IMG/VR virus record: IMGVR_UViG_3300030419_001717
Location: 1 to 64,000 of that record
DNA: 64,000 bases
Strand: one strand, 5' to 3'
Source of the DNA: a virus
Part shown: positions 1-64,000 of the stretch, piece by piece
How positions within the stretch are numbered: the first letter of the stretch is position 1
Layout of the letters: every line of letters starts with the position of its first letter
Translations under genes and position numbers: made by a program
The notes under the pieces: model-generated
What the model was told of the DNA's origin: nothing
The model's input: the letters and a program-made list of their open reading frames with translations, nothing else
Databases searched by the model: none

Positions 1-1629
1 CTGTTTACCTTGAGTTCCTTGAGCACCTGTTGCACCTGTAGTTCCTTGGGTTCCTTGAGAACCAGTATCACCAGTAGTACCTTGTTTACCTTGTGTACCT
101 TGTGCACCTGTACTACCTTGAGTACCTTGACTACCTGTATCACCAGTAGTTCCCTGTTTACCTTGTGTACCTTGTGCACCTGTACTACCTTGATTACCTT
201 GAGTTCCTTGTTTACCTTGAGTTCCTTGTGCACCGGTAGTACCTTGGGTACCTTGACCACCAGTAGAACCTGTACTTCCTTGTTTTCCTTGTGTGCCCTG
301 TGCACCCGTAGTACCTTGTGTACCTTGTCCACCAGTAGCACCTGTAGTACCTTGAGTTCCTTGGTCGCCAGTAGTACCTTGTTTACCTTGTGTACCTTGA
401 GCACCTGTAGTTCCCTGTTTACCTTGAACACCCTGTTCACCTAAATTTCCCGGAGGACCTTCAGGTCCTAATGTTCCTTGTGTTCCTTGAGAACCTTGAT
501 TACCCTGACGACCTTGTGCACCGGTAGTACCTTGGGTACCTTGACCACCTGTATTACCAGTAGTACCCTGTGTACCTTGCGTTCCTTGTGTTCCCTGTCT
601 TCCTTGAGTACCTTGTGAACCTCCACCACCGCCCCCACCGGTGGTTCCTTGTTTACCTTGTGTACCTTGTGTACCCTTATCTCCACTTTGAACAAAAGTA
701 ATAACACAATCATCTCCATTAGCAAAATAATCATTACTATCAACATACTGGACTTGAACTTCTTCATAAGCTGTTACACCTGTTCCTCCAGCACTGTTAG
801 CTCCTGTAATATTAAATGTGACCCATTTAGTAGAGTCATCTGTTTTAAAAATTCTAAGGTGACCTCGTGTATCACTATCACCATCATCTAAAGCATCATT
901 CCATGCACTAACATCGTCATTGTTTATATCTGTATCTGAAATCCCTACTTTAGAAATTAAACCATAATTTGGTACACCACCACCACCGGGTAACGTAAGA
1001 TTAAATCCAAAATTATTTGCTCCCGGTGACCCAGCAGTGATATCAAAACTACTATAATTAAATTCTATACTATTACCACCGAAAAGACCTAATGTTCCTT
1101 GTTTACCTTGGGTTCCTTGAGAACCTTGATTTCCTTGAGTTCCCTGTGCACCTTGAGCTCCTGTGGTACCTTGTGTACCTTGAGAACCACTTGTACCCCC
1201 AGCACCTTGTATACCTTGTTTACCTTGAGTACCTTGAGAACCTGTGTTACCAGTAGTACCTTGTTTACCTTGGGTTCCTTGAGAACCAGTATCACCAGTT
1301 GTTCCTTGTTTACCCTGTGTACCTTGAGTACCTTGACTACCTGTAGTTCCCTGTCTACCTTGACTTCCTTGTGAGCCTTGGTATCCTGTAGTTCCCTGTC
1401 TACCTTGTCTTCCTTGTGTACCTTGTCTTCCTTGTGTACCTTGTGAACCTCCACCACCGCCACCGCCAGTAGTACCCTGTGTACCTTGAGTACCTTGAGT
1501 ACCTGTACCGCCAGTAGTACCTTGTCTACCTTGAGAACCTTGTGAAGGCGTACCTATACGCGATTCAACGTAATTCTTATTGCTTCCGTAAGTAGCAGTA
1601 CTATTAAGTAATTTTCTATAATTTGGCAT
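1..1629 (-). CDS. Collagen-like virion fibre protein, C-terminus cut by window edge
   Basis: An open frame runs from ATG at 1629 (MPNYRKLLNSTATYGS) to base 1 without a stop, at least 543 codons. Residues about 27-182 are Gly-X-Y collagen triplets dominated by GTQ, GKQ, GTT and GSQ. Residues about 183-314 are a non-collagenous beta-rich domain. A second Gly-X-Y block follows from about 315 to the window edge. A GGGGGGG hinge occurs in both collagen blocks. Phage collagen-like proteins form trimeric fibres or whiskers, so a host-contacting virion fibre is likely (inference). It lies downstream of the capsid gene on the same strand. No strong ribosome binding site is visible. Because the repeat has a 9-base period, other frames also stay open; those are shadows. 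Confidence 0.88.
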   Translation of the reverse strand, partial: MPNYRKLLNSTATYGSNKNYVESRIGTPSQGSQGRQGTTGGTGTQGTQGTQGTTGGGGGGGSQGTQGRQGTQGRQGRQGTTGYQGSQGSQGRQGTTGSQGTQGTQGKQGTTGDTGSQGTQGKQGTTGNTGSQGTQGKQGIQGAGGTSGSQGTQGTTGAQGAQGTQGNQGSQGTQGKQGTLGLFGGNSIEFNYSSFDITAGSPGANNFGFNLTLPGGGGVPNYGLISKVGISDTDINNDDVSAWNDALDDGDSDTRGHLRIFKTDDSTKWVTFNITGANSAGGTGVTAYEEVQVQYVDSNDYFANGDDCVITFVQSGDKGTQGTQGKQGTTGGGGGGGSQGTQGRQGTQGTQGTQGTTGNTGGQGTQGTTGAQGRQGNQGSQGTQGTLGPEGPPGNLGEQGVQGKQGTTGAQGTQGKQGTTGDQGTQGTTGATGGQGTQGTTGAQGTQGKQGSTGSTGGQGTQGTTGAQGTQGKQGTQGNQGSTGAQGTQGKQGTTGDTGSQGTQGSTGAQGTQGKQGTTGDTGSQGTQGTTGATGAQGTQGKQ

Positions 1630-1661
1630 AGGGGGGTCCAATAAAATTGTAAATGTAAAGT

Positions 1662-1697
1662 GGAGGATTTCAGGGCGCAGGCCCTAAGGCATCCTCC
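1662..1697 (-). terminator. Nested hairpin between capsid and fibre genes
   Basis: GGAGGAT at 1662-1668 pairs with ATCCTCC at 1691-1697, and inside it AGGGC at 1672-1676 pairs with GCCCT at 1681-1685. It lies about 20 bases past the capsid protein stop. It may be an attenuator or an RNA-stabilising hairpin that lets the abundant capsid transcript end before the fibre gene. Archaeal termination normally relies on T-runs, and none is obvious here. Confidence 0.5.
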
Positions 1698-1716
1698 TAA
1701 CCTTTAATCGTTATCT

Positions 1717-2784
1717 TTAACCTGAGTTGTAAATAACTACACCGGAAGATGGGTTGGTTACCTTCAATCCGTATCTCATAGACATGTATGAACCGACAAT
1801 TCCAAATCCGGGATTTGCCTCTTCTACAGTCAATGGCCTTCTCTCAACGTAAGCCATAGGCTTAACAGATTCGTCCCAAACAAAGTATCTATCTGGAGGA
1901 CACCATGCATTGACGTATACACGCAATCCATATATGCTTCCAATTAGACCAGTGATTGAGGTCCTTTCTACTGGTGTATCAAGAACGTATCTGTTCTCGT
2001 TTGCAGTAGCGGTTGTGAAGTCTGCCATGTTAAGGATGGTCTTGTAGTGAGCTGGTGAAATTAATAGAGCGGTTGGGTTGTAACCGTGACCACCAATCAA
2101 TTCCATCGAGTCAGTTATTTTGCTCAAGGTGACGTTACCTGCGGCTCCAGTATCTTCAACGTAGTGACTTCCAGTCAATGTTGCGTCAGATGTGTTACCA
2201 TAGGAGTAGATACGTCCGGAGTTAACAGTTCCGCCGCTTCCGAGGAAACCACCGTACTGAGCATCTGCGAAAGTTGTAATAACAGCTTCCGTAGTTGTCT
2301 TTACGATTGAGGTTCCACCAGATACACCGGTTTTTAATGTTGAATCTCCAACACCGAGTAATCCATAAACAACGTTCTTTGTAACGTGTCTATCAACTGC
2401 TCTTCGTGCTTCATTCAAAGCCATTTCTACTTCGTTGAATCTTGAGTCTTCTATCATTCGGCGGGTTACACCAACTGCAAGTCCCCACTCATCAACAGAC
2501 ACTCTCTCGGAGCGTAAGTTAGTGTGTTGGTACTTAGGTGTGTTACCTTCACCGATTTCTTCCATACCCATTGAGGGTTTTGCGAATGTGATATCAATAT
2601 CACCGCCGGTTTCTGTAGTCATAGGTTCGCAGAACATTGACAATGCTGGTAAGTCTACAACTTTGTAGTCTTGAATTGCATCTTTATAGTCAATTAGAAC
2701 ACGCTCGCCCACTCCGCCGTCAACAGCTCCTGTATTAAGAGTTGTCAACACACCGGGTGCTAAATTTGAGTTTAATGCTGCCAT
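1717..2784 (-). CDS. Major capsid protein, HK97-fold type
   Basis: This 355-residue protein is the likely main shell subunit. It is not identified by a single motif but by overall character and by order: terminase, portal, protease/scaffold, decoration protein, then this gene. It has a central helix-rich segment around residues 98-145 (EWGLAVGVTRRMIEDSRF) resembling the long spine helix region of HK97-type subunits, followed by a beta-rich domain ending in a segment with Y332 and R/Y-rich strands. The N-terminus is not obviously a long delta domain, consistent with scaffolding being supplied by the protease/scaffold gene upstream. Start ATG at 2784 is preceded by AAGGAGAACTAAAAC, a good ribosome binding site. 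A nested hairpin follows the stop. Confidence is high from context and moderate from sequence alone. Confidence 0.85.
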   Translation of the reverse strand: MAALNSNLAPGVLTTLNTGAVDGGVGERVLIDYKDAIQDYKVVDLPALSMFCEPMTTETGGDIDITFAKPSMGMEEIGEGNTPKYQHTNLRSERVSVDEWGLAVGVTRRMIEDSRFNEVEMALNEARRAVDRHVTKNVVYGLLGVGDSTLKTGVSGGTSIVKTTTEAVITTFADAQYGGFLGSGGTVNSGRIYSYGNTSDATLTGSHYVEDTGAAGNVTLSKITDSMELIGGHGYNPTALLISPAHYKTILNMADFTTATANENRYVLDTPVERTSITGLIGSIYGLRVYVNAWCPPDRYFVWDESVKPMAYVERRPLTVEEANPGFGIVGSYMSMRYGLKVTNPSSGVVIYNSG

Positions 2785-2797
2785 GTTTTAGTTCTCC

Positions 2798-3187
2798 TTA
2801 TAGGCCCTGATACAGAATTCTTTGCATAGATGCTGCACCGCTGTGAGCTCCGCTTGGGTCTATGTAGTATCCGATTGCATTTGCAGCTGAGGAAGCTTGT
2901 CCTAGGTTACCGTCAGCTAATGTAGCTACACCGTCTCCTAATCCGATTGTTCCTGAACAATATGCATTCAATATAACTCCGTGACCTGTCACGATGCTAG
3001 CAATGTTACCTGAAGATACTGTTGTCAATGCAAAACCTAGTGGTTTGCCGTTTGCAGATGCGAATTTATCGACTTCTCCATCTGCACCCATTTGAACAGG
3101 GTATCCTGCGGTAACAGTACTTCCAGCTGTGAATGGTAAAATTCTTGCTGGTGCACCACCGTCATTTACTAATATTTCTGTTGCCAT
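2798..3187 (-). CDS. Capsid decoration protein (DUF2190 / gpD-like)
   Basis: 129 residues, mostly small beta-forming residues with a typical decoration-protein flow: an N-terminal strand (ATEILVNDGG), AG-rich turns, GKPLGFALTTVSSG, then VTGHGVILNAYC. Proteins of the DUF2190/gpD class bind at the local three-fold axes of HK97-type capsids and stabilise the shell. The gene sits 13 bases upstream of the capsid gene and 2 bases after the protease/scaffold gene, the classical position for a decoration protein. No signal peptide or membrane segment is present. Family assignment is by pattern and position. Confidence 0.75.
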   Translation of the reverse strand: MATEILVNDGGAPARILPFTAGSTVTAGYPVQMGADGEVDKFASANGKPLGFALTTVSSGNIASIVTGHGVILNAYCSGTIGLGDGVATLADGNLGQASSAANAIGYYIDPSGAHSGAASMQRILYQGL

Positions 3188-3189
3188 AT

Positions 3190-4461
3190 TTAATTACCTC
3201 TTAGTAATTCTTTGTTGAGCTTTACTCGCCCATCTTTGTTTATCTCTACACTAAATTGCCTTTCTGTTTCGTCAGCAGCTGGAGCTTCTCCGTCATTGGA
3301 TTTTCCTTTTCCGAATTGTCTCTCTGTGTCTGCTTCTGGTACAGGCATAGCATTTAATGCGTCGCTGAATCCAGTCAGCCTTGGTTCATCCCAAGCAGAT
3401 AGTTCCTCGACGCGAGCATCCTTCTTGTCCTCTTCGACTGTGCCGAAAAGAACTTCCTTGGATATAATCGTCTCAATAGTCTCTAACTTGCGAGCTTCAG
3501 CTTCTTTTGCAGCTCTCTCTTCTTCAGCAGCTTGAAATGCTTCAATTTGTTTTAAAGCATCAGCATACTGTCCTTCGATTTCTGCTTTGGAAGCGTTAAG
3601 TTCCTCTAGTTGAGAGCGTAGTGAAGCGAATTCGCGTTCAACAATGTTCTCTGCATCGGATTTTACATTGGTTTCTTTAACTTCTTCAGTCATAGTTTGT
3701 ACCTCTGTCTTCCCGTCTTCACATCCACATGCTCCTTCATGTCCACCACAACCACAGTCGTGGTCATCATCTTTAGCATGCGAATCACATTCCTCTCCTA
3801 TTTTACATTCCTTGCAGACGGGGTCCATTTTTTCATTGTCAATGAAACTAACTTCAGTGGGACGTAACTTGGTGGCGTATGTGTCACCCATGACATCAAT
3901 ATCATTGGAAAACCAATCAATACTGACGTGAGTCATATCCCCGTCCTTGACTTTTTTCATCACTTCTTGGCCGTGACCTGTTTTATTATCAACAGTAGCC
4001 TGCATTTGCATTCCAATTTTACCATCTTCCAATTCGATTACCTCAGGGTCAGTAGCCATGCCGATTAAATCCTCAGGCGTTCGTTGGTGGTTTATATATA
4101 TAGGAAGCTCAGCGAACTTCTCTATACTACTTTTTAAGATGGTAGGCTCTATATAAACCTTTTGTTCTTTCTCGTCTTCCATGTAAGAATGGAGACCTGA
4201 TGTAATAGCTATCACTGGGAATGTCACACTGTCGATTCCCTCATGCGTATTAACTGTAAGTTCGGAATTTCCCTCTACGGTCATAGCGAACGTACGTTGT
4301 ATTGCATTGGTTGGTTTGGAACCGTCACCAGCAAATTCCCGCTCTACACCATTTTCTTCTGCCCACATGCTGCACATTCCAGCTGCAAGCGTGTCGTGGT
4401 CTTCAAAACCACGTTTCTTTAGTGTTGCACTAACGGATGTTTTACATTTGTCGTACGTCAT
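3190..4461 (-). CDS. Prohead maturation protease fused to scaffold domain
   Basis: 423 residues. Residues about 80-210 look like a caudoviral serine prohead protease: His in YINHQR (about H125), Ser in MTHVSIDWF (about S180) and Glu in PTEVSF (about E203) are candidates for the catalytic triad. Residues 275-350 are a charged coiled coil (REFASLRSQLEELNAS onward) typical of an internal scaffold, and the tail is acidic and low complexity. Proteases of this class cleave scaffold and capsid N-termini during maturation. Odd feature: a Cys/His/Asp-rich insert at about 216-248 with 8 cysteines between the two domains. The gene overlaps the portal gene by 4 bases (ATGA), indicating translational coupling. 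Confidence 0.82.
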   Translation of the reverse strand: MTYDKCKTSVSATLKKRGFEDHDTLAAGMCSMWAEENGVEREFAGDGSKPTNAIQRTFAMTVEGNSELTVNTHEGIDSVTFPVIAITSGLHSYMEDEKEQKVYIEPTILKSSIEKFAELPIYINHQRTPEDLIGMATDPEVIELEDGKIGMQMQATVDNKTGHGQEVMKKVKDGDMTHVSIDWFSNDIDVMGDTYATKLRPTEVSFIDNEKMDPVCKECKIGEECDSHAKDDDHDCGCGGHEGACGCEDGKTEVQTMTEEVKETNVKSDAENIVEREFASLRSQLEELNASKAEIEGQYADALKQIEAFQAAEEERAAKEAEARKLETIETIISKEVLFGTVEEDKKDARVEELSAWDEPRLTGFSDALNAMPVPEADTERQFGKGKSNDGEAPAADETERQFSVEINKDGRVKLNKELLRGN

Positions 4462-5765
4462 CTTCTATCTCCTGTCGCATTAGCGGAGGGTTTGTTTCCC
4501 CTATTTTGTGCTCTTGCACTCTCTTCTTTTTTATCTGTATCTTTTCCTCCAGATACATTAGCGTTTTTACTGCCCGGTCCTCCTTCTAGTGGAGATGCTT
4601 TAACATCTTCAGAAGTTTCCATATCTAATTCTACAACTCCTTCAGGGTCAAGACCACGTTCTTCTCGAACTTCGCCGGGTGATAAAACACCTTCTGATAA
4701 ATATATCATGTCTGTCTTAGCTTTAGTAAATGCATCTTCAATATTAACTTGACGGAATTTAAATTTAGCTTCTCCGTTTTCTAATTGTGGCATTAACTGT
4801 GCGTTTAAAGCACCTTCTATTGCAGACTGTAAATAATTAACATATGGTTCAAATATAGGACGTGCCTTCTCTGGGTCACTCCACATAGTCATAGGGACCT
4901 TAAGCGCCATATGTATTTTAGCCAATAAATCATCTGTGTATTTTCCATACTCAAATGCTCTTTGTGTTCCACCTAATTCTTTAATAGCTATATCATTACC
5001 GTGAATTATATCTTCACCGGGAGCTAAATTATTGAATGCGTCTACAACCTCATTAATCTTATCAGGGCCGTAGGGCATATCAGGTAGACCACATGATATG
5101 TCAAATCTTGATATCGCATATTTATTAAGTGCTGCTCCTATATCTCTTTCTGCATAATCTTTTAAATCTATCAAATACATAATAGGGTGTATATCTGATA
5201 GACCATATGCATAGTCATCAAAAGGATTATTTTTTAATTCTATTATCTCATCTGGTTCAAATCTTACATTTTCTTTATCTTCACCAACTTCTTGATAATA
5301 ATACATCACTTGTCCATGTTCGTTTCTTTTAACAAACATGTTTTGGCTAGAACGAAGAATTAAGTTGTCTCCGGTCCACTCCAAATAGCCCGTACCAAAA
5401 ACACGAGCGTTTCTTACCCAACCATACAGAATCTGTTCAATATTAATATCTCTAAACATTTCTTCTACATTTTCACGTATGTTGTCTTCTGCTGTTACAA
5501 TATCAAAGTTATCTTTTACAGCATAGAAACAAGGCAGGTCGATTAAAGTTCTTACGACGGGGTCTTGTAAATATACATTCATATAAGTGCGTGGTGCACC
5601 AATATGTGGTTCGTATTCTCCTTTACCTTTGACATTAAAACCATTGTTATTCACTTTCAATCTTTTAATGATACCTGCTCCAAAATCTCTTGGGTCGTTT
5701 TCTTTAAAAGGGGGGTTAGACCCCACATTTGCGAATCTCCTTCGCACTCTATCAAATATTGACAT
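4458..5765 (-). CDS. Portal protein
   Basis: 435 residues. The N-terminus (SIFDRVRRRFANVGS) and the central region DPVVRTLIDLPCFYAVKD, then KVPMTMWSDPEKARP, match the usual portal pattern: N-terminal helix, wing domain, and a stem/crown region with an acidic, polar C-terminal tail (from about residue 380). The portal dodecamer forms the DNA entry channel at one capsid vertex and docks the terminase. Placement directly downstream of the large terminase and overlapping the protease gene by ATGA supports this. Two TATA-like boxes lie just upstream, so the head genes may have their own late promoter. Confidence 0.83.
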   Translation of the reverse strand: MSIFDRVRRRFANVGSNPPFKENDPRDFGAGIIKRLKVNNNGFNVKGKGEYEPHIGAPRTYMNVYLQDPVVRTLIDLPCFYAVKDNFDIVTAEDNIRENVEEMFRDINIEQILYGWVRNARVFGTGYLEWTGDNLILRSSQNMFVKRNEHGQVMYYYQEVGEDKENVRFEPDEIIELKNNPFDDYAYGLSDIHPIMYLIDLKDYAERDIGAALNKYAISRFDISCGLPDMPYGPDKINEVVDAFNNLAPGEDIIHGNDIAIKELGGTQRAFEYGKYTDDLLAKIHMALKVPMTMWSDPEKARPIFEPYVNYLQSAIEGALNAQLMPQLENGEAKFKFRQVNIEDAFTKAKTDMIYLSEGVLSPGEVREERGLDPEGVVELDMETSEDVKASPLEGGPGSKNANVSGGKDTDKKEESARAQNRGNKPSANATGDRR

Positions 5766-5769
5766 GGCT

Positions 5770-5809
5770 AGTCACATATATATAAACCGAGAGTAGTATT
5801 TAAAGATTG
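5770..5809 (-). promoter_or_regulatory. Minus-strand promoter before portal gene
   Basis: Read on the minus strand there are two TATA-like boxes, ATCTTTAAATACT near 5807-5795 and GGTTTATATATATG near 5787-5774, upstream of the portal ATG at 5765. The first would start transcription about 25 bases downstream, giving a short leader; the second would start inside the gene. This lies in the only gap between the terminase and portal genes. Confidence 0.6.
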
Positions 5810-5811
5810 CG

Positions 5812-7518
5812 CTAAAAACGTATACCTTTATTAAGAGTATGCGACCTAGCGGCAGTAGTTAGGACAGCTTTGCTGCCGTAATTCCTCTGTCTATTAGGTA
5901 CTCTTGACCTTCTTCTAGCTCCTTGTCCACCAGTGGATGCTCCTCCTATGCTTGCCCCTGCGGGTAGCATAGAAAGGGTAGCATGTATACCCATTACTGA
6001 ACTATCACAATAATCATCATGTTTTCCAGAAGGTGCTGCTATTTTCTCTGTCTTATTAGCTGCATCCATAGTATATTCAAGGTCCCTATGCTCCGAATAC
6101 CACTTCATTACTAGTCTTTTAATATGAGGTGGGGAAGTCTCTGGATTAGGCACTTTTACAAGTCCTTGTTGGATATAAGAAACATAATCTCTATATATCT
6201 GTGTCTTAGAGCCTCTTGGTCCACCAGTAAAAACAAAAGGTAAGAAATGAATCTGAGGACTACTATTTATAGAAGCTATCTTTAAATCTTGTTCAATCGC
6301 ACCACCAATACCCGTACAATCCACAATAAGGCGCTGAGCATTAAGAGTGTTACAAACTTGAATGATACGCTTACGTTGATAAGGAATGTCATGTCCACCA
6401 CTTTTAGGGCTAATCTCTTCAATATAGATAAGTCGTGCAATATCCTCTCCACCATTATCCCCCATAAGTTTCTCCCTTGCCCATCCGGTAATAACAGTAG
6501 AGTTAACAGATTTACCAACATCAACGCCGATAGTAATTTCAGGAGGATAATCTCCTGTTTCGATAGTTTCTCGTGTCCACGGTTCATAGTCTTCAAAACA
6601 GTCCCTTAGTTTTTCTGGATTGAATATCTGCGATACACTCTCTACAAACTCACATTCGTATTCTGTCCTCCAGTAGATAGAATCTTCTCCCCATTCAGTC
6701 ATCTTATCTAACATTTCTAATTCAGTATAAGGAGGTGAATATGCGTCTCCTTGTTCGATAGCGTCTTTCCATGTAAAGTGTAATCTAGTAAAGGTATTTT
6801 CATACGCATCTGAGTACAAATACCTATACATGTGATTCTCTTTTGACTTTGGTGTACCTAAATTTATGAACGGGGCCTTATTTGAAACTATCGCTGGTTC
6901 TACGTTATCCACAAACAAATTATCATCAATTAAAGGACTTTCATCTACAATACACATAGTAGGATGTTGTCCTCGTATAGCTTGTCCTTGGTTACTAGGC
7001 GCCAATGGAGCTCTACGCATCATTGTGCCCCCCTTCATGCGTATATGGGGCTTATTATGAAATTTATAATTATCTACCAAACTATCTAAAAATTTATTAT
7101 CTTTGAAGTTTCTATACACATATCCAAAGATTAATGCTGCTTGGTCTTCAGATGGAGCTAATACAAATATTAAATCTCTAAACCTTTTAAAAAACATATA
7201 GATAGTAACAGCTACAGCAAGAGCATATGATTTACCACTTCCTCTTGGTGCGAGAATAGCTAATTTACGCTGACCACCATCTTCGCGATGTGTTAATGAT
7301 TTAACTATTATTTGTTCTTGTAGTGGTCTTAATCTTAAAGGACGTTGTTTATTATCAATTAAATATGTTTCACAAAATGCTTTTACTAATTTAAGCATTT
7401 TATCTTCACTATGTCTACATTTTTCGAATATCTCTTCAAGGCTACGTGTATCGTAAGCGCCTTTACCTATCAGTGCTGTCTTCAGTTTCTTTGTCTCTTC
7501 CTTTATCGGTAGCTTCAT
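5812..7518 (-). CDS. terL: Terminase large subunit (packaging ATPase and nuclease)
   Basis: 568 residues. The ATPase domain has Walker A LAPRGSGKS at about 89-97 and Walker B MCIVDES at about 188-194. The C-terminal RNaseH-like nuclease has candidate metal-binding aspartates in IGVDVGKS (D333), LIVDCTGIGG (D400) and KHDDYCDS (501-505). It pumps and cuts the replicated genome into the prohead through the portal. The C-terminus is Gly/Arg-rich and basic. The annotated start at 7518 overlaps the previous gene by 56 bases; a later Met at codon 41 would reduce this, but the N-terminal segment is charged and plausible. Domain order and length are normal for the family. Confidence 0.95.
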   Translation of the reverse strand: MKLPIKEETKKLKTALIGKGAYDTRSLEEIFEKCRHSEDKMLKLVKAFCETYLIDNKQRPLRLRPLQEQIIVKSLTHREDGGQRKLAILAPRGSGKSYALAVAVTIYMFFKRFRDLIFVLAPSEDQAALIFGYVYRNFKDNKFLDSLVDNYKFHNKPHIRMKGGTMMRRAPLAPSNQGQAIRGQHPTMCIVDESPLIDDNLFVDNVEPAIVSNKAPFINLGTPKSKENHMYRYLYSDAYENTFTRLHFTWKDAIEQGDAYSPPYTELEMLDKMTEWGEDSIYWRTEYECEFVESVSQIFNPEKLRDCFEDYEPWTRETIETGDYPPEITIGVDVGKSVNSTVITGWAREKLMGDNGGEDIARLIYIEEISPKSGGHDIPYQRKRIIQVCNTLNAQRLIVDCTGIGGAIEQDLKIASINSSPQIHFLPFVFTGGPRGSKTQIYRDYVSYIQQGLVKVPNPETSPPHIKRLVMKWYSEHRDLEYTMDAANKTEKIAAPSGKHDDYCDSSVMGIHATLSMLPAGASIGGASTGGQGARRRSRVPNRQRNYGSKAVLTTAARSHTLNKGIRF

Positions 7519-7810
7519 CTGTTAAATCCTCTAAAAACCCTGCAAACCCTTCAGTTCGTTGTTCTACAACTGTAGGTATTTCTATATTTAATGCTCTGAA
7601 TTCAGTATGTATGTCACGAACGATTGAATTTCTTTGGCGCAAGAGCTCTGTTCGTAAGTTAACATCCCGAATATGTAAAGAAATTTCTTCCCAAAGCACG
7701 TCTTCAAGAGCAAGATTGCGCGCCAGAAGACGGACAAGCTCTTTATGACGACCATATTCTGCTTCTCCGACTCTCTGACGTAATCTTTGCTCGTATTCTT
7801 CCTCGTTCAA
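7463..7810 (-). CDS. Small helical protein, candidate terminase small subunit
   Basis: 115 residues, highly charged and almost entirely helical (EEEYEQRLRQRVGEAEYGRH), with no recognisable helix-turn-helix by eye. It sits immediately before the large terminase gene, which is where the DNA-recognition small subunit is normally encoded, and its size is right. The C-terminus is acidic (TDKGRDKETEDSTDR). It overlaps the membrane protein gene before it by 4 bases (ATGA). The role is inferred from position and size only; it could equally be an unrelated head-module protein. Confidence 0.5.
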   Translation of the reverse strand: MNEEEYEQRLRQRVGEAEYGRHKELVRLLARNLALEDVLWEEISLHIRDVNLRTELLRQRNSIVRDIHTEFRALNIEIPTVVEQRTEGFAGFLEDLTDEATDKGRDKETEDSTDR

Positions 7811-8262
7811 AGTGATTTGCCTTCATCAAGGGCTGATTTGACTTTAGACTTGACTAATGCGGCAAGTTCGTCGTCTTTCTCATCCCATGCTGTGACCAAT
7901 ACATTTCGAACTAAAGAGTCTTTTACGTGCTTTTGTGCTGTAGCATCCAGCTTTTCAAAAGCCTTCATCTGGGCTTTAGTTAGATTACTATCTAACATCT
8001 CCATTAATTCAGCTTCGTTGTTCTTAATGTATTTAAAAACTAACGCTTTAACTGCTGGTACAGTATAAGCAATATATCCTGCCATACCTACCACTAATGC
8101 AGCCATCGCCATTAATAATGGTTCATCCATTAACGCATCTAACATTCCAGATTCTTCTACAGTATCCAATATAGCGGTTAAGTTACCTTCTTCAGCAGTG
8201 TTATTTTCTTCTGCTGTCATGTTGCCGCTATTATCGGCTGTGTTATTACTTGTTTCATTCAT
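7807..8262 (-). CDS. Single-pass membrane protein of the head module
   Basis: 151 residues from ATG at 8262 (MNETSNNTADNSGN). The N-terminal 45 residues are Asn/Thr/Glu-rich with several NxT/NxS sequons, then one hydrophobic helix (LLMAMAALVVGMAGYIAYTV, about residues 50-70), then a charged helical C-terminal half. The start was chosen because GGAG lies 10 bases upstream and the TATA box at 8371-8380 would start transcription near 8350, after the upstream in-frame ATG at 8355. With that earlier ATG the protein would gain 31 residues. Function unknown. Topology suggests a glycosylatable outside N-terminus and a helical inside domain (inference). Confidence 0.6.
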   Translation of the reverse strand: MNETSNNTADNSGNMTAEENNTAEEGNLTAILDTVEESGMLDALMDEPLLMAMAALVVGMAGYIAYTVPAVKALVFKYIKNNEAELMEMLDSNLTKAQMKAFEKLDATAQKHVKDSLVRNVLVTAWDEKDDELAALVKSKVKSALDEGKSL

Positions 8263-8366
8263 ATGTTGATATCTCCATATTTTTTGGGACTCCCACGTTG
8301 GCACTTGCGTTAAGTATCCTGTGGAGCCTTGGCCCTTCTGTGAGAGCCTATACATAGTAGGTCACC

Positions 8367-8384
8367 CCACTATATAAAGCTTAC
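8367..8384 (-). promoter_or_regulatory. Minus-strand TATA promoter
   Basis: GCTTTATATAG on the minus strand (8380-8370) is a good archaeal TATA box; a transcript starting about 25 bases downstream would begin near 8350 and carry a leader of about 90 bases to the membrane protein ATG at 8262. GGGGTGA also lies just before the alternative ATG at 8355. Confidence 0.6.
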
Positions 8385-8432
8385 TTATTCCCCGTTACAG
8401 CAGTCACATGAGCAGTCTTTACAACAGCACAT
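8385..8432 (-). CDS. 15-residue cysteine-rich micro-protein
   Basis: ATG at 8432 opens a 15-codon frame encoding MCCCKDCSCDCCNGE, 7 cysteines in 15 residues, ending in TAA at 8385. AAGGAGAACTAATA lies directly before the ATG, a strong ribosome binding site at good spacing that includes the stop of the preceding gene. It lies between the basic head-module protein gene and the promoter of the next gene. The composition resembles a minimal metal-binding (metallothionein-like) peptide. No family is recognised. A frame this short can occur by chance, but the ribosome site, the tight coupling and the composition argue for expression. Confidence 0.55.
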   Translation of the reverse strand: MCCCKDCSCDCCNGE

Positions 8433-8434
8433 TA

Positions 8435-8704
8435 TTAGTTCTCCTTTTTCTTCTTTTTAGGGTCTAGTGAAGGATATGCTTTGTATACTGCCTTTTTAAT
8501 ACCAGAAGGGTTAGGAGCATTGTGTGCATATGATAATGCTGCTTTTGCTCTTTTCTTAGTATTAATAGGGTAGCTACCTTTAGGTGCTCCTCCAGAAGGA
8601 CCAGCGAATTTACTAACGTTAGGATACTTCCCTACATTAGAGCCACCGGGCTTTTTGCGTGCTTCAGCTTGTCTTCGAGCCTTTGATTTTTTATTATAGG
8701 CCAT
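8435..8704 (-). CDS. Small basic head-module protein, MAYN family copy 1
   Basis: 89 residues with many Lys/Arg residues at both ends. The core GSYPINTKKRAKAALSYAHN with APNPSGIKKAVYKAYP is a pattern found in many phage proteins of unknown function, often near head or lysis genes. The N-terminus MAYNKKSKARRQAEARK is nearly identical to that of the gene at 8749-9105. A DNA- or RNA-binding role is suggested by charge only. Its ATG shares bases with the stop of the mini-gene before it (TAATG). Confidence 0.72.
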   Translation of the reverse strand: MAYNKKSKARRQAEARKKPGGSNVGKYPNVSKFAGPSGGAPKGSYPINTKKRAKAALSYAHNAPNPSGIKKAVYKAYPSLDPKKKKKEN

Positions 8705-8748
8705 TATTTCTTTTTCCTTGTGGTTTTTTTCTTCTTCTTATAAGCCAT
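8704..8748 (-). CDS. 14-residue lysine-rich mini-ORF between MAYN genes
   Basis: ATG at 8748 follows the previous stop directly (TAAATG) and encodes MAYKKKKKTTRKKK before TAA, which overlaps the next ATG (TAATG). It shares the MAY-K start with both neighbours and could be a shortened paralogue or a translational relay that couples the two larger genes. No recognised function. Confidence 0.4.
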   Translation of the reverse strand: MAYKKKKKTTRKKK

Positions 8749-9105
8749 TTAACACTTCCATCTTCTTCTTGCTTGATTAATTCTTGAATTAGGGTCATTT
8801 TGTGTTTTCTTAGAACTTCTCTTTTTCTGTCCTAGTGACCTAGCACAATAAGATTTACGTCTTTTAGCAGCTTTACTACCTTTCTTAACTTTACCTGTAA
8901 CTGCTCCTTTAAGTTTAGAACCGGGATTAGCTCTTCTATATGCTTTAATTCCCTTTCTGGTCATACCAGCTCCAGATTTTGTTTTACGATAGTTAGCTCC
9001 TTTACCTTTAGTTGTTTTACGTATAGCCTTACCTTTCTTTCGTTTTTTAGTAGCTTTCCTAGCTTCAGCCTGACGGCGTTTCTTAGACTTACTGTTGTAA
9101 GCCAT
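8749..9105 (-). CDS. Basic head-module protein, MAYN family copy 2 (DUF6321-like)
   Basis: 118 residues, very basic. The segment GAGMTRKGIKAYRRANPGSK, followed by KLKGAVTGKVKKGSKAAKRR and KSYCARS, is the pattern of the phage DUF6321 family. The N-terminus MAYNSKSKKRRQAEARK matches the gene at 8435. Function of the family is not established; the charge suggests nucleic-acid condensation or packaging. It ends in WKC, leaving one C-terminal cysteine. Closely spaced to both neighbours and co-transcribed. Confidence 0.75.
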   Translation of the reverse strand: MAYNSKSKKRRQAEARKATKKRKKGKAIRKTTKGKGANYRKTKSGAGMTRKGIKAYRRANPGSKLKGAVTGKVKKGSKAAKRRKSYCARSLGQKKRSSKKTQNDPNSRINQARRRWKC

Positions 9106-9107
9106 TT

Positions 9108-9383
9108 TTAATGAGAGCCGCCGTGGTCCGCGTGCTTATTTTTCGAATGTTGTCTCTTACCTATGTGATGTCCGTGACTTTTTCTGTCTGCTATTTCAGT
9201 TTCAGTTACATCTCTAATTTGTTTTAGAGCTTCTTCTTTAGAAATAGCGTGGTGTTCTAGAGCATGGGTATGGCCACCTACGTGACTGAAAACCTTTTCT
9301 CCTGAACCACTCTTTCTCATAGTAAGAGTCTTATCGATATTCTCTTTTTTATTTTCTTTTGCTATAGTTTTATTACTGACCAT
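9108..9383 (-). CDS. Histidine-rich small protein
   Basis: 91 residues with about 14 histidines in two clusters: HVGGHTHALEHHAI (about 34-47) and SHGHHIGKRQHSKNKHADHG near the end. A short acidic helix (SKEEALKQIRDVTETEIADR) separates them. Not recognised as a family. The His clusters suggest divalent metal binding or a pH-sensitive switch, an inference from composition. The gene lies two bases upstream of the MAYN copy 2 gene. Confidence 0.6.
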   Translation of the reverse strand: MVSNKTIAKENKKENIDKTLTMRKSGSGEKVFSHVGGHTHALEHHAISKEEALKQIRDVTETEIADRKSHGHHIGKRQHSKNKHADHGGSH

Positions 9384-9385
9384 AT

Positions 9386-9733
9386 TTAATCATCCTGTGC
9401 ACCGTATATTCTTTTGCCGGGTTCTTGGCTTGCCCCAACTTTACCTAAATATTCTTGGTTGTTTTCGTAAGCTATATCATAAGTAGTTCCAGAGTATACT
9501 TCAGTTATAGCTGGTTTATCTTTAATATAGTCAGGCATCTTATCGTAACAGGTTGTTCCGCGATGTGCAGACATCTCGTTGATTTCATCTTGACTTGGAT
9601 GTGGCCAGTCTAGAGTCTTTGCGTACTCCTCAGACCAATGTTCTCCTTTGAACAATCCACCAGCCGAAGAATCTACAACCTTATCTTTGGTTTGATTACC
9701 TTCATATTTTTTATACATCTCTTTTGTTGGCAT
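9386..9733 (-). CDS. Unknown hydrophilic protein
   Basis: 115 residues, soluble, no membrane segment or known motif. Contains WPHPSQDEINEM and an aromatic/acidic central part. It starts with MPTKEMYKKYEGN after a GGAGAATAACA ribosome site. It is co-directional and nearly contiguous (2 bases) with the His-rich gene. Possibly a minor virion or head-assembly protein given its place; nothing in the sequence decides this. Confidence 0.6.
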   Translation of the reverse strand: MPTKEMYKKYEGNQTKDKVVDSSAGGLFKGEHWSEEYAKTLDWPHPSQDEINEMSAHRGTTCYDKMPDYIKDKPAITEVYSGTTYDIAYENNQEYLGKVGASQEPGKRIYGAQDD

Positions 9734-9757
9734 TGTTATTCTCCTGTAAGTTCAAAC

Positions 9758-10006
9758 TTACTCTTCTTCTGCTGCTTCGTCCTCATCAGCCTCTTCTTCA
9801 GCTTCTTCTTCTGCCTCTTCTTCTGCTTCTTCCTCAGCAGCTTCTTCTTCGACAGCTTCTTCTTCAGCTTCTTCTTCGACTAATTCTTCTTCTGCAACTA
9901 CTTCATCATCGCTCATGCTTTCTCCTAGTAACACTTCTAGTGCTTTAATCTTAACTTCCATCGCTTGCACTTGGTCGTATAGACTTCTTACTTCAAAATC
10001 GTTCAT
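9758..10006 (-). CDS. Coiled-coil protein with polyglutamate tail
   Basis: 82 residues. The first 33 residues form an amphipathic helix (YDQVQAMEVKIKALEVLLGE) typical of a short coiled coil. The remaining 45 residues are almost all Glu with interspersed Ala/Val in EEEAEEEA-type repeats. It overlaps the preceding membrane protein gene by 4 bases (ATGA). Acidic tails of this type are seen in DNA-mimic or chaperone-like proteins, but no function can be claimed. The plus-strand frames here are shadows of the GAA/GAG repeat. Confidence 0.6.
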   Translation of the reverse strand: MNDFEVRSLYDQVQAMEVKIKALEVLLGESMSDDEVVAEEELVEEEAEEEAVEEEAAEEEAEEEAEEEAEEEADEDEAAEEE

Positions 10007-10536
10007 TTTTTGTTCTCCATTTTATGTTCTTGTTCTTGAGCCTTTGCTTCTATCATCTGGGATTGTTTCTGAGCAGCATCATTGTAGTCAATAACAGCTT
10101 GTGCTTTTGTTTTATAAAATGCAGTTTTCTCAGCCTGTTCCTGTTTCCAGACATCTAAAGCATCTTTGATGATAAGAAGGGCTGGACCTCCTAATATAGC
10201 AATCAAAGTTGTATATCCTTCAATCTGTTCAAGAACAGAGTCGTCTTGTAATCCACTGTGTATAACGAACCCAGCGAATCCTACCCAGAGTAAAACCAAT
10301 GGTACAGCAATCATAAACATAAATATGTCGTTAAACGTAACTCCTTCACCTTTTTCTTTACTCATTTGTGGTTTCTCCTTCTTTATTGATTCCTTTGGCA
10401 CTACTTTTACTGGCTTTGGTTTTACTTGTCTTAATGCTTGGCGCGCAAAATTCACAAGTACCGCGAAAGCAATGACAACTGCCATGCTCGCCATAACCAC
10501 TGCTAGTATTTCTAACACTACTATCCATTCTATCAC
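10003..10536 (-). CDS. Two-segment membrane protein, holin-like candidate
   Basis: 177 residues. A strong N-terminal hydrophobic helix (about 3-30, VVLEILAVVMASMAVVIAFA), a basic linker rich in Lys/Pro, one or two further hydrophobic segments at about 72-120 (FMFMIAVPLVLLWVGFAGFV and YTTLIAILGGPALLIIKDA), then a charged helical C-terminus. Small membrane proteins with a charged tail placed in the head/lysis region are candidates for holins or other membrane-damaging proteins in tailed viruses. No lysis enzyme is recognised next to it, so this stays tentative. Confidence 0.55.
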   Translation of the reverse strand: MIEWIVVLEILAVVMASMAVVIAFAVLVNFARQALRQVKPKPVKVVPKESIKKEKPQMSKEKGEGVTFNDIFMFMIAVPLVLLWVGFAGFVIHSGLQDDSVLEQIEGYTTLIAILGGPALLIIKDALDVWKQEQAEKTAFYKTKAQAVIDYNDAAQKQSQMIEAKAQEQEHKMENKK

Positions 10537-10575
10537 TCCTCTTCTCCTATGCTTTCCAGTAGTTTTTTGTATCTA

Positions 10576-11607
10576 CTATACATATAGGACCCATCCCATT
10601 TCTTCTAGTTCTCCGTTACCCCAATTAGTGGAATAACCGACATACTCATCTTCTCCGTAATAGTCACCATCTCCATTATAATCTGCATAATAAGAAGTAT
10701 AATAGAACCAGTAACCTTCATAAATATCATTAAAGTTTTCTTCTAAGTCATCTTCGAACAGTTCTTCATATTCGAACCAATGCTCATCTTCTGTCCATCC
10801 TGAAACATTAAAGAACACTTTAGTATAGATGTAATTATCATAGTACATAGACTTATTACCATTTTCATCTTCATCAATCATGATGTGTACTAAGTCGTAA
10901 TAAACTAATATAGGTAAGGGGTCTTCCTCATCATCACAATCAGTATCAAAGTCCATATAGAAATCTAAAGAATTATTTGATGGTCGAGAGACGTTACCAT
11001 GAGATAAACCATTCCAAGCATACATATTAGTATGGTTACAGTGGTTTTCTTCGTGTTCATATTCACAAGAGCCATCATCTTCTGTAGCCCTATCGTTATA
11101 GTTATTTGCATCTATATCCATACAACCATATACTGTTTCATTAGTTTGTGTTTCGTTAGTAGTACCATTAGGGTTTTGATTTAGAATGTTACATCTACCA
11201 TTATCGTGAGTAGCTTGTGGGTCATAGTTAACCGCCTCGGGGTCAGTACAACCATACACTATCACGACAAAATTACAACTACCATCATCGAAGGTAGCGT
11301 CAGGATTATAATTAGTGGCGCCATCTTCCATACAGCCCCCGATGGGGCCTTCATCATCTCCATTAAAAAAATCATGGAGAATTGTCATGTTGGCCCCCCC
11401 ACTCAAGAGCGCGAGCATCAATACGGTGATTATAGTTCCTATTTTCTTACCTACTTGGGTTTCTCCAATTTTATCAGCAGCTTTGCCAATAGTCTCGAAA
11501 AGCTTTTCCTCTTCCTCATCAGAGGGCTTTTTAGGACCGCTAATCCCTAATATCTCTTTTTCTTCATCAGAGATTACAGAGATAGCTCCATAATCATCGC
11601 GCGCCAT
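10576..11607 (-). CDS. Membrane-anchored surface protein with GC-DGSC repeats
   Basis: 343 residues. After about 50 charged residues there is one hydrophobic segment (about 57-78, IGTIITVLMLALLSGGANMT). Then come three copies of a 20-25-residue repeat of the form GCxxxxAxNYxxxATxDDGSC: GCMEDGATNYNPDATFDDGS, GCTDPEAVNYDPQATHDNGR and GCMDIDANNYNDRATEDDGS, each closed by Cys. A highly acidic, tyrosine-rich C-terminal domain follows. Such repeats are common on surface proteins of marine microbes. The two cysteines per repeat probably form a disulfide or bind calcium, an inference. The topology suggests an exposed adhesin or host-surface protein acquired from the host community. Confidence 0.7.
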   Translation of the reverse strand: MARDDYGAISVISDEEKEILGISGPKKPSDEEEEKLFETIGKAADKIGETQVGKKIGTIITVLMLALLSGGANMTILHDFFNGDDEGPIGGCMEDGATNYNPDATFDDGSCNFVVIVYGCTDPEAVNYDPQATHDNGRCNILNQNPNGTTNETQTNETVYGCMDIDANNYNDRATEDDGSCEYEHEENHCNHTNMYAWNGLSHGNVSRPSNNSLDFYMDFDTDCDDEEDPLPILVYYDLVHIMIDEDENGNKSMYYDNYIYTKVFFNVSGWTEDEHWFEYEELFEDDLEENFNDIYEGYWFYYTSYYADYNGDGDYYGEDEYVGYSTNWGNGELEEMGWVLYV

Positions 11608-11623
11608 GTTTTTATTTACACAG

Positions 11624-11642
11624 CGCGACTATATAAAGATTA
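11624..11642 (-). promoter_or_regulatory. Minus-strand TATA promoter for the repeat protein
   Basis: ATCTTTATATAGTC on the minus strand near 11641-11628 lies about 28 bases before the ATG at 11607, so the transcript would be leaderless or have a very short leader. Confidence 0.6.
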
Positions 11643-11644
11643 CC

Positions 11645-12616
11645 CTAATCGAACTCAGGAAACTGCTCTTGATTCTCTAACTCTATGAGGTCTTTAGTTT
11701 TATTATCCAAATCAGCGTAATTTTCCTTTTTACGCTGGAATTTAGGTTTCCACTTTGGGACTTCAACATCGCAAGGGCCGCCGTTACCTTTATAGAAGGA
11801 GCACCACTTACATAAGTTCTGTGGTTTCTGTTCGTATCTATCTTCGTACTCTTCACGCTCTTTTATACAATCATGAACAAATTTAATTAAGTCACGGGCT
11901 TCATCGAGCTCGTTCTGTGTTATCTTTACAAAAAAGGTATCATCAAAGCGTAGATAGTTAACGCCTACAAAATTAGGCATCTCTCCCATCTCTAATGTAT
12001 ACAAAAATGCATAGATAATCAACTGGCGATAATATTCCTCTGATAAATAGGGCCCATAGCGCTTACTGGTCTTATAATCTAATAATGTGGTACCCCCATC
12101 AAAATCATTACATACTACATCAATAACTCCAACTATTGCATACTCTTTTGACTTAACCCACTTCTCAGCATACTTAGGTGCTACTGAGTTCCAAGCTTGA
12201 TATTTGTTTTTAAATATTTTCCATTTAACCATCTCTGTAAGTTTTTTATTAACACTACCTACAAAGTTTTGAAGTAACTCTTCAGTTTCGGTATACATGG
12301 CATCCATTTCTTCTTTGGTGTGTACTTCCCAAAGCCATTTATGTTTAGCTATCTTTTCTTCCCAACCTGTTTCAAATTGTTCTTGGACCCATGACCGAGG
12401 GGCTCCTTTTTCCCAAGCAGTTAAAGATTTAAATTCTTTCTTAAATAGGTCTTCTAAAATTTGATGTACTAACGTTCCTCTAAAAAGATGTATTGTTTTC
12501 TTTTCAGGCATCTTAGCTATATACTTGTAATAGAATTCTCTTGGACATTTCATGTAAGTATTTATTTTACTTGGGCTCAACCTCATGTGACTTGATTCCC
12601 ATTTAACTTCGCTCAT
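11645..12616 (-). CDS. PD-(D/E)XK nuclease, Cas4/RecB-like with Fe-S cysteines
   Basis: 323 residues. LSPSKINTYMKCPREFYY (about 13-30) is the typical N-terminal start of the Cas4/AddB/RecB nuclease superfamily, followed by H51 in FRGTLVHQILED. Nuclease acidic residues appear in GVIDVV (about 162-167) and LLDYKTSK (about 177-184, the D-x-K motif). C-terminal cysteines in LCKWCSFYKGNGGPC (about 267-282) plus C24 can form the 4Fe-4S cluster of this family. A 5'-3' exonuclease acting in DNA end processing or recombination is expected. No Cas genes or CRISPR repeats are nearby, so this is not part of a CRISPR system. It overlaps the oxygenase-like gene by 4 bases. Confidence 0.85.
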   Translation of the reverse strand: MSEVKWESSHMRLSPSKINTYMKCPREFYYKYIAKMPEKKTIHLFRGTLVHQILEDLFKKEFKSLTAWEKGAPRSWVQEQFETGWEEKIAKHKWLWEVHTKEEMDAMYTETEELLQNFVGSVNKKLTEMVKWKIFKNKYQAWNSVAPKYAEKWVKSKEYAIVGVIDVVCNDFDGGTTLLDYKTSKRYGPYLSEEYYRQLIIYAFLYTLEMGEMPNFVGVNYLRFDDTFFVKITQNELDEARDLIKFVHDCIKEREEYEDRYEQKPQNLCKWCSFYKGNGGPCDVEVPKWKPKFQRKKENYADLDNKTKDLIELENQEQFPEFD

Positions 12617-13404
12617 AGTTCATCCTCATCTTTTTTCAAATTAAAGAAGAATAATTGAAATAGTCTACTATCATGAATATTATCACCAAAATAACCACTA
12701 GCTGCGTGTATTTTTCTAGCATCAAAAATAACTAATCTATTATAGATATTAGCTACTTCGTCTGTCTTTTCAAATTGAGTACCATCTAAGTAATTAGACT
12801 CATGTGTCCTTAATAATTTCTTTGGGTTATTAGGTGGGTTAGGGTCTGGTGTTCCTTGTTCCCCCGAATATTTACCAAAGATTGCATCATGCAGAGTTTG
12901 CCAAGAACAACTGAAATATTTATAACAGTCTTCGTCTGATTGTGGCATCCAGTCTATACCTGTTGCTTTGTGTTTATACAGTGAAGTTCCTGTGTTTGTA
13001 GGTGCATCTGGTGTTAAAAATAACACACCTGCATATTGTTGAGAATCACAATGGTAAGCTATAGGTGTTCCTGCTGGACACCATTGAAAACAACCATTGG
13101 TAGGGTATTCCCAACCTCCTTCGTGTGTACCTTCCTCAACTTTACCATTCATAACACTTTCAATACATTCTTTAGCGTTAGTAAAAAATTTGCGGTCTTC
13201 TTCACATCTATAACCTACAGCACCATGTGTGCCGGGTTCTTGGAAATGACCTTCTCCAATAGCCCAATTTCTCACTTCATCAGGGTCATTGTAGAAATGG
13301 TCTACAACCACTATAGATGGAGTTCTCACTTCTGCTGCCATAATTTGTTTAGGCAGCTTACGACCCTCAGAATCGTATTCCTTTTCATAGAATTCGTCTT
13401 TCAT
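12613..13404 (-). CDS. DUF6445-like 2-oxoglutarate/Fe(II) oxygenase-like protein
   Basis: 263 residues from ATG at 13404 (MKDEFYEKEYDSEGR), chosen because AAGGAG lies 5 bases upstream and the ATG overlaps the stop of the FkbM gene (ATGA); a longer frame reaches 13518. The C-terminal half has the DUF6445 layout: AYHCDSQQYAGVLFL (H-x-D motif), GTSLYKHK, and RLVIFDARKIHAASGYFG, then RLFQLFFF, suggesting a double-stranded beta-helix with an HxD...H iron site. The family is often found next to glycosyltransferases in viruses and marine bacteria. Hydroxylation of a glycan or protein is inferred. Confidence 0.72.
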   Translation of the reverse strand: MKDEFYEKEYDSEGRKLPKQIMAAEVRTPSIVVVDHFYNDPDEVRNWAIGEGHFQEPGTHGAVGYRCEEDRKFFTNAKECIESVMNGKVEEGTHEGGWEYPTNGCFQWCPAGTPIAYHCDSQQYAGVLFLTPDAPTNTGTSLYKHKATGIDWMPQSDEDCYKYFSCSWQTLHDAIFGKYSGEQGTPDPNPPNNPKKLLRTHESNYLDGTQFEKTDEVANIYNRLVIFDARKIHAASGYFGDNIHDSRLFQLFFFNLKKDEDEL

Positions 13405-14051
13405 TCTTTCTCCTTGTATGCAATATACATTTCTTGTGATGACGCATTGGAAACACTGTATCCCATATCTTGTAGGTATATAAAAAGCTTTTCTTTTAAC
13501 TCTGGTATGTCCCAACACTCAAATAGTATTGGTGGATAACCATTCTGTATAATAGTTCTTTTAGCTCCTTGTAATACTTCATACTCATGTCCTTCTACGT
13601 CTATCTTGATAAGTCCTATATTTTCTATTACAAAACTATCAAGTGTTTTAGTTGTAACTGTATAGGAATCATAACTCTCTTTTAAATAAGGAGTATCAAG
13701 TCCATTAGTTCCTCCATCTTCATCTCTTTCATGAAAGACACATTCTTTCTCTTGATAGGATAATGGGAGATTATATGCAGTTACTTTGTTAGATAACCCA
13801 GCCAAAGCTATGTTACCACACAAAATATTATAATTATGTTTGGTTGGTTCAAAAGCAATTACTTCTTTACAGTAAGGAGCTACAGACCATGTGTAGGTTC
13901 CTATGTGGGCTCCTATGTCTACAAAGACTTTTGAACTATCTATATTATCTTTACACCATTCAATAACTAAATTTTCAGGTAATGTGTTGTCTACACCTAA
14001 ATATTGTTCCATATTGTCAGGAATGTAAAATTTATTATCTATTAATTTCAT
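13401..14051 (-). CDS. FkbM-family SAM-dependent methyltransferase
   Basis: 216 residues. VFVDIGAHIGTYTWSVAP (about 42-59) is the SAM-binding motif I, VIAFEPTKHNYNIL is motif II, and IGLIKIDVEGHEYEVLQGA (about 158-176) is the family signature. FkbM-type enzymes O-methylate sugars or glycan-linked hydroxyls and usually occur in glycan loci, as here. It overlaps the TPR gene by 4 bases and the oxygenase-like gene by 4 bases. No transmembrane segment. Methylation of a virion glycan or the host surface glycan is the probable role (inference). Confidence 0.88.
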   Translation of the reverse strand: MKLIDNKFYIPDNMEQYLGVDNTLPENLVIEWCKDNIDSSKVFVDIGAHIGTYTWSVAPYCKEVIAFEPTKHNYNILCGNIALAGLSNKVTAYNLPLSYQEKECVFHERDEDGGTNGLDTPYLKESYDSYTVTTKTLDSFVIENIGLIKIDVEGHEYEVLQGAKRTIIQNGYPPILFECWDIPELKEKLFIYLQDMGYSVSNASSQEMYIAYKEKE

Positions 14052-14761
14052 TCTTGTTGTCTTCCTACATTTTGTTTTAACTTAGTTATATTATTTAATA
14101 TACTTGTCTTTATGTCATTTGGAAAATCTTCTCTTTTATTGAGTTCTGTGAATAGTTCACGTGCTTCATCACATTTTCCTACCCACCATGCAGAAACTGC
14201 TCTTTGGTATGTACAGCTATGAATACCATAGTATCCTACATCTGTTTGTAGGGGTTGTAGATTAGGGATTTTAGTTGCTAAATTATAATCATTACTTTCA
14301 CCCATACAAGCAAATAGATAAGCGTCAAACCATCTTTCATGGTTATCTTCATTACCTTGCCTTTCATAAACTTGACTTAAAAGTAAATATGCTTCAGGTC
14401 TGTTAGGTATTAAAGATATAGCATGTGATAGTGCTATCTTTTCATGTGCCTTTCTACCTCCTTGTTTTTCATAACATAATGCCATTCTTAACAAAGCTTC
14501 ATATGCTAATAAATCATCATCAATAGCTCTCTCTGCACATTGATGGTAAAATCCTATAGCTGATGCTGTTTGTTCTTTACTCTCATATTCCTGACCACAT
14601 TTAAACATATTAGTTGGTGTAGGGTCATCTATATAGTCTCTTAGAGAATTTACGCGTGGTGTAGGGTGAAAAGTAAGTTCTGGTCTACCTTCTAATTCTG
14701 ATTCTAAATCTTTAACGCGTTGTTGTAACTCTTCATATGTAGGTTTAATTACTTCTTTCAT
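14048..14761 (-). CDS. TPR-repeat protein of the glycan block
   Basis: 237 residues. After an N-terminal coiled coil (YEELQQRVKDLESELEGR) there are helical pairs of TPR type: IGFYHQCAERAIDDDLLAYE, RMALCYEKQGGRKAHEKIAL and EAYLLLSQVYERQGNEDNHE, then WWVGKCDEARELFTELN. TPR proteins next to glycosyltransferases often serve as scaffolds or are fused to the enzymes. The gene overlaps the beta-propeller gene by 17 bases and the FkbM gene by 4 bases. It has no catalytic residues of its own that can be seen. Confidence 0.75.
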   Translation of the reverse strand: MKEVIKPTYEELQQRVKDLESELEGRPELTFHPTPRVNSLRDYIDDPTPTNMFKCGQEYESKEQTASAIGFYHQCAERAIDDDLLAYEALLRMALCYEKQGGRKAHEKIALSHAISLIPNRPEAYLLLSQVYERQGNEDNHERWFDAYLFACMGESNDYNLATKIPNLQPLQTDVGYYGIHSCTYQRAVSAWWVGKCDEARELFTELNKREDFPNDIKTSILNNITKLKQNVGRQQE

Positions 14762-15800
14762 ATACTTCCTCCTTAGGTAATCTGTTCATAAAATCGAAAG
14801 GTACTCTAAATAAATAAGCTGAGTTGTCTTGAAAACCAAAAGTTATATGTAATATATCTTCGTCTACTGCTAGTCCACAACAAAACTCTATCTTACCATG
14901 CATAAACTTCCATGGTTTAGTTACTGAGATTATATTCCAATCTTTGTCCCATATTACTAACCTATGGTTGTAGTGTCCTTCACGGTCTCCTTTCTCTGTC
15001 TGCCAGCCATCTACTTCATGGGTGATAGCTATTCTGTAACCGTTGTATGGTACTACTTGTGAGCCTCCTCTTAAATCTAAATTATCAAATGGTAGTGTAT
15101 CTCCTAACTTTACTTGTTTAGCTATTTTATTTTTAAGGTCAACTTTAACAATCTCCAAAGGATTTAACCACTTAACAAAATGATAAGGCATATCTAAAAT
15201 AGGCATCCAATTCTTTTCACAGTAGGAAGAACTGTCTTCTACTTCTATTATATGTCTTTCTTCTTCGATAGCTCCTGTATCAGATAAATCAATGCGTGAC
15301 ATTTGCATTCTTCCTTTACCATCAGGAGCATGTCTTCTTACTCCCGCAAACCAAAGTTTATCATCCCATTTCATTAACCTACCATCTTCATGACCCACAA
15401 AATCCCATTCTGGCATCTTAGGGAATTTACGTTCGTCAATCATATTATATCTTTCAATACCTTTACCAGAGTTAAGATAACCTAAATAATTATAAGTTCT
15501 TAAGTATGGGTCGTTGTCAGGTCTAACATAGTTTAAAGGTCCCCATGGTGTTTGAAACCTACCATCTTGTTCACTACCACTTGGATTAGGTGGGTCACAA
15601 TGATGTAAGGTGTATGATACATTTCTAACATTACATATCCAATCATCTCCATCTTTTAGTATAGTGGGGTTCATTAAACCCAAGCCACCAGTAAATTGGG
15701 ATTCAATAATTAATGGTGTTAATTTAGCTTCTTCTGCTGTCGCTTCTATTGCATCTCTCACGATTGATGTCGTACATAGTTCTTGCATTTCTACTGTCAT
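14745..15800 (-). CDS. Beta-propeller protein, GH130/GH43-like fold
   Basis: 351 residues. Repeated blade-like segments (MNPTILKDGDDWICNVRNV, GHEDGRLMKWDDKLWFAGVR, CEKNWMPILDMPYHFVKWLN, RGGSQVVPYNGYRIAITHEV, IEFCCGLAVDEDILHITFGF) resemble the five-bladed propellers of glycoside phosphorylases/hydrolases, with the EDGR, EKNW and GGSQ motifs at the expected blade tops. It may act on beta-mannose-type glycans or be a lectin-like derivative; catalytic activity cannot be judged by eye. It is in a tight operon with two glycosyltransferases and the TPR protein. Confidence 0.6.
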   Translation of the reverse strand: MTVEMQELCTTSIVRDAIEATAEEAKLTPLIIESQFTGGLGLMNPTILKDGDDWICNVRNVSYTLHHCDPPNPSGSEQDGRFQTPWGPLNYVRPDNDPYLRTYNYLGYLNSGKGIERYNMIDERKFPKMPEWDFVGHEDGRLMKWDDKLWFAGVRRHAPDGKGRMQMSRIDLSDTGAIEEERHIIEVEDSSSYCEKNWMPILDMPYHFVKWLNPLEIVKVDLKNKIAKQVKLGDTLPFDNLDLRGGSQVVPYNGYRIAITHEVDGWQTEKGDREGHYNHRLVIWDKDWNIISVTKPWKFMHGKIEFCCGLAVDEDILHITFGFQDNSAYLFRVPFDFMNRLPKEEVYERSN

Positions 15801-16700
15801 CTAAAACCCCGTATTCTTTTTTCTTACAAATTGTAAATCGTATGTAGTATGAGAAAGAGGTAAATCTTTATTATCAAAAGGTCCACCATCCCATGGCCAA
15901 CATGTTCTCCACCAAGGTCCCCACTTTTGTTCCATATATTCAAAATTAACTACATTAGAGAATTCTAACTTCCTTCTAATATCTTCATCACCTTGACTTG
16001 TTTGCATACCATGTTCATAATAGTCTTTCACATCTTGTTTAGAATCACAACCTCCATGGAAGTATGAACTGTCTAAAGACATAATACGTTTAATAGGAGA
16101 ACCTCCTACATTACGTTCACGTAAAAATATACGCATTATATAATCACTATCTTCACAATAAGCTGGATAAAAGTTCTCATCAAATAAACCTATTTGTTGT
16201 ACAACCCAATCCTTTAATAAGAATACATTCCAACTACCTATCCCAGCAAAGTCTCCTTCAAATCCATGAATCATTCCTACTGTGTGGTCTTTAGCTTTTT
16301 CACACATCTCTTCAAGGAAACCTTTACCGAAAGATACATCATCATTAGCAATAAGCCAATAAGGTTCCATCATGAAAGATTTAATTATAAGATTCCATCC
16401 ACCAGCTATTCCTATGTTCTGGGGTAAGTGGCAAACTTGTAAATTATCTATAAGTTTATTATTCTGATGTTCTGCAACTATCTTATCTAGTTCTTCAGTT
16501 ATTTCACCTCTACCATTATTATTAAAAATAATATAGTTCTTTACAGGGAAATCTACGCTCTCTATTTGTTTCTTTACCCATTTAGGTTGCCTAACAACGA
16601 GGGCACCTAAGACAGGTATCTTATTTTCTGCACTTCGTTTATTCTTATAATAAGTGTGTACATTTTCGTGTTCAATCACGGGGTCTTCTTTCTTTACCAT
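15801..16700 (-). CDS. Glycosyltransferase, GT-A fold (GT2-like)
   Basis: 299 residues. VPVLGALVVRQPKWVKKQIE is the opening strand-helix of a GT-A domain, IGIAGGWNLIIKSF and YWLIANDDVSFGKGFLEEM (about 118-136) carry the acidic metal-binding motif, and NFYPAYCEDSDYIMRIF (about 175-191) has the catalytic-loop ED motif. It should transfer a nucleotide-activated sugar. It overlaps the next GT gene by 7 bases, and the start of the propeller gene abuts its stop. Substrate unknown. Confidence 0.85.
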   Translation of the reverse strand: MVKKEDPVIEHENVHTYYKNKRSAENKIPVLGALVVRQPKWVKKQIESVDFPVKNYIIFNNNGRGEITEELDKIVAEHQNNKLIDNLQVCHLPQNIGIAGGWNLIIKSFMMEPYWLIANDDVSFGKGFLEEMCEKAKDHTVGMIHGFEGDFAGIGSWNVFLLKDWVVQQIGLFDENFYPAYCEDSDYIMRIFLRERNVGGSPIKRIMSLDSSYFHGGCDSKQDVKDYYEHGMQTSQGDEDIRRKLEFSNVVNFEYMEQKWGPWWRTCWPWDGGPFDNKDLPLSHTTYDLQFVRKKNTGF

Positions 16701-17299
16701 TCATCTCCTCCTTTTATTATTAAATATTTATCATCCCATTTTACATTGGTTAAGTATCCTCTTTTTGATTTATAAGTAGAGCAATATTGACATGGATGTA
16801 ATTGGTATCTTACATCATACATCTGGTCTATCTCTGGGTTCATATTAGCAAACTCTTTTCGTATTAATACTGATGGTGTTTCATCAAATCTATACATGCT
16901 ATGGTCTAACGTATCAGGGTCATTAAGGAATGTACGAAAATCCTCTACCTGTATAATCTCGTCTCCATCTAAAAATAATATCCATGGTATTTCTGGATGA
17001 ACTGAGGGTTGTCCCATATTATGAGTCTTACCTTCTACCACGCTAAAGTTTCCATGCACTGGTGGTAAACTTGATTCAGTTACTACTATTACTTGTTTTG
17101 AAACGCTAATAGCATTTCCTATACATTCTATAATTGAGTCTTTGTATTCTGTCTTGTAGCGTATGATTGTAGCTATTTTCATGTGATAAGGTGAATCAGG
17201 GATAAGCTTTACTAAGTCTTGATTGCGAGGGTGTGTCCATAAAAATGGAGTCTTACCATATCTAGGGTTGTGGTCTACTGATACTGGTGGTGCTTTCAC
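16694..17299 (-). CDS. Glycosyltransferase-like GT-A protein
   Basis: 201 residues from a GTG start at 17299, with AAGGAGGGGAA directly upstream, which settles the start against the internal ATG at 17182. MKIATIIRYKTEYKDSIIEC begins a truncated GT-A fold and PWILFLDGDEIIQVEDF (about 121-137) holds the DxD metal motif. It is shorter than a full GT2 enzyme (about 250-300 residues) and lacks an obvious catalytic-loop region. C-terminal cysteines (HPCQYCSTYK) are noteworthy. It overlaps the epimerase gene by 4 bases. Confidence 0.78.
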   Translation of the reverse strand: MKAPPVSVDHNPRYGKTPFLWTHPRNQDLVKLIPDSPYHMKIATIIRYKTEYKDSIIECIGNAISVSKQVIVVTESSLPPVHGNFSVVEGKTHNMGQPSVHPEIPWILFLDGDEIIQVEDFRTFLNDPDTLDHSMYRFDETPSVLIRKEFANMNPEIDQMYDVRYQLHPCQYCSTYKSKRGYLTNVKWDDKYLIIKGGDEW

Positions 17300-18309
17300 T
17301 TCCCCTCCTTATTCCAAAACTCATATATATTAGTATCTAACTCAAAGTCTTTCCATTCTTTCCTTTTATGTTGTGGTGCTTTCTGTGCCCACTCCCACAT
17401 CTTAGTTAGCCCTTCTTCTAAATCTATTCTATGTTTAAAATCTAATAGTTCTACAGACTTATCCCACGTAGACCATGCATATTTAGTTTCATGACGTGGT
17501 TCTAGATGTACTGGTTTTAAATCAGTTCCTGTTACTTTGAGTAATACATCACACGCATCGTTGATTGTATATTCTTTAATACCACCTAGATTAATAATCT
17601 CTCCTATACATTTATCTGATTGTGATGCTTTCCATAAAGGTTCAAGTGCATCATCTATATAACTAAACGCTCTCTTCTGTTTTCCATCACCAAATATGGT
17701 AGGGGGTATATCATTCATAATCTGGTACATCCAAATGCCTAATACGTTTCTATATCTGTCCCAGATATTTTGGTTACGTCCATAAAAATTATGTGGACGA
17801 ACCACTGTATAATTTAGGCCATGCTGGCGGGCTGCGACTTCCAAGTCTTGTTCTACTGCGTATTTAGCTATACCGTAAGGGTCAATCGGGGTGGGTAATA
17901 ATTCTTCACTAAATGGGGGTGTGTGAATGTCCCCATAGACTGCCATCGAAGATGTGAATACAAAACGTTCTATGTCGTGTTTAATACTGTTAGTAATTAA
18001 GTTAGTCGATGCAATCAAGTTATTCTCATAGTTATGTTTTCTCATAAAAGGACTAAGCCCTTCAGCTGCATAGGCAGCCATATGATAAACAATATCTATC
18101 TTGTTCTCTTTAAACATTAAGTCTACATACTTAAGTTCTTTTAAGTCATAGCTATATAGTTTAACGCCTAGGTTTACGTTCTCTAGATATCCACCACTGA
18201 AGTCATCAACTCCTATGACTGTATGCTCTGTGTTATCTAAAATCCAGTCAGCTAAGCGAGAACCTAGTAGCCCTCCTACGCCTGTTATTAAAATTGTTTT
18301 ATTCATCAA
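17296..18309 (-). CDS. NAD-dependent epimerase/dehydratase, extended SDR
   Basis: 337 residues. NAD-binding GxxGxxG at ITGVGGLLGSRL (about 7-18), D in VIGVDDFSGGYLENV, SSMAVYG at about 120, and YGIAKYAVEQ (YxxxK, about 144-153) define an extended short-chain dehydrogenase similar to UDP-glucose 4-epimerases and dTDP-glucose dehydratases. It would provide an activated sugar for the neighbouring glycosyltransferases. Length is normal for the family. Exact substrate cannot be read from the sequence. Confidence 0.9.
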   Translation of the reverse strand: MMNKTILITGVGGLLGSRLADWILDNTEHTVIGVDDFSGGYLENVNLGVKLYSYDLKELKYVDLMFKENKIDIVYHMAAYAAEGLSPFMRKHNYENNLIASTNLITNSIKHDIERFVFTSSMAVYGDIHTPPFSEELLPTPIDPYGIAKYAVEQDLEVAARQHGLNYTVVRPHNFYGRNQNIWDRYRNVLGIWMYQIMNDIPPTIFGDGKQKRAFSYIDDALEPLWKASQSDKCIGEIINLGGIKEYTINDACDVLLKVTGTDLKPVHLEPRHETKYAWSTWDKSVELLDFKHRIDLEEGLTKMWEWAQKAPQHKRKEWKDFELDTNIYEFWNKEGK

Positions 18310-18315
18310 TAAGCT

Positions 18316-18726
18316 CTATTTATCACTGCTATTTTCGAACACCGTAATCTTTGCATCCTTTGGGAGTTCTAAGCTCCATGGAGGCACATACCCTGTATCG
18401 CATGAACAGTTATGCATCCCGTGTTCACAAATACAGCTTGTTACGACTGTGACATTTTCTCCTTTGGTCTCTCGTGCTATTTTGAGCAAAATGAGATATC
18501 CTATCAAATCGTCTAGTGTATCTTCTGTTGCATCATCGAGCCCATTGTTTTTAATTCTAGAGAGTTTATCGTCGATACGTGCACAGATGGCCTGTGCGTT
18601 ATCGAGCTTACTAAAAATATTATCAGGCTCCAGAGCTGAATCTCCATAAGCCTTGTTCTTGCTTAAGAGCAAGTCGCGAATCTCATTACAAGTCCACTTG
18701 ATATTATTCTGCGTTTTTTTCGACAT
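18316..18726 (-). CDS. DUF1599 / nucleotide-modification-associated protein
   Basis: 136 residues. LLSKNKAYGDSALEPDNIFS, then ICARIDDKLSRIKNN and DTLDDLIGYLILLKIARET match the DUF1599 family (nucleotide modification associated domain 1), an all-alpha domain found in many phages and distantly related to MazG-type hydrolases. The C-terminus adds CICEHGMHNCSCDTGYVPPW, a Cys/His cluster that may bind zinc. It is the first gene of the leftward operon and has its own TATA box. Nucleotide binding is inferred from the family. Confidence 0.82.
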   Translation of the reverse strand: MSKKTQNNIKWTCNEIRDLLLSKNKAYGDSALEPDNIFSKLDNAQAICARIDDKLSRIKNNGLDDATEDTLDDLIGYLILLKIARETKGENVTVVTSCICEHGMHNCSCDTGYVPPWSLELPKDAKITVFENSSDK

Positions 18727-19008
18727 AGTTTTTTCACTAAAAGTAGTAACTACTCAGAGTATATAAAACTTTCTGTTAACATAACATATAGACATATTAG
18801 CCTGCCTTGAAATGCTTACTCTATATAATATATCTATATAGCTATTACTCTATTAAGATACTACTTTCAAAATTTACCCGATTTGTTTAGACCCCTACAC
18901 GACATATGACACCATGGCCCCCTCGTGATTTTAGACGGGGGGTGGAAAAAAAATAAGATAAAATAATAATAGTACTAAATAAATAATAATTACAAAAATA
19001 TGTAAGCG
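18727..19008. other. Divergent intergenic region with a GC-rich hairpin
   Basis: Transcription diverges here: leftward to the DUF1599 gene and rightward to the early micro-genes. The minus-strand TATA box AGTTTTATATACTC lies at 18770-18757. A hairpin at 18918-18942 pairs CCCCC/GGGGG and CGT/ACG around one bulged T, then a run of A follows. The rest is AT-rich with TATA-like steps; an iteron-like CTCTATTAAG occurs at 18848-18857. No gene is seen. Confidence 0.6.
18757..18773 (-). promoter_or_regulatory. Minus-strand TATA box before DUF1599 gene
   Basis: AGTTTTATATACTC on the minus strand is followed about 35 bases later by the ATG at 18726. This is the likely promoter of the leftward operon head. 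Confidence 0.65.
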
Positions 19009-19109
19009 GGACGTATATCGCACTATATATACTCCCTCGTTCCTTATATACTAAAACCAGCGATACCCTTATATACTTGGTTGCTATAAGTAATATAGAG
19101 GTAAAAGAA
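19009..19109 (+). promoter_or_regulatory. Early promoter cassette P1 with three TATA boxes
   Basis: Three TATA-like boxes in tandem at about 19022-19031 (CTATATATACTCC), 19042-19052 (CTTATATACT) and 19068-19077 (CTTATATACTT), then TTGCTATAAGTAATATAG and the ribosome site GAGGTAAAAGAA before the ATG at 19110. The end closely matches the ends of the cassettes upstream of 19703, 20601 and 21447. Confidence 0.8.
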
Positions 19110-19244
19110 ATGACAACAACCGTAACACAACAGCAAGTAGCACAACACAACAAGGCAGTAATAGCCCGTGTAGTAGCCCAACACATTTGGGCCCAGACCA
19201 GTAGGGTAGCTACTACTACCAGACACAGCCAATGGAGTAGGTAA
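19110..19244 (+). CDS. 44-residue Gln/Thr-rich micro-protein
   Basis: ATG at 19110 after GAGGTAAAAGAA, 44 codons to TAA. The protein starts MTTTVTQQQVAQHNKAVIAR and continues with Val, Ala, His, Trp and Ser/Arg residues; no known fold is seen. It is directly under early promoter cassette P1, so expression early in infection is likely. Possible role: small host-interaction protein. The high content of Thr, Gln and Arg is unlike its neighbours. Confidence 0.55.
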   Translation: MTTTVTQQQVAQHNKAVIARVVAQHIWAQTSRVATTTRHSQWSR

Positions 19245-19246
19245 CT

Positions 19247-19369
19247 ATGAAATGGCTTGAGGTAGGTAGCCTATCCGTAGGTGACCCAGAAGAGGTATTA
19301 GACAAGCTTAATGCATTACTAACTAAAACAATAAATGAAGCACAAAAACAAATGGAGGAAAAGAAATGA
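19247..19369 (+). CDS. 40-residue charged helical micro-protein
   Basis: ATG at 19247, two bases after the previous stop, with AATGGAGTAGGTAAC giving a GGAG-like ribosome site. The 40-residue protein (MKWLEVGSLSVGDPEEV start) ends in an amphipathic helix with NEAQKQMEEKK. Not recognised. It overlaps the next small frame by ATGA. Confidence 0.55.
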   Translation: MKWLEVGSLSVGDPEEVLDKLNALLTKTINEAQKQMEEKK

Positions 19370-19431
19370 ACTATAGAAACTTTTTAGTAAACTACTTAGT
19401 AACAGTATCTTACGCAACCCGTAAGCTGTAA
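19366..19431 (+). CDS. 21-residue micro-ORF
   Basis: ATG overlaps the previous stop (ATGA) after GGAGGAAAAGAA; 21 codons ending RKL. Hydrophobic/aromatic composition (NYRNFLVNYLVTVSYA) suggests a short membrane peptide if made. Kept because of the ribosome site and coupling, but very short. Confidence 0.3.
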   Translation: MNYRNFLVNYLVTVSYATRKL

Positions 19432-19596
19432 ACAGTAAGCCGTCCCTAAGTCGGGACATGTCCTATATTGTACCATGTCCACATATGCCTACCCCCCTAG
19501 GCACCCCCCCTATACCCCCCCATGCCATAATTCTACCATGCGCCCACTTTTTTTTATTTATTTATTATTTTGTGCTTAGCTTTTTTTGTAAACATT
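19432..19596. other. Intergenic region with palindromes and C-runs
   Basis: Contains hairpin GTCCC/GGGAC at 19442-19457, the perfect 10-base palindrome GGACATGTCC at 19454-19463, two runs of 6-7 C at about 19492-19520, CCATGCGC at 19536-19543 (part of the GRCCATGYGC family) and a T-run at 19550-19559. Likely 3' end of the first early transcript and control region for the next cassette. No gene is seen. Confidence 0.5.
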
Positions 19597-19702
19597 GAGC
19601 GGGCTGTATATAGGGGTATATAAGGTAAGAGGAGCCTTATATACTGTTTAGAGACAAAGCTTTATATACTCTCTCGCTACAAGTATAATAGAGGTAAATA
19701 CA
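19597..19702 (+). promoter_or_regulatory. Early promoter cassette P2 with three TATA boxes
   Basis: TATA-like boxes at about 19615-19623 (GTATATAAGG), 19636-19645 (CTTATATACT) and 19660-19670 (CTTTATATACTC), then CTCGCTACAAGTATAATA and GAGGTAAATACA before ATG at 19703. The final 45 bases are almost identical to those of P3 and P4. Confidence 0.82.
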
Positions 19703-20053
19703 ATGACTAATCAAACGTATACAACAAATAAAACCGGCTTTATCGTCTTTGACGGTAGAATAATGTCAATTCACAATTTTTGGATTGAAGTAATGGGTTC
19801 CAGAATGGAAGGCACAAATTCCCTTTATTGCCACACCGTAGGCTGGGCAAACTTGCACAGCTTTGGAACTAAACACGGAAGTCTTGACGACTCCGAAGTT
19901 TGGAACGTAATAAATAGCGTAGGTGCTAAGTTCGTCTTATACCCTTCCCAAAAACCAGACAGGTATAACACTTGGGACGGCGGACGCTGGGAACAGAAAA
20001 TGCTTGAACTTGGAGCAATGGAAAATGGCTGTTATCAAATGGGGGACTTTTAA
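19703..20053 (+). CDS. Unknown early protein, 116 residues
   Basis: First gene under cassette P2. Soluble, aromatic-rich protein with mixed alpha/beta character (GFIVFDGRIMSIHNFWIEVM and NVINSVGAKFVLYP). No transmembrane segment, Cys cluster or known motif. The stop is followed directly by the ATG of the next gene (20054), so the two are translationally coupled. Codon use here is more GC-rich than in the replication operon. Function unknown; early location suggests host control. Confidence 0.72.
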   Translation: MTNQTYTTNKTGFIVFDGRIMSIHNFWIEVMGSRMEGTNSLYCHTVGWANLHSFGTKHGSLDDSEVWNVINSVGAKFVLYPSQKPDRYNTWDGGRWEQKMLELGAMENGCYQMGDF

Positions 20054-20278
20054 ATGAGCTGGACAGAAACACCGGCCGAAGTATTCCGCCGAAATCAAGA
20101 ACGCAAAGCTAAAGAAATGCAAACAGCAATGACGACAAGCGAGTTAAAGGTAGCTATTGACTCGCTACGCTTTGATATAAGTAAACTTAACACTTGGAAC
20201 GTAAGAAGTCCTAACGATATAGAATACTACGACGAAGTCCTCGCACAGCTAAGCTGGAGGTTAGAACGTGGTATTTGA
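20054..20278 (+). CDS. Unknown early protein, 74 residues
   Basis: Directly follows the previous stop. MSWTETPAEVFRRNQERKAK begins a helical, charged protein with an LKVAIDSLRFDISKL amphipathic helix. No known motif. Its end holds GGAGGTTAGAAC, which serves as ribosome site for the next, GTG-started, micro-gene. Confidence 0.68.
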   Translation: MSWTETPAEVFRRNQERKAKEMQTAMTTSELKVAIDSLRFDISKLNTWNVRSPNDIEYYDEVLAQLSWRLERGI

Positions 20279-20342
20279 ACTAATAATGGTTTTCTTCGCA
20301 CTAATAGAAGTTTATACTTTTATAAAAGCAATGGAGGGATAG
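20268..20342 (+). CDS. 24-residue hydrophobic micro-protein
   Basis: GTG at 20268 with GGAGG seven bases upstream; sequence MVFELIMVFFALIEVYTFIK then AMEG and TAG. A single hydrophobic helix suggests a membrane-inserting peptide. It overlaps the previous gene by 11 bases and its own end (ATGGAGGGATAG) supplies the ribosome site for the next gene. No known family. Confidence 0.45.
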   Translation: MVFELIMVFFALIEVYTFIKAMEG

Positions 20343-20344
20343 AA

Positions 20345-20458
20345 ATGTTAAAGTTTAATAGTAGGTGGCGCAAGCTCGCCAAAGATATAAAGCCCAAAAA
20401 AAAGAAAGAACCAGAAAGCTGGAACGCCGCCGACTTCATTTTTCACGTCGATAAATAA
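20345..20458 (+). CDS. 37-residue basic micro-protein
   Basis: ATG preceded by GGAGGGATAGAA, an excellent ribosome site. MLKFNSRWRKLAKDIKPKKK start, then an acidic/aromatic tail (WNAADFIFHVDK). Last gene of the P2 operon. Not recognised; charge suggests nucleic-acid binding. Confidence 0.55.
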   Translation: MLKFNSRWRKLAKDIKPKKKKEPESWNAADFIFHVDK

Positions 20459-20463
20459 AGTTG

Positions 20464-20473
20464 GCACATGGTC
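20464..20473 (-). promoter_or_regulatory. GRCCATGYGC element, inverted copy
   Basis: GCACATGGTC, the reverse complement of GACCATGTGC, lies 6 bases after the stop of the P2 operon and about 50 bases upstream of the first TATA box of P3. One of at least four copies in this 3-kb region. Confidence 0.5.
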
Positions 20474-20600
20474 GATTTTTTCAAAAAAGTGCGTTCGGGT
20501 TCTATATTGGGGTATATAAGTCCCCACGACGTTTATATACTAATTTGACCCAAACCTTTAAATACTTTCTTGCTACAGGTATTATAGAGGTAAGAGACCA
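20474..20600 (+). promoter_or_regulatory. Early promoter cassette P3 with three TATA boxes
   Basis: TATA-like boxes at about 20511-20519 (GGTATATAAG), 20530-20540 (GTTTATATACT) and 20555-20565 (CTTTAAATACTT), then TTGCTACAGGTATTATAGAGGTAAG and ATG at 20601. A/T run between the element at 20464 and the first box. Confidence 0.8.
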
Positions 20601-20705
20601 ATGTCAAAATCAAAATTCAAAGGAACGCGTTTTACAATAGCAAGTCCTGAAGCAACCAAAATGTGGAAGGCTGTTAAAGAGTTAAAACGTTTATACGCAA
20701 AATAA
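20601..20705 (+). CDS. 34-residue basic micro-protein
   Basis: ATG at 20601 after GAGGTAAGAGACCA. The 34-residue protein starts MSKSKFKGTRFTIASPEAT and ends with a basic helix (WKAVKELKRLYAK). It is followed at once by a strong hairpin (20714-20734) and the structured RNA region. It may be a real early peptide, or a 5' leader ORF of the RNA/tRNA transcript. Confidence 0.5.
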   Translation: MSKSKFKGTRFTIASPEATKMWKAVKELKRLYAK

Positions 20706-21225
20706 ATTAGGTTTAAAGGGGTAGCTCCCCTTTATCGTGAGTGGCTGAATAATCCCTTCCCAAAGGGGATAAGGCACACAACACCCTTGACCAACGGACA
20801 AGTGTCTGAGGGATAGGTGAGTGGTAGGCGCGGACACAATACTTAGGTATTTGGGCCGGTGGTCCTTGTGGGTTAACCTTGAATCCCACCTCACACCCGC
20901 TTAGGGGAACCGTGGAAGCTATCGACTGCTTCCCGACCTAAAAAGATGAAAATAGCAAAATAGTATTGCAACCCTAAGCACCTTATTGTTATTGCTGATT
21001 GCAACAGCTTTAATAGTCGGGTATAATCCGACTTAAAATAATGTCTGTCGCCGGACAACGAATGGCGAAGCGTAAAACAGCACACAGGTTAAGAGTGTTG
21101 CTTCCTAATCAGTTAGGGACACAAGAGCTTGTGTGACTGGAGTGACTATAGCACTCGCGGTTGGAAGCCCGTGGTTAGCGTGAGGGGTTCTGGAGCACCC
21201 CAACAGACAACCTTATTATTCTAGT
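20706..21225 (+). ncRNA. Structured RNA region A, leading into tRNA-Glu
   Basis: About 520 bases with no plausible gene but many perfect hairpins: TAAAGGGG/CCCCTTTA (20714-20734), ATCCC/GGGAT (20752-20770), AATAC-TTAG-GTATT (20838-20851), GGGCC/GGTCC (20853-20865), GTGGG/CCCAC (20868-20889), TTAGG/CCTAA enclosing GGAAGC/GCTTCC (20901-20941), AGTCGG/CCGACT (21015-21033), TCGCC/GGCGA (21048-21068), ACACAAG/CTTGTGT (21119-21134), GGGGT/ACCCC (21184-21201). It is downstream of P3 and runs into the tRNA gene, so the two probably share a precursor. RNase P, SRP and rRNA signature sequences were looked for and not found. Confidence 0.6.
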
Positions 21226-21301
21226 GGAGTCGTAGTGTAGTGGCCCAGCATTTAAGGCTTTCGACCTTAAGACCCGGGTTCGAATCCCGGCGACTCTGCC
21301 A
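21226..21301 (+). tRNA. tRNA-Glu, anticodon UUC
   Basis: 76 bases including an encoded CCA. Acceptor stem GGAGTCG/CGACTCT with a G-U first pair, D stem GTGT/GCAT, anticodon stem TAAGG/CCTTA with loop CTTTCGA (anticodon TTC for GAA/GAG), variable loop of 4 bases, and T stem CCGGG/CCCGG with loop TTCGAAT. Discriminator base is G. No intron. It is the only tRNA gene seen in the window and follows RNA region A directly. Confidence 0.93.
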
Positions 21302-21311
21302 GCTAAAATTT

Positions 21312-21321
21312 GACCATGCGC
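21312..21321 (+). promoter_or_regulatory. GRCCATGYGC element
   Basis: GACCATGCGC lies 10 bases after the tRNA and about 45 bases upstream of the first TATA box of P4, followed by an A/T run. Same placement relative to a promoter as the copies at 20464, 22054 and 22449. Confidence 0.5.
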
Positions 21322-21446
21322 CAATTTTTCAAAAACAGTGACCGGAACCTATATCGCAGTATATAAACCCCCTCGATACTTATATACCTTTTTGAGAGAA
21401 ACCTTTAAATACTCTCTCGCTACAAGTAAAATACGAGGTAATACAA
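21322..21446 (+). promoter_or_regulatory. Early promoter cassette P4 with three TATA boxes
   Basis: TATA-like boxes at about 21359-21368 (AGTATATAAA), 21379-21388 (CTTATATACC) and 21403-21413 (CTTTAAATACT), then CTCGCTACAAGTAAAATACG and GAGGTAATACAA before ATG at 21447. Near-identical to P2 over the last 45 bases. Confidence 0.82.
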
Positions 21447-21581
21447 ATGAGTTTCAAAGAAAATATAAAAAGAAATAAGTTTAGATTTAGGAAAGCTCCA
21501 ATTAGGAGACAACCGGAAAATAAAATAGACAGTGGAGTCTTAGACCAGCTTAAAGCTAAAAGATTGGGGTTGACCGAATGA
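21447..21581 (+). CDS. 44-residue basic early micro-protein
   Basis: First gene under P4. MSFKENIKRNKFRFRKAPIR start, strongly basic N-terminal half, then a short helix (GVLDQLKAKRLGLTE). Overlaps the next gene by ATGA. Likely nucleic-acid binding from charge only. Confidence 0.6.
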   Translation: MSFKENIKRNKFRFRKAPIRRQPENKIDSGVLDQLKAKRLGLTE

Positions 21582-21751
21582 GAGACGAGCTTTGGGAATT
21601 GGCTAATGATTTTCATTACGAAAACAGCGGAGCAACCGGAGAAGAAAACCTTCACCACGAAAAATGTGAATGGGTTTACGGTAATTGCACCTGCGGTAAA
21701 GCTGAAGAATTACAAATAAGATACGATTACGAGGACGACGGTGATTACTAA
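21578..21751 (+). CDS. 57-residue acidic early protein with Cys triad
   Basis: ATG overlaps the previous stop. Acidic protein (MRDELWELANDFHYENSGAT) with C30, C37 and C39 in CEWVYGNCTCGK and histidines HH just before, which could form a small metal site. Ends in an acidic tail (DYEDDGDY). Coupled to the next gene by TAATG. Unknown function. Confidence 0.6.
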   Translation: MRDELWELANDFHYENSGATGEENLHHEKCEWVYGNCTCGKAEELQIRYDYEDDGDY

Positions 21752-21891
21752 TGAGTGAACACAACGTATATAATTGGACCGACTTCTTATTGTGTATAGG
21801 AATGGAACTCGCCTACTATAAGAATGGCGAACGTCCTATCCAAGAACAAATGATAGCAGAAAAATTAATAGAAATAGGAGGTATAAAATAA
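21751..21891 (+). CDS. 46-residue unknown early protein
   Basis: TAATG overlap with the preceding gene. MSEHNVYNWTDFLLCIGMEL start; a helical, soluble protein with QEQMIAEKLIEIGG at the end, a pattern like a small dimerisation helix. Its end (GGAGGTATAAAATAATG) provides the ribosome site for the next gene. Confidence 0.6.
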   Translation: MSEHNVYNWTDFLLCIGMELAYYKNGERPIQEQMIAEKLIEIGGIK

Positions 21892-22049
21892 TGTTAGTAA
21901 GAAAGACAGACGCAGAGCTTATAAGAAAAGGTTTTGAAGAAGACGACCTAGTCTGCGATTCGTGTAAAGACGCTCACGCTACGTCAAGGGCAAGCCACGA
22001 CGAAGTGTGCACAGATTGTTTTTACGAAATCTACGACGGGTGCCCTTAA
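21891..22049 (+). CDS. 52-residue zinc-ribbon micro-protein
   Basis: GGAGG lies 8 bases before ATG at 21891. CDSC at about residues 22-25 and CTDC at about 40-43 form a CxxC-X14-CxxC zinc ribbon; a fifth cysteine is near the end. Last gene of the P4 operon. One of at least seven single-zinc-ribbon small proteins in the window. Probably a protein- or RNA-binding module. Confidence 0.65.
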   Translation: MLVRKTDAELIRKGFEEDDLVCDSCKDAHATSRASHDEVCTDCFYEIYDGCP

Positions 22050-22053
22050 ATTG

Positions 22054-22109
22054 GGCCATGTGCAAACCTTTATTAAGGAGGTCGCTATAGGTATATCAGA
22101 GGTCAAACA
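22054..22109 (+). promoter_or_regulatory. GRCCATGYGC element and promoter of 92-residue gene
   Basis: GGCCATGTGC at 22054-22063 is followed by the TATA-like AACCTTTATTAAGG (22065-22078). The transcript would start near 22097. GAGGTC at 22099-22104 precedes ATG at 22110. A single TATA box, unlike P1-P4. Confidence 0.6.
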
Positions 22110-22388
22110 ATGACAGATAATCAAAAGAAAACAACAACGATTGAGAAGCCCTATGAAATTTGGGTGGATAAGCACGGAGCCGGTTTTGAGTGGAGAGTAT
22201 TAAAGAAATACCAAAAACCAGAACTGGAAGCAAAGAACCAATACGCCCGGTGGTTCTGTGGTGTTAAGTCACCGTATACTTACGGAGAATTTGAATTAGG
22301 AGACGTTTACGTTTCAGAAATTAAATCAATGGCTACCAAGATAATAGAAGGCGCTGACGAATGCGCTGACTGGATAGCTAACCACTAA
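22110..22388 (+). CDS. Unknown early protein, 92 residues
   Basis: Monocistronic under its own promoter. MTDNQKKTTTIEKPYEIWVD start, basic and aromatic, with a helical C-terminus (SEIKSMATKIIEGADECADW). One cysteine in WFCGVKSP. No known motif. A hairpin at 22407-22440 follows. Early location and isolated promoter suggest a regulatory or host-directed role. Confidence 0.7.
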   Translation: MTDNQKKTTTIEKPYEIWVDKHGAGFEWRVLKKYQKPELEAKNQYARWFCGVKSPYTYGEFELGDVYVSEIKSMATKIIEGADECADWIANH

Positions 22389-22406
22389 GAGTTAACAACC
22401 TCTAAC

Positions 22407-22440
22407 GGGGTGGTTTCAGGAGCCGAATTCCGACCACCCC
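22407..22440 (+). terminator. GC-rich hairpin after the 92-residue gene
   Basis: GGGGTGGT at 22407-22414 pairs perfectly with ACCACCCC at 22433-22440, 8 bp with an 18-base loop, 19 bases past the stop, followed by AAAAGTT. Probably the 3' end of the transcript. Confidence 0.55.
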
Positions 22441-22448
22441 AAAAGTTA

Positions 22449-22503
22449 GACCATGTGCGAAAATTTTATAGGTCACTTCGGAGGGAGCCCCTATATAAGG
22501 GGT
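22449..22503 (+). promoter_or_regulatory. GRCCATGYGC element and TATA box of RNA region B
   Basis: GACCATGTGC at 22449-22458 with A/T run, then CCTATATAAGG around 22490-22500, the same order as at P3 and P4. The TATA sequence is the loop of a CCCC/GGGG hairpin nested in GGAGGGAG (22480-22487) / CTCCCTCC (22521-22528). Confidence 0.5.
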
Positions 22504-22517
22504 TGGGCGTCCCACTT

Positions 22518-22853
22518 TAACTCCCTCCTGATAAGACCTTTTGTCATTGTAAGGGTGGGCCTGTGAGACTTCAAACGGTTTCCCGTCACGAGAGTTTCAA
22601 TTTAATTAGTGAGAACCATTGACACAACGATTAGTTTAAGGTTTAAGTAATAGGGAAGGATTCAACGTTTCGTATTTCCTCGAGTAGTTTGAGAAAGGGC
22701 GTCCTACGGCACTTTAAATAATATACTCCTAACAAGTGACTAAACGACATTGATAGAGGGACGGCTACGCATTTATATCTAAACTTTAATATCTAATTTG
22801 CGAGTGGTGACTAATTAACAGGCCCGTTTTATCGAGCTCTGATAAATATAATT
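22518..22853 (+). ncRNA. Structured RNA region B, likely promoter-to-terminator unit
   Basis: About 340 bases with no credible gene, bounded by the TATA box at 22490-22500 (start expected near 22518) and the hairpin at 22854-22872. Local hairpins such as ACGG-TTTC-CCGT (22575-22586) are visible, but the structure is less clear than in regions A and C. The sequence is not similar to those regions by eye. A discrete small RNA is the best reading; a long leader or decayed gene is possible. Confidence 0.4.
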
Positions 22854-22872
22854 GGGGAGGAATCGCCTCCCC
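22854..22872. terminator. Bidirectional terminator hairpin
   Basis: GGGGAGG (22854-22860), loop AATCG, CCTCCCC (22866-22872). On the plus side it is followed by TACGTTTTAGTTATTTATT; on the minus side it lies 14 bases past the stop of the convergent gene at 22887. Serves both convergent units. Confidence 0.65.
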
Positions 22873-22886
22873 TACGTTTTAGTTAT

Positions 22887-23240
22887 TTATTCCATTGCTT
22901 CAAGCTTAGCTTTAAGCTCAGTCAATGAAATTCTTCCAGACTTTACAGCAGAAATTATACTTTCCGGCGTTGCGGACACTTTACCAGCTCCGAGTCTACG
23001 GGAAGCCTGTAAATCTATAATTCGACTTGTAATAGCTGAAGTAGTTTTATTAAACTCTTCAACACTCAAGACGTCATTTAGAGCTACGAGGGTATCGTAT
23101 TTAACTCCGACGGGTAGACGGCCCCCCTCTGACGCAGTGAATCCAAGCAAAGACATTAAGTTCTTTACTATTCCACTGTTGCGAGGTGCGGACAAATAAT
23201 CCATTGCTGTGCTTTTCTGGGTTTCAGTTGTTTTTGGCAT
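22887..23240 (-). CDS. Lone minus-strand gene in the early region
   Basis: 117 residues, the only minus-strand gene between the divergent region and the tail module. Basic, with KSTAMDYLSAPRNSGIVKNL at the N-terminus and a long helical C-terminal half (ITSRIIDLQASRRLGAGKVS). Its promoter on the minus strand has AGCTTTATATACTTTC and AAGGAGTG just upstream of ATG. Position and orientation, opposed to the early operons, are those of a regulator or of a gene under separate timing; no DNA-binding motif is obvious. Confidence 0.7.
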   Translation of the reverse strand: MPKTTETQKSTAMDYLSAPRNSGIVKNLMSLLGFTASEGGRLPVGVKYDTLVALNDVLSVEEFNKTTSAITSRIIDLQASRRLGAGKVSATPESIISAVKSGRISLTELKAKLEAME

Positions 23241-23277
23241 TTTTTACACTCCTTTTCTGGTAAATTACAGAAGGTTT

Positions 23278-23295
23278 GAAAGTATATAAAGCTTG
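23278..23295 (-). promoter_or_regulatory. Minus-strand TATA box for the lone gene
   Basis: AAGCTTTATATACTTTC at 23294-23278 on the minus strand, with AAGGAGTG near 23253 before the ATG at 23240. Confidence 0.65.
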
Positions 23296-23303
23296 TGGTA
23301 GAA

Positions 23304-23340
23304 ATCATATATAAAGCCCCTCGACCCTTTTATACCCCTG
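23304..23340 (+). promoter_or_regulatory. Partial early promoter cassette P5
   Basis: CATATATAAAGCCCCTCGAC then CTTTTATACC repeats the first-box, CCCCTCG and second-box order of P1 and P4, but the third box and ribosome site are missing. No plus-strand gene follows for about 600 bases, so it would transcribe the iteron region. Confidence 0.5.
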
Positions 23341-23399
23341 TATAGCTTCCGCTCACTACTTTTCGTTTTATCCGCACATGTGTAGATTTTAATACATGC

Positions 23400-23860
23400 A
23401 GTGGTATAGAGTTTATATCTTTAGCTCAATTAGGCTCTATAAAAACCTATCGGTTATAACGTCGTAATCGGTCGGTGAGAAATTTATATTTTTTAGGTGC
23501 TTAATGGAGCTTATAAACTTTATATTACTTTTTGAAAGCTCTATATCGCTCGTTGACTGGCTCTACTACGCACAGCCCCCGTGAGAAACTGTATAAGGCA
23601 CTGAGTTTCTTTCGTAATAGAGCATTTTCTTTTATACGTTTGCGTTAAAAAAAATACTATAAACAATACGTTGCTCTAATATTATAATTAAGCTCTATTA
23701 AGATATTAATAGGCTCTATTAAGCAATATATCTTTTGCTCTATTAAGATATATAATTATAGACCTATATAAAGCTTGTTCTAATATAGCTCTTAATAGAG
23801 CCTTATCTTAATATAGTTTAATATAGTCTCCCGTTTTTTTATAAGTGTGAGCGGGATTTG
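23400..23860. repeat. AT-rich iteron cluster, candidate replication origin
   Basis: No gene is seen between 23241 and 23956. The 11-mer GCTCTATTAAG occurs at 23692-23702, 23713-23723 and 23737-23747 (start spacing 21 and 24) and inverted at 23791-23801. Partial copies occur at 23434, 23538, 23615 (inverted) and 23673. The surroundings are very AT-rich with several TATATAA runs. Direct and inverted iterons at near-helical spacing in an AT-rich region next to the replication operon are typical of origins. A dense protein-binding control region is the alternative. Confidence 0.5.
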
Positions 23861-23914
23861 CATACCTTTAGCGTTGAGCACAAGTCTATACGTTTAGACC
23901 CCAAAAACCGCCGA

Positions 23915-23956
23915 AAGACTTAAATACTTTGAAACCGTCTATTATTTAGGTTAAAA
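23915..23956 (+). promoter_or_regulatory. Promoter of the rightward main operon
   Basis: GACTTAAATACTTT at 23917-23930 is the TATA box; AGGTTAAAA precedes the ATG at 23957. It probably drives the first part of the long plus-strand operon. Confidence 0.6.
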
Positions 23957-24205
23957 ATGAGACAATCCAACGCCGAAATTAGAAAAATGCTTAGTGATAT
24001 AACTCCAGAACAACTGCTATCTTTAATGGCAGAGATAAAGGGTAATGGAGTTAGAAAGATTGACACTTCAGTAAGGGAACGTAGGAACCAAAAGACTGCA
24101 CTATACTTTAGTGTAGCACCACTACCTTACAAGTCAACCTACGAAGAATATAAAATGCACTCCGATAGTATAAGAGAGCAGGTTATATCAGGAGTAGATT
24201 TATAA
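23957..24205 (+). CDS. Unknown protein, 82 residues, head of main operon
   Basis: MRQSNAEIRKMLSDITPEQL start with a first helix pair (ITPEQLLSLMAEIKGNGVRK), then a beta-like segment (QKTALYFSVAPLPYKSTYEE). No known motif. Linked to the next gene by TAATG. As first gene of the main operon it could be regulatory; unknown. Confidence 0.7.
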   Translation: MRQSNAEIRKMLSDITPEQLLSLMAEIKGNGVRKIDTSVRERRNQKTALYFSVAPLPYKSTYEEYKMHSDSIREQVISGVDL

Positions 24206-24273
24206 TGTTATACGATACACCTTACGGTAGCTATACGTATAAAGAATTAATGGAGATAGTAAACGAACAATGA
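24205..24273 (+). CDS. 22-residue micro-ORF
   Basis: MLYDTPYGSYTYKELMEIVN then EQ and TGA. TAATG overlap before it and ATGA overlap after it. Coupling supports translation; too short for any functional claim. Confidence 0.45.
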   Translation: MLYDTPYGSYTYKELMEIVNEQ

Positions 24274-24380
24274 AACAAAGATTAGAAATGAGATATCCCT
24301 CAGCCAAACTAAAACTACTACTAATGAGAAAGTATCAAGATAGAATGGGTGACGGTAAGAACTATCAAAAGGATGAATAA
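24270..24380 (+). CDS. 36-residue basic micro-protein
   Basis: ATGA overlap with the previous frame and TAATG overlap with the next. MKQRLEMRYPSAKLKLLLMR start, basic helical. Unknown. Confidence 0.5.
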   Translation: MKQRLEMRYPSAKLKLLLMRKYQDRMGDGKNYQKDE

Positions 24381-24727
24381 TGAGTGAGATAACGTTAGAA
24401 GATATAAGGTCAATGATTAGAGGTAAGAATAGATTCTCTTTAATCAGTGTAGATAATGACAGTGATAAGCATTACCAAACTTGGGCTACGCTTGTGCAAA
24501 AGGTGTATCCTAATACAGGTGATAACTTATACGAAACACAAAGAGGAATGTCACGTATAAGGGAAACCCTTAGCGTAATGGAGCCTAATGATTTTAATAA
24601 GATAGTTAATACTCTTAAGAAATACGAGGTTAGTGGTAGTGTAAGACCTATCAGTGGAGTAAAGACCTACGCTTACGATAAGAGTAGATTAGATAACAGA
24701 ATGTATAAGAGAAAGAGGTCCAACTAA
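24380..24727 (+). CDS. Unknown protein, 115 residues
   Basis: MSEITLEDIRSMIRGKNRFS start; alpha-helical with a basic C-terminus (YKRKRSN). No known domain by eye. TAATG overlaps on both sides place it firmly in the operon. Possible nucleic-acid binding from the C-terminal charge only. Confidence 0.7.
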   Translation: MSEITLEDIRSMIRGKNRFSLISVDNDSDKHYQTWATLVQKVYPNTGDNLYETQRGMSRIRETLSVMEPNDFNKIVNTLKKYEVSGSVRPISGVKTYAYDKSRLDNRMYKRKRSN

Positions 24728-24867
24728 TGGATATAATAGATAGTTATAGTGTGACGTGCAAGGTATACGTAGGTGATAAAGAAATAGACGTAGAGTTGCC
24801 AGAGTATATCTATAATAGGATAGATACGTATATAACTGAATACGAAGAGTGGTTAAGAAGCGGATAA
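24727..24867 (+). CDS. 46-residue acidic protein
   Basis: ATG overlaps the previous stop. MDIIDSYSVTCKVYVGDKEI start, then DVELPEYIYNRIDTYITEYE, a beta-hairpin plus helix pattern. Unknown function. Confidence 0.55.
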   Translation: MDIIDSYSVTCKVYVGDKEIDVELPEYIYNRIDTYITEYEEWLRSG

Positions 24868-24874
24868 AGATAGA

Positions 24875-25027
24875 ATGAAATTTGATGACACTGAGTTTCT
24901 TATACTCTTAGCAACATTACTGAAAGATATAGAGGTAAGCGAAAGCTTTAAAAAGGATGAGACTATTGTTAAGGTTGACGACGCTGAGATTTTCAAAGCT
25001 GAGAAAATGTATGAGGATATAAGATGA
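24875..25027 (+). CDS. 50-residue acidic helical protein
   Basis: MKFDDTEFLILLATLLKDIE start, amphipathic helix, then KKDETIVKVDDAEIFKAEKM. ATGA overlap with the ATPase gene. Possibly an accessory of the ATPase; unknown. Confidence 0.55.
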   Translation: MKFDDTEFLILLATLLKDIEVSESFKKDETIVKVDDAEIFKAEKMYEDIR

Positions 25028-26331
25028 GTAGTAGAAGTGAGAAGTTTGCTAAGTTAGGTGACTTAACAACTAAGCACGTTAAGTTAGAAGATAAGAAGAG
25101 ATATCTTTGTGAGAGTATGGACCGCTTAGCTGAGGATGATATACACGCTAAAGAAGAATATCTTAGACAGATAAGCGTAATAAACGTTGAGATTTCTATA
25201 TTAGAAAAAGAAATAAAAGAGGTAAAAAGTATGTATAAAGAACATAGAAGGGATGAAGAATTCCCTACCGATAAGTATGACGAGGACATATCCCCCGATG
25301 AAGTGGATAGATATGAAGCAAGGCGTATGTTTAGAGAGTTATTCGAAGATGACTATCGAGATATAAGATACGAGCTTGACTCGGATGATTGGGAAACATT
25401 AGCTATATTTTTAAATAAAGAGATGTATACCGAAGAAGAACCAGAAGAGGAACCTGAAATAGTGATAGACGATTCCGTATTGGGTAAGCTTAAGGCAAGT
25501 GTAGCAATACCTGAAGAATTTAAGTTTGCAGATAATATGACGTTTTACACTATGCTTAGGAATATCTTTAGGAACAAGTATATACTTGTGACAGGTCCAT
25601 CCGGATGTGGTAAATCATCCTTAGGTAAGATTTTAGCAGAGATAAGTAATAAACCTTTCCATCAGTTCAACTTTGGAGACACTATGAATCCTGCGGCTAA
25701 GCTATTAGGAGACACTAAGTATAATCAAGAGGATGGAACTTGGTTTAAACCATCTCGTTTTGTTTCAGCCTTACAAGATAACAGTGGTTCTTTCATTATG
25801 CTTGATGAAGTGACAAGAGATAGGACAGGTGACTTAGGTAATATCCTTATGCCTGTGTTAGATGGTCAAAGATATTTAGCATTAGATGAAAGTGATGACG
25901 CAGACATAGTGAAATTGGATAGGAACGTATTCTTTTTTGCTACGGCAAACATAGGTAGAGAATATCTTGGTGCGGCCACCGACTTAGATAGAGCTTGGAA
26001 AGATAGATTCACGGGTGGTATATATGAATTAGATTATCTACCACAAAAGAAAGAACAGGAACTATTAATGGTGCGTGTTCCTTCTATTGATGAAAATGAT
26101 GCACGACGTATAACTGAGTTTGCTAAGAAGATTAGAGATTTGTATAAAGCAGAAGAGTTAAACGTAGCAGTTTCTACTCGTATGTGTTTAGCAGTAGCTG
26201 AATTAGTGGTAGATGGAATGACATTGCTTGAAGCATTAAAGCACACTGTCCTACCATTTTATCCTATCACTGCTGGAGATGACACTGATAGAGTTAAAGT
26301 AATTCAAGCAATACAATCAATGGGTGATTAA
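25024..26331 (+). CDS. MoxR/CobS-like AAA+ ATPase
   Basis: 435 residues. An N-terminal coiled coil (about 20-75) and acidic linker precede an AAA+ domain: Walker A VTGPSGCGKSSL (about 189-200), Walker B SFIMLDEVTRD (about 256-266), sensor VFFFATANIGRE and an arginine-finger region RAWKDRF. The layout matches MoxR/CobS/GvpN-type ATPases, which act as remodelling chaperones with VWA-domain partners; one is encoded just downstream. CobS-like genes are common in marine viruses, but a true cobaltochelatase role is not shown. ATGA overlap with the previous gene. Confidence 0.88.
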   Translation: MSSRSEKFAKLGDLTTKHVKLEDKKRYLCESMDRLAEDDIHAKEEYLRQISVINVEISILEKEIKEVKSMYKEHRRDEEFPTDKYDEDISPDEVDRYEARRMFRELFEDDYRDIRYELDSDDWETLAIFLNKEMYTEEEPEEEPEIVIDDSVLGKLKASVAIPEEFKFADNMTFYTMLRNIFRNKYILVTGPSGCGKSSLGKILAEISNKPFHQFNFGDTMNPAAKLLGDTKYNQEDGTWFKPSRFVSALQDNSGSFIMLDEVTRDRTGDLGNILMPVLDGQRYLALDESDDADIVKLDRNVFFFATANIGREYLGAATDLDRAWKDRFTGGIYELDYLPQKKEQELLMVRVPSIDENDARRITEFAKKIRDLYKAEELNVAVSTRMCLAVAELVVDGMTLLEALKHTVLPFYPITAGDDTDRVKVIQAIQSMGD

Positions 26332-26332
26332 T

Positions 26333-26737
26333 ATGGCTAAAAGAGTCAGACCTAAGAAACATTTGTATTGGCATAGTCAGGCGAAAGTCCTATTAGAACA
26401 TGGAATGACTCCTACTAATGTAGCTAAAGCCTTAAAGGTAGTATACCCACAAGGGGAAATTACAGGTAGGCACGTTGGAGGATATAAACGTAGACTAATT
26501 AACGATGATATGTTAACGAAAGGACTTCCACTTACTATTGATATGCAAGATGCAATAGGAATGGTAGAAGGATTAGTTGGAGAAGATGATAGGTTTATCT
26601 ATCATTGCACAATAGGTTCAGCTAAAAGAACACTAAAATGTTTTGAATATAAAATGTTAAAAGAATTAGTAGATGAAAAAGCTGAAGAGGATATAGAAGA
26701 ATGGTTATCAAACACGAACCACACTACACTGATATAG
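26333..26737 (+). CDS. Small HTH-like basic protein between ATPase and VWA genes
   Basis: 134 residues from ATG at 26333 (MAKRVRPKKHLYWHSQAKVL), preceded by GGTGAT; an upstream GTG at 26324 is less likely. The helix pattern around GMTPTNVAKALKVVYPQGEI resembles a helix-turn-helix. A second part (MQDAIGMVEGLVGEDD) is acidic. Between the ATPase and the VWA gene it may be an adaptor or a regulator of the pair. It overlaps the VWA gene by 37 bases. Confidence 0.6.
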   Translation: MAKRVRPKKHLYWHSQAKVLLEHGMTPTNVAKALKVVYPQGEITGRHVGGYKRRLINDDMLTKGLPLTIDMQDAIGMVEGLVGEDDRFIYHCTIGSAKRTLKCFEYKMLKELVDEKAEEDIEEWLSNTNHTTLI

Positions 26738-28854
26738 ATAGTTGGGCTGACGTAGCCGACGACGATTACTGCTACGAATGTAGTAAGTGGATTGAAGCAA
26801 CATCAGAGGACTGTTGTCCTATATGTGAAACACCACTGAACTACGATGATGAGTATACGTCTGCGATGACAGCAAAGACATCATTATCTGATGCACCAAA
26901 GGTAAATACATACACCGGAGACATATGGAATCGGGGTAAGTCCTACGTTTGGGGCGGAGGTAATAGCTGGTGGAACAGTGGTAGTTCTGCATATACCGGT
27001 GGAGTATCGAGTATGTGGGGTAGTTGGAGTAGTAGTCATAATTCTGAAGATACTGCTTCTCGACTGCTTAAGCATAAGAGACATTTAGATTCTTTATGTA
27101 AAGTTGTAGACCCAACAGTAGCTCATAAGTTAGATTATAACTTTCATGGAAAAAATTATTCAGATTTGAATAGAGGAGTTATACGTATAGACGGCAGTCT
27201 ACTGAAGGAAAGTGATGATAACTTAGACATATGTGCTGGTTTAGCCATACATGAAAAGTTGCATCTTATCCATAGTAAACCATTATTGAAATGGGAAAGA
27301 GATTATAACTATTCTAATAATATGGACCACGCTGAAAAGAATTTATTACATACTATTGCTAATACAGTAGAAGATGAATATATAGAAAAGCAGTTAGCTA
27401 AAGATAATGCTGGTTTCGTGACATATATAGCTGAAGTAAAGAAACACTTCTTTGATACAGAGATGGAAGATAAGCTTCTAAAGGAAGGACAGAATGAGTT
27501 TATGGATATACTCAACACTCTGTTAGCTTTTGTTAGATGGCCTATCGAACTGAGTGCTGAACGTAAACGTAAACATGCTAAACATATAAGATATTTCGCA
27601 CGAGCATTAGCGACAGGATTAGATAGTAGAGACAATACTTTCAAATGTATAGAATCTTTGTATATGTATCTTAAAGAAATAGCTAAAAGAATGGCTAAAG
27701 AGAAAGGCGAAGAAGGTATAGATGATGAAGTTAAAGAAGAGTTAGAAAGGCTTACTGATAGTATGAGTGATTCTGATGAGATGTCTGAAGAAGAAACGGA
27801 AGCAATGAAAGATGCTATCCGTAAGAGTATAGAAAGAAAAAGAGAACGTATGTCTGATGTAGCCAAAGCGATAGACTCTGATGAACTACGTGACTTAGCA
27901 AAGGTAGTAGACTATAACGAAAAAGCCATAGAAGATACGTTAGATGAAGAGTTAGCAGAAGCTATTAAAGAGCTTGAAGATGAAGATTTTCATGAAGAAG
28001 ATATAAAGGATGTAGGTCTTATATATAAGAACCAAAGGAAAATCACTTGGCGTAAAGCACGTAGTGATGACCATGCTAAAGATAGATATATCTTTGAATC
28101 TAAGAAGATGAAGAAACAATCTAATCAGTTAAAGCGTAAGATAGACTTATATGGTAATACTCAAAAACATATCATACGTAATCAAAAGCGTGGTAAGATA
28201 GATAAAAGAATGCTTCATAGGATACCTGCTGGTCGTATGGATTTATTTAAGAATGATATAATTCAAGATGATAAACCATTAGACATATGTATATTGGTAG
28301 ATGAATCAGGTAGTATGGGTTCATGGAAAATGGAGATGGCCAGACAATCAGCCATAGCAACCAAAGAAGCTTTAGAAGATAACCCTAAGTTAAACTTATG
28401 GGTGTTTGGACATACAGCTGATGGTGAAAAAGGATGGCATACTGACACAGGGTCAACTAATATGACTGAATATTATTCACCACGTATGAAAGATAGACCC
28501 TTTGCAATAGGTAATATGAGGGCCAGATATGAAAACCGTGATGGTAATGCAATATATGCGGCCGCTGAAAAGGTTAGTAAGGAATCCGAACAACCTATGT
28601 CTAACAAGCTTATGATTATATACTCCGACGGACAACCAGCCGCTGATAGATATGGTGGTATGGATAGTAGGAGACACGTAAGAAAAGTAGTAAGCTACTT
28701 AGAGGCTAAAGGATGGGCCATTATACAAGTAGGTATAAGTGGTGCAAACGAATGGTGTCAGAAAGAAATGTTTACTAATCATATAATGGTTAATGATATA
28801 GAGAATCTTGCTCCAGAAGTAAGTAAAGTAATAAGGAGGGTGATAAAAGTATGA
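26701..28854 (+). CDS. CobT-like VWA protein with zinc ribbon and HExxH
   Basis: 717 residues. N-terminal zinc ribbon CYEC...CPIC (about 24-42). A Trp/Gly/Ser-rich linker (about 75-112), HEKLH at about 184-188 in GLAIHEKLHLIHSKP (an HExxH-type motif as in VWA-associated metallopeptidase-like domains), a long acidic helical region (about 340-460), and a C-terminal VWA domain with MIDAS DESGSMG at about 534. This is the domain order of CobT-like partners of MoxR/CobS ATPases. Together they probably form a metal-dependent remodelling complex; the target is unknown. Confidence 0.85.
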   Translation: MVIKHEPHYTDIDSWADVADDDYCYECSKWIEATSEDCCPICETPLNYDDEYTSAMTAKTSLSDAPKVNTYTGDIWNRGKSYVWGGGNSWWNSGSSAYTGGVSSMWGSWSSSHNSEDTASRLLKHKRHLDSLCKVVDPTVAHKLDYNFHGKNYSDLNRGVIRIDGSLLKESDDNLDICAGLAIHEKLHLIHSKPLLKWERDYNYSNNMDHAEKNLLHTIANTVEDEYIEKQLAKDNAGFVTYIAEVKKHFFDTEMEDKLLKEGQNEFMDILNTLLAFVRWPIELSAERKRKHAKHIRYFARALATGLDSRDNTFKCIESLYMYLKEIAKRMAKEKGEEGIDDEVKEELERLTDSMSDSDEMSEEETEAMKDAIRKSIERKRERMSDVAKAIDSDELRDLAKVVDYNEKAIEDTLDEELAEAIKELEDEDFHEEDIKDVGLIYKNQRKITWRKARSDDHAKDRYIFESKKMKKQSNQLKRKIDLYGNTQKHIIRNQKRGKIDKRMLHRIPAGRMDLFKNDIIQDDKPLDICILVDESGSMGSWKMEMARQSAIATKEALEDNPKLNLWVFGHTADGEKGWHTDTGSTNMTEYYSPRMKDRPFAIGNMRARYENRDGNAIYAAAEKVSKESEQPMSNKLMIIYSDGQPAADRYGGMDSRRHVRKVVSYLEAKGWAIIQVGISGANEWCQKEMFTNHIMVNDIENLAPEVSKVIRRVIKV

Positions 28855-28967
28855 ACACAGTATTATGTAATACGTGCCGATGTAAGTTAGCACTAAACTA
28901 TGTAAGATATAGAGATACTGCGGGTAATCCATATTGCCACGTATGCTATCAGAGGTTATTGATATAA
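28851..28967 (+). CDS. 38-residue zinc-ribbon micro-protein
   Basis: ATGA overlap with the VWA gene; AAGGAGGGTGATAAAAGT before the ATG. CNTC (6-9), an extra C11 and CHVC (29-32) make a CxxC/CxxC zinc ribbon. TAATG overlap with the repair gene after it. Small protein- or nucleic-acid-binding module. Confidence 0.65.
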   Translation: MNTVLCNTCRCKLALNYVRYRDTAGNPYCHVCYQRLLI

Positions 28968-29452
28968 TGCAAACTTTCTTACCCGTAGCTGACTTTAGAA
29001 AGTCAGCCAAAATGTTAGATTATAAACGCTTAGGTAAGCAAAGAGTAGAAGGTATGCAACTACTTAACGCTATGCAACCCGATTATGATAAAAAAGGTTG
29101 GCTTAAACATCCTGCAAAGATAATGTGGGAAGGTTATCAAGACATGCTTAAGAAGTATGTTAACGTTATGATAGAAGAGTGGATTAGTAGAGGATATAAC
29201 AATACAATGCAGTTCTATGAGTATGACGCATCTGCACCTATGCCTGATTGGATAGGTAATGACAAGATACACAAGTCACATAGACTCAATCTATTGCGTA
29301 AAGATTTCCAATACTATTCACAGATATGGCCCGAAGAAGCTATACAGTATGCATTTGAAATAGAATCATATCCTTACTATTGGCCTGTTGGTGATAAGTT
29401 TAGAGTATCTACTCCAGATAGAACAGGAACCAGATGGGAGAGTGAATTATGA
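28967..29452 (+). CDS. Pyrimidine-dimer DNA glycosylase, endonuclease V-like family
   Basis: 161 residues from ATG at 28967 (MQTFLPVADFRKSAKMLDYK), chosen over the ATG at 28934 because of the TAATG overlap and because the family starts MQTFLP. The pattern LDYKRLGKQRVEGMQLLNAM, GWLKHPAKIMWEGYQDML, EEWISRGYNNT, HKSHRLNLLRKD and YYWPVGD matches the Pyr_excise family (T4 endonuclease V relatives). It would remove UV-induced thymine dimers, useful for a virus in sunlit water. Confidence 0.85.
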   Translation: MQTFLPVADFRKSAKMLDYKRLGKQRVEGMQLLNAMQPDYDKKGWLKHPAKIMWEGYQDMLKKYVNVMIEEWISRGYNNTMQFYEYDASAPMPDWIGNDKIHKSHRLNLLRKDFQYYSQIWPEEAIQYAFEIESYPYYWPVGDKFRVSTPDRTGTRWESEL

Positions 29453-29556
29453 GTAGTTATTGGACTGAAGATAGAAAACAGAGAGTAGTAGATTATATCT
29501 CTGGGTTTATCTTTGGATATTGTATAGGGATGATAGTAGGAGTATGGATTCTATAA
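29449..29556 (+). CDS. 35-residue membrane micro-protein
   Basis: ATGA overlap with the glycosylase gene. MSSYWTEDRKQRVVDYISGF then a hydrophobic Gly-rich helix (FIFGYCIGMIVGVWIL), one membrane span. Overlaps the next membrane micro-protein by 13 bases. Confidence 0.6.
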   Translation: MSSYWTEDRKQRVVDYISGFIFGYCIGMIVGVWIL

Positions 29557-29675
29557 TAGAAAGATTAAAAGCTATATGGAGTAATCCACGTGACATACAA
29601 GAAGCTGAATGGTATATACTAATAGGCTTCTTTATTATGATATGGATGTGGATGTTTATATGGCACGGTTCTTAA
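29544..29675 (+). CDS. 43-residue membrane micro-protein
   Basis: Amphipathic N-terminal helix (SIIERLKAIWSNPRDIQEAE) and a Trp/Met/Phe-rich membrane span (WYILIGFFIMIWMWMFIW). Ends just before RNA region C. Both small membrane proteins could form a complex or affect the host membrane; inference only. Confidence 0.6.
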   Translation: MDSIIERLKAIWSNPRDIQEAEWYILIGFFIMIWMWMFIWHGS

Positions 29676-30330
29676 ACAAGGTGATAGGATAGAAGTGACA
29701 ACCTTATTTCTTAAACAGTTGTTTGGCTCATTTTACCTCTCGTTGCTTCTATCCCACTAAATGTGGTAGAGACCTGAATCATACGCCCCAAAGTCGCTGA
29801 GAAAGATATAATGACTGAGCCACATGATATGGCCCAAACAGGTGAGATATACATCTGATGCTATAAGCAGACGATACACATCTCTGGAAAACTGTCGTTA
29901 TATCTGTGTCGCTGGTGAGGAATATAACTATTGAAACACCTGAAGCAGTTATGCAGATGGACTGAATCCCGTAGAGATTCTATACAGTAGAAACTATTGG
30001 ACCTTTAGTTATATATGTATACCGTCGTTGGACAAGAATGGATACGCAGAACGCTACGTTGGATAGCGTCAATACGCAAGTTATACTTAGACCGGACACT
30101 TAGTAGGTGAGTAGCGGTATGGATGCTACTCATAAAGAGAACCAAACGTAGGAGGTATAACCTGACTACCCTGTCTTATGGTTATACAGCTAATCATTAT
30201 GCACTACCTATGTGTCAAGCGAACCTACTAAACATATAGCATGGACCCGTTGTCAAGGAGTAAGCTGTAAGGCCCGCATAGGGCGAGTGATAAACAAGGA
30301 CATATTCGTCGGTGAGAAGCACATCTATAT
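29676..30330 (+). ncRNA. Structured RNA region C, about 650 bases
   Basis: No gene is seen. Strong stems: GGATAGAAG with GUGAC extension (29687-29699) pairs with 29742-29754 (13 bp with two G-U); GAATC/GATTC (29964-29980); ACGCTA/TAGCGT (30051-30069); TGAGTAGC/GCTACTCA (30108-30132); GTATAACC/GGTTATAC (30155-30187); GCCC/GGGC (30272-30284). TTAGTAGGT (30100-30108) pairs with ACCTACTAA (30223-30231) and encloses two of these hairpins, forming a multibranch junction. This density of perfect stems fits a large structured RNA. It may be transcribed from the upstream operon. Confidence 0.65.
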
Positions 30331-30367
30331 ATGCTTAGTTTTGTTTGGGGTTATATCTCTCTCTACC

Positions 30368-30425
30368 ACAAACTTTAAATAGATATTTGATATATATTGA
30401 AATAACAAATGGAGGTTTTGAAAAA
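30368..30425 (+). promoter_or_regulatory. Promoter after RNA region C
   Basis: AACTTTAAATAG at 30371-30382 is a TATA box; GGAGG at 30411-30415 precedes ATG at 30426. It restarts transcription of the rightward operon after the RNA region. Confidence 0.65.
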
Positions 30426-30521
30426 ATGGTAAGAGAATTTATAGTATGGTTAGATAAAAAATTCGGTTTTAGTAGTAAGAAACTAATGATAAGACCCAGA
30501 AAATATAACAAAGGTAAATAA
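30426..30521 (+). CDS. 31-residue basic micro-protein
   Basis: MVREFIVWLDKKFGFSSKKL start; basic with aromatic residues. Good ribosome site (ATGGAGGTTTTG upstream). Unknown function. Confidence 0.55.
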   Translation: MVREFIVWLDKKFGFSSKKLMIRPRKYNKGK

Positions 30522-30523
30522 AC

Positions 30524-30799
30524 ATGAGACAAATGAAAGAAAGTAACATCGAACAGATGACAACAATAAGCGGTGATATAAAAGACACCGATGATAGCGA
30601 AGAAGGTCGTATGCTTAAACGTATACGAGAAGCAGAAGAAATGATAGGCACCATAGCTGAGATTATATGGGCACAGGAGCCACTAAGATTTCAGGACCAA
30701 TGGCTTGAACATATAATGGCTAAGGGTATATGGGCACCTGACCCAGACTTAGTAGAGGGTATGAAGAAGGAGGAAGAAGATGGTGACGACGAAGAGTGA
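30524..30799 (+). CDS. Unknown acidic helical protein, 91 residues
   Basis: MRQMKESNIEQMTTISGDIK start; long acidic helix (EEGRMLKRIREAEEMIGTIA), Trp-containing middle (IIWAQEPLRFQDQWLEHI), acidic tail (KKEEEDGDDEE). No known family. It overlaps the next gene by 20 bases. Possibly a scaffold or DNA-mimic; inference from charge only. Confidence 0.65.
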   Translation: MRQMKESNIEQMTTISGDIKDTDDSEEGRMLKRIREAEEMIGTIAEIIWAQEPLRFQDQWLEHIMAKGIWAPDPDLVEGMKKEEEDGDDEE

Positions 30800-30959
30800 A
30801 GCTATACATATACTTCACCTACTCAAACAGTATATGACACCAAGAGTTATGTCTATGTTTATCGCAGACTTAGATTTTGAAGTAGCTGAGAATACTGATA
30901 ACGAGTCTTTAAGAGATAGTATAAAGATGGTTAGGGATTATATGCGTGATTCACAATGA
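30780..30959 (+). CDS. Unknown helical protein, 59 residues
   Basis: ATG at 30780 inside the previous gene end, with GAAGGAGGAAGAAG as ribosome site. MVTTKSEAIHILHLLKQYMT start, all-helical, ending RDYMRDSQ. ATGA overlap with the next gene. Function unknown. Confidence 0.6.
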   Translation: MVTTKSEAIHILHLLKQYMTPRVMSMFIADLDFEVAENTDNESLRDSIKMVRDYMRDSQ

Positions 30960-31087
30960 AAGTAGTAGTAGATAATGTAGAGATATTAGATATAACTCTC
31001 GGTTTATATGGTAATGTTTTTGTGCGTGTTAAAGATATTGATGGATATGAATATGCAGGTGAGCTAACAGAAGTGGAGAAAGAATGA
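30956..31087 (+). CDS. Unknown beta-rich protein, 43 residues
   Basis: MKVVVDNVEILDITLGLYGN then VFVRVKDIDGYEYAGELTEV, a small beta-strand pattern of SH3-like or barrel type. ATGA overlaps on both sides, so it is in frame with the ligase operon. Confidence 0.6.
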   Translation: MKVVVDNVEILDITLGLYGNVFVRVKDIDGYEYAGELTEVEKE

Positions 31088-31944
31088 TAGATAGACCAAA
31101 GTTTAAAGAATTGATATATAGAGCTGAGAGAGAGATACCTATTAGATATGATATGGTCCAATTAAAAATGGATGGTATATGGGGTTGTCTCGTTATAAAT
31201 AATGGAACGTGGAGAATATTCTCACGAACAGGTAAAGAGAAACGTAAAGGTGAGTTTCCTGATAAGAAAGCAGATGCAATATTATTAGGTGAATTCATGT
31301 ATGGTTCCCATTGGGGACATATGCGTGGTTTAGATGGTGAGTTTTATATTTTTGATTGTCTAAGATATAGAGGTAAAGATTTAAAAGATAGAGACCTTAA
31401 GCATAGATTAGTTGTAGCTGACTTAGCGTGGCAAGAATACAAAAAAGATTTAGAGTGGCTTGATATATTACAAAATTATGAGTTAGAAGATTGGCCTCAC
31501 TTATGGGACCATGAAATCCTTGAAGAAGGATATGAAGGTCTTGTGTTTAAGGATAGCACAAGTGAGTATTCTGATAAAGGTGCGTGGGCAAGAATGAAAG
31601 CTGTTGTAGAAATAGAATATATCTGCCACGCATTTAGACCAGCCGATGAAGGCACAAGGTATGAGGGACAAGTAGGTGCAGTGATAGGAACACTACATGA
31701 TAAAGAAGTATATGTGACGTGTGGTGGTCTTACAGATGAGATGCGTCTTGAGTTTACTAACAACCCTGAGCCTTATATCGGACAAGTGTTTAAAGCAAAA
31801 GGTAATACGTGGTATCCATCTGGAAGCTTAAGACATCCCAAGTTTATGCATTGGAGGGATGATAAAGAACCAATAGAATGCACGTATGACCAAATACCTG
31901 AGAGTATAAGAGAAGGTCTGGCAAAAGCATATGTTTCTCGATAA
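31084..31944 (+). CDS. ATP-dependent DNA ligase
   Basis: 286 residues. Nucleotidyltransferase motif I QLKMDGIWG with the adenylated Lys at about K28, motif Ia/III segments including RTGKEKR and FYIFDCLRYRGK (about 95-106), motif IV EGLVFKD (about 150-156), and motif V WARMKAVVEIEYICHAF. The C-terminal part is an OB-like domain. Length is that of compact viral ligases (T7-like). It seals nicks in replication, recombination and repair next to a resolvase and a dimer glycosylase. Confidence 0.88.
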   Translation: MIDRPKFKELIYRAEREIPIRYDMVQLKMDGIWGCLVINNGTWRIFSRTGKEKRKGEFPDKKADAILLGEFMYGSHWGHMRGLDGEFYIFDCLRYRGKDLKDRDLKHRLVVADLAWQEYKKDLEWLDILQNYELEDWPHLWDHEILEEGYEGLVFKDSTSEYSDKGAWARMKAVVEIEYICHAFRPADEGTRYEGQVGAVIGTLHDKEVYVTCGGLTDEMRLEFTNNPEPYIGQVFKAKGNTWYPSGSLRHPKFMHWRDDKEPIECTYDQIPESIREGLAKAYVSR

Positions 31945-32032
31945 GTATTGTAAAGGATGTGGTAAACGAATATCATTAGCAGAGTCTGAGTTATATTGGG
32001 GTTACTGTAATAGGTGTATAGTAAAGCACTAA
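31931..32032 (+). CDS. 33-residue zinc-ribbon micro-protein
   Basis: ATG at 31931, overlapping the ligase end by 14 bases. CKGC (7-10) and CNRC (26-29) form a CxxC-X15-CxxC zinc ribbon. MFLDKYCKGCGKRISLAESE start. Followed by a new promoter. One of the series of small zinc ribbons. Confidence 0.6.
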   Translation: MFLDKYCKGCGKRISLAESELYWGYCNRCIVKH

Positions 32033-32039
32033 GCTCTAT

Positions 32040-32131
32040 TACACAAGCTTTATATATCTCCCTATAGTATTACTATATAGAGCATAGTTCTATAACGTTC
32101 ATGTTCTAATATATTAGCGTAGTGATGCTGT
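32040..32131 (+). promoter_or_regulatory. Promoter of the resolvase operon
   Basis: GCTTTATATATC at 32047-32058 is a TATA box. GCTCTATTAC just upstream (32033-32042) resembles the iteron GCTCTATTAAG, and TATAGAGC occurs at 32082. ATG of the resolvase at 32132; the leader is about 50 bases without a strong ribosome site. Confidence 0.55.
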
Positions 32132-32635
32132 ATGGGAAAGAAAGACACAGGAAAGAACTTTGAAAACGAAATACGTAGGAGCCTTAAATCATCTAAACAT
32201 ATATGGTGGTTTAGAATACAAGATACAAATGACATTAACCGATTCGTTAAGATTGCTGTTGCAGAAAAACAACCAGCCGACTTCTTTACAGTATACAGAG
32301 GAAGACCTATTATGCTTGAAGCTAAAACAAGCAGGAATCTTACTTCTTTTCCTTTATATTATGGTAGTGGCCGTGCTATCGCTAAGCATCAGATAGATGA
32401 AGGGATTAGCTTAGAGAGAAAGGGCGGAGTATCGCTTATACTAATAAGAAGAGAGGAGTATAGAAATAAAAAAGTTTATGCTATTACACCAAGCCAAGCG
32501 AGATATCTTTACAGTAAAAAGATAAAGAAGAAATCAATTAAGTGGGCGTGGTTTGAAGAACATGCATATATCGTTGAAAGATTAAAGGCACCATTAAGAT
32601 GGAATTTACAAAAGTTATTTGAAGAAGCAATATAA
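32132..32635 (+). CDS. Holliday-junction resolvase, Hjc/RecU-like
   Basis: 167 residues. KNFENEIRRSLKSS (E12), AVAEKQPADFFTVYRG (D50) and PIMLEAKTSR (E63-x-K65) form the PD-(D/E)XK site of Hjc/RecU-type resolvases. The rest (YGSGRAIAKHQIDEGISLER, SLILIRREEYRNKKVY) fits the DNA-binding part of RecU-like enzymes. It cleaves four-way junctions in replicated concatemers before packaging. Confidence 0.85.
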   Translation: MGKKDTGKNFENEIRRSLKSSKHIWWFRIQDTNDINRFVKIAVAEKQPADFFTVYRGRPIMLEAKTSRNLTSFPLYYGSGRAIAKHQIDEGISLERKGGVSLILIRREEYRNKKVYAITPSQARYLYSKKIKKKSIKWAWFEEHAYIVERLKAPLRWNLQKLFEEAI

Positions 32636-32677
32636 AAGAAGCAAAGTTATATATAAGAGAGGATAATAAATAGAAGT

Positions 32678-32857
32678 ATGAAGAAGAAAGTGGCAAAGAT
32701 ACCATATGAAGGATATACTCTTCCACCTAGTGCAGAAAAGGGTGGTAGTTTTGTAGACTTCAAACAAGCATATAAAGAGGCACCAACTAAAGTGCCGGTA
32801 AAAAGAATAAAGGTAGTGAAACGTGGAAAGAAAAGAAGCAAAGTGGGTTCTCGCTAA
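32678..32857 (+). CDS. Unknown basic protein, 59 residues
   Basis: AGAGAGGATAATAAATAGAAGT precedes ATG at 32678. MKKKVAKIPYEGYTLPPSAE start, basic at both ends (VVKRGKKRSKVGSR). Unknown; likely nucleic-acid binding. It overlaps the GTG-started gene after it by 35 bases. Confidence 0.55.
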   Translation: MKKKVAKIPYEGYTLPPSAEKGGSFVDFKQAYKEAPTKVPVKRIKVVKRGKKRSKVGSR

Positions 32858-32957
32858 ACATATACACAAACGACTCTGGGAAGAGAACTGTCTCAGTGAT
32901 TGGGGTAAGTATGTTGTTCAAGTAGAAACTATAGAAGAATGGATGGATGAAGCATGA
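32823..32957 (+). CDS. Unknown protein with GTG start, 44 residues
   Basis: GTG at 32823; MERKEAKWVLAKHIHKRLWE start, helical and Trp-rich (WEENCLSDWGKY, EEWMDEA). ATGA overlap with the isoprenoid-synthase-like gene. Start is uncertain because there is no ATG. Confidence 0.45.
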   Translation: MERKEAKWVLAKHIHKRLWEENCLSDWGKYVVQVETIEEWMDEA

Positions 32958-33556
32958 AAGAAGTGATGAGAAAATATAGCACCACATTTTTTGAATGTAT
33001 GAAAGATTGGCCTGAACATATTAAACAAGACATATATAAGTTATATGCCTATCTAAGAGTATGTGATGAAGTAGTAGAAGGTCAAGAGGACTACAGTGCT
33101 AGTGAGAAAATGAAGATAACTAAAGAGTTCCATGAAGTATTTGATAGGTATGAGATGGAAGGTAAGTGGCTTGATTCATTCCATCATGCTATGTTAACTG
33201 ATTTAAATAAAAAGAAACATACTATAGTGTCAATGTTAGAATACTGTAAAGGTTCTTCTGAGACAGTAGGACTTATGATGTCACGTATCTTAGGGTGTCC
33301 ACCTGAAGCAGATGAATATGCAAAGGCTTTGGGTAGAGCATATCAAATAATAAACTTCGTTAGAGATTATGAAGAAGACATAGAGAAGGGATATCATTAT
33401 ATAGGTGAAGACCATACATTATACCTATTACTCTTTATAGAAGAGTTAGAAACAGCTATGGAAGGAATCAATTACATACCAGAAGATTTGCGTGGTCCTA
33501 TTATTAAAGCTAACCAAGCATACATAGAGGTGGCACGTGAAGCCAACTTACTATAA
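32954..33556 (+). CDS. Squalene/phytoene-synthase-like enzyme, short form
   Basis: 200 residues. The family signature is clear: LRVCDEVVEGQED (about 35-47) as the first Asp-rich motif, and AYQIINFVRDYEEDIEKGYH (about 129-148) as the second, close to the canonical AxQLTNILRDVxEDxxxG. YCKGSSETVGLMMSRILGCP matches the YCYxxAGxVG region. It condenses two isoprenyl diphosphates head to head. It is short compared with usual 270-290-residue enzymes and lacks about 70-80 residues at the C-terminus, so it may be specialised or partly degenerate. Carotenoid or squalene-like products for host membranes are inferred. Confidence 0.85.
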   Translation: MKEVMRKYSTTFFECMKDWPEHIKQDIYKLYAYLRVCDEVVEGQEDYSASEKMKITKEFHEVFDRYEMEGKWLDSFHHAMLTDLNKKKHTIVSMLEYCKGSSETVGLMMSRILGCPPEADEYAKALGRAYQIINFVRDYEEDIEKGYHYIGEDHTLYLLLFIEELETAMEGINYIPEDLRGPIIKANQAYIEVAREANLL

Positions 33557-33803
33557 AGTGCTATGGCACAACTGCAATAGGTGTAAAACCCACTATACTA
33601 GTGAAGCACCTCATCTTAAAGCATATCTATGTGATGATTGTTGGGGCGCTATACCTCACTTTCAAGTAAAGAATGTTCAAACAGTTCAAAGGAAAGTAAT
33701 GAAGAAGAAAAATAAAGATATAGATTGGGGAACAATAATATTATATACCATCGGCAATCTAATATGTTTAGGAGTAATCGCATATTATTTGTGGTTTAAA
33801 TGA
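33537..33803 (+). CDS. Zinc-ribbon membrane protein
   Basis: 88 residues from GTG at 33537 with GAGGTGGCAC upstream, overlapping the previous gene by 20 bases. CNRC (13-16) and CDDC (32-35) form a zinc ribbon; residues about 64-86 are one membrane span (WGTIILYTIGNLICLGVIAY). A zinc ribbon attached to the membrane by a single helix is unusual. It may tether an assembly or the isoprenoid enzyme to the membrane (inference). Confidence 0.65.
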   Translation: MKPTYYKVLWHNCNRCKTHYTSEAPHLKAYLCDDCWGAIPHFQVKNVQTVQRKVMKKKNKDIDWGTIILYTIGNLICLGVIAYYLWFK

Positions 33804-33901
33804 TTATGACAGAATGCAACAGATGTTTAAAAAACGCTTTCGTATGGACATACGATGGCAGAAAACGGTGTGTTAACTGTAACCCCTATAAGGAAGAATG
33901 A
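33800..33901 (+). CDS. 33-residue zinc-ribbon micro-protein
   Basis: ATGA overlap with the previous gene. CNRC (6-9) and CVNC (24-27) form a CxxC-X14-CxxC ribbon. MIMTECNRCLKNAFVWTYDG start. Unknown; one of the zinc-ribbon series. Confidence 0.6.
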   Translation: MIMTECNRCLKNAFVWTYDGRKRCVNCNPYKEE

Positions 33902-33979
33902 TGGATATAATCCCATTAGAAATTTCACGTATAGACCAGATTAAAGTCTATACTTTACAAGTTATATGCTACACTACAG

Positions 33980-34029
33980 CGAAAGCTTTATATATTGTGT
34001 AGTTATGTTAGGTTCACAGGAGTGATTAA
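33980..34029 (+). promoter_or_regulatory. Promoter of the 34-kb operon segment
   Basis: AGCTTTATATATTG at 33984-33997 is a TATA box; the transcript would start near 34015; CAGGAGTGATTAA precedes the ATG at 34030. Confidence 0.65.
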
Positions 34030-34335
34030 ATGTCAGAAAGAACAGAAATATTCGACAGAGTTTACAGAGCCGCTGAGCATTATCAGAGGACAGGTAAACA
34101 TAAGCAAGTAAGCTTTAGGTATAATCCTGAAGCAAGAACAGAGTTTGACTTCTCTCAATGGAAACATTCAAGAGACCACGACTCAGTTAGAAAAATCTTA
34201 GTAGAAGATGTAAAAGTATCAAGCGATGGTATGGTATATGCTATTGGAGTAGATAACAGATATAACCTTAAACAGTTTACTGCACAATACCCTCAGCATG
34301 TCAGAGCTTATCGTATTGATAGGATGGTAGTATGA
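34030..34335 (+). CDS. Unknown basic protein, 101 residues
   Basis: MSERTEIFDRVYRAAEHYQR start. Basic, aromatic, alpha/beta. The end GVDNRYNLKQFTAQYPQHVR and AYRIDRMVV resembles the last strands of WYL-type ligand-binding domains (R-a-a-R-I-D-R pattern), but the domain is short. ATGA-type coupling to the next gene. Could be a small regulator; low confidence in family. Confidence 0.6.
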   Translation: MSERTEIFDRVYRAAEHYQRTGKHKQVSFRYNPEARTEFDFSQWKHSRDHDSVRKILVEDVKVSSDGMVYAIGVDNRYNLKQFTAQYPQHVRAYRIDRMVV

Positions 34336-34499
34336 AACAAGTAAGTAGTATAAAACGTATAAGTGAATACAAGTCAGTCTATATCCCTGATGTTATCTTA
34401 GAAGATATGAAATTAGATTCTGGAGATAATGTTGTGTGGTTTCAGAATGATGACGGACACTATCTCATAAAGAAAGTTCAAGTAGATATACTCGATTAG
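34332..34499 (+). CDS. AbrB-like beta-barrel regulator
   Basis: 55 residues. SVYIPDVILEDMKLDSGDNV (about 15-34) then VVWFQNDDGHYLIKKVQV matches the AbrB/SpoVT swapped-hairpin fold: strand, P-x-x-I/L-x-x-x-M/L-x-L-x-x-G-D, then two strands. Such proteins bind DNA as dimers and act as transition-state regulators or antitoxins. ATGA overlap with the previous gene. Confidence 0.6.
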   Translation: MKQVSSIKRISEYKSVYIPDVILEDMKLDSGDNVVWFQNDDGHYLIKKVQVDILD

Positions 34500-34508
34500 A
34501 GGTTAACT

Positions 34509-34853
34509 ATGGGTGAACTTTTAGAAGGCTTTTGTAAGCTTATAAAGGCTGATGAGGATGTAATGTCTATTGCTGAGTTAATGACTACAGAAGAGATAAA
34601 GCAATGGGAATTATTAGTCAAAGCTTTTAGAGATATAAACGTGACAACAATAGGTAAAGACTTAGAAAGAGTAAATGATTTCTATAAATTAGAAAGATGG
34701 CAAGAAATGGCTATACTCGCATTGGTTAAACACTTTGAGTTAATGATTAAGACTGCTCAAGATGATGGCCAAGCTTTACTACAGTTGAAAGAAAATTTAG
34801 AAAAGAGTGAACATAACATAGAGGTGCCATCATACGATGGTATGTTCGGATGA
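34509..34853 (+). CDS. Unknown helical protein, 114 residues
   Basis: AGAGGTTAACT precedes ATG at 34509. All-alpha, acidic: MGELLEGFCKLIKADEDVMS, TTEEIKQWELLVKAFRDINV, MAILALVKHFELMIKTAQDD. No known family. ATGA overlap with the zinc ribbon gene after it. Confidence 0.65.
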   Translation: MGELLEGFCKLIKADEDVMSIAELMTTEEIKQWELLVKAFRDINVTTIGKDLERVNDFYKLERWQEMAILALVKHFELMIKTAQDDGQALLQLKENLEKSEHNIEVPSYDGMFG

Positions 34854-34951
34854 GATGTTTACAGTGTGGGGGAGATTACGTAGGGATGAAAAAATCTCAT
34901 ACGTTTAACTGTCCCCACTGTGGAAAATTAAAGGTGAAAAAAGATGAGTAG
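34850..34951 (+). CDS. 33-residue zinc-ribbon micro-protein
   Basis: CLQC (3-6) and CPHC (21-24) form a CxxC-X14-CxxC zinc ribbon with a basic tail (GKLKVKKDE). MRCLQCGGDYVGMKKSHTFN start. ATGA overlap before it, 8-base overlap with the next gene after it. Confidence 0.62.
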   Translation: MRCLQCGGDYVGMKKSHTFNCPHCGKLKVKKDE

Positions 34952-35261
34952 ATGGGATGCCTTTGATAAGATATGGGCTAAAGGTAAAACCAATAAAATG
35001 GTTCAACGCCTTATGTCTAAGTGTGTTCAAAGAAAGTTAGAACCTACGGAAGAAAACTGTAGGGACTATTGGATGGGTTATATCAGATACTATAAAGATG
35101 CCCACACAGGACAAGAGTATCATTTGAATCCACGTAAAAACAAAACAATAATGAAAATGTTAAAGAGAAATAGACATGACAATAGCAGACGAGAAAAAAG
35201 CAAGAAAGGACCATCATATAAGATGGGCAGAAGAAATAAATCAAAGAAACGCAAGATATAG
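34944..35261 (+). CDS. Unknown basic protein, 105 residues
   Basis: MSRWDAFDKIWAKGKTNKMV start. Aromatic/helical first part and strongly basic C-terminal 40 residues (NRHDNSRREKSKKGPSYKMG). Nucleic-acid binding is likely from charge. It overlaps the next gene by 86 bases in another frame; both frames are open and the basic C-terminus might in part be a product of that overlap. Confidence 0.6.
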   Translation: MSRWDAFDKIWAKGKTNKMVQRLMSKCVQRKLEPTEENCRDYWMGYIRYYKDAHTGQEYHLNPRKNKTIMKMLKRNRHDNSRREKSKKGPSYKMGRRNKSKKRKI

Positions 35262-35442
35262 TGAAGAAAGTAATTGGTATCCCTTCGTTCAAAATGTAGA
35301 AGATATACTCAAGAGGATAGACTATATGTCTCAGAGATTTGATGACATAGAGAATAGAATCGGTGAAGTAGATGGGAAGATTAATAACTTAAGAAAAATT
35401 TTAATTAAACTTGAGGTAATAGATGACAGATTTATCTTCTAA
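35176..35442 (+). CDS. Coiled-coil protein, 88 residues
   Basis: MTIADEKKARKDHHIRWAEE start. Residues about 40-80 are a heptad-type coiled coil (VEDILKRIDYMSQRFDDIEN, RIGEVDGKINNLRKILIKLE). It begins inside the previous gene, overlapping by 86 bases. Its stop overlaps the following gene (20 bases). Function unknown. Confidence 0.6.
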   Translation: MTIADEKKARKDHHIRWAEEINQRNARYSEESNWYPFVQNVEDILKRIDYMSQRFDDIENRIGEVDGKINNLRKILIKLEVIDDRFIF

Positions 35443-35689
35443 TGATAACAAAGAGGATGTGGCTGATATGGCGGCCGAATTGATTAACGAAAAAATCAAT
35501 GCTGCCAGACGTGATACTCAGCAAACCCACTTACTACGTATAGGACCATTCCATATGGAGATAGTCCCCAACCCTGACTTAGACGTAGAAGAGTTTTTTA
35601 CTCAGACATATAAATATATATGCGAAGAGTATAAAGACAACAAAGCCTTCTGGAACGCAAGTGAGATGGGTAATAAGCATTATCAATGA
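35423..35689 (+). CDS. Unknown protein, 88 residues
   Basis: MTDLSSNDNKEDVADMAAEL start with an N-terminal helix, then a beta-containing part (LLRIGPFHMEIVPNPDLDVE) and a helical aromatic end (FFTQTYKYICEEYKDNKAFW). No known motif. ATGA overlap with the next gene. Confidence 0.65.
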   Translation: MTDLSSNDNKEDVADMAAELINEKINAARRDTQQTHLLRIGPFHMEIVPNPDLDVEEFFTQTYKYICEEYKDNKAFWNASEMGNKHYQ

Positions 35690-35994
35690 AAACTATAAAA
35701 GAAGATGAGGTAGTTGGTAAATGCACACTATGTGCATCCACTATCCACGATAATGATTATTGGGTGAATGAGACTGCCGTAGTAATAAATGCCACATGGT
35801 TATGTGGTGAATGTTTAGCTAACTTATGGTCAGCATCAACAGAAGCACTTAAAAGATATAAGGTGCATCTTAATGATACTAAGACCACAAACGAAAAGAT
35901 AGCTAATGAATATGGTATATCTATAGACCCAAAAACAGGCAAACTAAAGAAAGCAAAAGCTTTAAATAGAGACCAGACATTGGTCAAAACATAA
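35686..35994 (+). CDS. Zinc-ribbon protein, 102 residues
   Basis: CTLC (13-16) and CGEC (40-43) flank a loop with aromatic residues, forming a treble-clef or ribbon type zinc site. The C-terminal half is helical and basic (IDPKTGKLKKAKALNRDQTL). ATGA overlap before it. Possibly a nucleic-acid-binding adaptor. Confidence 0.68.
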   Translation: MKTIKEDEVVGKCTLCASTIHDNDYWVNETAVVINATWLCGECLANLWSASTEALKRYKVHLNDTKTTNEKIANEYGISIDPKTGKLKKAKALNRDQTLVKT

Positions 35995-36008
35995 AAGGAG
36001 AAGAAACT

Positions 36009-36218
36009 ATGACAGAACAAAAGAAAACTGGATTAGAACTTGTAGTCGGATTGTTCCGAAACACAGATAAGAACGGCAACGTATACTACACTGGCAAGAA
36101 CGAAGCTGGTGATGAATTCGTTATGTTCAGAAACTCTTATTGGAAGGAAGGGGCATCTAAGCCATACTTCCGTTTAATGAAGAGAACTGAAGCAAGTGCA
36201 ACAAAGATAGAGGATTAG
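36009..36218 (+). CDS. Small beta protein, DUF736-like pattern
   Basis: 69 residues. AAAGGAGAAGAAACT precedes ATG at 36009. GLFRNTDKNGNVYYTGKNEA and FRNSYWKEGASKPYFRLMKR resemble small beta-barrel proteins of the DUF736 type in bacteria and phages (N-x-x-K-x-G-x-x-Y-T-G-K), but the match is by eye only. Function unknown. Confidence 0.6.
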   Translation: MTEQKKTGLELVVGLFRNTDKNGNVYYTGKNEAGDEFVMFRNSYWKEGASKPYFRLMKRTEASATKIED

Positions 36219-36222
36219 AGAT

Positions 36223-36594
36223 ATGGCACACCCATTAGACGACCTTATGGACGCTTGGATGGATATGATAACTGCTAGACCACCTCGTTTCAGAGCTACA
36301 CAGTTTCCAACATGGAACAATAAAGATGACATAGGAGACTGGGAAGATAAGAACGGTGAGATAACTATCACTGTCGATATGCCCGGAGTAGCGAAGAAAG
36401 ATATAGAAATGCATGTTGATAAGCATTTAGTAAAGGTAGAAGCTTCTACTGAGGATAGGGATTATTCCTTCTCAAAGAAGTTTACACCTGAACTCAACCC
36501 TGATAAGGTAGAAGCTAAATTCAACAATGGTGTTCTAGATATCAAAATCCAAAAGGCTGAAGAAAGTAAAGGTAAGAAGATAAGTATTAAATGA
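36223..36594 (+). CDS. hsp20: Small heat-shock protein, Hsp20/alpha-crystallin
   Basis: 123 residues. The alpha-crystallin domain covers about 45-120: GEITITVDMPGVAKKDIEMH, LVKVEASTEDRDYSFSKKFT, then VEAKFNNGVLDIKIQKAEES with the GVL motif, and the C-terminal KKISIK tail, which corresponds to the I-x-I oligomerisation motif. It keeps non-native proteins soluble. In a virus it may assist replication or virion protein folding. ATGA overlap with the next gene. Confidence 0.92.
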   Translation: MAHPLDDLMDAWMDMITARPPRFRATQFPTWNNKDDIGDWEDKNGEITITVDMPGVAKKDIEMHVDKHLVKVEASTEDRDYSFSKKFTPELNPDKVEAKFNNGVLDIKIQKAEESKGKKISIK

Positions 36595-37283
36595 GTGTTT
36601 ACTCAGATTGGATACAGTCGCCCAAAAGTCAAAGAGTATGGTTAGAAGACTCAATGAGTGCGTTGGGACAATTCGCATTTATAGCACCAATTCATAGAGT
36701 GAAACATTGGAATCAATCCACGAGACGTAGAGTTAAATGTTGGGCTGAAGAAGGTGAATGTGTATTCTGTAAACAAGATATACCACGTATAAATGAATTT
36801 ACATATGGTATATATCATAATGATACAGAGTATATAGGTGGTGGTAAGCATAATATATCTTACTTATCTGCTACCTTAGCAACACATACACACTTTCAAA
36901 AGACATTCTCAAAGTTGATAGATGAAAACATTAATCCTACTGATGTAGTGTTCGAATTAAAGAGAACTAAAATAACTACGTCACAAGGTAGAACAGTTAA
37001 TGGTTACGCCTTAGACCAAACAGATATGGAATCTTTTGTAAAGGAGAAATTCAGACCCTCCCTATTTAACTCAGAAGAACAAGAGTATACTTGGATAGTT
37101 CCAGAAGAGATAGTGAAGTTTTTGGAAGAGAAAGATGGAGAGCCTATGTCTCTAATTGATTTGTTCCTATCCTTAAAGGATAACTTTACAGGTATGAGTG
37201 AAAAGGAATTAAAAACCTATGCTATTCGATTATGTGAGAACAATGTTCTCAACCTGAGAAGAGCGAGGAAGAAATGGATATGA
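36591..37283 (+). CDS. Zinc-containing protein, candidate single-strand DNA-binding protein
   Basis: 230 residues. C50 and C57-x-x-C60 in KCWAEEGECVFCKQDIP give a possible zinc site; the central part (about 63-150, FTYGIYHNDTEYIGGG and DVVFELKRTKITTSQGRTVN) is beta-rich like an OB fold; the C-terminus (LKTYAIRLCENNVLNLRRAR) is helical and basic. Position just before the helicase fits a gp32/RPA-like SSB. No acidic tail is seen, so the identity is tentative. An accessory replication factor is an alternative. Confidence 0.5.
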   Translation: MSVYSDWIQSPKSQRVWLEDSMSALGQFAFIAPIHRVKHWNQSTRRRVKCWAEEGECVFCKQDIPRINEFTYGIYHNDTEYIGGGKHNISYLSATLATHTHFQKTFSKLIDENINPTDVVFELKRTKITTSQGRTVNGYALDQTDMESFVKEKFRPSLFNSEEQEYTWIVPEEIVKFLEEKDGEPMSLIDLFLSLKDNFTGMSEKELKTYAIRLCENNVLNLRRARKKWI

Positions 37284-37390
37284 ACTGGTTCAGTGACTAT
37301 GATAGCCCCAACCACTTAGATATTATATTCTTTGGTATAGTGTGGTCTTTCTTAATGATAGAGTATTATTTATGGAGAGTAAATAAATGA
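37280..37390 (+). CDS. 36-residue membrane micro-protein
   Basis: ATGA overlap before and after it. MNWFSDYDSPNHLDIIFFGI then VWSFLMIEYYLWRVNK, one hydrophobic span. Unknown. Confidence 0.55.
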   Translation: MNWFSDYDSPNHLDIIFFGIVWSFLMIEYYLWRVNK

Positions 37391-38859
37391 AAAAATATGA
37401 AGTTCACGACTTAACAAGATATTTTCATAATGTTAAGAATAAAAAAGGAGAGCTGAATCCTATCTTAGGAGAAGATGCCACCGCTTTAACAGCATGTTTA
37501 TCTTATCTTTTAGAAGACACAAACTTTGTTATTAAGGCTTATTCAGGGACAGGTAAGACAGTCATCATGGATGCTATCTTTGGCCTGTTACCTGATGAGT
37601 TTTATCATACTATGGAGCATCTTTCTGAGACTGCTGTATGGTATGATGCTGATAAGATAAATCGTTCAAGGTTTGTAGCCATACCAGAAGCGCAAAAGTT
37701 ACCCGAAGGAGTAATGGAAGTCATTAAGACTTGGGGTGACAGCAGGGCAGCCTTTAGAAAAAAGACTGATATTACGGTAGGAGAGACTGTTAGACAGACT
37801 CTTAATCCAAAATATGTCTTCATGTGTGTAGCAGTAGAAAACACAAAAGGTTCATCCTATTTCGACGCAGAGTTAGAACGTAGATGTATGATTATGCATA
37901 CTAACCCTACAGTTGTTCAAACTGAAAGAGTTATAAAGCATAAGCTGTTAGAGGCTGCATCTCCACTAACTGATTTAACTACTATGTCTGATGAAGAGAT
38001 AGAAGGATTGCGTAGACATATACTAGATGTTATAGTAAATAGAGATGATGAAGAAGCTATAAAATTGAAGAACCCCTGTGCGCCATTTTTATTTGAGGCT
38101 ATACCAAGTGCCTTCCCTGTCTCAAGGTCTAAAGTCCAGTATCTATTAAAACTGATTAATGCAGTTGCTAGATTTTATCCTGATGAGATTCTAAGGGTAG
38201 AGAAAGATGGAGTTAAATATGGACTCGTGACCCCTAAACATAACTGGTTAGGATTACGTATATATTTAAATTCATTTGTTGAAGAATGTTTACATATGCC
38301 AAGTCATGGAACAGATATACTTAAATTATTCCCTGATACAAGACTAGATAAATTTGGTTTTGCAGATGGGGAAACTATAAGAATGTCCACTAATGAAATA
38401 AAGAAAGCTGCTAAGGCAGTTGGTCTACCTTTCACTAAACTAGACCCTATACTAATGGGTTTAGTTATGACAGGTTTCTTAGAAATGGATGATGATAAAG
38501 GTAAGCGTATGTATTACAAAAGTCCACTGATAGACGAACCAGTGGCAAAAATAAACTGGAGTGAGTTAATTGAAGAAACGAAAGAGTTTATGGGAAAGAA
38601 CTGGTCTACCGTGGCTGGGGAATACAATGGTCGCTTTTGTAGCGATATTAAAATTGTTGACCCGTTTACTGGCGACAACGTTAGGTTGGGTTCGAGAGCA
38701 AAGACAGCAACGGAAGTAGAGAAAATGGATTACCCAAAGGTTTTTAAAACCAAACGTGATTCAGAGATTAAGGACTATGAGTCCTTTCTATTAAATGCAG
38801 AAGGAGATTATAATGAAAAAGAACTCAAAGATATCAAACATACCTTTCAGAAAGGTTAA
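37387..38859 (+). CDS. Replicative helicase-like AAA+ ATPase
   Basis: 490 residues. Walker A VIKAYSGTGKTVIMDA (about 48-63), a Walker-B-like segment SRFVAIPEAQ (about 94-103) in which the usual DE is replaced by PE, sensor region PKYVFMCVAVEN, and an Arg-containing FDAELERRC segment. A winged-helix-like region follows at about 280-400. The order matches MCM/superfamily 3-like viral helicases, and the gene precedes the polymerase. No MCM zinc domain is evident. It probably unwinds the template at the fork. Confidence 0.7.
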   Translation: MKKYEVHDLTRYFHNVKNKKGELNPILGEDATALTACLSYLLEDTNFVIKAYSGTGKTVIMDAIFGLLPDEFYHTMEHLSETAVWYDADKINRSRFVAIPEAQKLPEGVMEVIKTWGDSRAAFRKKTDITVGETVRQTLNPKYVFMCVAVENTKGSSYFDAELERRCMIMHTNPTVVQTERVIKHKLLEAASPLTDLTTMSDEEIEGLRRHILDVIVNRDDEEAIKLKNPCAPFLFEAIPSAFPVSRSKVQYLLKLINAVARFYPDEILRVEKDGVKYGLVTPKHNWLGLRIYLNSFVEECLHMPSHGTDILKLFPDTRLDKFGFADGETIRMSTNEIKKAAKAVGLPFTKLDPILMGLVMTGFLEMDDDKGKRMYYKSPLIDEPVAKINWSELIEETKEFMGKNWSTVAGEYNGRFCSDIKIVDPFTGDNVRLGSRAKTATEVEKMDYPKVFKTKRDSEIKDYESFLLNAEGDYNEKELKDIKHTFQKG

Positions 38860-39133
38860 ACTTCCTGTTAAGGATGAACAGTTCGCTGTAGTAAGTGAGA
38901 TGTCTGGGGGTTCACGATTGAAAGCTATGTGTGAGGATGGTCAAACACGCATGGTAAGAATAGGTGGTAAATTTAAAAGAAGAATGTGGGTCAGAGAAAA
39001 TGACCTTATTCTTATTAAGCCGTGGACTGTGCAAACAGAAAGTAAAGCTGATTTAGTTCATAGGTATTTACCAACAGAAAGGAAATGGATAATTAACAGA
39101 GATATAATACCAGAGGAGTTAAACATATGGTAG
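38813..39133 (+). CDS. Translation initiation factor 1A homologue (aIF1A)
   Basis: 106 residues from ATG at 38813 (MKKNSKISNIPFRKVKLPVK), with AAGGAGATTATA upstream; an earlier ATG at 38795 lies within the helicase gene. The OB-fold signature of a/eIF1A is clear: QFAVVSEMSGGSRLKAMCED, DGQTRMVRIGGKFKRRMWVR and LILIKPWTVQTESKADLVHR, then YLP. aIF1A binds the small ribosomal subunit A site and promotes start-codon selection. The N-terminal 47 bases overlap the helicase gene. A host-derived copy is likely. Confidence 0.9.
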   Translation: MKKNSKISNIPFRKVKLPVKDEQFAVVSEMSGGSRLKAMCEDGQTRMVRIGGKFKRRMWVRENDLILIKPWTVQTESKADLVHRYLPTERKWIINRDIIPEELNIW

Positions 39134-39492
39134 AAGAAGTAATAAACATATTAGAACCGGAATGGATGAAGTTGGGTATTGAAGCAAGTTATATGGATTT
39201 TACACGTAGAACTGCGAAATACCCTAAAGAAAAAGAAGTAGAATACCTAATGATAGGGTTAATGAATGAGGCAGGGGAAGTAGGCGGAGCCTTCAAGAAA
39301 GAGATAAGAGATAACGTAGACAATAAAGAACTCATCATAGATGAAATGGGTGATGTCTTATGGTATCTTACACGACTTTGTGATGTGTATGATATAAGAG
39401 TATCAGACCTAATGAGAACAAACATGATTAAGTTATTTCAAAGAATGTCCCCTGAACAAGCTGAAGAGTATAGGGGAATTTCTACAGAATGA
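39127..39492 (+). CDS. mazG: MazG-like nucleotide pyrophosphohydrolase
   Basis: 121 residues, one MazG domain: LMIGLMNEAGEVGGAFKKEI (E-x-x-E motif) and ELIIDEMGDVLWYLTRLCDV (D-x-x-D-V-L-W-Y). MazG proteins hydrolyse (d)NTPs or related nucleotides to control pool composition or alarmone level. It overlaps the aIF1A gene by 7 bases and the next gene by 4 bases. Confidence 0.85.
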   Translation: MVEEVINILEPEWMKLGIEASYMDFTRRTAKYPKEKEVEYLMIGLMNEAGEVGGAFKKEIRDNVDNKELIIDEMGDVLWYLTRLCDVYDIRVSDLMRTNMIKLFQRMSPEQAEEYRGISTE

Positions 39493-39779
39493 GCGTTGAC
39501 ATTAAAGAGTTAAAAGTTAACACAGAAGATGAACGCAAAGATTGGATAGACCTTTTATATCATTGTGTGAATTTTCATGAACAGATAGCACAAGAAGTTA
39601 AGTCAGAGATACTGGGTGATGAAGAATCGAAAGCGATGTATATGTATCACTCTTCTATGGCTAACGCTGTAAGAGACGCTATAGGTTTAATTCAAATGTG
39701 GGAGATAAAAGAAGAGAATGAAATTAAAACTGCTAAAGAAATCATGGATGAACAAAGACAGATAGGTAGACCAGAATGA
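39489..39779 (+). CDS. Unknown helical protein before the polymerase, 96 residues
   Basis: MSVDIKELKVNTEDERKDWI start, all-helical and acidic (MANAVRDAIGLIQMWEIKEE). ATGA overlaps on both sides. Position suggests a polymerase accessory (inference). No PCNA-like or known motif is seen. Confidence 0.65.
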   Translation: MSVDIKELKVNTEDERKDWIDLLYHCVNFHEQIAQEVKSEILGDEESKAMYMYHSSMANAVRDAIGLIQMWEIKEENEIKTAKEIMDEQRQIGRPE

Positions 39780-41995
39780 AAGTACCACTAATAGCAACCG
39801 TAAGTCATAGGACTATAGACTTAAGAGATGGTTCACAGAAAATTAAGATATATAGAAATGGAAATGTAGAAGCTGTTAAGAGTCCTCTTATACCTTACTA
39901 CTATACTGTAGATGAGAATGGTAAAGAGTATAAAACTATTGCCAGTGATAAGAAGATAAAACTTAAAAGAAATAACTACGTTCCAAACAAAGATGCCGTT
40001 CCACCAAATGCGTTCTATGATGGTGGACGTGAAGCCCTTCTGGAGCGACTCGTAATCGAGAACCCTGACTTCTTTAGTCAGTACCCTAACACGGATGACT
40101 TAAAGTGTCTCGTGTTCGATATCGAAACGCACTCACCTGATGGGGGATTTCCTTTTGGTGAGAAATACCCTGTTGTAGCGATTGGCATAGTAACGTCCAC
40201 TGGAGAACGTGAAGTTCTTTTGTGGGATGGTAAAGATGACAGAGATGTTATACTTAAGTTCGCTGAATATGTGCATGATTATGACCCAGACATTATATGT
40301 GGGTATAACCTCGTAGGGTATGATATCCCTCAAATATTACATAGAGCTAATTTCCATGGCCTTAAAGGCTATAAAAAGATACTTAACAGAGATAACAGTG
40401 AATGGGGATGGGAGTCCCCTAAAGACCAAAAAGAATTGAAGATGAACGCCGGAGGACGCATAGTTCTCGATTTACTGAGATGGACACGACTTGATTACTC
40501 CCTATCAGGTATTCCAAGAGGTCTAAAAAGTGTAGCAAAGAATTTTGGATTAGAGCCATTAGAGCTTGACTTTGCTAACAAAGACTTGTTGGATTATTCC
40601 ATAGAAGAGATAAACGATTACGTCTTAAGTGACGTAGACGCCACCATGTATCTCTATAACCACTATTTTCCCCAGATTCAGTATATCGCAGAAACATTAT
40701 GCGTTCCACTGGCAACATATGTCAATGCTCCATCTAGTTATATAACTAAAATATTACAAGGGAGGAGCTTGTTTGAGCAAGGCATAGTAACGCTTGATAG
40801 AAATAAAGAACGACACCCTACTATCTTTAAAGCTGACAGAGGGAACTATCAAGCTGCACATATAGAGCTTTACAGTCCCGGATTTCATCAGAAGAATGTA
40901 AAGATAGACTTTAGTGCATTCTATCCCTCAATCGCAATGGCGCTGAATTTAGGCCCAGATACTACACAAATTGTAGGATATGACGACTATAGTGAGAAGC
41001 TAGAATTCAAAGATGGGATACTTTACGTGCCTGATAACAAGGTGGGTAAAAGACTAATGGTTAAAATAGACCAGTCTAGGAAGAGCTGTCTATATAAAAT
41101 GTGCACAGAATTCACAGAAATGCGAAAGCCTTATAAGCTTGGGTCCACGAAAGAAGATAAGAGCAAATCAAATGCTCTGAAAATAATGGTGAATACATTC
41201 TATGGTGCAAACGCTAATCCTTATATTACTTATGGTGACATGGGTGTTGGTATTACTATCACAGCAGTTGCGCGCTGGCTCCTTCTTTCAGCTGTCGATA
41301 TTATCCGTGCGAGATATGGAGAGGATGCTGTGGTATATGTTCATACTGATGGGATTAATACTAATGTGGATGTTGATGAGTCATGGGTAGTAAAAAGATT
41401 GAGGGCTTTGCTTAAGCATGTTGTTACTGATGCTGAGCCGCAGCATATATCTATGGATAAAGACTACTTTAAAGAAGGTGTATGGCTTCAAGTAGGAAAC
41501 TATGTCTTAAGAAATGAAGATGGTAGTCTAACCAAACATGGAAGTACATTCAAAGCAACGAGTCGTTCTAAGTTTTATCTTAAAGTGTTAGATAAAATTA
41601 TAGAGAATCGTATAAACAATACTATTAATAATACATTTATTGATAAGCTATATGATTTGAATGAGTATGAATTAGAAGATTTTGTTATGCGTAAAAGTCA
41701 AGGACGTAAAAAGGAAGACTATAAATCTGAGACTGATTTAATTCTTAAATTAATTGCTATGGGAGAAGCTATAGGTATGGAGTCTACTGAAGGAACTACA
41801 TATTATTATGTTAAAACAAAGGAAGGTTATAAGTTAGAATCTACCGTTAAAGATATAGACGAGATAGATATGAGATACTATTGGGATACTATCAGTACAT
41901 TGTTGCAGAAGTTTCAATTACAGAGTTGGATAAAGAAAAGACCACCACTAACAGTATTAGATAGTAAACAACAGAGTTTAATGGAGTGGATATAA
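39776..41995 (+). CDS. polB: Family B DNA polymerase
   Basis: 739 residues. Proofreading exonuclease: Exo I VFDIETHSP (about 113-121), Exo II IICGYNLVGYDIPQI (about 173-187), Exo III YVLSDVDATMYL (about 282-293). Polymerase: motif A KIDFSAFYPSIAMALN (about 377-392), motif B KIMVNTFYGANANP (about 470-483), motif C VVYVHTDGINTN (about 517-528). Motif C has HTD where most family members have DTD; the second Asp is kept. Exo motifs are complete, so proofreading should be active. Length is typical of archaeal and viral PolB. It copies the viral genome. Confidence 0.96.
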   Translation: MKVPLIATVSHRTIDLRDGSQKIKIYRNGNVEAVKSPLIPYYYTVDENGKEYKTIASDKKIKLKRNNYVPNKDAVPPNAFYDGGREALLERLVIENPDFFSQYPNTDDLKCLVFDIETHSPDGGFPFGEKYPVVAIGIVTSTGEREVLLWDGKDDRDVILKFAEYVHDYDPDIICGYNLVGYDIPQILHRANFHGLKGYKKILNRDNSEWGWESPKDQKELKMNAGGRIVLDLLRWTRLDYSLSGIPRGLKSVAKNFGLEPLELDFANKDLLDYSIEEINDYVLSDVDATMYLYNHYFPQIQYIAETLCVPLATYVNAPSSYITKILQGRSLFEQGIVTLDRNKERHPTIFKADRGNYQAAHIELYSPGFHQKNVKIDFSAFYPSIAMALNLGPDTTQIVGYDDYSEKLEFKDGILYVPDNKVGKRLMVKIDQSRKSCLYKMCTEFTEMRKPYKLGSTKEDKSKSNALKIMVNTFYGANANPYITYGDMGVGITITAVARWLLLSAVDIIRARYGEDAVVYVHTDGINTNVDVDESWVVKRLRALLKHVVTDAEPQHISMDKDYFKEGVWLQVGNYVLRNEDGSLTKHGSTFKATSRSKFYLKVLDKIIENRINNTINNTFIDKLYDLNEYELEDFVMRKSQGRKKEDYKSETDLILKLIAMGEAIGMESTEGTTYYYVKTKEGYKLESTVKDIDEIDMRYYWDTISTLLQKFQLQSWIKKRPPLTVLDSKQQSLMEWI

Positions 41996-42002
41996 TGCCG
42001 CA

Positions 42003-42094
42003 ATCTTTATATACTATATCGTCATATAACTATCTAGTTGCGGAGTCTGTTTCGAAAACACGACCCTGCCAACCTAATAAAGGAGATAATGAAT
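42003..42094 (+). promoter_or_regulatory. Promoter after the polymerase gene
   Basis: ATCTTTATATACTATATC at about 42003-42020 is a TATA box; the transcript starts near 42040. AAAGGAGATAATGAAT precedes ATG at 42095. It drives the following glycosyltransferase/primase segment. Confidence 0.6.
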
Positions 42095-42289
42095 ATGGAT
42101 GAAAATGACGGTAAAGGACTTGCTTCGTTCTTGAAGGAAAAAGAAGTTAAAGTAGTATGGCGAGAAGAGGAAAAGACGAAAGTCGGTAGAGGAATGATAG
42201 TAAACGATGATGATAATTTTGTATACCTTACAGGTGAGAAAGGAACTGTCGTAGTTAATAAAAGAGATATCATTGCTATAAAACAGTGA
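42095..42289 (+). CDS. Small acidic beta protein, 64 residues
   Basis: MDENDGKGLASFLKEKEVKV start, chosen over ATG at 42089 and 42038 because GGAG lies 9 bases upstream. EVKVVWREEEKTKVGRGMIV then FVYLTGEKGTVVVNKRDIIA has the strand pattern of a small SH3/LSm-like barrel. Function unknown. Confidence 0.55.
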   Translation: MDENDGKGLASFLKEKEVKVVWREEEKTKVGRGMIVNDDDNFVYLTGEKGTVVVNKRDIIAIKQ

Positions 42290-42296
42290 GATAACT

Positions 42297-43796
42297 ATGA
42301 AGAACCCACCACAATCAGCAGGTAAAGAGTCGACTTACAAGTATGACACACCTAAAAAAGGTAAATTGAGAATAATGCCTATATCTGATAGCTTATGGGC
42401 ACCTACAGGTTTTGGAACAAATACTAAAAATGTTTCTGCCCTTTTAACTAAAGAAGGACACCATATAGGATATGGAGGATGTCAGAACCCACAACATGTT
42501 CCTGCCGATATATATTGGCCTTTAGGGCAAGAGAAAGAGTATTATACAGTAGAAAACCTACCTATCATGCATCCGGGCCAAGAGAAGTTCGGAGAGAAAT
42601 CTTTCCCTACATGGATTGATAATTTTAAACCTCATGTTGTCTGGACACATTTAGATTTTCAAATGTTTCAACATGTAGCAGCATATAAAAACCCTGCACA
42701 AGCAAACGTTCCTTTGCACAATGAGAAAACTGGTAAACCATTGAGCACTAAAGAACAAAGAGATATGTTTAAACAGATATACAGGGATATGAAGAAACGA
42801 AGTAAATGGAAGTGGGCAGCCACTATACCTTTCGACGGTACACCTTGTGTCACATCTTGGCAAGGATTATTAGACCATATAGATTATAAGATATGTATGT
42901 CTAGATATGGACAGATAGTTGCTAAAGAAGAATTTACAGGTTGTGAGAACACTGTTTATATACCTCATGGTGTAGATGCCAAAAATACTTTTAAACCTGT
43001 GATGAATCCTCGCTATGGTAAAGATACTTTAGAATCGTTAGTAGGAGATGCTTTTGTAGTTGGTTGTGTAGCACGTAATCAACATAGAAAAAACATCCCT
43101 CAATTAATTAAAGGATTTAAAGAGTTTGTAGATAGAAATGATTTAACACCAAAAGATGTGAGATTAATATTACACATGGATTGGAATGATGCAATGGGAT
43201 GGAGATTCCCTAAATTTGCAGCACAATATGGATTAGAAGATTATTTATTACCACCTTTAATGGGTGTATTAGATTTGGGTGAAGCTCTAACAGAAGAAGA
43301 TATGGTACATCTTTATAATTGTATGGATGCTTTTGTATTACCTACAGCGGGTGAAGGATTTGGTATACCTACCATTGAAGCTATGGCTTGTGGAGTACCA
43401 CCATTAGTAACTAACTATACTACTGCATGGGAAATCATTAGAGAAGATGACCCTGAAACAGCAGATATACCCTTATACCCATTAGGTGGAGAACCTAAAG
43501 GTAATGAAAAAGAAAATGGTAGAGATAAGTTAATTGAAGAAGATATCTGTGAAGCAGGAATACTATTACCCTACAAAGATATGTGGTGGGATACTCCTGC
43601 TAGAGCTGCTCCTCAAAGAGCGATATGTTCTGCTGTAGCTATAGCAGATGGTTTAGATTATTTATATCATAACCCAGAGAAGAAATTAAAGATGGGTAAG
43701 GCCGCAAGAGCAAAAGCTCTTAAGGAATACGATTGGGAGCCAGTTGGTCAGAGATGGATTAAATTGGCTGAACAATGGGAGAAAGAATGCATTTAG
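42297..43796 (+). CDS. GT4-family glycosyltransferase (GT-B)
   Basis: 499 residues. The N-terminal Rossmann half begins with LRIMPISDSLWAPTGFGTNT and HIGYGGCQNP; the C-terminal half has DAFVVGCVARNQHRKNIPQL (start of the donor-binding domain) and the EX7E-type segment FVLPTAGEGFGIPTIEAMAC, then VPPLVTNYTTAW. It should use an NDP-sugar donor. Distant from the glycan block at 13-18 kb but probably part of the same surface modification or of DNA base glycosylation; which one cannot be read. Confidence 0.88.
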   Translation: MKNPPQSAGKESTYKYDTPKKGKLRIMPISDSLWAPTGFGTNTKNVSALLTKEGHHIGYGGCQNPQHVPADIYWPLGQEKEYYTVENLPIMHPGQEKFGEKSFPTWIDNFKPHVVWTHLDFQMFQHVAAYKNPAQANVPLHNEKTGKPLSTKEQRDMFKQIYRDMKKRSKWKWAATIPFDGTPCVTSWQGLLDHIDYKICMSRYGQIVAKEEFTGCENTVYIPHGVDAKNTFKPVMNPRYGKDTLESLVGDAFVVGCVARNQHRKNIPQLIKGFKEFVDRNDLTPKDVRLILHMDWNDAMGWRFPKFAAQYGLEDYLLPPLMGVLDLGEALTEEDMVHLYNCMDAFVLPTAGEGFGIPTIEAMACGVPPLVTNYTTAWEIIREDDPETADIPLYPLGGEPKGNEKENGRDKLIEEDICEAGILLPYKDMWWDTPARAAPQRAICSAVAIADGLDYLYHNPEKKLKMGKAARAKALKEYDWEPVGQRWIKLAEQWEKECI

Positions 43797-44146
43797 TATT
43801 CGGGTTAGATGGAGTCATTTGTAAACCTGAAGATAAAATGTTGTGGAAACATTCACAACCTTTAATGAATGTAATCGAATTTATGCAATATATAAAGGGT
43901 AAAGGACATCATATCACTATATGGTGTGAACGCCCTAATACATTGGAAGTGAAGTTTATAACAGAACAGTGGTTGGAACTACAGCAGGTCCCTTATGATA
44001 GGTTATTATTTGATAAACCTAAGAGACCTATATATGTAGATGAAACACCACCAAATGCTAAGTATCATAAATCTATAGGAGATAATGATATAATAGCAAT
44101 GTTATTTGAGGAATGGAAAGAATGGATAACCACGCAAAAGGAATAG
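43787..44146 (+). CDS. HAD-like protein with altered catalytic motif
   Basis: 119 residues from ATG at 43787 (MHLVFGLDGVICKPED), with GGGAGAAAGA upstream, overlapping the GT4 end by 10 bases. Motif I is FGLDGVI, where the family has FDLDGVI/T: the nucleophilic first Asp is Gly. Motif II (HITIWCER), motif III Lys (LLFDKPKRP) and motif IV (IYVDETPPN) are recognisable. A regular phosphatase role is doubtful; it may be a binding protein or use other chemistry. Often next to capsule/glycan enzymes. Confidence 0.7.
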   Translation: MHLVFGLDGVICKPEDKMLWKHSQPLMNVIEFMQYIKGKGHHITIWCERPNTLEVKFITEQWLELQQVPYDRLLFDKPKRPIYVDETPPNAKYHKSIGDNDIIAMLFEEWKEWITTQKE

Positions 44147-44493
44147 GAGGAGTTGGCCCTCTAGTAAAAGTCACATGGAATGACGCCGCCCAACAAATAA
44201 AAATACACGCTATTAATGGGGCAAACCCAGAAAAACATCTAGCAGTATGTGAGACTATAGGGGAACTGATAGTCAAAGACCGAAAAGCTTTAATACTGTG
44301 TCAGCATTGGTCTGATACTGATGGAATAGACATCTTAGCAATACCAAGAGATTGGTGTACAAAGATAGAAGTATTAGAGAAAATAGGAGAAGGTATAATA
44401 GACCCAAGAGAAGAACTATGTATTTTAGAGAATTCGGAATCCCAGCAAGAATCGCCAAGTGTAAAACAGTCGAAGACATCGAAGAAAAGATAA
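44122..44493 (+). CDS. Unknown protein, 123 residues
   Basis: MDNHAKGIGGVGPLVKVTWN start (an ATG three codons earlier at 44113 is possible). Beta-rich centre (VKVTWNDAAQQIKIHAINGA and ALILCQHWSDTDGIDILAIP) and Ser/Lys-rich end. No family recognised. It overlaps the primase gene by 76 bases. Confidence 0.6.
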   Translation: MDNHAKGIGGVGPLVKVTWNDAAQQIKIHAINGANPEKHLAVCETIGELIVKDRKALILCQHWSDTDGIDILAIPRDWCTKIEVLEKIGEGIIDPREELCILENSESQQESPSVKQSKTSKKR

Positions 44494-45482
44494 AGAAGTT
44501 TAGCGGAAAGAAAAACTGCTATTCGAGTGTGTATGTCTTCAGTGAAGAAAAGGATGATGGAAAAACAAACTATGAGTCGGCTGTCCTTAATACCATATGG
44601 TTTGACTTTGACCATAATAAAGACGTTAAAAAATGTCTTATGGATGTTAGGAAATTTATAAGAAGATTTTGTAAACCTTTGGGAATAACTCCACGTATAT
44701 ATTTAACAGGGGGTAAGGGGTTTCAGATGAATATAGATTTCTGGACTTATGTAGATTTACCTAATCACCTTAAACGTAAAGCAATTAAAGAATATCTTTT
44801 ACACTTAAAAAAGAAATATAAGTTATCTACACTAGATGAGATATGTGTTAATAATAGTGTGTCTTGTATGAGACGTATAGTTAATACACCTTATATATCT
44901 AAGATTACAGGGGAACCTACTGGAGTTTGGTGTACACAGTTCCCAGTTCATGATATAATGAAATTAGATATCGAACAGTTATATGGTATGGCTATAGAGA
45001 GTAACTTCACAATACCTCCAGAAAAGAGTAAAAAGGCACAAAGAAACTTTGTAGAATTTGTGTGTGATATGTTAGAAGTTAAACATACTGTATCTAATAG
45101 TATAGATTATTTATTAAATGAAATAGAGAAAGCATCAGGCTCTATTAAGATAGGCTCTGATATAAGCAGTGATTATATTAAGCCAGTAAGGAGATGCGTA
45201 ATGGAGTTAATAGAGCTTAATATAGAGCGTGGACATAGCTCTCATGAACAGAACAATATAATAGCAACAGAGCTGGTAACAGCTGGATACAACAATAGAG
45301 ACATTTACTTTATCTTTAACAGTATCTATAATGAGCCCGCAGGAGACTGGGGTTGGTATACTGATGACCCAAACGTCGCAGGACGCCAAATTGACCTCAT
45401 TAGGTCGAAAGCTTTAAATAGGTATTCGAGGGATAAGTTAATACAGTTAGGTATATGCACTGAAAAATGTGGGTGTGCTTAA
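44418..45482 (+). CDS. PriS-like archaeo-eukaryotic primase
   Basis: 354 residues from ATG at 44418 (MYFREFGIPARIAKCK); an upstream in-frame ATG at 44352 would add 22 residues inside the previous gene. Catalytic Asp pair NTIWFDFDHNKD (about 59-69), the second motif RIYLTGGKGFQMNIDFW (about 93-109, the sGKG-h motif) and SCMRRIVNTPYISK (third motif) are all visible. The C-terminus ends with CTEKCGCA, a Cys cluster. It makes RNA/DNA primers for PolB. An exact iteron GCTCTATTAAG lies inside the gene at 45139-45149. Confidence 0.88.
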   Translation: MYFREFGIPARIAKCKTVEDIEEKIKKFSGKKNCYSSVYVFSEEKDDGKTNYESAVLNTIWFDFDHNKDVKKCLMDVRKFIRRFCKPLGITPRIYLTGGKGFQMNIDFWTYVDLPNHLKRKAIKEYLLHLKKKYKLSTLDEICVNNSVSCMRRIVNTPYISKITGEPTGVWCTQFPVHDIMKLDIEQLYGMAIESNFTIPPEKSKKAQRNFVEFVCDMLEVKHTVSNSIDYLLNEIEKASGSIKIGSDISSDYIKPVRRCVMELIELNIERGHSSHEQNNIIATELVTAGYNNRDIYFIFNSIYNEPAGDWGWYTDDPNVAGRQIDLIRSKALNRYSRDKLIQLGICTEKCGCA

Positions 45483-45499
45483 TAAAGGAGAAATGAATA

Positions 45500-45883
45500 A
45501 TGGCAACATTAAAAAGAGTAGATAAGCGTTTGAACGAAGTAGAGCAATGGATAAAAGAGTTTGAAAAAGGTGCTGGTCCAACACAAACTATGGATAATAT
45601 GAACTTCCTAGTTAGTCAGACCAGACAGTTGGGTGAAAGACTGCAAGGTGCAGATGGCCACATTAACGAACTCCGAGGAGCACTGGAACAAAATCAACAG
45701 ATTTTACAACAGTTCTTGGAGAAAGAAGATATGGTCAAAGACTGGCAGTTCTTTATCAAGGAAAACTATAGTCCAGAAGAGGAAGATAACAATGCCGTTC
45801 AAGAGCAAAGCGCAGAGACGTTGGATGTACAAGAACAAGCCGGAGATGGCGAAGCAATGGGAGAAGGAGACTCCGAAGAGTAA
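45500..45883 (+). CDS. Coiled-coil protein with acidic tail, 127 residues
   Basis: AAAGGAGAAATGAATA precedes ATG at 45500. Residues about 3-95 are a long coiled coil (DKRLNEVEQWIKEFEKGAGP, QLGERLQGADGHINELRGAL); the last 30 residues are Glu/Gln-rich (EEEDNNAVQEQSAETLDVQE). The end overlaps the next gene by 92 bases in another frame, which probably shapes the acidic tail. Function unknown; could be a virion or replication accessory. Confidence 0.65.
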   Translation: MATLKRVDKRLNEVEQWIKEFEKGAGPTQTMDNMNFLVSQTRQLGERLQGADGHINELRGALEQNQQILQQFLEKEDMVKDWQFFIKENYSPEEEDNNAVQEQSAETLDVQEQAGDGEAMGEGDSEE

Positions 45884-45953
45884 TCTCCCTGAAAAAAGTA
45901 CAAACAAACGTAGAAAGAAAAAACAAGCTAGACGTAGCGGGAAAAGTGATTAA
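45792..45953 (+). CDS. Small basic phage protein (MPFKSKAQRRW family), overlapping frame
   Basis: 53 residues. MPFKSKAQRRWMYKNKPEMA then KQWEKETPKS is a very common phage pattern (K-S-x-A-Q-R-R/E) found in many structural-region genes. ATG at 45792 with AGAGGAAGATAAC upstream. It begins in another frame inside the previous gene and overlaps it by 92 bases. The C-terminus is very basic (NKRRKKKQARRSGKSD). Confidence 0.7.
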   Translation: MPFKSKAQRRWMYKNKPEMAKQWEKETPKSNLPEKSTNKRRKKKQARRSGKSD

Positions 45954-45955
45954 TC

Positions 45956-46102
45956 ATGGCAGATAAAAAAGCAGATAAAAAAGCTGACGCAAAAGCACCA
46001 GTCGAAAAGAAAGAAGAAGTCAAAGAGACTTTCGTTGAAGACCTAAGACCTGATGGTACGGTTGTTCTTCGATATTCCGATGGTAGGGTAATTCCTAAGT
46101 AG
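45956..46102 (+). CDS. 48-residue Lys/Ala-rich protein
   Basis: Two bases after the previous stop. MADKKADKKADAKAPVEKKE start, then FVEDLRPDGTVVLRYSDGRV, a small beta unit. Similar in design to the next gene (MAAKKETKKE), suggesting paralogy. Unknown. Confidence 0.58.
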   Translation: MADKKADKKADAKAPVEKKEEVKETFVEDLRPDGTVVLRYSDGRVIPK

Positions 46103-46109
46103 GTGAATT

Positions 46110-46280
46110 ATGGCAGCAAAAAAAGAAACAAAAAAAGAAGCTAAAAAGGCTGAGCCTGTAGCAATGGTCCTCGTTAAGAGATATGACCCAGTAACACAGA
46201 AACGATACAATAAAGAAGTTCCACGTGCAGAATACGAGGAAAACTCTATTGGTCCGTTCGCTGATGTTTTAGTAGAATGA
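46110..46280 (+). CDS. 56-residue Lys-rich protein
   Basis: TAGGTGAATT precedes ATG at 46110. MAAKKETKKEAKKAEPVAMV start, then VLVKRYDPVTQKRYNKEVPR and an acidic end. Like the previous gene it has a Lys/Ala-rich N-terminal arm. ATGA overlap with the next small frame. Confidence 0.58.
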   Translation: MAAKKETKKEAKKAEPVAMVLVKRYDPVTQKRYNKEVPRAEYEENSIGPFADVLVE

Positions 46281-46369
46281 GTATTCTAACTACTAATAGT
46301 CGTTGCGAGTGCAAGGAGGATGAGCCTTGCACTTGCGGCAAAAGAATTTTAACTGATTATAAAATTTAG
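46277..46369 (+). CDS. 30-residue Cys-rich micro-protein
   Basis: ATGA overlap with the previous gene. CECKEDEPCTC (about 10-20) gives four cysteines in CxC...CxC arrangement, typical of a small metal site. MSILTTNSRCECKEDEPCTC start. Unknown. Confidence 0.5.
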   Translation: MSILTTNSRCECKEDEPCTCGKRILTDYKI

Positions 46370-46370
46370 A

Positions 46371-46427
46371 AAAAGGCTTTTATAGTAGCGTAAACTATAG
46401 TAATGAACCGCAAAAGGAGTGGTATAA
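46371..46427 (+). promoter_or_regulatory. Promoter of the ribonucleotide reductase gene
   Basis: GGCTTTTATAGTAG at 46375-46388 is the TATA box, AAAGGAGTGGTATAA precedes ATG at 46428. Confidence 0.65.
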
Positions 46428-48293
46428 ATGTTTAAAAACGAAGTAGCAGAATTTATATATAAAAGAACGTATTCACGTTGGTTGGATGAAGAGAAAAGAA
46501 GAGAAGAATGGCCTGAAACTATTGAGAGATTTTTAAGTTTTATAATTTCAGAAAGGCCAGACATACCTGATAAAACCATAAATAAAATCAGGAAGTATAT
46601 GACAGAGTTCGCAGTAATGCCCTCTATGAGATTTTTATGGGCAGCAGGTCCAGCTGCTAAGTTTGATAACACATGTATTTATAACTGCTCCTTTGCTAAA
46701 ATAAATTGTGTTGAAGCATTCGCAGAATGTTTGTATATCCTGATGTGTGGAACTGGATTTGGTTTCTCTATAGAAAAAGAAGAAGTAGATAAACTACCAG
46801 AGATTCCTACCATTAAATCAGGTAGAGGACTAGATAAGATTCCTATCTTTGATTCAAAGGCAGGATGGGCAGATTCAGTAAAGATGTTAATGAACCATCT
46901 ATATGATGGTCAGAACATTTATTTTGATTATTCTCAAATTAGATTGGAGGGGGCTCGCCTACGCACAATGGGAGGACGTGCATCAGGACCAGCTCCTTTA
47001 ATTAAGTTACATGATTTTATACGTGAGACTATGCACAATGCTCAGGGTAGGAAACTTACTACCTTAGAAGCTCATGACATATGTAACCAAATAGCAGAGA
47101 TAGTAGTAGTGGGTGGTGTTAGACGTAGTTCACAAATATCTTTAAGTGATTTAAATGATAAAGAAATGCGTCACGCAAAAGATTGGCCCTATCCTATCAA
47201 AAGAGCTATGGCAAACAACAGTGCTATATACAGAGAGAAACCATCAGCTGGTGAGTTCCTTAAAGAATGGGCAGCATTAGCTCTATCAGGCACAGGTGAA
47301 AGAGGTATATTTAATCTAGATGCAGCAAAGAAGAAAGCTCCATCACGCAGATATGCTCCATTAATCGAGGGCACTAATCCTTGTGGCGAAATAATGCTTA
47401 GGGATATGGAGTTCTGTAATTTAAGTGAAGTGGTAGTTAGAGCTGAGGACGATTTAGACACCCTTTTAGATAAGGTAGAGACTGCTACATGGCTCGGTGT
47501 TATACAGAGCTCATTCACATACTTTCCCTACCTCCGAGAAACATGGAAAAAGAATTGTGACGTAGAAGCGCTTTTAGGCGTCAGTTTAACCGGTCAGATG
47601 GATAACCCCTCGGCATTGACTTCGGAGGCTTTAAAGGCCCTTAAAAGCCGTGTTTTGCGCATTTCTCGTAAAGCATCAGGAATACTCGGTACTAAAATGC
47701 CAGCAGCGACCACTTGTGTTAAACCCTCAGGCACAGTTTCACAGCTTGTAGATTCTGCGTCAGGTGTCCATCCTCGCTATTCAGAGTATTATATTAGAAG
47801 ATATAGAATATCAAGTAATGACCCTCTATTCCAGTTAATGAAAGATAGTGGTATAAAAGCTAATCCAGAAGTAGGACAAGATAAAAAGAATGCATCTACA
47901 TGGGTCTTAGAATTCCCAGTTAAATCACCTGAGGGTTGTATAACACGTAAAGATGTTACTGCTTTAGACCAATTAAAACATTATAAAAACCTTCAACATA
48001 ACTGGTGTGAACACAATGCGAGTATGACTGTGTATGTCAGAGATGATGAGTGGTTTGAGGTTGGTAATTGGGTGTATCAAAACTGGGATATTATTAACGG
48101 TGTCTCTTTTTTACCTTATGATGGGGGACATTATGAACTCGCTCCTTATGAGGAAATTGACCACAGAACTTACGAAAGGCTTATAAAGAAGCTCCCCGTA
48201 GTTAATTATAAGTTGTTGTCTGACTACGAGATAAATGACAATACTCAGGGAAAAGCTGAGTATGCTTGTGTCGGCGACAAGTGTGAGATTTAA
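46428..48293 (+). CDS. nrdJ: Class II (B12-dependent) ribonucleotide reductase, monomeric type
   Basis: 621 residues. NTCIYNCSFAKINCVEAFAE, CGTGFGFSIEKEEVDKLPEI, GGRASGPAPL, VVGGVRRSSQISLSDLN, EGTNPCGEIMLRDMEFCNLS (active-site region, about 314-333) and AATTCVKPSGTVSQLVDSAS match the monomeric RTPR-type class II enzyme (Lactobacillus leichmannii family), which uses adenosylcobalamin to make the thiyl radical. The C-terminal CVGDKC is the redox cysteine pair that regenerates the site. It produces deoxynucleotides for viral replication and works with or without oxygen. No NrdB/radical subunit is needed. Confidence 0.95.
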   Translation: MFKNEVAEFIYKRTYSRWLDEEKRREEWPETIERFLSFIISERPDIPDKTINKIRKYMTEFAVMPSMRFLWAAGPAAKFDNTCIYNCSFAKINCVEAFAECLYILMCGTGFGFSIEKEEVDKLPEIPTIKSGRGLDKIPIFDSKAGWADSVKMLMNHLYDGQNIYFDYSQIRLEGARLRTMGGRASGPAPLIKLHDFIRETMHNAQGRKLTTLEAHDICNQIAEIVVVGGVRRSSQISLSDLNDKEMRHAKDWPYPIKRAMANNSAIYREKPSAGEFLKEWAALALSGTGERGIFNLDAAKKKAPSRRYAPLIEGTNPCGEIMLRDMEFCNLSEVVVRAEDDLDTLLDKVETATWLGVIQSSFTYFPYLRETWKKNCDVEALLGVSLTGQMDNPSALTSEALKALKSRVLRISRKASGILGTKMPAATTCVKPSGTVSQLVDSASGVHPRYSEYYIRRYRISSNDPLFQLMKDSGIKANPEVGQDKKNASTWVLEFPVKSPEGCITRKDVTALDQLKHYKNLQHNWCEHNASMTVYVRDDEWFEVGNWVYQNWDIINGVSFLPYDGGHYELAPYEEIDHRTYERLIKKLPVVNYKLLSDYEINDNTQGKAEYACVGDKCEI

Positions 48294-48295
48294 AC

Positions 48296-48595
48296 ATGGG
48301 ATGGAGCGACGCTACAGACATAACAGGATATGGCCGTAAGATGGGCCTTAACGCAGGTGGTAACGGAGAAGGTAGAATTGACCACCCAGTATATCTAGGT
48401 CCTAACGATGGACCAGATGGTGATGGACAATGGCAACCTGCTGGAACTGTAACATATAGAACTTTATACCCTGCAAATGGAGAATCAAGCGGAGGCATGG
48501 GTCAAGCTGGTAATGCTTGGGGTACAAACAGATTAAATAATGTATCAGGTTCAGGTGAACCACAAATTAATGACGCTGCTTATCCTAAAGGTTAA
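48296..48595 (+). CDS. Gly/Asn-rich protein, 99 residues
   Basis: Starts 3 bases after the reductase stop. MGWSDATDITGYGRKMGLNA then Gly/Asn/Asp-rich segments (GGNGEGRIDHPVYLGPNDGP, NVSGSGEPQINDAAYPKG), no Cys, one possible beta unit. Probably a small structural or secreted protein; not recognised. Placed at the end of the plus-strand operon. Confidence 0.6.
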   Translation: MGWSDATDITGYGRKMGLNAGGNGEGRIDHPVYLGPNDGPDGDGQWQPAGTVTYRTLYPANGESSGGMGQAGNAWGTNRLNNVSGSGEPQINDAAYPKG

Positions 48596-48597
48596 TT

Positions 48598-48708
48598 ATG
48601 GTAAAAAGGAATAAGAATGGAGTTCCTACAAAGAAACGTAAGAAACGTAGGATTAAAAAGGGAGAGAAAGCTTATCGTAAAAGAAATGGTAAACTCTCAA
48701 AGAAATAA
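48598..48708 (+). CDS. 36-residue very basic protein
   Basis: MVKRNKNGVPTKKRKKRRIK start, more than half Lys/Arg. Last plus-strand gene; its stop abuts the stop of the convergent tail gene (48709). Nucleic-acid binding is likely from charge. Two bases after the previous stop. Confidence 0.58.
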   Translation: MVKRNKNGVPTKKRKKRRIKKGEKAYRKRNGKLSKK

Positions 48709-49761
48709 TTAATTATCACTATCAGCTATATATTCAGCCAATGTTGGTGGTTTCTTATTGATTGTGATACCTACACTAAAAGAAGCAGGAGAGAAAGATA
48801 TACTCTTTCCTACAACTCTATAGTTACCAGAGAAATCTCTATCATTAGTTTCTACTCTAATTACTTCATTCTCTGCTAAGTATGAACCTTCAGTAACTTC
48901 TAAAGCATATTCATATTGATTTTTTAAATTGGCTTCAAAAAGTTTACGACCAAAGTCTTTACACTCAGCTGGTGATGTTAGTTGGTTGTTATCTACTTCC
49001 ATATAACTACTATCCAAAGCAGTGATAGCACTGTCATGAGTAAATGTTCCTTCAACACCATCCTTTCCTTTGACTAAAATTATTGTAGGAATTTTCTTTT
49101 CGTTAATACTTAAGCTTACAATATTACTTTCTTCTGTGAATATATGTGATATTTGGGCAGTATCAACATCTGCTTCAGGTTCTATCACTAACTGAGAATT
49201 ACTACCATCATCTACTAATTTATATAGATTAGGATGTGGTAAAGTTCCACTCTCGTCTACCGAATTGTAAACCATTGTTTGAATAATATCTTGTAGTGTA
49301 ACTCTTCCTCTAAAATTAAACCTACTTGCAGAAATACTAGGAGTAGTATTCCTAATAAAATCTGTTTTTAATTTTGTATCTAACTTAGCTCTTTTAATAG
49401 CTTCTACTATAGCTGCTCCACTAGTATAACCATCTAAGTTATCTTGTCTAGTCAAAACTATTGAAGACTTTGTAGATTCTCCTCCTTTAACAGTATAACC
49501 TAAAGCATCCATAGCTAATATATCTATATCATTAAGTGTAGGTTGTGCTCTTCTTATCCAACCTCTAAAGATAGGGGTACTATCCGCTTCATCTAAATAT
49601 AAAAGGACTTCTTTATTCCATAACTTTTTATTTCCACCATATTGTAAAGGCATTGAGAATGTTAATTCAGCAGCTGTTCCACCACCAGCATATGTATAAC
49701 TTCCTTCGAGATATTCTACATCTTTACCATCAATAGATATCTTAGGTGAAATCTTTTTCAT
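48709..49761 (-). CDS. Tail hub/baseplate protein, gpD/gp27-like
   Basis: 350 residues. PKISIDGKDVEYLEGSYTYA, ELTFSMPLQY, PIFRGWIRRAQPTLNDIDIL, then SVDESGTLPHPNLYKLVDDG and NDRDFSGNYRVVGKSISFSP follow the pattern of late-control-gene-D type hub proteins: beta-barrel, insertion, second barrel. They form the ring between tail tube and tip. It overlaps the PKD-domain gene by 20 bases. Confidence from overall beta pattern and position in the tail module. Confidence 0.68.
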   Translation of the reverse strand: MKKISPKISIDGKDVEYLEGSYTYAGGGTAAELTFSMPLQYGGNKKLWNKEVLLYLDEADSTPIFRGWIRRAQPTLNDIDILAMDALGYTVKGGESTKSSIVLTRQDNLDGYTSGAAIVEAIKRAKLDTKLKTDFIRNTTPSISASRFNFRGRVTLQDIIQTMVYNSVDESGTLPHPNLYKLVDDGSNSQLVIEPEADVDTAQISHIFTEESNIVSLSINEKKIPTIILVKGKDGVEGTFTHDSAITALDSSYMEVDNNQLTSPAECKDFGRKLFEANLKNQYEYALEVTEGSYLAENEVIRVETNDRDFSGNYRVVGKSISFSPASFSVGITINKKPPTLAEYIADSDN

Positions 49762-52700
49762 CTTGTACTCCTCCTAGTGGGAAGATGTCAGTCATAAGAT
49801 TACTGTTAGCATCAATCAAGGCTACCTCAGTTATAGTCATAGCGGCATCATATCCTACAACACCTGTAGCACCTCCTACTCCAAAGTTTTCTGCTACTTC
49901 TGTTATTACTCCCCAGAAGCGAATGAAGGTACCATCTTTCTGTTGTTGGTCCCAATAAACAGGGACATTTTCAGCTTGTAGTTTTCTTACAGTATGTAGA
50001 TGAGCATACAAATTATCTCCTGCAAAAGAATATCCTGTAGGTACTTGCCATGTATCACTAAAGGCTCTGGAAGTACCATCGGCGTTAAGCCTTTCTCCAT
50101 CACCCAAAGCTACACTTGAAAAACCTATACTTCCCATTACATCACCAGTTCGAGCTATTATTGTTTTACCCTTTCGAGTTATAGCTTGATAATAAGCACC
50201 AGCTCTGGATATTCCTATATCACTGATAATTGGTAAAGAATTTAAATTAAATGCTGAATCGTCAACTTCGGTTACAACATCTTCATAAACTTGATTACCA
50301 TCAAATATATTCCAAATTTCAGGGAATGCATCAGCGGCAGCAGCAGTTCCACTTACAGCTACTTTTAAAGCAAATAGGTCAGACGTGCCCCATGCGTCAA
50401 ATAAATCTGTTTCTACAGTAGAACCTCCTGTGCTGTTAAATATAAACTCATTAGCAAAAGCCGCTCCAGCTCCTACTGGAACAAGACTAGATGTAGAAGT
50501 TCCATTAAATACTTTACTAAATCCATCTACTATATCATAAACATTGATTCTTCTAAGAGAACCAGTAATAGTTCCTGCGGGTTGAGTTGCTGTGGTAGAA
50601 TCACCAAAGTGTAAATTTAAAATATTAGAGGAAGCTTTGTAGCCATCACTGGCCCCACTAGCTACCCAATAAAACCTTTGTGCTCCTGTACCTGTGTTGA
50701 TAATAAATCCATACCTAAAAGCACCTATATCATTGTCTGTAAGATAATCTTCTATAGCAGCAGGATTACTAATAGTCACTGGGTTTTGAGAACCATATCC
50801 AGTTACACTAGCAGATGTTCCACAAGTACCTGTAAGTGTTATATCATCGGCTCCTGCTACACTGTACGCTGAACCGGGGGTTACACCACCATAAAGAGTT
50901 TTAAGACTACATGCGTCCCAGTCTAAGGGCATGTCAAAATTTAAAAACCCTGACTGAGATAAAGAATTACTTTGGTCTATTATCTTTTCATTTGTAGTGT
51001 CTTTGTAAGATAAAGAAACTTTAGTGGTATCTTCAAAGGGTACATTCTTCCACATAGCTTCTTGGTGTTTTGTTCCTGATTTTTCTAATGATAAGTAGGA
51101 AACACTTGCTATTTTCCATGGGGTAGTGAATGAAGTACCTGAAAGATTAGCGTTGATTAACCCATTAGCATAATTATTTAAATTAAAAAATACTTTATTA
51201 GTTTTGCTAGGGAATAGTAGAAGGAAATATTGTAAGGGGTCATTTGTCCTATCAGTAGATTCATCGTTATATTCATAATCTGCTTCATTCATACCACTAA
51301 CACTAACCATAGTTCCTGAACCATTACGGAAAGCTTCTTCTGTATAATTCTTAGATATAACTGAAGTGTTATTATCTATATTACAAATTGTTCTTTCACT
51401 AGCCCAGTCATAAGCTGGTTGCATCCAAAAGACATAGGGTTTATTATTATTGATAGAACTTGCAGTGTTAGCTGCGCTAGTTGCAGCAGGGTAAGTCGCA
51501 CCAGAAGGTTCTGCTGACATTCTAGTTAAATGGTATTGGTCAGTGAATCTACCAAATTCATCAATAGTGAACTGGTCTTCTCTATACTTTTGGTCCGTTA
51601 CGTACCAATGAGCATCACTATCAGTTGTAAAAGCTACAGAAGGTGTACTTGCTCCACCTATAGTTCCTGACCCATTAAGTCCATCAGGTCTTATCATACC
51701 ATAAGTATAAGCTACATTTCGCACTTCCTGAGAGCCACTAGTATCATTATTAAAGAAGAGATATTCATCACTGCTCGATGAACCACTAGTAACATTCCAC
51801 TGATAAGCAGGGTTAAACCAAGCTTTTCCTACATCATATCTATAGTTTTTTAGAGCTACGTTGGAAGCTTTTGCTCTACTTTGGCTAAAGTCCATTGTTA
51901 AATAGCGCCTAGGGTCATCTGATGATTTAATAGGAGACCCAGCTGTTACATATGTAATAGGGTAATAATTGCCATCCTTACCAGCTACTACAATGAATAT
52001 CTTTAAAAAGTTAAAAACATAATTTTTATCATAATCGTCATAAGTTGAACCAGAGTTTATTCCTCCGGAATTATTTTCTATAGTGAGTTTTGGATTTTTA
52101 TAAACTACTTTTAATATTCTACTAACCTGTCCTGCGGTTACATCTATATCTTCCAAACCAGAAGCTGTAGAAAAACTAGAACCGCTAAGAGTTTTAGTAA
52201 TAACTTCTACCTTTTTACCAGCACCAACTACTGTAGTTGAATCAGTAGCATTAACCATTGTAGTATCTACTTCAGCTGTTATTTCTAGATTTACATGTTT
52301 AATTACAGCTAGGTTGCCTGAACTTAAGAAAGGAGCAATAACCATCTTTATATCTTTAGGTCCTTCTTTCTCAAAGATAGAGTTATCTATACCTGAATAA
52401 ACAGATTTATTTTCTACCTTTAACACTCCTGTCGCTTGACCATCACTAACGGCCATCTCATTGATTTCAGCACGAGTATTAAAAGGACTTGGTGCACCTC
52501 CCGCTGCCCCAGCACCATAATAGTTAGAGGCGAATCCTCTTGAATTAATGGTTTGAACTATAGGTTGAAAAGTGCCTGTAGCTGTGTAAGTATGTTTAGC
52601 TTGAAGAGACCCAGTAGCTTCTGTAGTCTCAATCCATTGGTAATTAGCATATCTTTTATCTCGTGAAAAACTTCCAGCGGGGTCTTGTCCATCTCCCCAA

Positions 52701-52816
52701 TCAATATAAACTGCCCTTACATCATCATCTGTAAAATTTAAAGTTCCTGTTAGTTCTGTGAAAACATTAGCAGTATTGGCTGTAAGACCTCCCGTCCATA
52801 CTAATCCTAAAGCCAT
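49742..52816 (-). CDS. Large tail protein with PKD-like N-terminal domain
   Basis: 1024 residues, almost all beta-strand with Ser/Thr/Asn/Gly richness. Residues about 30-100 form a PKD-like domain (VYIDWGDGQDPAGSFSR, KHTYTATGTFQPIVQTINSR). The rest consists of long beta-rich repeats without recognised enzyme motifs. C-terminal portion ITEVALIDANSNLMTDIFPL suggests a tail-tip or baseplate component. PKD domains typically mediate adhesion. It lies between hub and fibre genes, so it is likely a tail-tip/adhesion protein (inference). Confidence 0.68.
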   Translation of the reverse strand: MALGLVWTGGLTANTANVFTELTGTLNFTDDDVRAVYIDWGDGQDPAGSFSRDKRYANYQWIETTEATGSLQAKHTYTATGTFQPIVQTINSRGFASNYYGAGAAGGAPSPFNTRAEINEMAVSDGQATGVLKVENKSVYSGIDNSIFEKEGPKDIKMVIAPFLSSGNLAVIKHVNLEITAEVDTTMVNATDSTTVVGAGKKVEVITKTLSGSSFSTASGLEDIDVTAGQVSRILKVVYKNPKLTIENNSGGINSGSTYDDYDKNYVFNFLKIFIVVAGKDGNYYPITYVTAGSPIKSSDDPRRYLTMDFSQSRAKASNVALKNYRYDVGKAWFNPAYQWNVTSGSSSSDEYLFFNNDTSGSQEVRNVAYTYGMIRPDGLNGSGTIGGASTPSVAFTTDSDAHWYVTDQKYREDQFTIDEFGRFTDQYHLTRMSAEPSGATYPAATSAANTASSINNNKPYVFWMQPAYDWASERTICNIDNNTSVISKNYTEEAFRNGSGTMVSVSGMNEADYEYNDESTDRTNDPLQYFLLLFPSKTNKVFFNLNNYANGLINANLSGTSFTTPWKIASVSYLSLEKSGTKHQEAMWKNVPFEDTTKVSLSYKDTTNEKIIDQSNSLSQSGFLNFDMPLDWDACSLKTLYGGVTPGSAYSVAGADDITLTGTCGTSASVTGYGSQNPVTISNPAAIEDYLTDNDIGAFRYGFIINTGTGAQRFYWVASGASDGYKASSNILNLHFGDSTTATQPAGTITGSLRRINVYDIVDGFSKVFNGTSTSSLVPVGAGAAFANEFIFNSTGGSTVETDLFDAWGTSDLFALKVAVSGTAAAADAFPEIWNIFDGNQVYEDVVTEVDDSAFNLNSLPIISDIGISRAGAYYQAITRKGKTIIARTGDVMGSIGFSSVALGDGERLNADGTSRAFSDTWQVPTGYSFAGDNLYAHLHTVRKLQAENVPVYWDQQQKDGTFIRFWGVITEVAENFGVGGATGVVGYDAAMTITEVALIDANSNLMTDIFPLGGVQDEKDFT

Positions 52817-52826
52817 ACAACCTCCA

Positions 52827-55800
52827 TCATGCTATAGTTGTCCTCCATGAAACATTACTAGAACTTGCTAATGTATCTCTAGAAGTTCCTCGAATGTTAG
52901 TATAATCCATTACAAATAATCTAGCGTTGTGAGGGTAGGTTGGTTTTTCACCACCACCAGTAGTTGAAGCATCATATTCTGTTAATTCTTTAGTATTAAA
53001 AATATATTCACCGGGCATTTCTGGACAGTATAATCTTTTATTCCATACACAAAATTCTTCTATGTATCCTGTTATGTTATCGTTAGCAGAATTAGTTGCA
53101 GTTGATGTACCTATATAGGCAGCGTCTGTAGAACCGAAATCTCTCATAGCACTACCTTCAGTAATATAATCTTCTAGTTTTCCATTAATGTGTAATGTCA
53201 TAGGCATTGTTGAACCAGATTTATAGGTAACCATGACTGCTAGAGGTGTTTCACCATCTAAAGGATTGGCAGAAGTGCCTGTCATAGTGGCATCTTGCCC
53301 TGATACTACTATTTTACCTGCACTGTTAAGTCCTATATTTAATCCAGTAGTTGTGTTACCTTTAAAGAACACTGCACCTGAAGCTGCTGGTTTTAAATGT
53401 ATCATTAAAGTGTATTCTTTTTGAGAATCGTTCATTAAACCATTTGTTGCATGTGCAATAGGGAATCCTGAAAGTTTGGTTGTATCAGAGCCTGTTGTAT
53501 TGGTTGAATAAAATCCATAACCATTAAATCCTTCTATACGTTGTCGTGAATAACTTGCTGAAGCAAGTCCATAAGGGTCAGCTAATGTTGAAGAAGGGTC
53601 AGCAGTACCATTTGCTGAAGGTTTATAGAGAGCTATACTTGATGCTCCATACCCATCTTCTATACCTACTAATGGGTCATAACCATTACCTAAGTTAGGT
53701 AAATCATTAAAAGGTATCCAGCAGAGACAGTTAGTATATTTATTTTCGATAGGATTATTATCTACCATTAAAAGTCTATACCATATGTCATCACCCTCTT
53801 CGTCCCAAGTAAATCTCACCGAATTGAGATTTTCTGTAGTCAAATCGTAGAGGTTAACATCTCCTTCAATTACATTTATTGTGGGATTAACTTGGAAATT
53901 CGAAACTTTAGGTAATGCGTCATGATAACCAAATATATAATAAGGTTTTCTATCTTCTGCTGCGGCTACATTACCTGTAGTCATAGTACGTGTATAATCA
54001 TTACCGAACATCTCAATAGTTTGATTTGCTGTAGGTTTATTTAATTGTAATGTTGACATAAAGGGTTCATCTGGTCTTATGCCTGATTTTACGGCTTTAC
54101 TAAAATCTAAATATATAGGTCTATCAGTATAACCACTCTTGATATCTACTTGTCCTCCTTCATCCTTTTCGGCATTATAATTTCCATATCCAAAGTCTGT
54201 GGTTAAATCTAAACTACTAGAAGTAATATCTCCTACGTCTAAATTCCAAGTATTTCTATAAAGAGCTGCTTTACCAGCAGTACCTGCATCGGAAGCGTTA
54301 TATCCATAGTTCCATTCATTGTAAGTTGAACCACTACCAAAAGAGAAACCAGTTTTATTACCACTCATTAAACAAATATTATCGTAAACTTTATTTTCAG
54401 CATTACCACCATAAGCCCATGCATAACCTACATTAGCGAGTCTTCTATATAGTTTTGAAGAACCACCACCAGTTGCTCCACGAACAACAGTAGTGTCTAC
54501 TGTCTTACACTGACCGGGCCAAATTTCCATGTTTATCCAATATTTTCTTGGTCCTACCCATAAAAATGGAAGGTAGGTGTTATTAGCTATAGCGCTTACA
54601 TCTTGGTCAAAGAAAATCATATCTCCTTCACGTCTTCTACTCTGTTTAAGGTCCATAGATTTACCTACTAAAGATGAAGTAACCCCTGTTCCTAACTCTG
54701 CATTAGCTGATTTCCATTCAGCGTCAGTAAGATGGTTATTTTCATTTCCCATATATATTACATATGTAGAAGTTCCTACAGTAGCTTCATCAAAAAGTTC
54801 GGGTTCGTCGACTATAATACATTTACCATTTTCTCCATAAAATTCAGAGTCTATATCGAAATTAGGTATACCTATTACTCTAGCCGAAGCTATTAAGTTA
54901 GGTATTTTCTCCCAATTACTGTTTCCTGCTTGGTCTATCATACCTGTATTGGTTCCTGCCGTACCAGAAGTAGTTCCTGATAAAGCTTTAAAGAATGTAA
55001 ATCCTTTTTGAGTCAAACCATCATTACTAAACCAAGCACTTCCATCAGAAGAACCTGTACCCCAAGCTATACCGCCCGGAGCTGCTGCTGAACCTGTAGC
55101 TGAATCAATATCAAGTTGAGAAGTAAGGGCAGTTAATCTTGGTTCGGCCCCTGTAGTAGCTGCTGTATGAGAATCTCCAGCAAACATCCAAGCTATATTA
55201 TTAGTATAATCTGAATCATAAACAGTGTTATTTGCGTGATTACCTGAGAGAGTACTATACCACATGTTTGTAGTAGCTTTACTCACTCCTGAACCTATTT
55301 GTTGAGTCAACTCACTAAATGAACCGCCATAATTAAAACCATTCCATAACCACCATGAATCAAAATCATCTCCATTAGCATACATATCTGTAGTTCCACT
55401 TTCAAAACCAATAGCCAAGTATGTAGGACATACTGCATTAGGTAAATATTCACCAGAAGCATCTGGATATTCATTATACCATGCACTATCTGTGGCGTTG
55501 TCGGTATGCGATGCTAATGCTAAGTATTGATATTGGGGGTAATTACGTAAAGATATTTGTTTAGTTAAAGCTCCAGCTCCAGCAGATGAATTATATATTT
55601 GACCATTAAATCCTGTTAAGGTTATACTGTCTACAAATGCTTCGGCTTCTCGTGCTCCACCTGTAGCAGGCCATTCACCTGTTAAAATAGAATTTCCGGC
55701 ATTATTTGTACCGAACTTCTTATCATCTGTACCTCCAGTGTCTATATATCTGAAATTTTGTAACCATACTGTCATATAACGAGGCCATGTAGTGGTAAAG

Positions 55801-58295
55801 TAACTGTGGTCCAAATCTATTGCACTACCAGATTCATAAACTTTACCGAATTCACTAGTTTCCGTCGCCGTCCTTGCCGAGGCCATTGCTGTCCCTCCAC
55901 GAATTGGAGAAGTAGAGAAATCTAGGTTAAACGATGGTGGACGAGCATCTGGGTCTGCTCCTGCATTAGTAGTACCTGTTAGTGTTGAATTAACATTGGT
56001 AGTACCTGTAGGTTGTGTGACACCTGCTGTAACATAACACCTAGCTTGTGGACCAGCAATATCCCCATCATCATTTACACCGGCCTGTGTGTTCTGTCTG
56101 AATTGGTTAGATTTAAATGGTGCTTGAGTAACATCATAACCTACCATACTTTTTCGTGGATATGGTTGAAACACTGTTTTAATATTAATCCATTCATCAT
56201 AATCTAATCGTACACATGGTTCGTTATCAGCTGTTTCAATATTATGGTTTACGGTACCTGAAATCCTGTCTTGATTTCTCGTATAAGAAGAATTTTCACC
56301 GGGGTCTAATTTATAAGGCATTATTGTTGTTCGATTCATACCATATCCAGTATCAGCAGAGCCACCAGATACAAGGAAATGCAGTCCATTGTAAGTGTAA
56401 TATTCTCTGGCTGTAGAAGACCCAAGAACTGAAGTAGTGGAACCAGCTTTTTGACCATATATATACCAAGATTGGTCAGTAATTAATGGGGTACATACTA
56501 AAGCAGCTTTATTATCATTGTCAGAGCTCTCTAATCTTGAATTATCAGCTACGACTGCAAAACCACCTACAATTCCTGCTTTATTATAATAGGTTGGTGC
56601 TGCACCACCAGCAGCCCCAGCGAGCTCTTTTGTTTTTGCCCCCATGAGTGTGCGGAATAAGAAAGAATCTAAATTATCTCCTTGTTCGGGAGGAGCATTA
56701 GACCATGTAACAACAAAAGAACGTAATAAAGTTGTGCCTTTATATGTTGCATCATCAGGTGCAATATATAGTCCTCTCATTGCTGTCGTTGAGTCAGTTG
56801 AAGTATCCCTAGACATATCTAATACAGGTGAATTGTCTGGTTGACTTTTATCCCATCCTGTTACACCCGTTAATGTATTGGTTGATACTCCGGTCCATCG
56901 AAATACCATACCATTACATATTCCTACGCCTGCCGCATTCGCAAATCCGTGACCTGAATCGAGGGTAACGCTTGTTGAACCACTTTCTGTTAAACCATTT
57001 AATACTCCTTGATTTGTGGAGTCGCTCACACTGGCATCTATTGCCGTAAATGCAGTAGTTCCTCCACTGATTTGAATGGCTGAACCCATTTTTGTAATCT
57101 TAAATTTTATATCTACTTGTGCAGCAGTAATATTAGGACGACCATCAATGTCAACCATCCCACTAGTTAAAGAGGCTCCTCCCATGTCCATAGGGACAGG
57201 ATAAGGACCTAAATCTGTAGTAACCATAGTAAATTGTGGATTTAATTGCCCAGACGCACCATAAACTGAATTTGTTTCGGCTACGCCACTAGAATTATCC
57301 CACATATGAGCCATACGTAAAGACTGACCACCTGTAGCATAGTTACTAGTATCCAATTCTAACCAGCTTTGACACCATCCTGTTCCATCAGGGTTACCTT
57401 CCCATGCATTGGATATTGAAGGTGTTGCTATAGCTTGAACATTAAATATTGTATTTCCTTTATTGACAGGTTGAGGTGCTGCGTCTTCTCCTGCTGGAGG
57501 TTTTTCTTTTTTCTCAAAATATATTAAACTCTTTAAGTCTTTAAATTTCCATATTGGTTTAAAAACAGTATATTTATTTAAACCTGTTCTATTGTCATAA
57601 CGTGTGGTCCACAGTCCTTCTGGTTTATTTCTGCGCTGTGGTTTAATGTATATTTTTCGTTCTTTAACTGCACCCATTCCTCCGCCTTCGGTTCTACCGA
57701 AATAAGTCTGAAGGAATTCACCAGTACCACCTTCCATATCTTCTCCGACGTGAAAGAAAGAGAAAGTACCGCCTAAATATATTTTATTAGCAGCTTGGTC
57801 AGCATCTACATAAGCGTTTTCACCTAATAATGCGCCTCCACCGGGGGCTCCAATAATTGTAACATCTCCTATAGTTTTTTCTGCTCCATTAAAAGTTTCA
57901 GAAAACCAAGGTAAACTACTGTCCATGTGTTTTGTAATGATAGTTAAAGAATCTCCTCCAGCACCAGCTGTACTTAATTGTGAGCCAGTTCCTTCCTTTG
58001 TTAATATTCCATCTTTTATTTTATAAGCAGTTAATTGAGGGATTTGTGAAGATTCAGAAACATCTGAACCACTTACTACTCCCCCTAGATATATATTTTC
58101 TAGTTTACCTCCTCCATAATTTGGATTAGAAGGTACATTTCCAGAAACTACATAACGATTAGCTTTGGGTCCTCCTGAAAAATCCCAAGTTGTAGTACCA
58201 GATTGTGGTAAATCTTTAAATAAGGCGCTTAGTTTTAACGCACCACTGGTAGAAATAAAATTCTTCCTATAATTCATATTGTTTTTAACTAACAT
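52827..58295 (-). CDS. Giant tail fibre/adhesin with LamG-like domain
   Basis: 1822 residues, the longest gene here. Beta-rich, Ser/Thr/Gly/Asn-rich throughout, few cysteines. Residues about 1610-1770 look like a concanavalin/LamG-type jelly roll (EYTLMIHLKPAASGAVFFKG, PLAVMVTYKSGSTMPMTLHI, IEEFCVWNKRLYCPEMPGEY). A segment near 1500-1540 (SVRFTWDEEGDDIWYRLLMV) resembles a fibronectin-like strand pattern. Such proteins bind host surface glycans or proteins. GGGAGGGT lies upstream of ATG at 58295; an ATG at 58277 is also possible. Long adhesins are normal for archaeal tailed viruses of marine habitats. Confidence 0.72.
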   Translation of the reverse strand: MLVKNNMNYRKNFISTSGALKLSALFKDLPQSGTTTWDFSGGPKANRYVVSGNVPSNPNYGGGKLENIYLGGVVSGSDVSESSQIPQLTAYKIKDGILTKEGTGSQLSTAGAGGDSLTIITKHMDSSLPWFSETFNGAEKTIGDVTIIGAPGGGALLGENAYVDADQAANKIYLGGTFSFFHVGEDMEGGTGEFLQTYFGRTEGGGMGAVKERKIYIKPQRRNKPEGLWTTRYDNRTGLNKYTVFKPIWKFKDLKSLIYFEKKEKPPAGEDAAPQPVNKGNTIFNVQAIATPSISNAWEGNPDGTGWCQSWLELDTSNYATGGQSLRMAHMWDNSSGVAETNSVYGASGQLNPQFTMVTTDLGPYPVPMDMGGASLTSGMVDIDGRPNITAAQVDIKFKITKMGSAIQISGGTTAFTAIDASVSDSTNQGVLNGLTESGSTSVTLDSGHGFANAAGVGICNGMVFRWTGVSTNTLTGVTGWDKSQPDNSPVLDMSRDTSTDSTTAMRGLYIAPDDATYKGTTLLRSFVVTWSNAPPEQGDNLDSFLFRTLMGAKTKELAGAAGGAAPTYYNKAGIVGGFAVVADNSRLESSDNDNKAALVCTPLITDQSWYIYGQKAGSTTSVLGSSTAREYYTYNGLHFLVSGGSADTGYGMNRTTIMPYKLDPGENSSYTRNQDRISGTVNHNIETADNEPCVRLDYDEWINIKTVFQPYPRKSMVGYDVTQAPFKSNQFRQNTQAGVNDDGDIAGPQARCYVTAGVTQPTGTTNVNSTLTGTTNAGADPDARPPSFNLDFSTSPIRGGTAMASARTATETSEFGKVYESGSAIDLDHSYFTTTWPRYMTVWLQNFRYIDTGGTDDKKFGTNNAGNSILTGEWPATGGAREAEAFVDSITLTGFNGQIYNSSAGAGALTKQISLRNYPQYQYLALASHTDNATDSAWYNEYPDASGEYLPNAVCPTYLAIGFESGTTDMYANGDDFDSWWLWNGFNYGGSFSELTQQIGSGVSKATTNMWYSTLSGNHANNTVYDSDYTNNIAWMFAGDSHTAATTGAEPRLTALTSQLDIDSATGSAAAPGGIAWGTGSSDGSAWFSNDGLTQKGFTFFKALSGTTSGTAGTNTGMIDQAGNSNWEKIPNLIASARVIGIPNFDIDSEFYGENGKCIIVDEPELFDEATVGTSTYVIYMGNENNHLTDAEWKSANAELGTGVTSSLVGKSMDLKQSRRREGDMIFFDQDVSAIANNTYLPFLWVGPRKYWINMEIWPGQCKTVDTTVVRGATGGGSSKLYRRLANVGYAWAYGGNAENKVYDNICLMSGNKTGFSFGSGSTYNEWNYGYNASDAGTAGKAALYRNTWNLDVGDITSSSLDLTTDFGYGNYNAEKDEGGQVDIKSGYTDRPIYLDFSKAVKSGIRPDEPFMSTLQLNKPTANQTIEMFGNDYTRTMTTGNVAAAEDRKPYYIFGYHDALPKVSNFQVNPTINVIEGDVNLYDLTTENLNSVRFTWDEEGDDIWYRLLMVDNNPIENKYTNCLCWIPFNDLPNLGNGYDPLVGIEDGYGASSIALYKPSANGTADPSSTLADPYGLASASYSRQRIEGFNGYGFYSTNTTGSDTTKLSGFPIAHATNGLMNDSQKEYTLMIHLKPAASGAVFFKGNTTTGLNIGLNSAGKIVVSGQDATMTGTSANPLDGETPLAVMVTYKSGSTMPMTLHINGKLEDYITEGSAMRDFGSTDAAYIGTSTATNSANDNITGYIEEFCVWNKRLYCPEMPGEYIFNTKELTEYDASTTGGGEKPTYPHNARLFVMDYTNIRGTSRDTLASSSNVSWRTTIA

Positions 58296-58297
58296 AT

Positions 58298-61200
58298 CTA
58301 AATTGTTACCCTCCCGGTTCTAAAGGGATTAATACCTATTGTACTGCTCTTGGATTTTAATTTTCCTACTGTTAATGTTTCCACTACCATCGTTTTCTCT
58401 CCTGCTGTTTTGGCTTGAGCACGGTCTTGCCAATTTTTCAACATACTTCTTACGCGGTCGCCAGTATTTAAAGCTTTGTTAGAAATTATCTTACCACTAG
58501 TGTTAGGCATAAATAATTCAGGGCCCTTTTCTCCTACCACATATGGTAAATCCCGTCCTGAGAATCCACCTTGAGCCATTCCTTTAACATACATCCCATT
58601 AGCACCGAAAATTAGACCGGAAAGACCTTCATCATCGGTCATGAATCCTTTTTTAGGACCATAACCATAACCCCATCTGTCTTCATCCTTCCTTTCTTGG
58701 CTTGCCTGACCAAATTCTGCAACATCCTTTAACCCTTCGTAGACTTGTAGGATTACATCTACAATACTTTGTATACCCGCGACAAGAGATTCCCAGCCTT
58801 GTTCAGCCAACTGATAAGCGAAGTCTGCGGCCTCTTTTATCCAATCTCGAAGGTTTCCGAATGCCTCTACTACTGCTTTGAACCATTTATTTTCAGATAT
58901 TGTTTCCCATACACCACCAAGAGCCTCCCAAATTTGTCCACCTAACCATATGAAAATACCTCCTAAAGCGTAAAATTCCATTCCTAATCTATGTACAACT
59001 GGGAAAATGGTGTCTTCCCAAGCAGCTTTAACAGTATCGGCTATTGATGCCCATGCATCTCCTAAACCATTCATTATCCATGTAGTAACTCCTAACTCTT
59101 TGTTAAGAGTATAGATTCCATATATTACTCCTACTATGGCTAAACCTATAGCTACTATTAACAGAACAATAGGAACTGCTGTCAAAGCCCACATTGCTCC
59201 CGTTAACAGATATGTTGCTCCTGTCCAGAGAGCTGTTCCTATCGCAGTTAGGGATATACTTCCTACAAGTCCCATTAACGCAGTTGCAAGGAAACCTAGA
59301 GGAGTGAGTAAAGCCCATTTAGCAGCAGTAAGAAGTCCTGTTGCTCCCGCAGATAAGAATTCTGAAATAGTTTCAGCGTTTGTCCATGCAGTATAAATCT
59401 TTTTGGCAAGTATTACTAGTGGATATAATGGAAGTAATAACATCATGCCTATTCTTAAAGCACCTTTAGCAGCATTGTTTGCCCAAGTTGCTCCAGCAGA
59501 TAGGAAATCTGCAACACTCTCAGCGTTAGTCCATGCAGTATAAACTTTTTTGACTGCTATCACTACTAAATATAATGGAGGGAATAATATCATTGCTGCA
59601 TATAAGGCATATTTAGCTATCGTCAGTGCCATGTCTGCCATCCATTCTTTTACAGTAGCCGCAGCAGATGCTAATTTAGCTTTAACTCCTTCCCATGTGG
59701 ATATTGTATTACCCTTTCTAATGTAATTCGACATAAATAAGAAATAATTGTGTCTTATTAATTGTAGTGTTGACATTTCTTGTAACCGTGTTTCCTGTAG
59801 GAATCCAGCATAATAAGTACTTTGTAACATAATTCGTATAGCATTATATGCATTAGATATACCTAATTGTATATTTCCAAATTGAAGAACTTTATTTAGA
59901 ATATGATATGCTACTACTACCTTAAGTAAATCAGTAGGCATTTTTTCTAATAATCCTACTACTACCTTTAATGGTATAGCATACATTTGTAATATACTAA
60001 TACCAAAAGAACCTTCTTCTGAAAATCTCCTTAAAACAACAACTGTTTTTTGTAATAAATCGACCATAAGACCAACACCATTAACAGCTATATCTTGTAT
60101 ATTTTGACCAAATGCAGTTAATTCATACCCTGCTTCAGTTTCTGCCACGAGTAAATCTTTAAGTGTTTGTACTCCATCTACTAAGGCTTGATGAAAAGCG
60201 TTCATATACTGAGTTCCTTCATAATTTGCGTCTCTCATAAAGAAAACTGCTGCTATATTATTCTTCAGAATCTGTGTTTGTGCCTGAATTGATTCATTTT
60301 GAATTCTAACCATTTCGTCCAATTCTCCACCAGATTCTGCTGTATCACGAACTGCTTTATCAAACTCTTCAGCGTTTTGTACTAAGTGAATAAACGCAGT
60401 AGCACCACGCACATTCAAATCATCAATTAATGTTGTAAGTAATTCTGTATTGTTAGCTACTTCATCACCTACAGCTTCTTTAAATCTCATTGCTATTTCT
60501 GTAAGGGGTAGCATTTCCCCTGCGGCATCTTTAATGTTGATACCCATTTTCTTAAAAGCAGCTGTATTATCCTCTGCTTTTTCTGCAAATTCTGCTAAAG
60601 CCTGTCTTAAACCACGACCTGCAATACCAGCCTCTAAAGCTCTATTAGTCAAGACCTGTAAAGCACCTAACAGTTGGTCTATAGATTGCCCTGTAGCGGT
60701 AAAGAAAGGTAGAGCAAACTTAACAGCGCTTGATAAATCTTCATACTCTATTAAAGACTTCTGAATAGCATGTGCAAATTTATCTGTCACTTGTGATGCT
60801 TCATTCATCTCTAATCCGAAACCTTTGATAGTCTGTGTGGTTAATTTAGAAATAGTATTATGGTCACCTTGCACAGCCATAGATAATTTTAAAGTTTCTG
60901 GTAACACTGTCATTGCCTCATCAGCGGTTAAACCTGCCGATGCAAGTTGATAAAGACCAGTGGCACCATTTTGCATCTCCAATCCAAATTGTTGACCAAA
61001 TTGAGTAACCATTTCACCAGTGTCAAATAATGTATCTCTGGTTTCCATCCAAACTGAGTTTGCATTTAAGAGCTCTCTTTCGAATTCTACTAAAGCTTGT
61101 GTATTTTGTGAAAGTTTATAATAGAAAGCTGTCATAGCTGCGACAGTTTCTTTTAAAGCGTCTGTAAATCCTCTTTTAAGTCCGTCTATTGCTTGGTTAG

Positions 61201-61999
61201 TGAGAACCTTAATATTTTGTGTTTGTTTCTTAGTTTCTACGTTAACGTCTTTAACTGCTTTTTCGTGTTTTTTATAGAGGGCTATTAATTCTTTTTCTTC
61301 TTTATTTAATTTAGATTCTTCCTTAGCTAAAGCTGCCACTAATTTACTGTGGTCTCTTTCCAAGATATTTATTTCTTTAAGCTGTTGTTTATTTTCTTCG
61401 TGAAGTGCTACTTTTTTCTTTAAATCATCTACAGTAGCTTTACCAGCTTTAACTAATTTACCAGTATCTATTACAGCTTGTTTGGAACCTTCAGCTCTAT
61501 CCTTGAAAAAGTCTACTACAGCTGAGCGTTGTTCTTTAGTCATCTTGGTAAAGTTTTGCATCATCTTTGCCATCTGTTGTGACTCAGACATTGCAGCTTT
61601 ACCAGTCATTTTTATACCCTTAAATAGAGCATTAAATTGACCGGGAGCAGCTTTACCCATTTTAGATTTTAATTTAGCAATCGCTCCACCTGTTTCAAGA
61701 GCCATCGCTCCACTACTACTTAAAGAACGTATCTTTTTAATAGTTCGAGCAGAAGAACCTTCTAATTCTTTAGCTGATTTGGCTTGAAAAGATTTAATAG
61801 CTTTACCTTGAGCATTTAAAGCTTGTGAAGTTGATGCTAAGTTCTGTTTTGCGGCCTCTAATTTCTTAGCCCGCATTTTACTATAGATTCCGCCGACAGC
61901 ACCTGCAATAAGACCTCCTGCCTTATTCAAAGATTGCTGTGAAGGTACAGCTAATCCGACTGCAACACGAGCAGCAAAAACCTGACCTGCAAAACCCAT
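58298..61999 (-). CDS. Tail tape measure protein
   Basis: 1233 residues. The N-terminal third is coiled coil (KLEAAKQNLASTSQALNAQG, LVAALAKEESKLNKEEKELI). Residues about 330-510 carry the conserved phage tape measure core (AMTVLPETLKLSMAVQGDHN, FALPFFTATGQSIDQLLGAL, AGIAGRGLRQALAEFAEKAE). Residues about 780-1010 hold several hydrophobic segments, as expected for the part inserted in the host membrane on DNA delivery, and a duplicated segment (YTAWTNAESVADFLSAGATW / YTAWTNAETISEFLSAGATG). Length determines tail length; 1233 residues predict a tail of roughly 180 nm at 1.5 angstrom per residue. It overlaps nothing and follows the chaperone genes directly. Confidence 0.92.
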   Translation of the reverse strand: MGFAGQVFAARVAVGLAVPSQQSLNKAGGLIAGAVGGIYSKMRAKKLEAAKQNLASTSQALNAQGKAIKSFQAKSAKELEGSSARTIKKIRSLSSSGAMALETGGAIAKLKSKMGKAAPGQFNALFKGIKMTGKAAMSESQQMAKMMQNFTKMTKEQRSAVVDFFKDRAEGSKQAVIDTGKLVKAGKATVDDLKKKVALHEENKQQLKEINILERDHSKLVAALAKEESKLNKEEKELIALYKKHEKAVKDVNVETKKQTQNIKVLTNQAIDGLKRGFTDALKETVAAMTAFYYKLSQNTQALVEFERELLNANSVWMETRDTLFDTGEMVTQFGQQFGLEMQNGATGLYQLASAGLTADEAMTVLPETLKLSMAVQGDHNTISKLTTQTIKGFGLEMNEASQVTDKFAHAIQKSLIEYEDLSSAVKFALPFFTATGQSIDQLLGALQVLTNRALEAGIAGRGLRQALAEFAEKAEDNTAAFKKMGINIKDAAGEMLPLTEIAMRFKEAVGDEVANNTELLTTLIDDLNVRGATAFIHLVQNAEEFDKAVRDTAESGGELDEMVRIQNESIQAQTQILKNNIAAVFFMRDANYEGTQYMNAFHQALVDGVQTLKDLLVAETEAGYELTAFGQNIQDIAVNGVGLMVDLLQKTVVVLRRFSEEGSFGISILQMYAIPLKVVVGLLEKMPTDLLKVVVAYHILNKVLQFGNIQLGISNAYNAIRIMLQSTYYAGFLQETRLQEMSTLQLIRHNYFLFMSNYIRKGNTISTWEGVKAKLASAAATVKEWMADMALTIAKYALYAAMILFPPLYLVVIAVKKVYTAWTNAESVADFLSAGATWANNAAKGALRIGMMLLLPLYPLVILAKKIYTAWTNAETISEFLSAGATGLLTAAKWALLTPLGFLATALMGLVGSISLTAIGTALWTGATYLLTGAMWALTAVPIVLLIVAIGLAIVGVIYGIYTLNKELGVTTWIMNGLGDAWASIADTVKAAWEDTIFPVVHRLGMEFYALGGIFIWLGGQIWEALGGVWETISENKWFKAVVEAFGNLRDWIKEAADFAYQLAEQGWESLVAGIQSIVDVILQVYEGLKDVAEFGQASQERKDEDRWGYGYGPKKGFMTDDEGLSGLIFGANGMYVKGMAQGGFSGRDLPYVVGEKGPELFMPNTSGKIISNKALNTGDRVRSMLKNWQDRAQAKTAGEKTMVVETLTVGKLKSKSSTIGINPFRTGRVTI

Positions 62000-62000
62000 A

Positions 62001-62471
62001 CTATTCTACCGTCTTATATTCTGTATTTTTCAATTCCTTCTTTTCATACGTTGGTGGTATTAGATTTCTATTCTCTAATGTGGGTTCATTTCCTCCTAGA
62101 CCATCGTCGACAGGGGTTCTAAGTTCTGTTCCCTCTTGTGATGAAGGTAAAGCATTTTCATCTAGAAGAGAGTTACTCTTGAACGTGTCAAAACTTTGGG
62201 CTATTTCTTGCTTTCCAACCATTGTCTTATATTTTCTTTGCTTGGCTACATATCTATGCCATGTTTGTCTTATACTAGGCTGATTTTTAGCCATCTCACT
62301 TACATTTTTATCTGTATAGCCATCCATACAGTGTAATTCTTCATATTCATTATAGGCTTGTAAAAGCCCTTGCAGCTCATAATTGGGAGTATTTTTTATT
62401 TCCTCCCATGACATGCCTAAATATTTCATCAGTGGAATCCAGAGTAACACCGGTTCAGGTGTCTCCGTCAT
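62001..62471 (-). CDS. Tail assembly chaperone, downstream part (T-like)
   Basis: 156 residues from ATG at 62471 (MTETPEPVLLWIPLMKYLGM). It follows the upstream chaperone gene with a -1 frame relation and directly precedes the tape measure gene, as gene T follows G in lambda-like phages. EEIKNTPNYELQGLLQAYNE is helical; the C-terminus is polar. The frame is open upstream to the slippery site at 62480-62486, so most of it may be made only as a fusion with the upstream product. Confidence 0.75.
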   Translation of the reverse strand: MTETPEPVLLWIPLMKYLGMSWEEIKNTPNYELQGLLQAYNEYEELHCMDGYTDKNVSEMAKNQPSIRQTWHRYVAKQRKYKTMVGKQEIAQSFDTFKSNSLLDENALPSSQEGTELRTPVDDGLGGNEPTLENRNLIPPTYEKKELKNTEYKTVE

Positions 62472-62473
62472 CC

Positions 62474-62857
62474 TCAACGAAAATTTACAGCTGTCTCTTG
62501 CTCCATTCCGATTACTTTATTTGCTATGGTATATTTAAGTGTTGTTGGTAGTTGGTGCCAATTCTCTTCGGTAATTGTAGCATTATCTGGACTCTTTTCG
62601 TTTGCTTTAAGAATCATTTTGAGAACTCTTTCTGTTCCTATCTTTTGATAGTATTCGTTTTGTTCTGCTTCATTTTTGAATTTGAGTTTATTCATCTTTG
62701 GTTCTTCGTTTTCTGTTAATTCAGAATACTGAATATCTAACATCTTTCCTCTAAACTCAATGCTTTCGGATAATACTTTTTCCGTTAAACCGGTTAGGTC
62801 CTCCATCGACCACACTTCTTGTTCTTTTTCTTCTTCTTTTATCTCTTTTTCAGACAT
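62474..62857 (-). CDS. Tail assembly chaperone, upstream part (G-like)
   Basis: 127 residues, acidic helical N-terminus (MSEKEIKEEEKEQEVWSMED), then GLTEKVLSESIEFRGKMLDI and NEYYQKIGTERVLKMILKAN. Position between tail tube and tape measure and the frameshift site at its end identify it as the G-type chaperone that coats the tape measure during tail assembly. It ends ...VNFR-stop at 62474. The ribosome site AGGAGGAAAAA lies before ATG at 62857. Confidence 0.75.
   Translation of the reverse strand: MSEKEIKEEEKEQEVWSMEDLTGLTEKVLSESIEFRGKMLDIQYSELTENEEPKMNKLKFKNEAEQNEYYQKIGTERVLKMILKANEKSPDNATITEENWHQLPTTLKYTIANKVIGMEQETAVNFR
62480..62486 (-). other. Programmed -1 frameshift slippery heptamer AAATTTT
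   Basis: On the minus strand the zero frame reads GTA AAT TTT CGT TGA, so the heptamer A-AAT-TTT is in exact X-XXY-YYZ phase. A -1 slip continues as TCG TTG AGG ATG ACG, which is precisely the frame of the downstream chaperone gene. Only 4 bases separate the heptamer from the zero-frame stop. This arrangement at the G/T position is a hallmark of tailed phages. Confidence 0.78.
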
Positions 62858-62870
62858 TTTTTCCTCCTAA

Positions 62871-62894
62871 AAGGAGGGGACTAAGTCCCCCCTT
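62871..62894 (-). terminator. Hairpin between tail tube and chaperone genes
   Basis: GGGGAC (62876-62881), loop TAA, GTCCCC (62885-62890), extended by AAGG/CCTT with one bulged A. It overlaps the stop of the tail tube gene and may reduce read-through so that tail tube protein is made in excess. Confidence 0.55.
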
Positions 62895-63456
62895 ATAGTG
62901 CTGCACCACTGGTTGCAGTTGTATAATTAGCTGAACCAATACGTGGTGTTACGTATGACATGAATTCAATAGTTTCCTCTTGAACTCCGTCTGCGTTAAT
63001 CGTAGTAGTATGTGACTGTACACATGCATTAGGTACAGTAAATACTTCTGAGCTACTCTTTAATTGGACATATATTCTATATCCATGAGTAATTGTTGGT
63101 TCTTCTAAACCATACCATTCTTGACTTGCTCCAGATACTCCAAAGCGAGCTTTATTGAAGACAGTATCCCATTCGTCGTTTGTCTTCTTTTTGGTAATAG
63201 TTAAAACCGTTTCCTTTTTAATTTCAGCTTTGGTTTGGGAGCGCATACCATAATAAGATATGTCTTCATCCATTGCTCCAATAGAAAGGTCTACTCCTGT
63301 AACATCAGGGAAAGTAGAACTTCCAGAGCCTAAAGCTGCGGCAGTACCTGAAGCGGCTGCACTTATTGTTAAAGCATCAGCAGCTGCGGTAAGCCCTATC
63401 GTTGAATTTTCAGTAGCCAAAGCAACTGATACATCTCTACCTAGAAAGTATACCAT
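62893..63456 (-). CDS. Tail tube protein, paralogue 1
   Basis: 187 residues. MVYFLGRDVSVALATENSTI start, Ala/Ser-rich N-terminal part, then VTGVDLSIGAMDEDISYYGM, KAEIKKETVLTITKKKTNDE, YGLEEPTITHGYRIYVQLKS and TINADGVQEETIEFMSYVTP. The same order appears in the preceding gene. A beta-sandwich tube protein is expected; located just before the tail chaperone genes, as in other tailed phages. Two copies could form tube and tube terminator, or a mixed tube. Confidence 0.75.
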   Translation of the reverse strand: MVYFLGRDVSVALATENSTIGLTAAADALTISAAASGTAAALGSGSSTFPDVTGVDLSIGAMDEDISYYGMRSQTKAEIKKETVLTITKKKTNDEWDTVFNKARFGVSGASQEWYGLEEPTITHGYRIYVQLKSSSEVFTVPNACVQSHTTTINADGVQEETIEFMSYVTPRIGSANYTTATSGAAL

Positions 63457-63467
63457 ATTAATTCACC

Positions 63468-64000
63468 TCAGAAATCACTCATGTTAGTGAGTGTGTAGTT
63501 GAACTCGGTTCCTATTGAGAACCTTGCTGCTTGGTTGGTTGCTAGTTCCAACGATTCCTCTGTAACACCATCTGCATTAAGTGTTACTGTATAATTTTTT
63601 AATACTAAATTTGGCAAAGTCATTGTTTCTGTGGTTCCATCTGTTGCTGAACCTGATTTCATAACTATTGCTACACGATAACCATATCCACATTGTGTGG
63701 CTGAACCACCATGTGCTCTAACATCTTTTGGATTTTGTAATCCTGCGCCGATACTAGAGGAGTTGCTTCCGTGACCGAATCTTGCTCCACCTTTTTGGCT
63801 TGTGACTTCCATATAACTGGAATTAATAGGACCATTATATATAACGTCCCAACAGTTATTGGATTTCTTTCGTGTAAGGGTTACTGTCATCTCTTTTTTA
63901 ATTTCTACAGTTCCAGTACCCATCTGGCCTACATAGGTGATGTCCTCATCCATCGCTCCTATGCTTACGTCTACACCTGTTATATCTGCTTGTCTGTCAA
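63468..64000 (-). CDS. Tail tube protein, paralogue 2, 5' end outside window
   Basis: The frame is open through base 64000; the segment before the internal Met at 63953 reads DITGVDVSIGAMDEDITYVG, matching paralogue 1 (DVTGVDLSIGAMDEDISYYG), so the true start lies beyond the window. The visible 177 residues contain VEIKKEMTVTLTRKKSNNCW, CGYGYRVAIVMKSGSATDG and YTVTLNADGVTEESLELATN, all aligned with paralogue 1. It has a Gly/Ser-rich insert (about FGHGSNSSSIGAGLQNP) that paralogue 1 lacks. Confidence 0.75.
   Translation of the reverse strand, partial: DRQADITGVDVSIGAMDEDITYVGQMGTGTVEIKKEMTVTLTRKKSNNCWDVIYNGPINSSYMEVTSQKGGARFGHGSNSSSIGAGLQNPKDVRAHGGSATQCGYGYRVAIVMKSGSATDGTTETMTLPNLVLKNYTVTLNADGVTEESLELATNQAARFSIGTEFNYTLTNMSDF

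Follow-up and report, generated by a model that had tools for sequence, protein, structure and literature searches.

Genomic setting

The window, a 64,000-base stretch of DNA, is part of a 70,372-base IMG/VR virus record (IMGVR_UViG_3300030419_001717). Its genes encode a T4-type terminase, an HK97-like capsid protein, a family B DNA polymerase (PolB), an ATP-dependent DNA ligase, a class II ribonucleotide reductase, a pyrimidine dimer glycosylase, and CobS/CbbQ-like AAA and CobT-like VWA proteins. There are 19 boxes of the form CTTTA(A/T)ATA where shuffled sequence would give 4.9, and many of these stand 23-90 bases ahead of first genes. Genes for PolB, ligase, glycosylase, CobS and CobT have been reported for the magroviruses of Poseidoniales (PMC10160649), and compared with that published list the window holds all of them (PolB, DNA ligase, DNA glycosylase, CobS and CobT). 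The TATA boxes, together with this overlapping gene set, support an archaeal host, which the first-pass annotation had supposed and which we infer here, and the virus is probably a marine one. A Maricaulis host, suggested by a genome bin, was rejected: the one PolB relative in a genome bin, 71% identical to that of the window virus, lies on a Maricaulis MAG contig (L147, NZMJ01000097.1) that is probably a misbinned viral contig.

Other parts of the window are unusual in their own right. A squalene/phytoene synthase-like gene (32954-33556, plus strand; Pfam E = 1.5e-27) is an uncommon lipid or carotenoid gene for a virus. The region 19200-23900 is largely gene-poor; it contains a manA RNA (20714-20899, plus strand; 55.5 bits against the Rfam gathering score of 55.2), a tRNA-Glu gene and TATA boxes at 19660, 20556, 21403 and 22712, and it may hold further RNAs, although none related to the element described below was found there. 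The manA motif is known from marine metagenomes, cyanophages and gamma-proteobacteria (PMC2864571), and its presence alongside archaeal promoters in a virus is unexpected.

The element under study occupies a boundary between two transcription units:

29544..29675, plus strand: upstream gene for a 43-aa membrane-like protein; the RNA begins 5 nt past its stop codon
29681..30369, plus strand: modular structured RNA, whole unit, with homologues in about 25 viral records and covariation
30373..30381, plus strand: archaeal TATA box that serves the downstream unit, just beyond the 3' end of the RNA
30426..30521, plus strand: downstream gene for a 31-aa protein, starting 53 nt past the TATA box

Each plus-strand frame of the RNA contains 14-16 stop codons, in agreement with the earlier description of about 650 bases without a credible gene. 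The 3' limit of 30330 given there was misplaced; it leaves out the 3' strands of two closing stems, P2 and P3, and the real end lies near 30369, about 40 bases further on.

A conserved core hairpin and closing stem

Homologues were sought by scans with the polymerase and the CobT-like protein, followed by reading of the syntenic place, which yielded about 24 further elements; a pattern search with one interior module (module I) added one more, L175. Matches to a module A pattern in L112, L113, L115, L117 and L119 were discarded as chance matches within one conserved coding gene. The shortest homologue has 100 nt and the longest 825 nt. MAFFT misaligned the homologues when given them whole, since their modules do not follow a common order, and each element was therefore aligned separately. 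The constant part of the RNA comprises the following features:

29681..29757, plus strand: core hairpin, covarying across 21 distinct sequences
29763..29772, plus strand: 5' strand of closing stem P2, pairing with 30360-30369
29786..29792, plus strand: 5' strand of P3, pairing with 30344-30350
30344..30350, plus strand: 3' strand of P3, pairing with 29786-29792
30360..30369, plus strand: 3' strand of P2, with 3 nt between its end and the next operon's TATA box

The core hairpin consists of the 13-bp stem P1 (29687-29699/29742-29754), which the first-pass annotation had placed correctly, and a 3-bp stem, P0 (29681-29683/29755-29757), which it lacked; the two are separated by a 3-nt bulge (29684-29686). 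Of the 336 cells in P0 and P1, taken over 21 distinct arm sequences, 97.9% are paired. Double-sided changes are seen in 10 of the 16 pairs and in 75 cells, where shuffles give 22.9, and arms slid against each other are at most 46% paired at any shift. The bulge is invariably A-N-A, one U-G wobble is retained in 19 of the 21 sequences, and P1 occurs once per record. In several homologues (for example L059 490-564, L110 and L094) the P1 loop has a sequence close to TTTTACCTCC, similar to the end of 16S rRNA that bears the anti-Shine-Dalgarno; the CCTCC of this motif is missing in part of the group.

P2, the outer closing stem, was likewise absent from the earlier description; 99% of its cells are paired in 12 distinct sequences, with both sides changed in 7 of 8 pairs. 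The arms of P3 vary in concert, being CCCCAAA/TTTGGGG in the window, CCCAAAA/TTTTGGG in G001, CCCTAAA/TTTAGGG in G004 and CCCCTAAA/TTTAGGGG in L175. One subgroup has two extra short stems flanking an internal loop, typically TTTGAA/AAGCC, with 97.5% pairing; a P3 of that other subgroup was part of the count.

For these counts artificial spacers linked the arms, loops were excluded, linker letters outside stems were set to a common form, one bulged base of G001 was omitted, and the registers of P2 and of modules A and B were picked by pairing; as a result the slid controls somewhat favor structure. Unconstrained folds and the previously unseen homologue L175 are free of this bias. The unconstrained minimum-energy fold of the window RNA contains both P1 and a 9-bp long-range stem (30100-30108/30223-30231) where the first-pass annotation had put them, and its energy of -193.4 kcal/mol is unchanged when the covariation-supported helices are forced.

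Fold energy is itself modest evidence and does not choose a strand, because both strands beat 20 dinucleotide shuffles only moderately (z = -2.84 for the plus strand and -4.47 for the minus strand). The strand is decided by the G-U and A-C combinations: P1 contains 45 G-U cells and 1 A-C cell, and the structured molecule is therefore plus-strand RNA; a reverse-strand RNA, despite its good fold, is ruled out by this ratio. The same asymmetry contradicts the view that no RNA is made and that the inverted repeats reflect chance or work in the DNA itself, for instance as an origin or a site of recombination. Shuffles of the same composition do fold fairly well, yet G-U pairs would not be kept and A-C avoided in such a case, the long-range stems would not show compensatory changes, and the strand would not be consistent relative to the operon; we regard this explanation as scarcely credible.

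By comparative sequence analysis we thus demonstrate a conserved, elaborately folded plus-strand RNA, present in single copy at one locus in this group of viruses. The proposal of a large, ornate structured RNA is borne out by compensatory change across about 25 homologues, in the core as well as in the interior, and among the stems that could be tested neither a loss of conservation nor a conserved reading frame was found.

Interchangeable interior modules

The closing stem encloses about a dozen folded modules that recur in the group and differ among viruses in subset, order, nesting and even circular permutation. Those delimited in the window are:

29840..29905 (approximate limits), plus strand: module L, a stem followed by CTGGAAAACT, in common with G004, G029 and L175
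29911..29921, plus strand: module K core, GCTGGTGAGGA, in common with G019, L138 and L175
29936..29971, plus strand: module J, ACACC, a hairpin and GGACTGAATCCCG, in common with G029 and L137
30100..30231, plus strand: module A, a three-way junction, with covariation in 11 sequences
30189..30202, plus strand: module F, GCTAATCATTATGC, lying inside module A in this virus and inside A or B in others
30255..30299, plus strand: module I, AAGGAGTAAG ... GATAAACAAGG, in common with G001, G019, G029, L138 and L175
30307..30321, plus strand: module H core, CGTCGGTGAGAAGCA, in common with L129 and L137, with a longer form in G001, G029 and L138

The 9-bp stem of module A, PA1 (30100-30108/30223-30231), had been described as building a multibranch junction, and it indeed closes a conserved three-way junction together with a hairpin (30109-30115/30125-30131) and PA3 (30147-30152/30207-30212). 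Pairing holds in 89.4% of cells over the 11 sequences, with both partners changed in 16 of 24 pairs; the three stems vary by compensation around the constant segments AGGU, AAGAGAACC and GUCAAGCGAACCU. The hairpin loop (30116-30124) probably pairs with a downstream ACC segment (30140-30146) in a pseudoknot, the predicted pairings being UUGGU/ACCAA and UGGGU/ACCCA; few changes support the pseudoknot itself. In G012, L129 and L137 module A is circularly permuted: the same segments are present and the junction is entered via a different arm.

In module B the internal loop GGCCACG / GUAGGAC stays constant, whereas the two stems that flank it are different in almost every virus, with 100% pairing and both sides changed in 9 of 9 pairs. 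Module C has a near-identical sequence in four viruses under three different closing stems. Order is equally labile: H precedes I in G001 and follows it in the window, G029 and L138; J stands before A, or within it in G029; and D follows A in most viruses and precedes it in G012. No module occurs twice in any RNA, internal repeats were absent, all matches lie on one strand, and none of the modules was found elsewhere in the compared viral loci outside the RNA. At the other extreme, minimal forms of about 100-130 nt have none of the modules; G024 is a 112-nt core, and the distant candidates G035 and G037 are scarcely more than a core hairpin. G029 is built of the same parts, but its P1 hairpin follows the closing stem rather than preceding it.

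The element L175 lay outside the original sample and was retrieved by the module I pattern alone, and the P1 model, built beforehand and untrained on it, recovers its hairpin at 23.5 bits (E = 3.7e-6). L175 bore the predicted design: the bulge in its P0/P1 reads ATA, its P2 has 12 bp and a new sequence, its P3 has 8 bp, and the stems of its modules A, B, I and L are paired. Its PA1 has changed from AGGU/ACCU to AGGA/UCCU. A module A model (R2) gave no score for this diverged copy, although the parts of the module are visible by eye. Judged from these alignments, the RNA is shown to have a constant core, made of the bulged P0/P1 hairpin and the closing stem P2, and a variable interior of interchangeable folded modules.

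Position at the operon boundary

In many records the RNA starts 0-10 nt past the last upstream stop codon, and in nearly all homologues only a few bases separate its end from a TATA box. The flanking genes change (at least five upstream and at least five downstream types) while the RNA stays, and from the fixed borders despite these changes we conclude that the RNA is its own unit at an operon boundary; it is probably made by read-through from the upstream operon.

These borders also suit the main rival to the interpretation developed below, namely a cis-acting 3' end element whose core hairpins would stop, process or protect the mRNA of the upstream operon and insulate it from the next promoter, with the modules as tolerated passengers in a loop. 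The minimal forms in G024, G035 and G037 are consistent with such a role. Passengers, however, should not retain their junction sequences under compensatory change or recur across viruses, as the modules do; hundreds of nucleotides would be excessive for an end element, and no T-run terminator was noted. We consider this account possible but, on balance, doubtful.

Relationship to known RNAs

At gathering and relaxed thresholds alike, neither the region nor its relatives gave a match to any Rfam family, the covariance models of GOLLD, ROOL and OLE do not match (GOLLD was searched at E up to 10 in 29500-30500 and at E up to 5 in L175), and BLASTN against phage and plasmid records returned chance matches or nothing. 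The RNA is best called a new family of large structured viral RNAs, set apart by the Rfam models and by its exchangeable architecture.

The suggested resemblance to GOLLD and ROOL holds for size, viral setting and elaborateness, and fails for an Rfam match, a fixed architecture and a tRNA island. GOLLD, as described in PMC12286853, is likewise large, elaborate, viral and of unknown function, with a conserved part joined to a less conserved one. Its constant part is a universally conserved 3' region, whereas here it is the 5' hairpin with the outer closing stem. GOLLD comes from bacterial phages, often near tRNA islands; the window RNA resides in a probable archaeal virus, and the sole tRNA of the window, tRNA-Glu at 21226-21301, is 8.4 kb away. 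In the distant relative G035 (L098 9416-9493 and about 9616-9688, minus strand) a tRNA-Lys gene follows about 120 bases downstream of a core-like hairpin. Shuffling of GOLLD modules is not described in the text consulted (PMC12286853), which for ROOL gives a similar length (a 659-nt example), a phage setting, pseudoknots and an unknown function.

According to the same source, GOLLD and ROOL assemble into cages (PMC12286853). By analogy, contacts between module loops could join copies of the window RNA into a cage or another oligomer with something enclosed in it or displayed on it, and the similar size, elaborateness, viral setting, pseudoknot and conserved loops would fit such an RNA-only assembly. 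A symmetric cage could hardly tolerate lengths from 100 to 825 nt and a changing set of modules, and with no Rfam match in addition we think this unlikely.

OLE is likewise a large RNA scaffold, with several known binding proteins, which is the mode we propose here; it differs in being bacterial, non-viral and of fixed architecture.

The VWA protein Ro60 and its Y RNAs pair a VWA-domain protein with a structured RNA that has a bulged stem. The window also places a VWA-domain gene beside an RNA with a bulged stem, and by this analogy the RNA might be a partner of the neighboring CobS-like AAA and CobT-like VWA proteins, in which CbbQ/CobS-like AAA and CobT/VWA domains were detected; in many relatives the RNA lies directly 3' of the VWA gene or one small gene away. 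The window RNA is nevertheless far larger, modular and not always beside a VWA gene: intervening genes or a different location of the RNA are seen in L128, L142, L175, G029 and G032, and G035 and G037 have a different upstream gene. A TROVE domain, the RNA-binding domain sought in the neighbor protein, was not found, only VWA/CobT_C, and a dedicated partnership seems to us quite improbable.

A model for the modular RNA

We favor over these rivals, with about even confidence, a trans-acting scaffold or decoy RNA built from a constant handle and exchangeable binding modules. The RNA would form the end of the transcript of the CobS-like AAA / CobT-like VWA operon, or of whichever operon lies upstream, would be trimmed or terminated at the next promoter, and would then act in trans as a stable scaffold. 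The core would be the constant handle, to which a single constant partner probably binds, and every module would offer its own binding or decoy site to some host or viral factor. Separate binding sites would explain how modules are gained, lost, nested and permuted with each fold kept. The scaffold model is supported by the compensatory change that the core and modules A and B all show, by the recurrence of modules in different orders and nestings as single copies on one strand, and by the parts that L175 was predicted to carry; the retention of the RNA beside so many flanking gene types argues against control of one particular gene. Against it, the operon-end position directly before a promoter equally fits a cis element, the minimal forms suggest that modules may be dispensable, and the association with the CobT-like gene has exceptions (L128, L142, G029, G032 and G035).

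More tentatively, the RNA may be combinatorial, with the core as scaffold and a shared pool of domains from which each virus draws its own combinations and permutations, each domain neutralizing or recruiting a different host factor. If true, this would resemble domain shuffling in proteins.

Few large viral RNAs are known and their functions are unknown; the one described here is probably from archaeal viruses. It evolves by swapping whole folded modules, with junctions preserved even under circular permutation, and thus offers a natural record of the growth of a large RNA by accretion and a ready source of independent three-dimensional RNA modules. The series from core-only forms to 825 nt provides a comparative handle on what such RNAs do.
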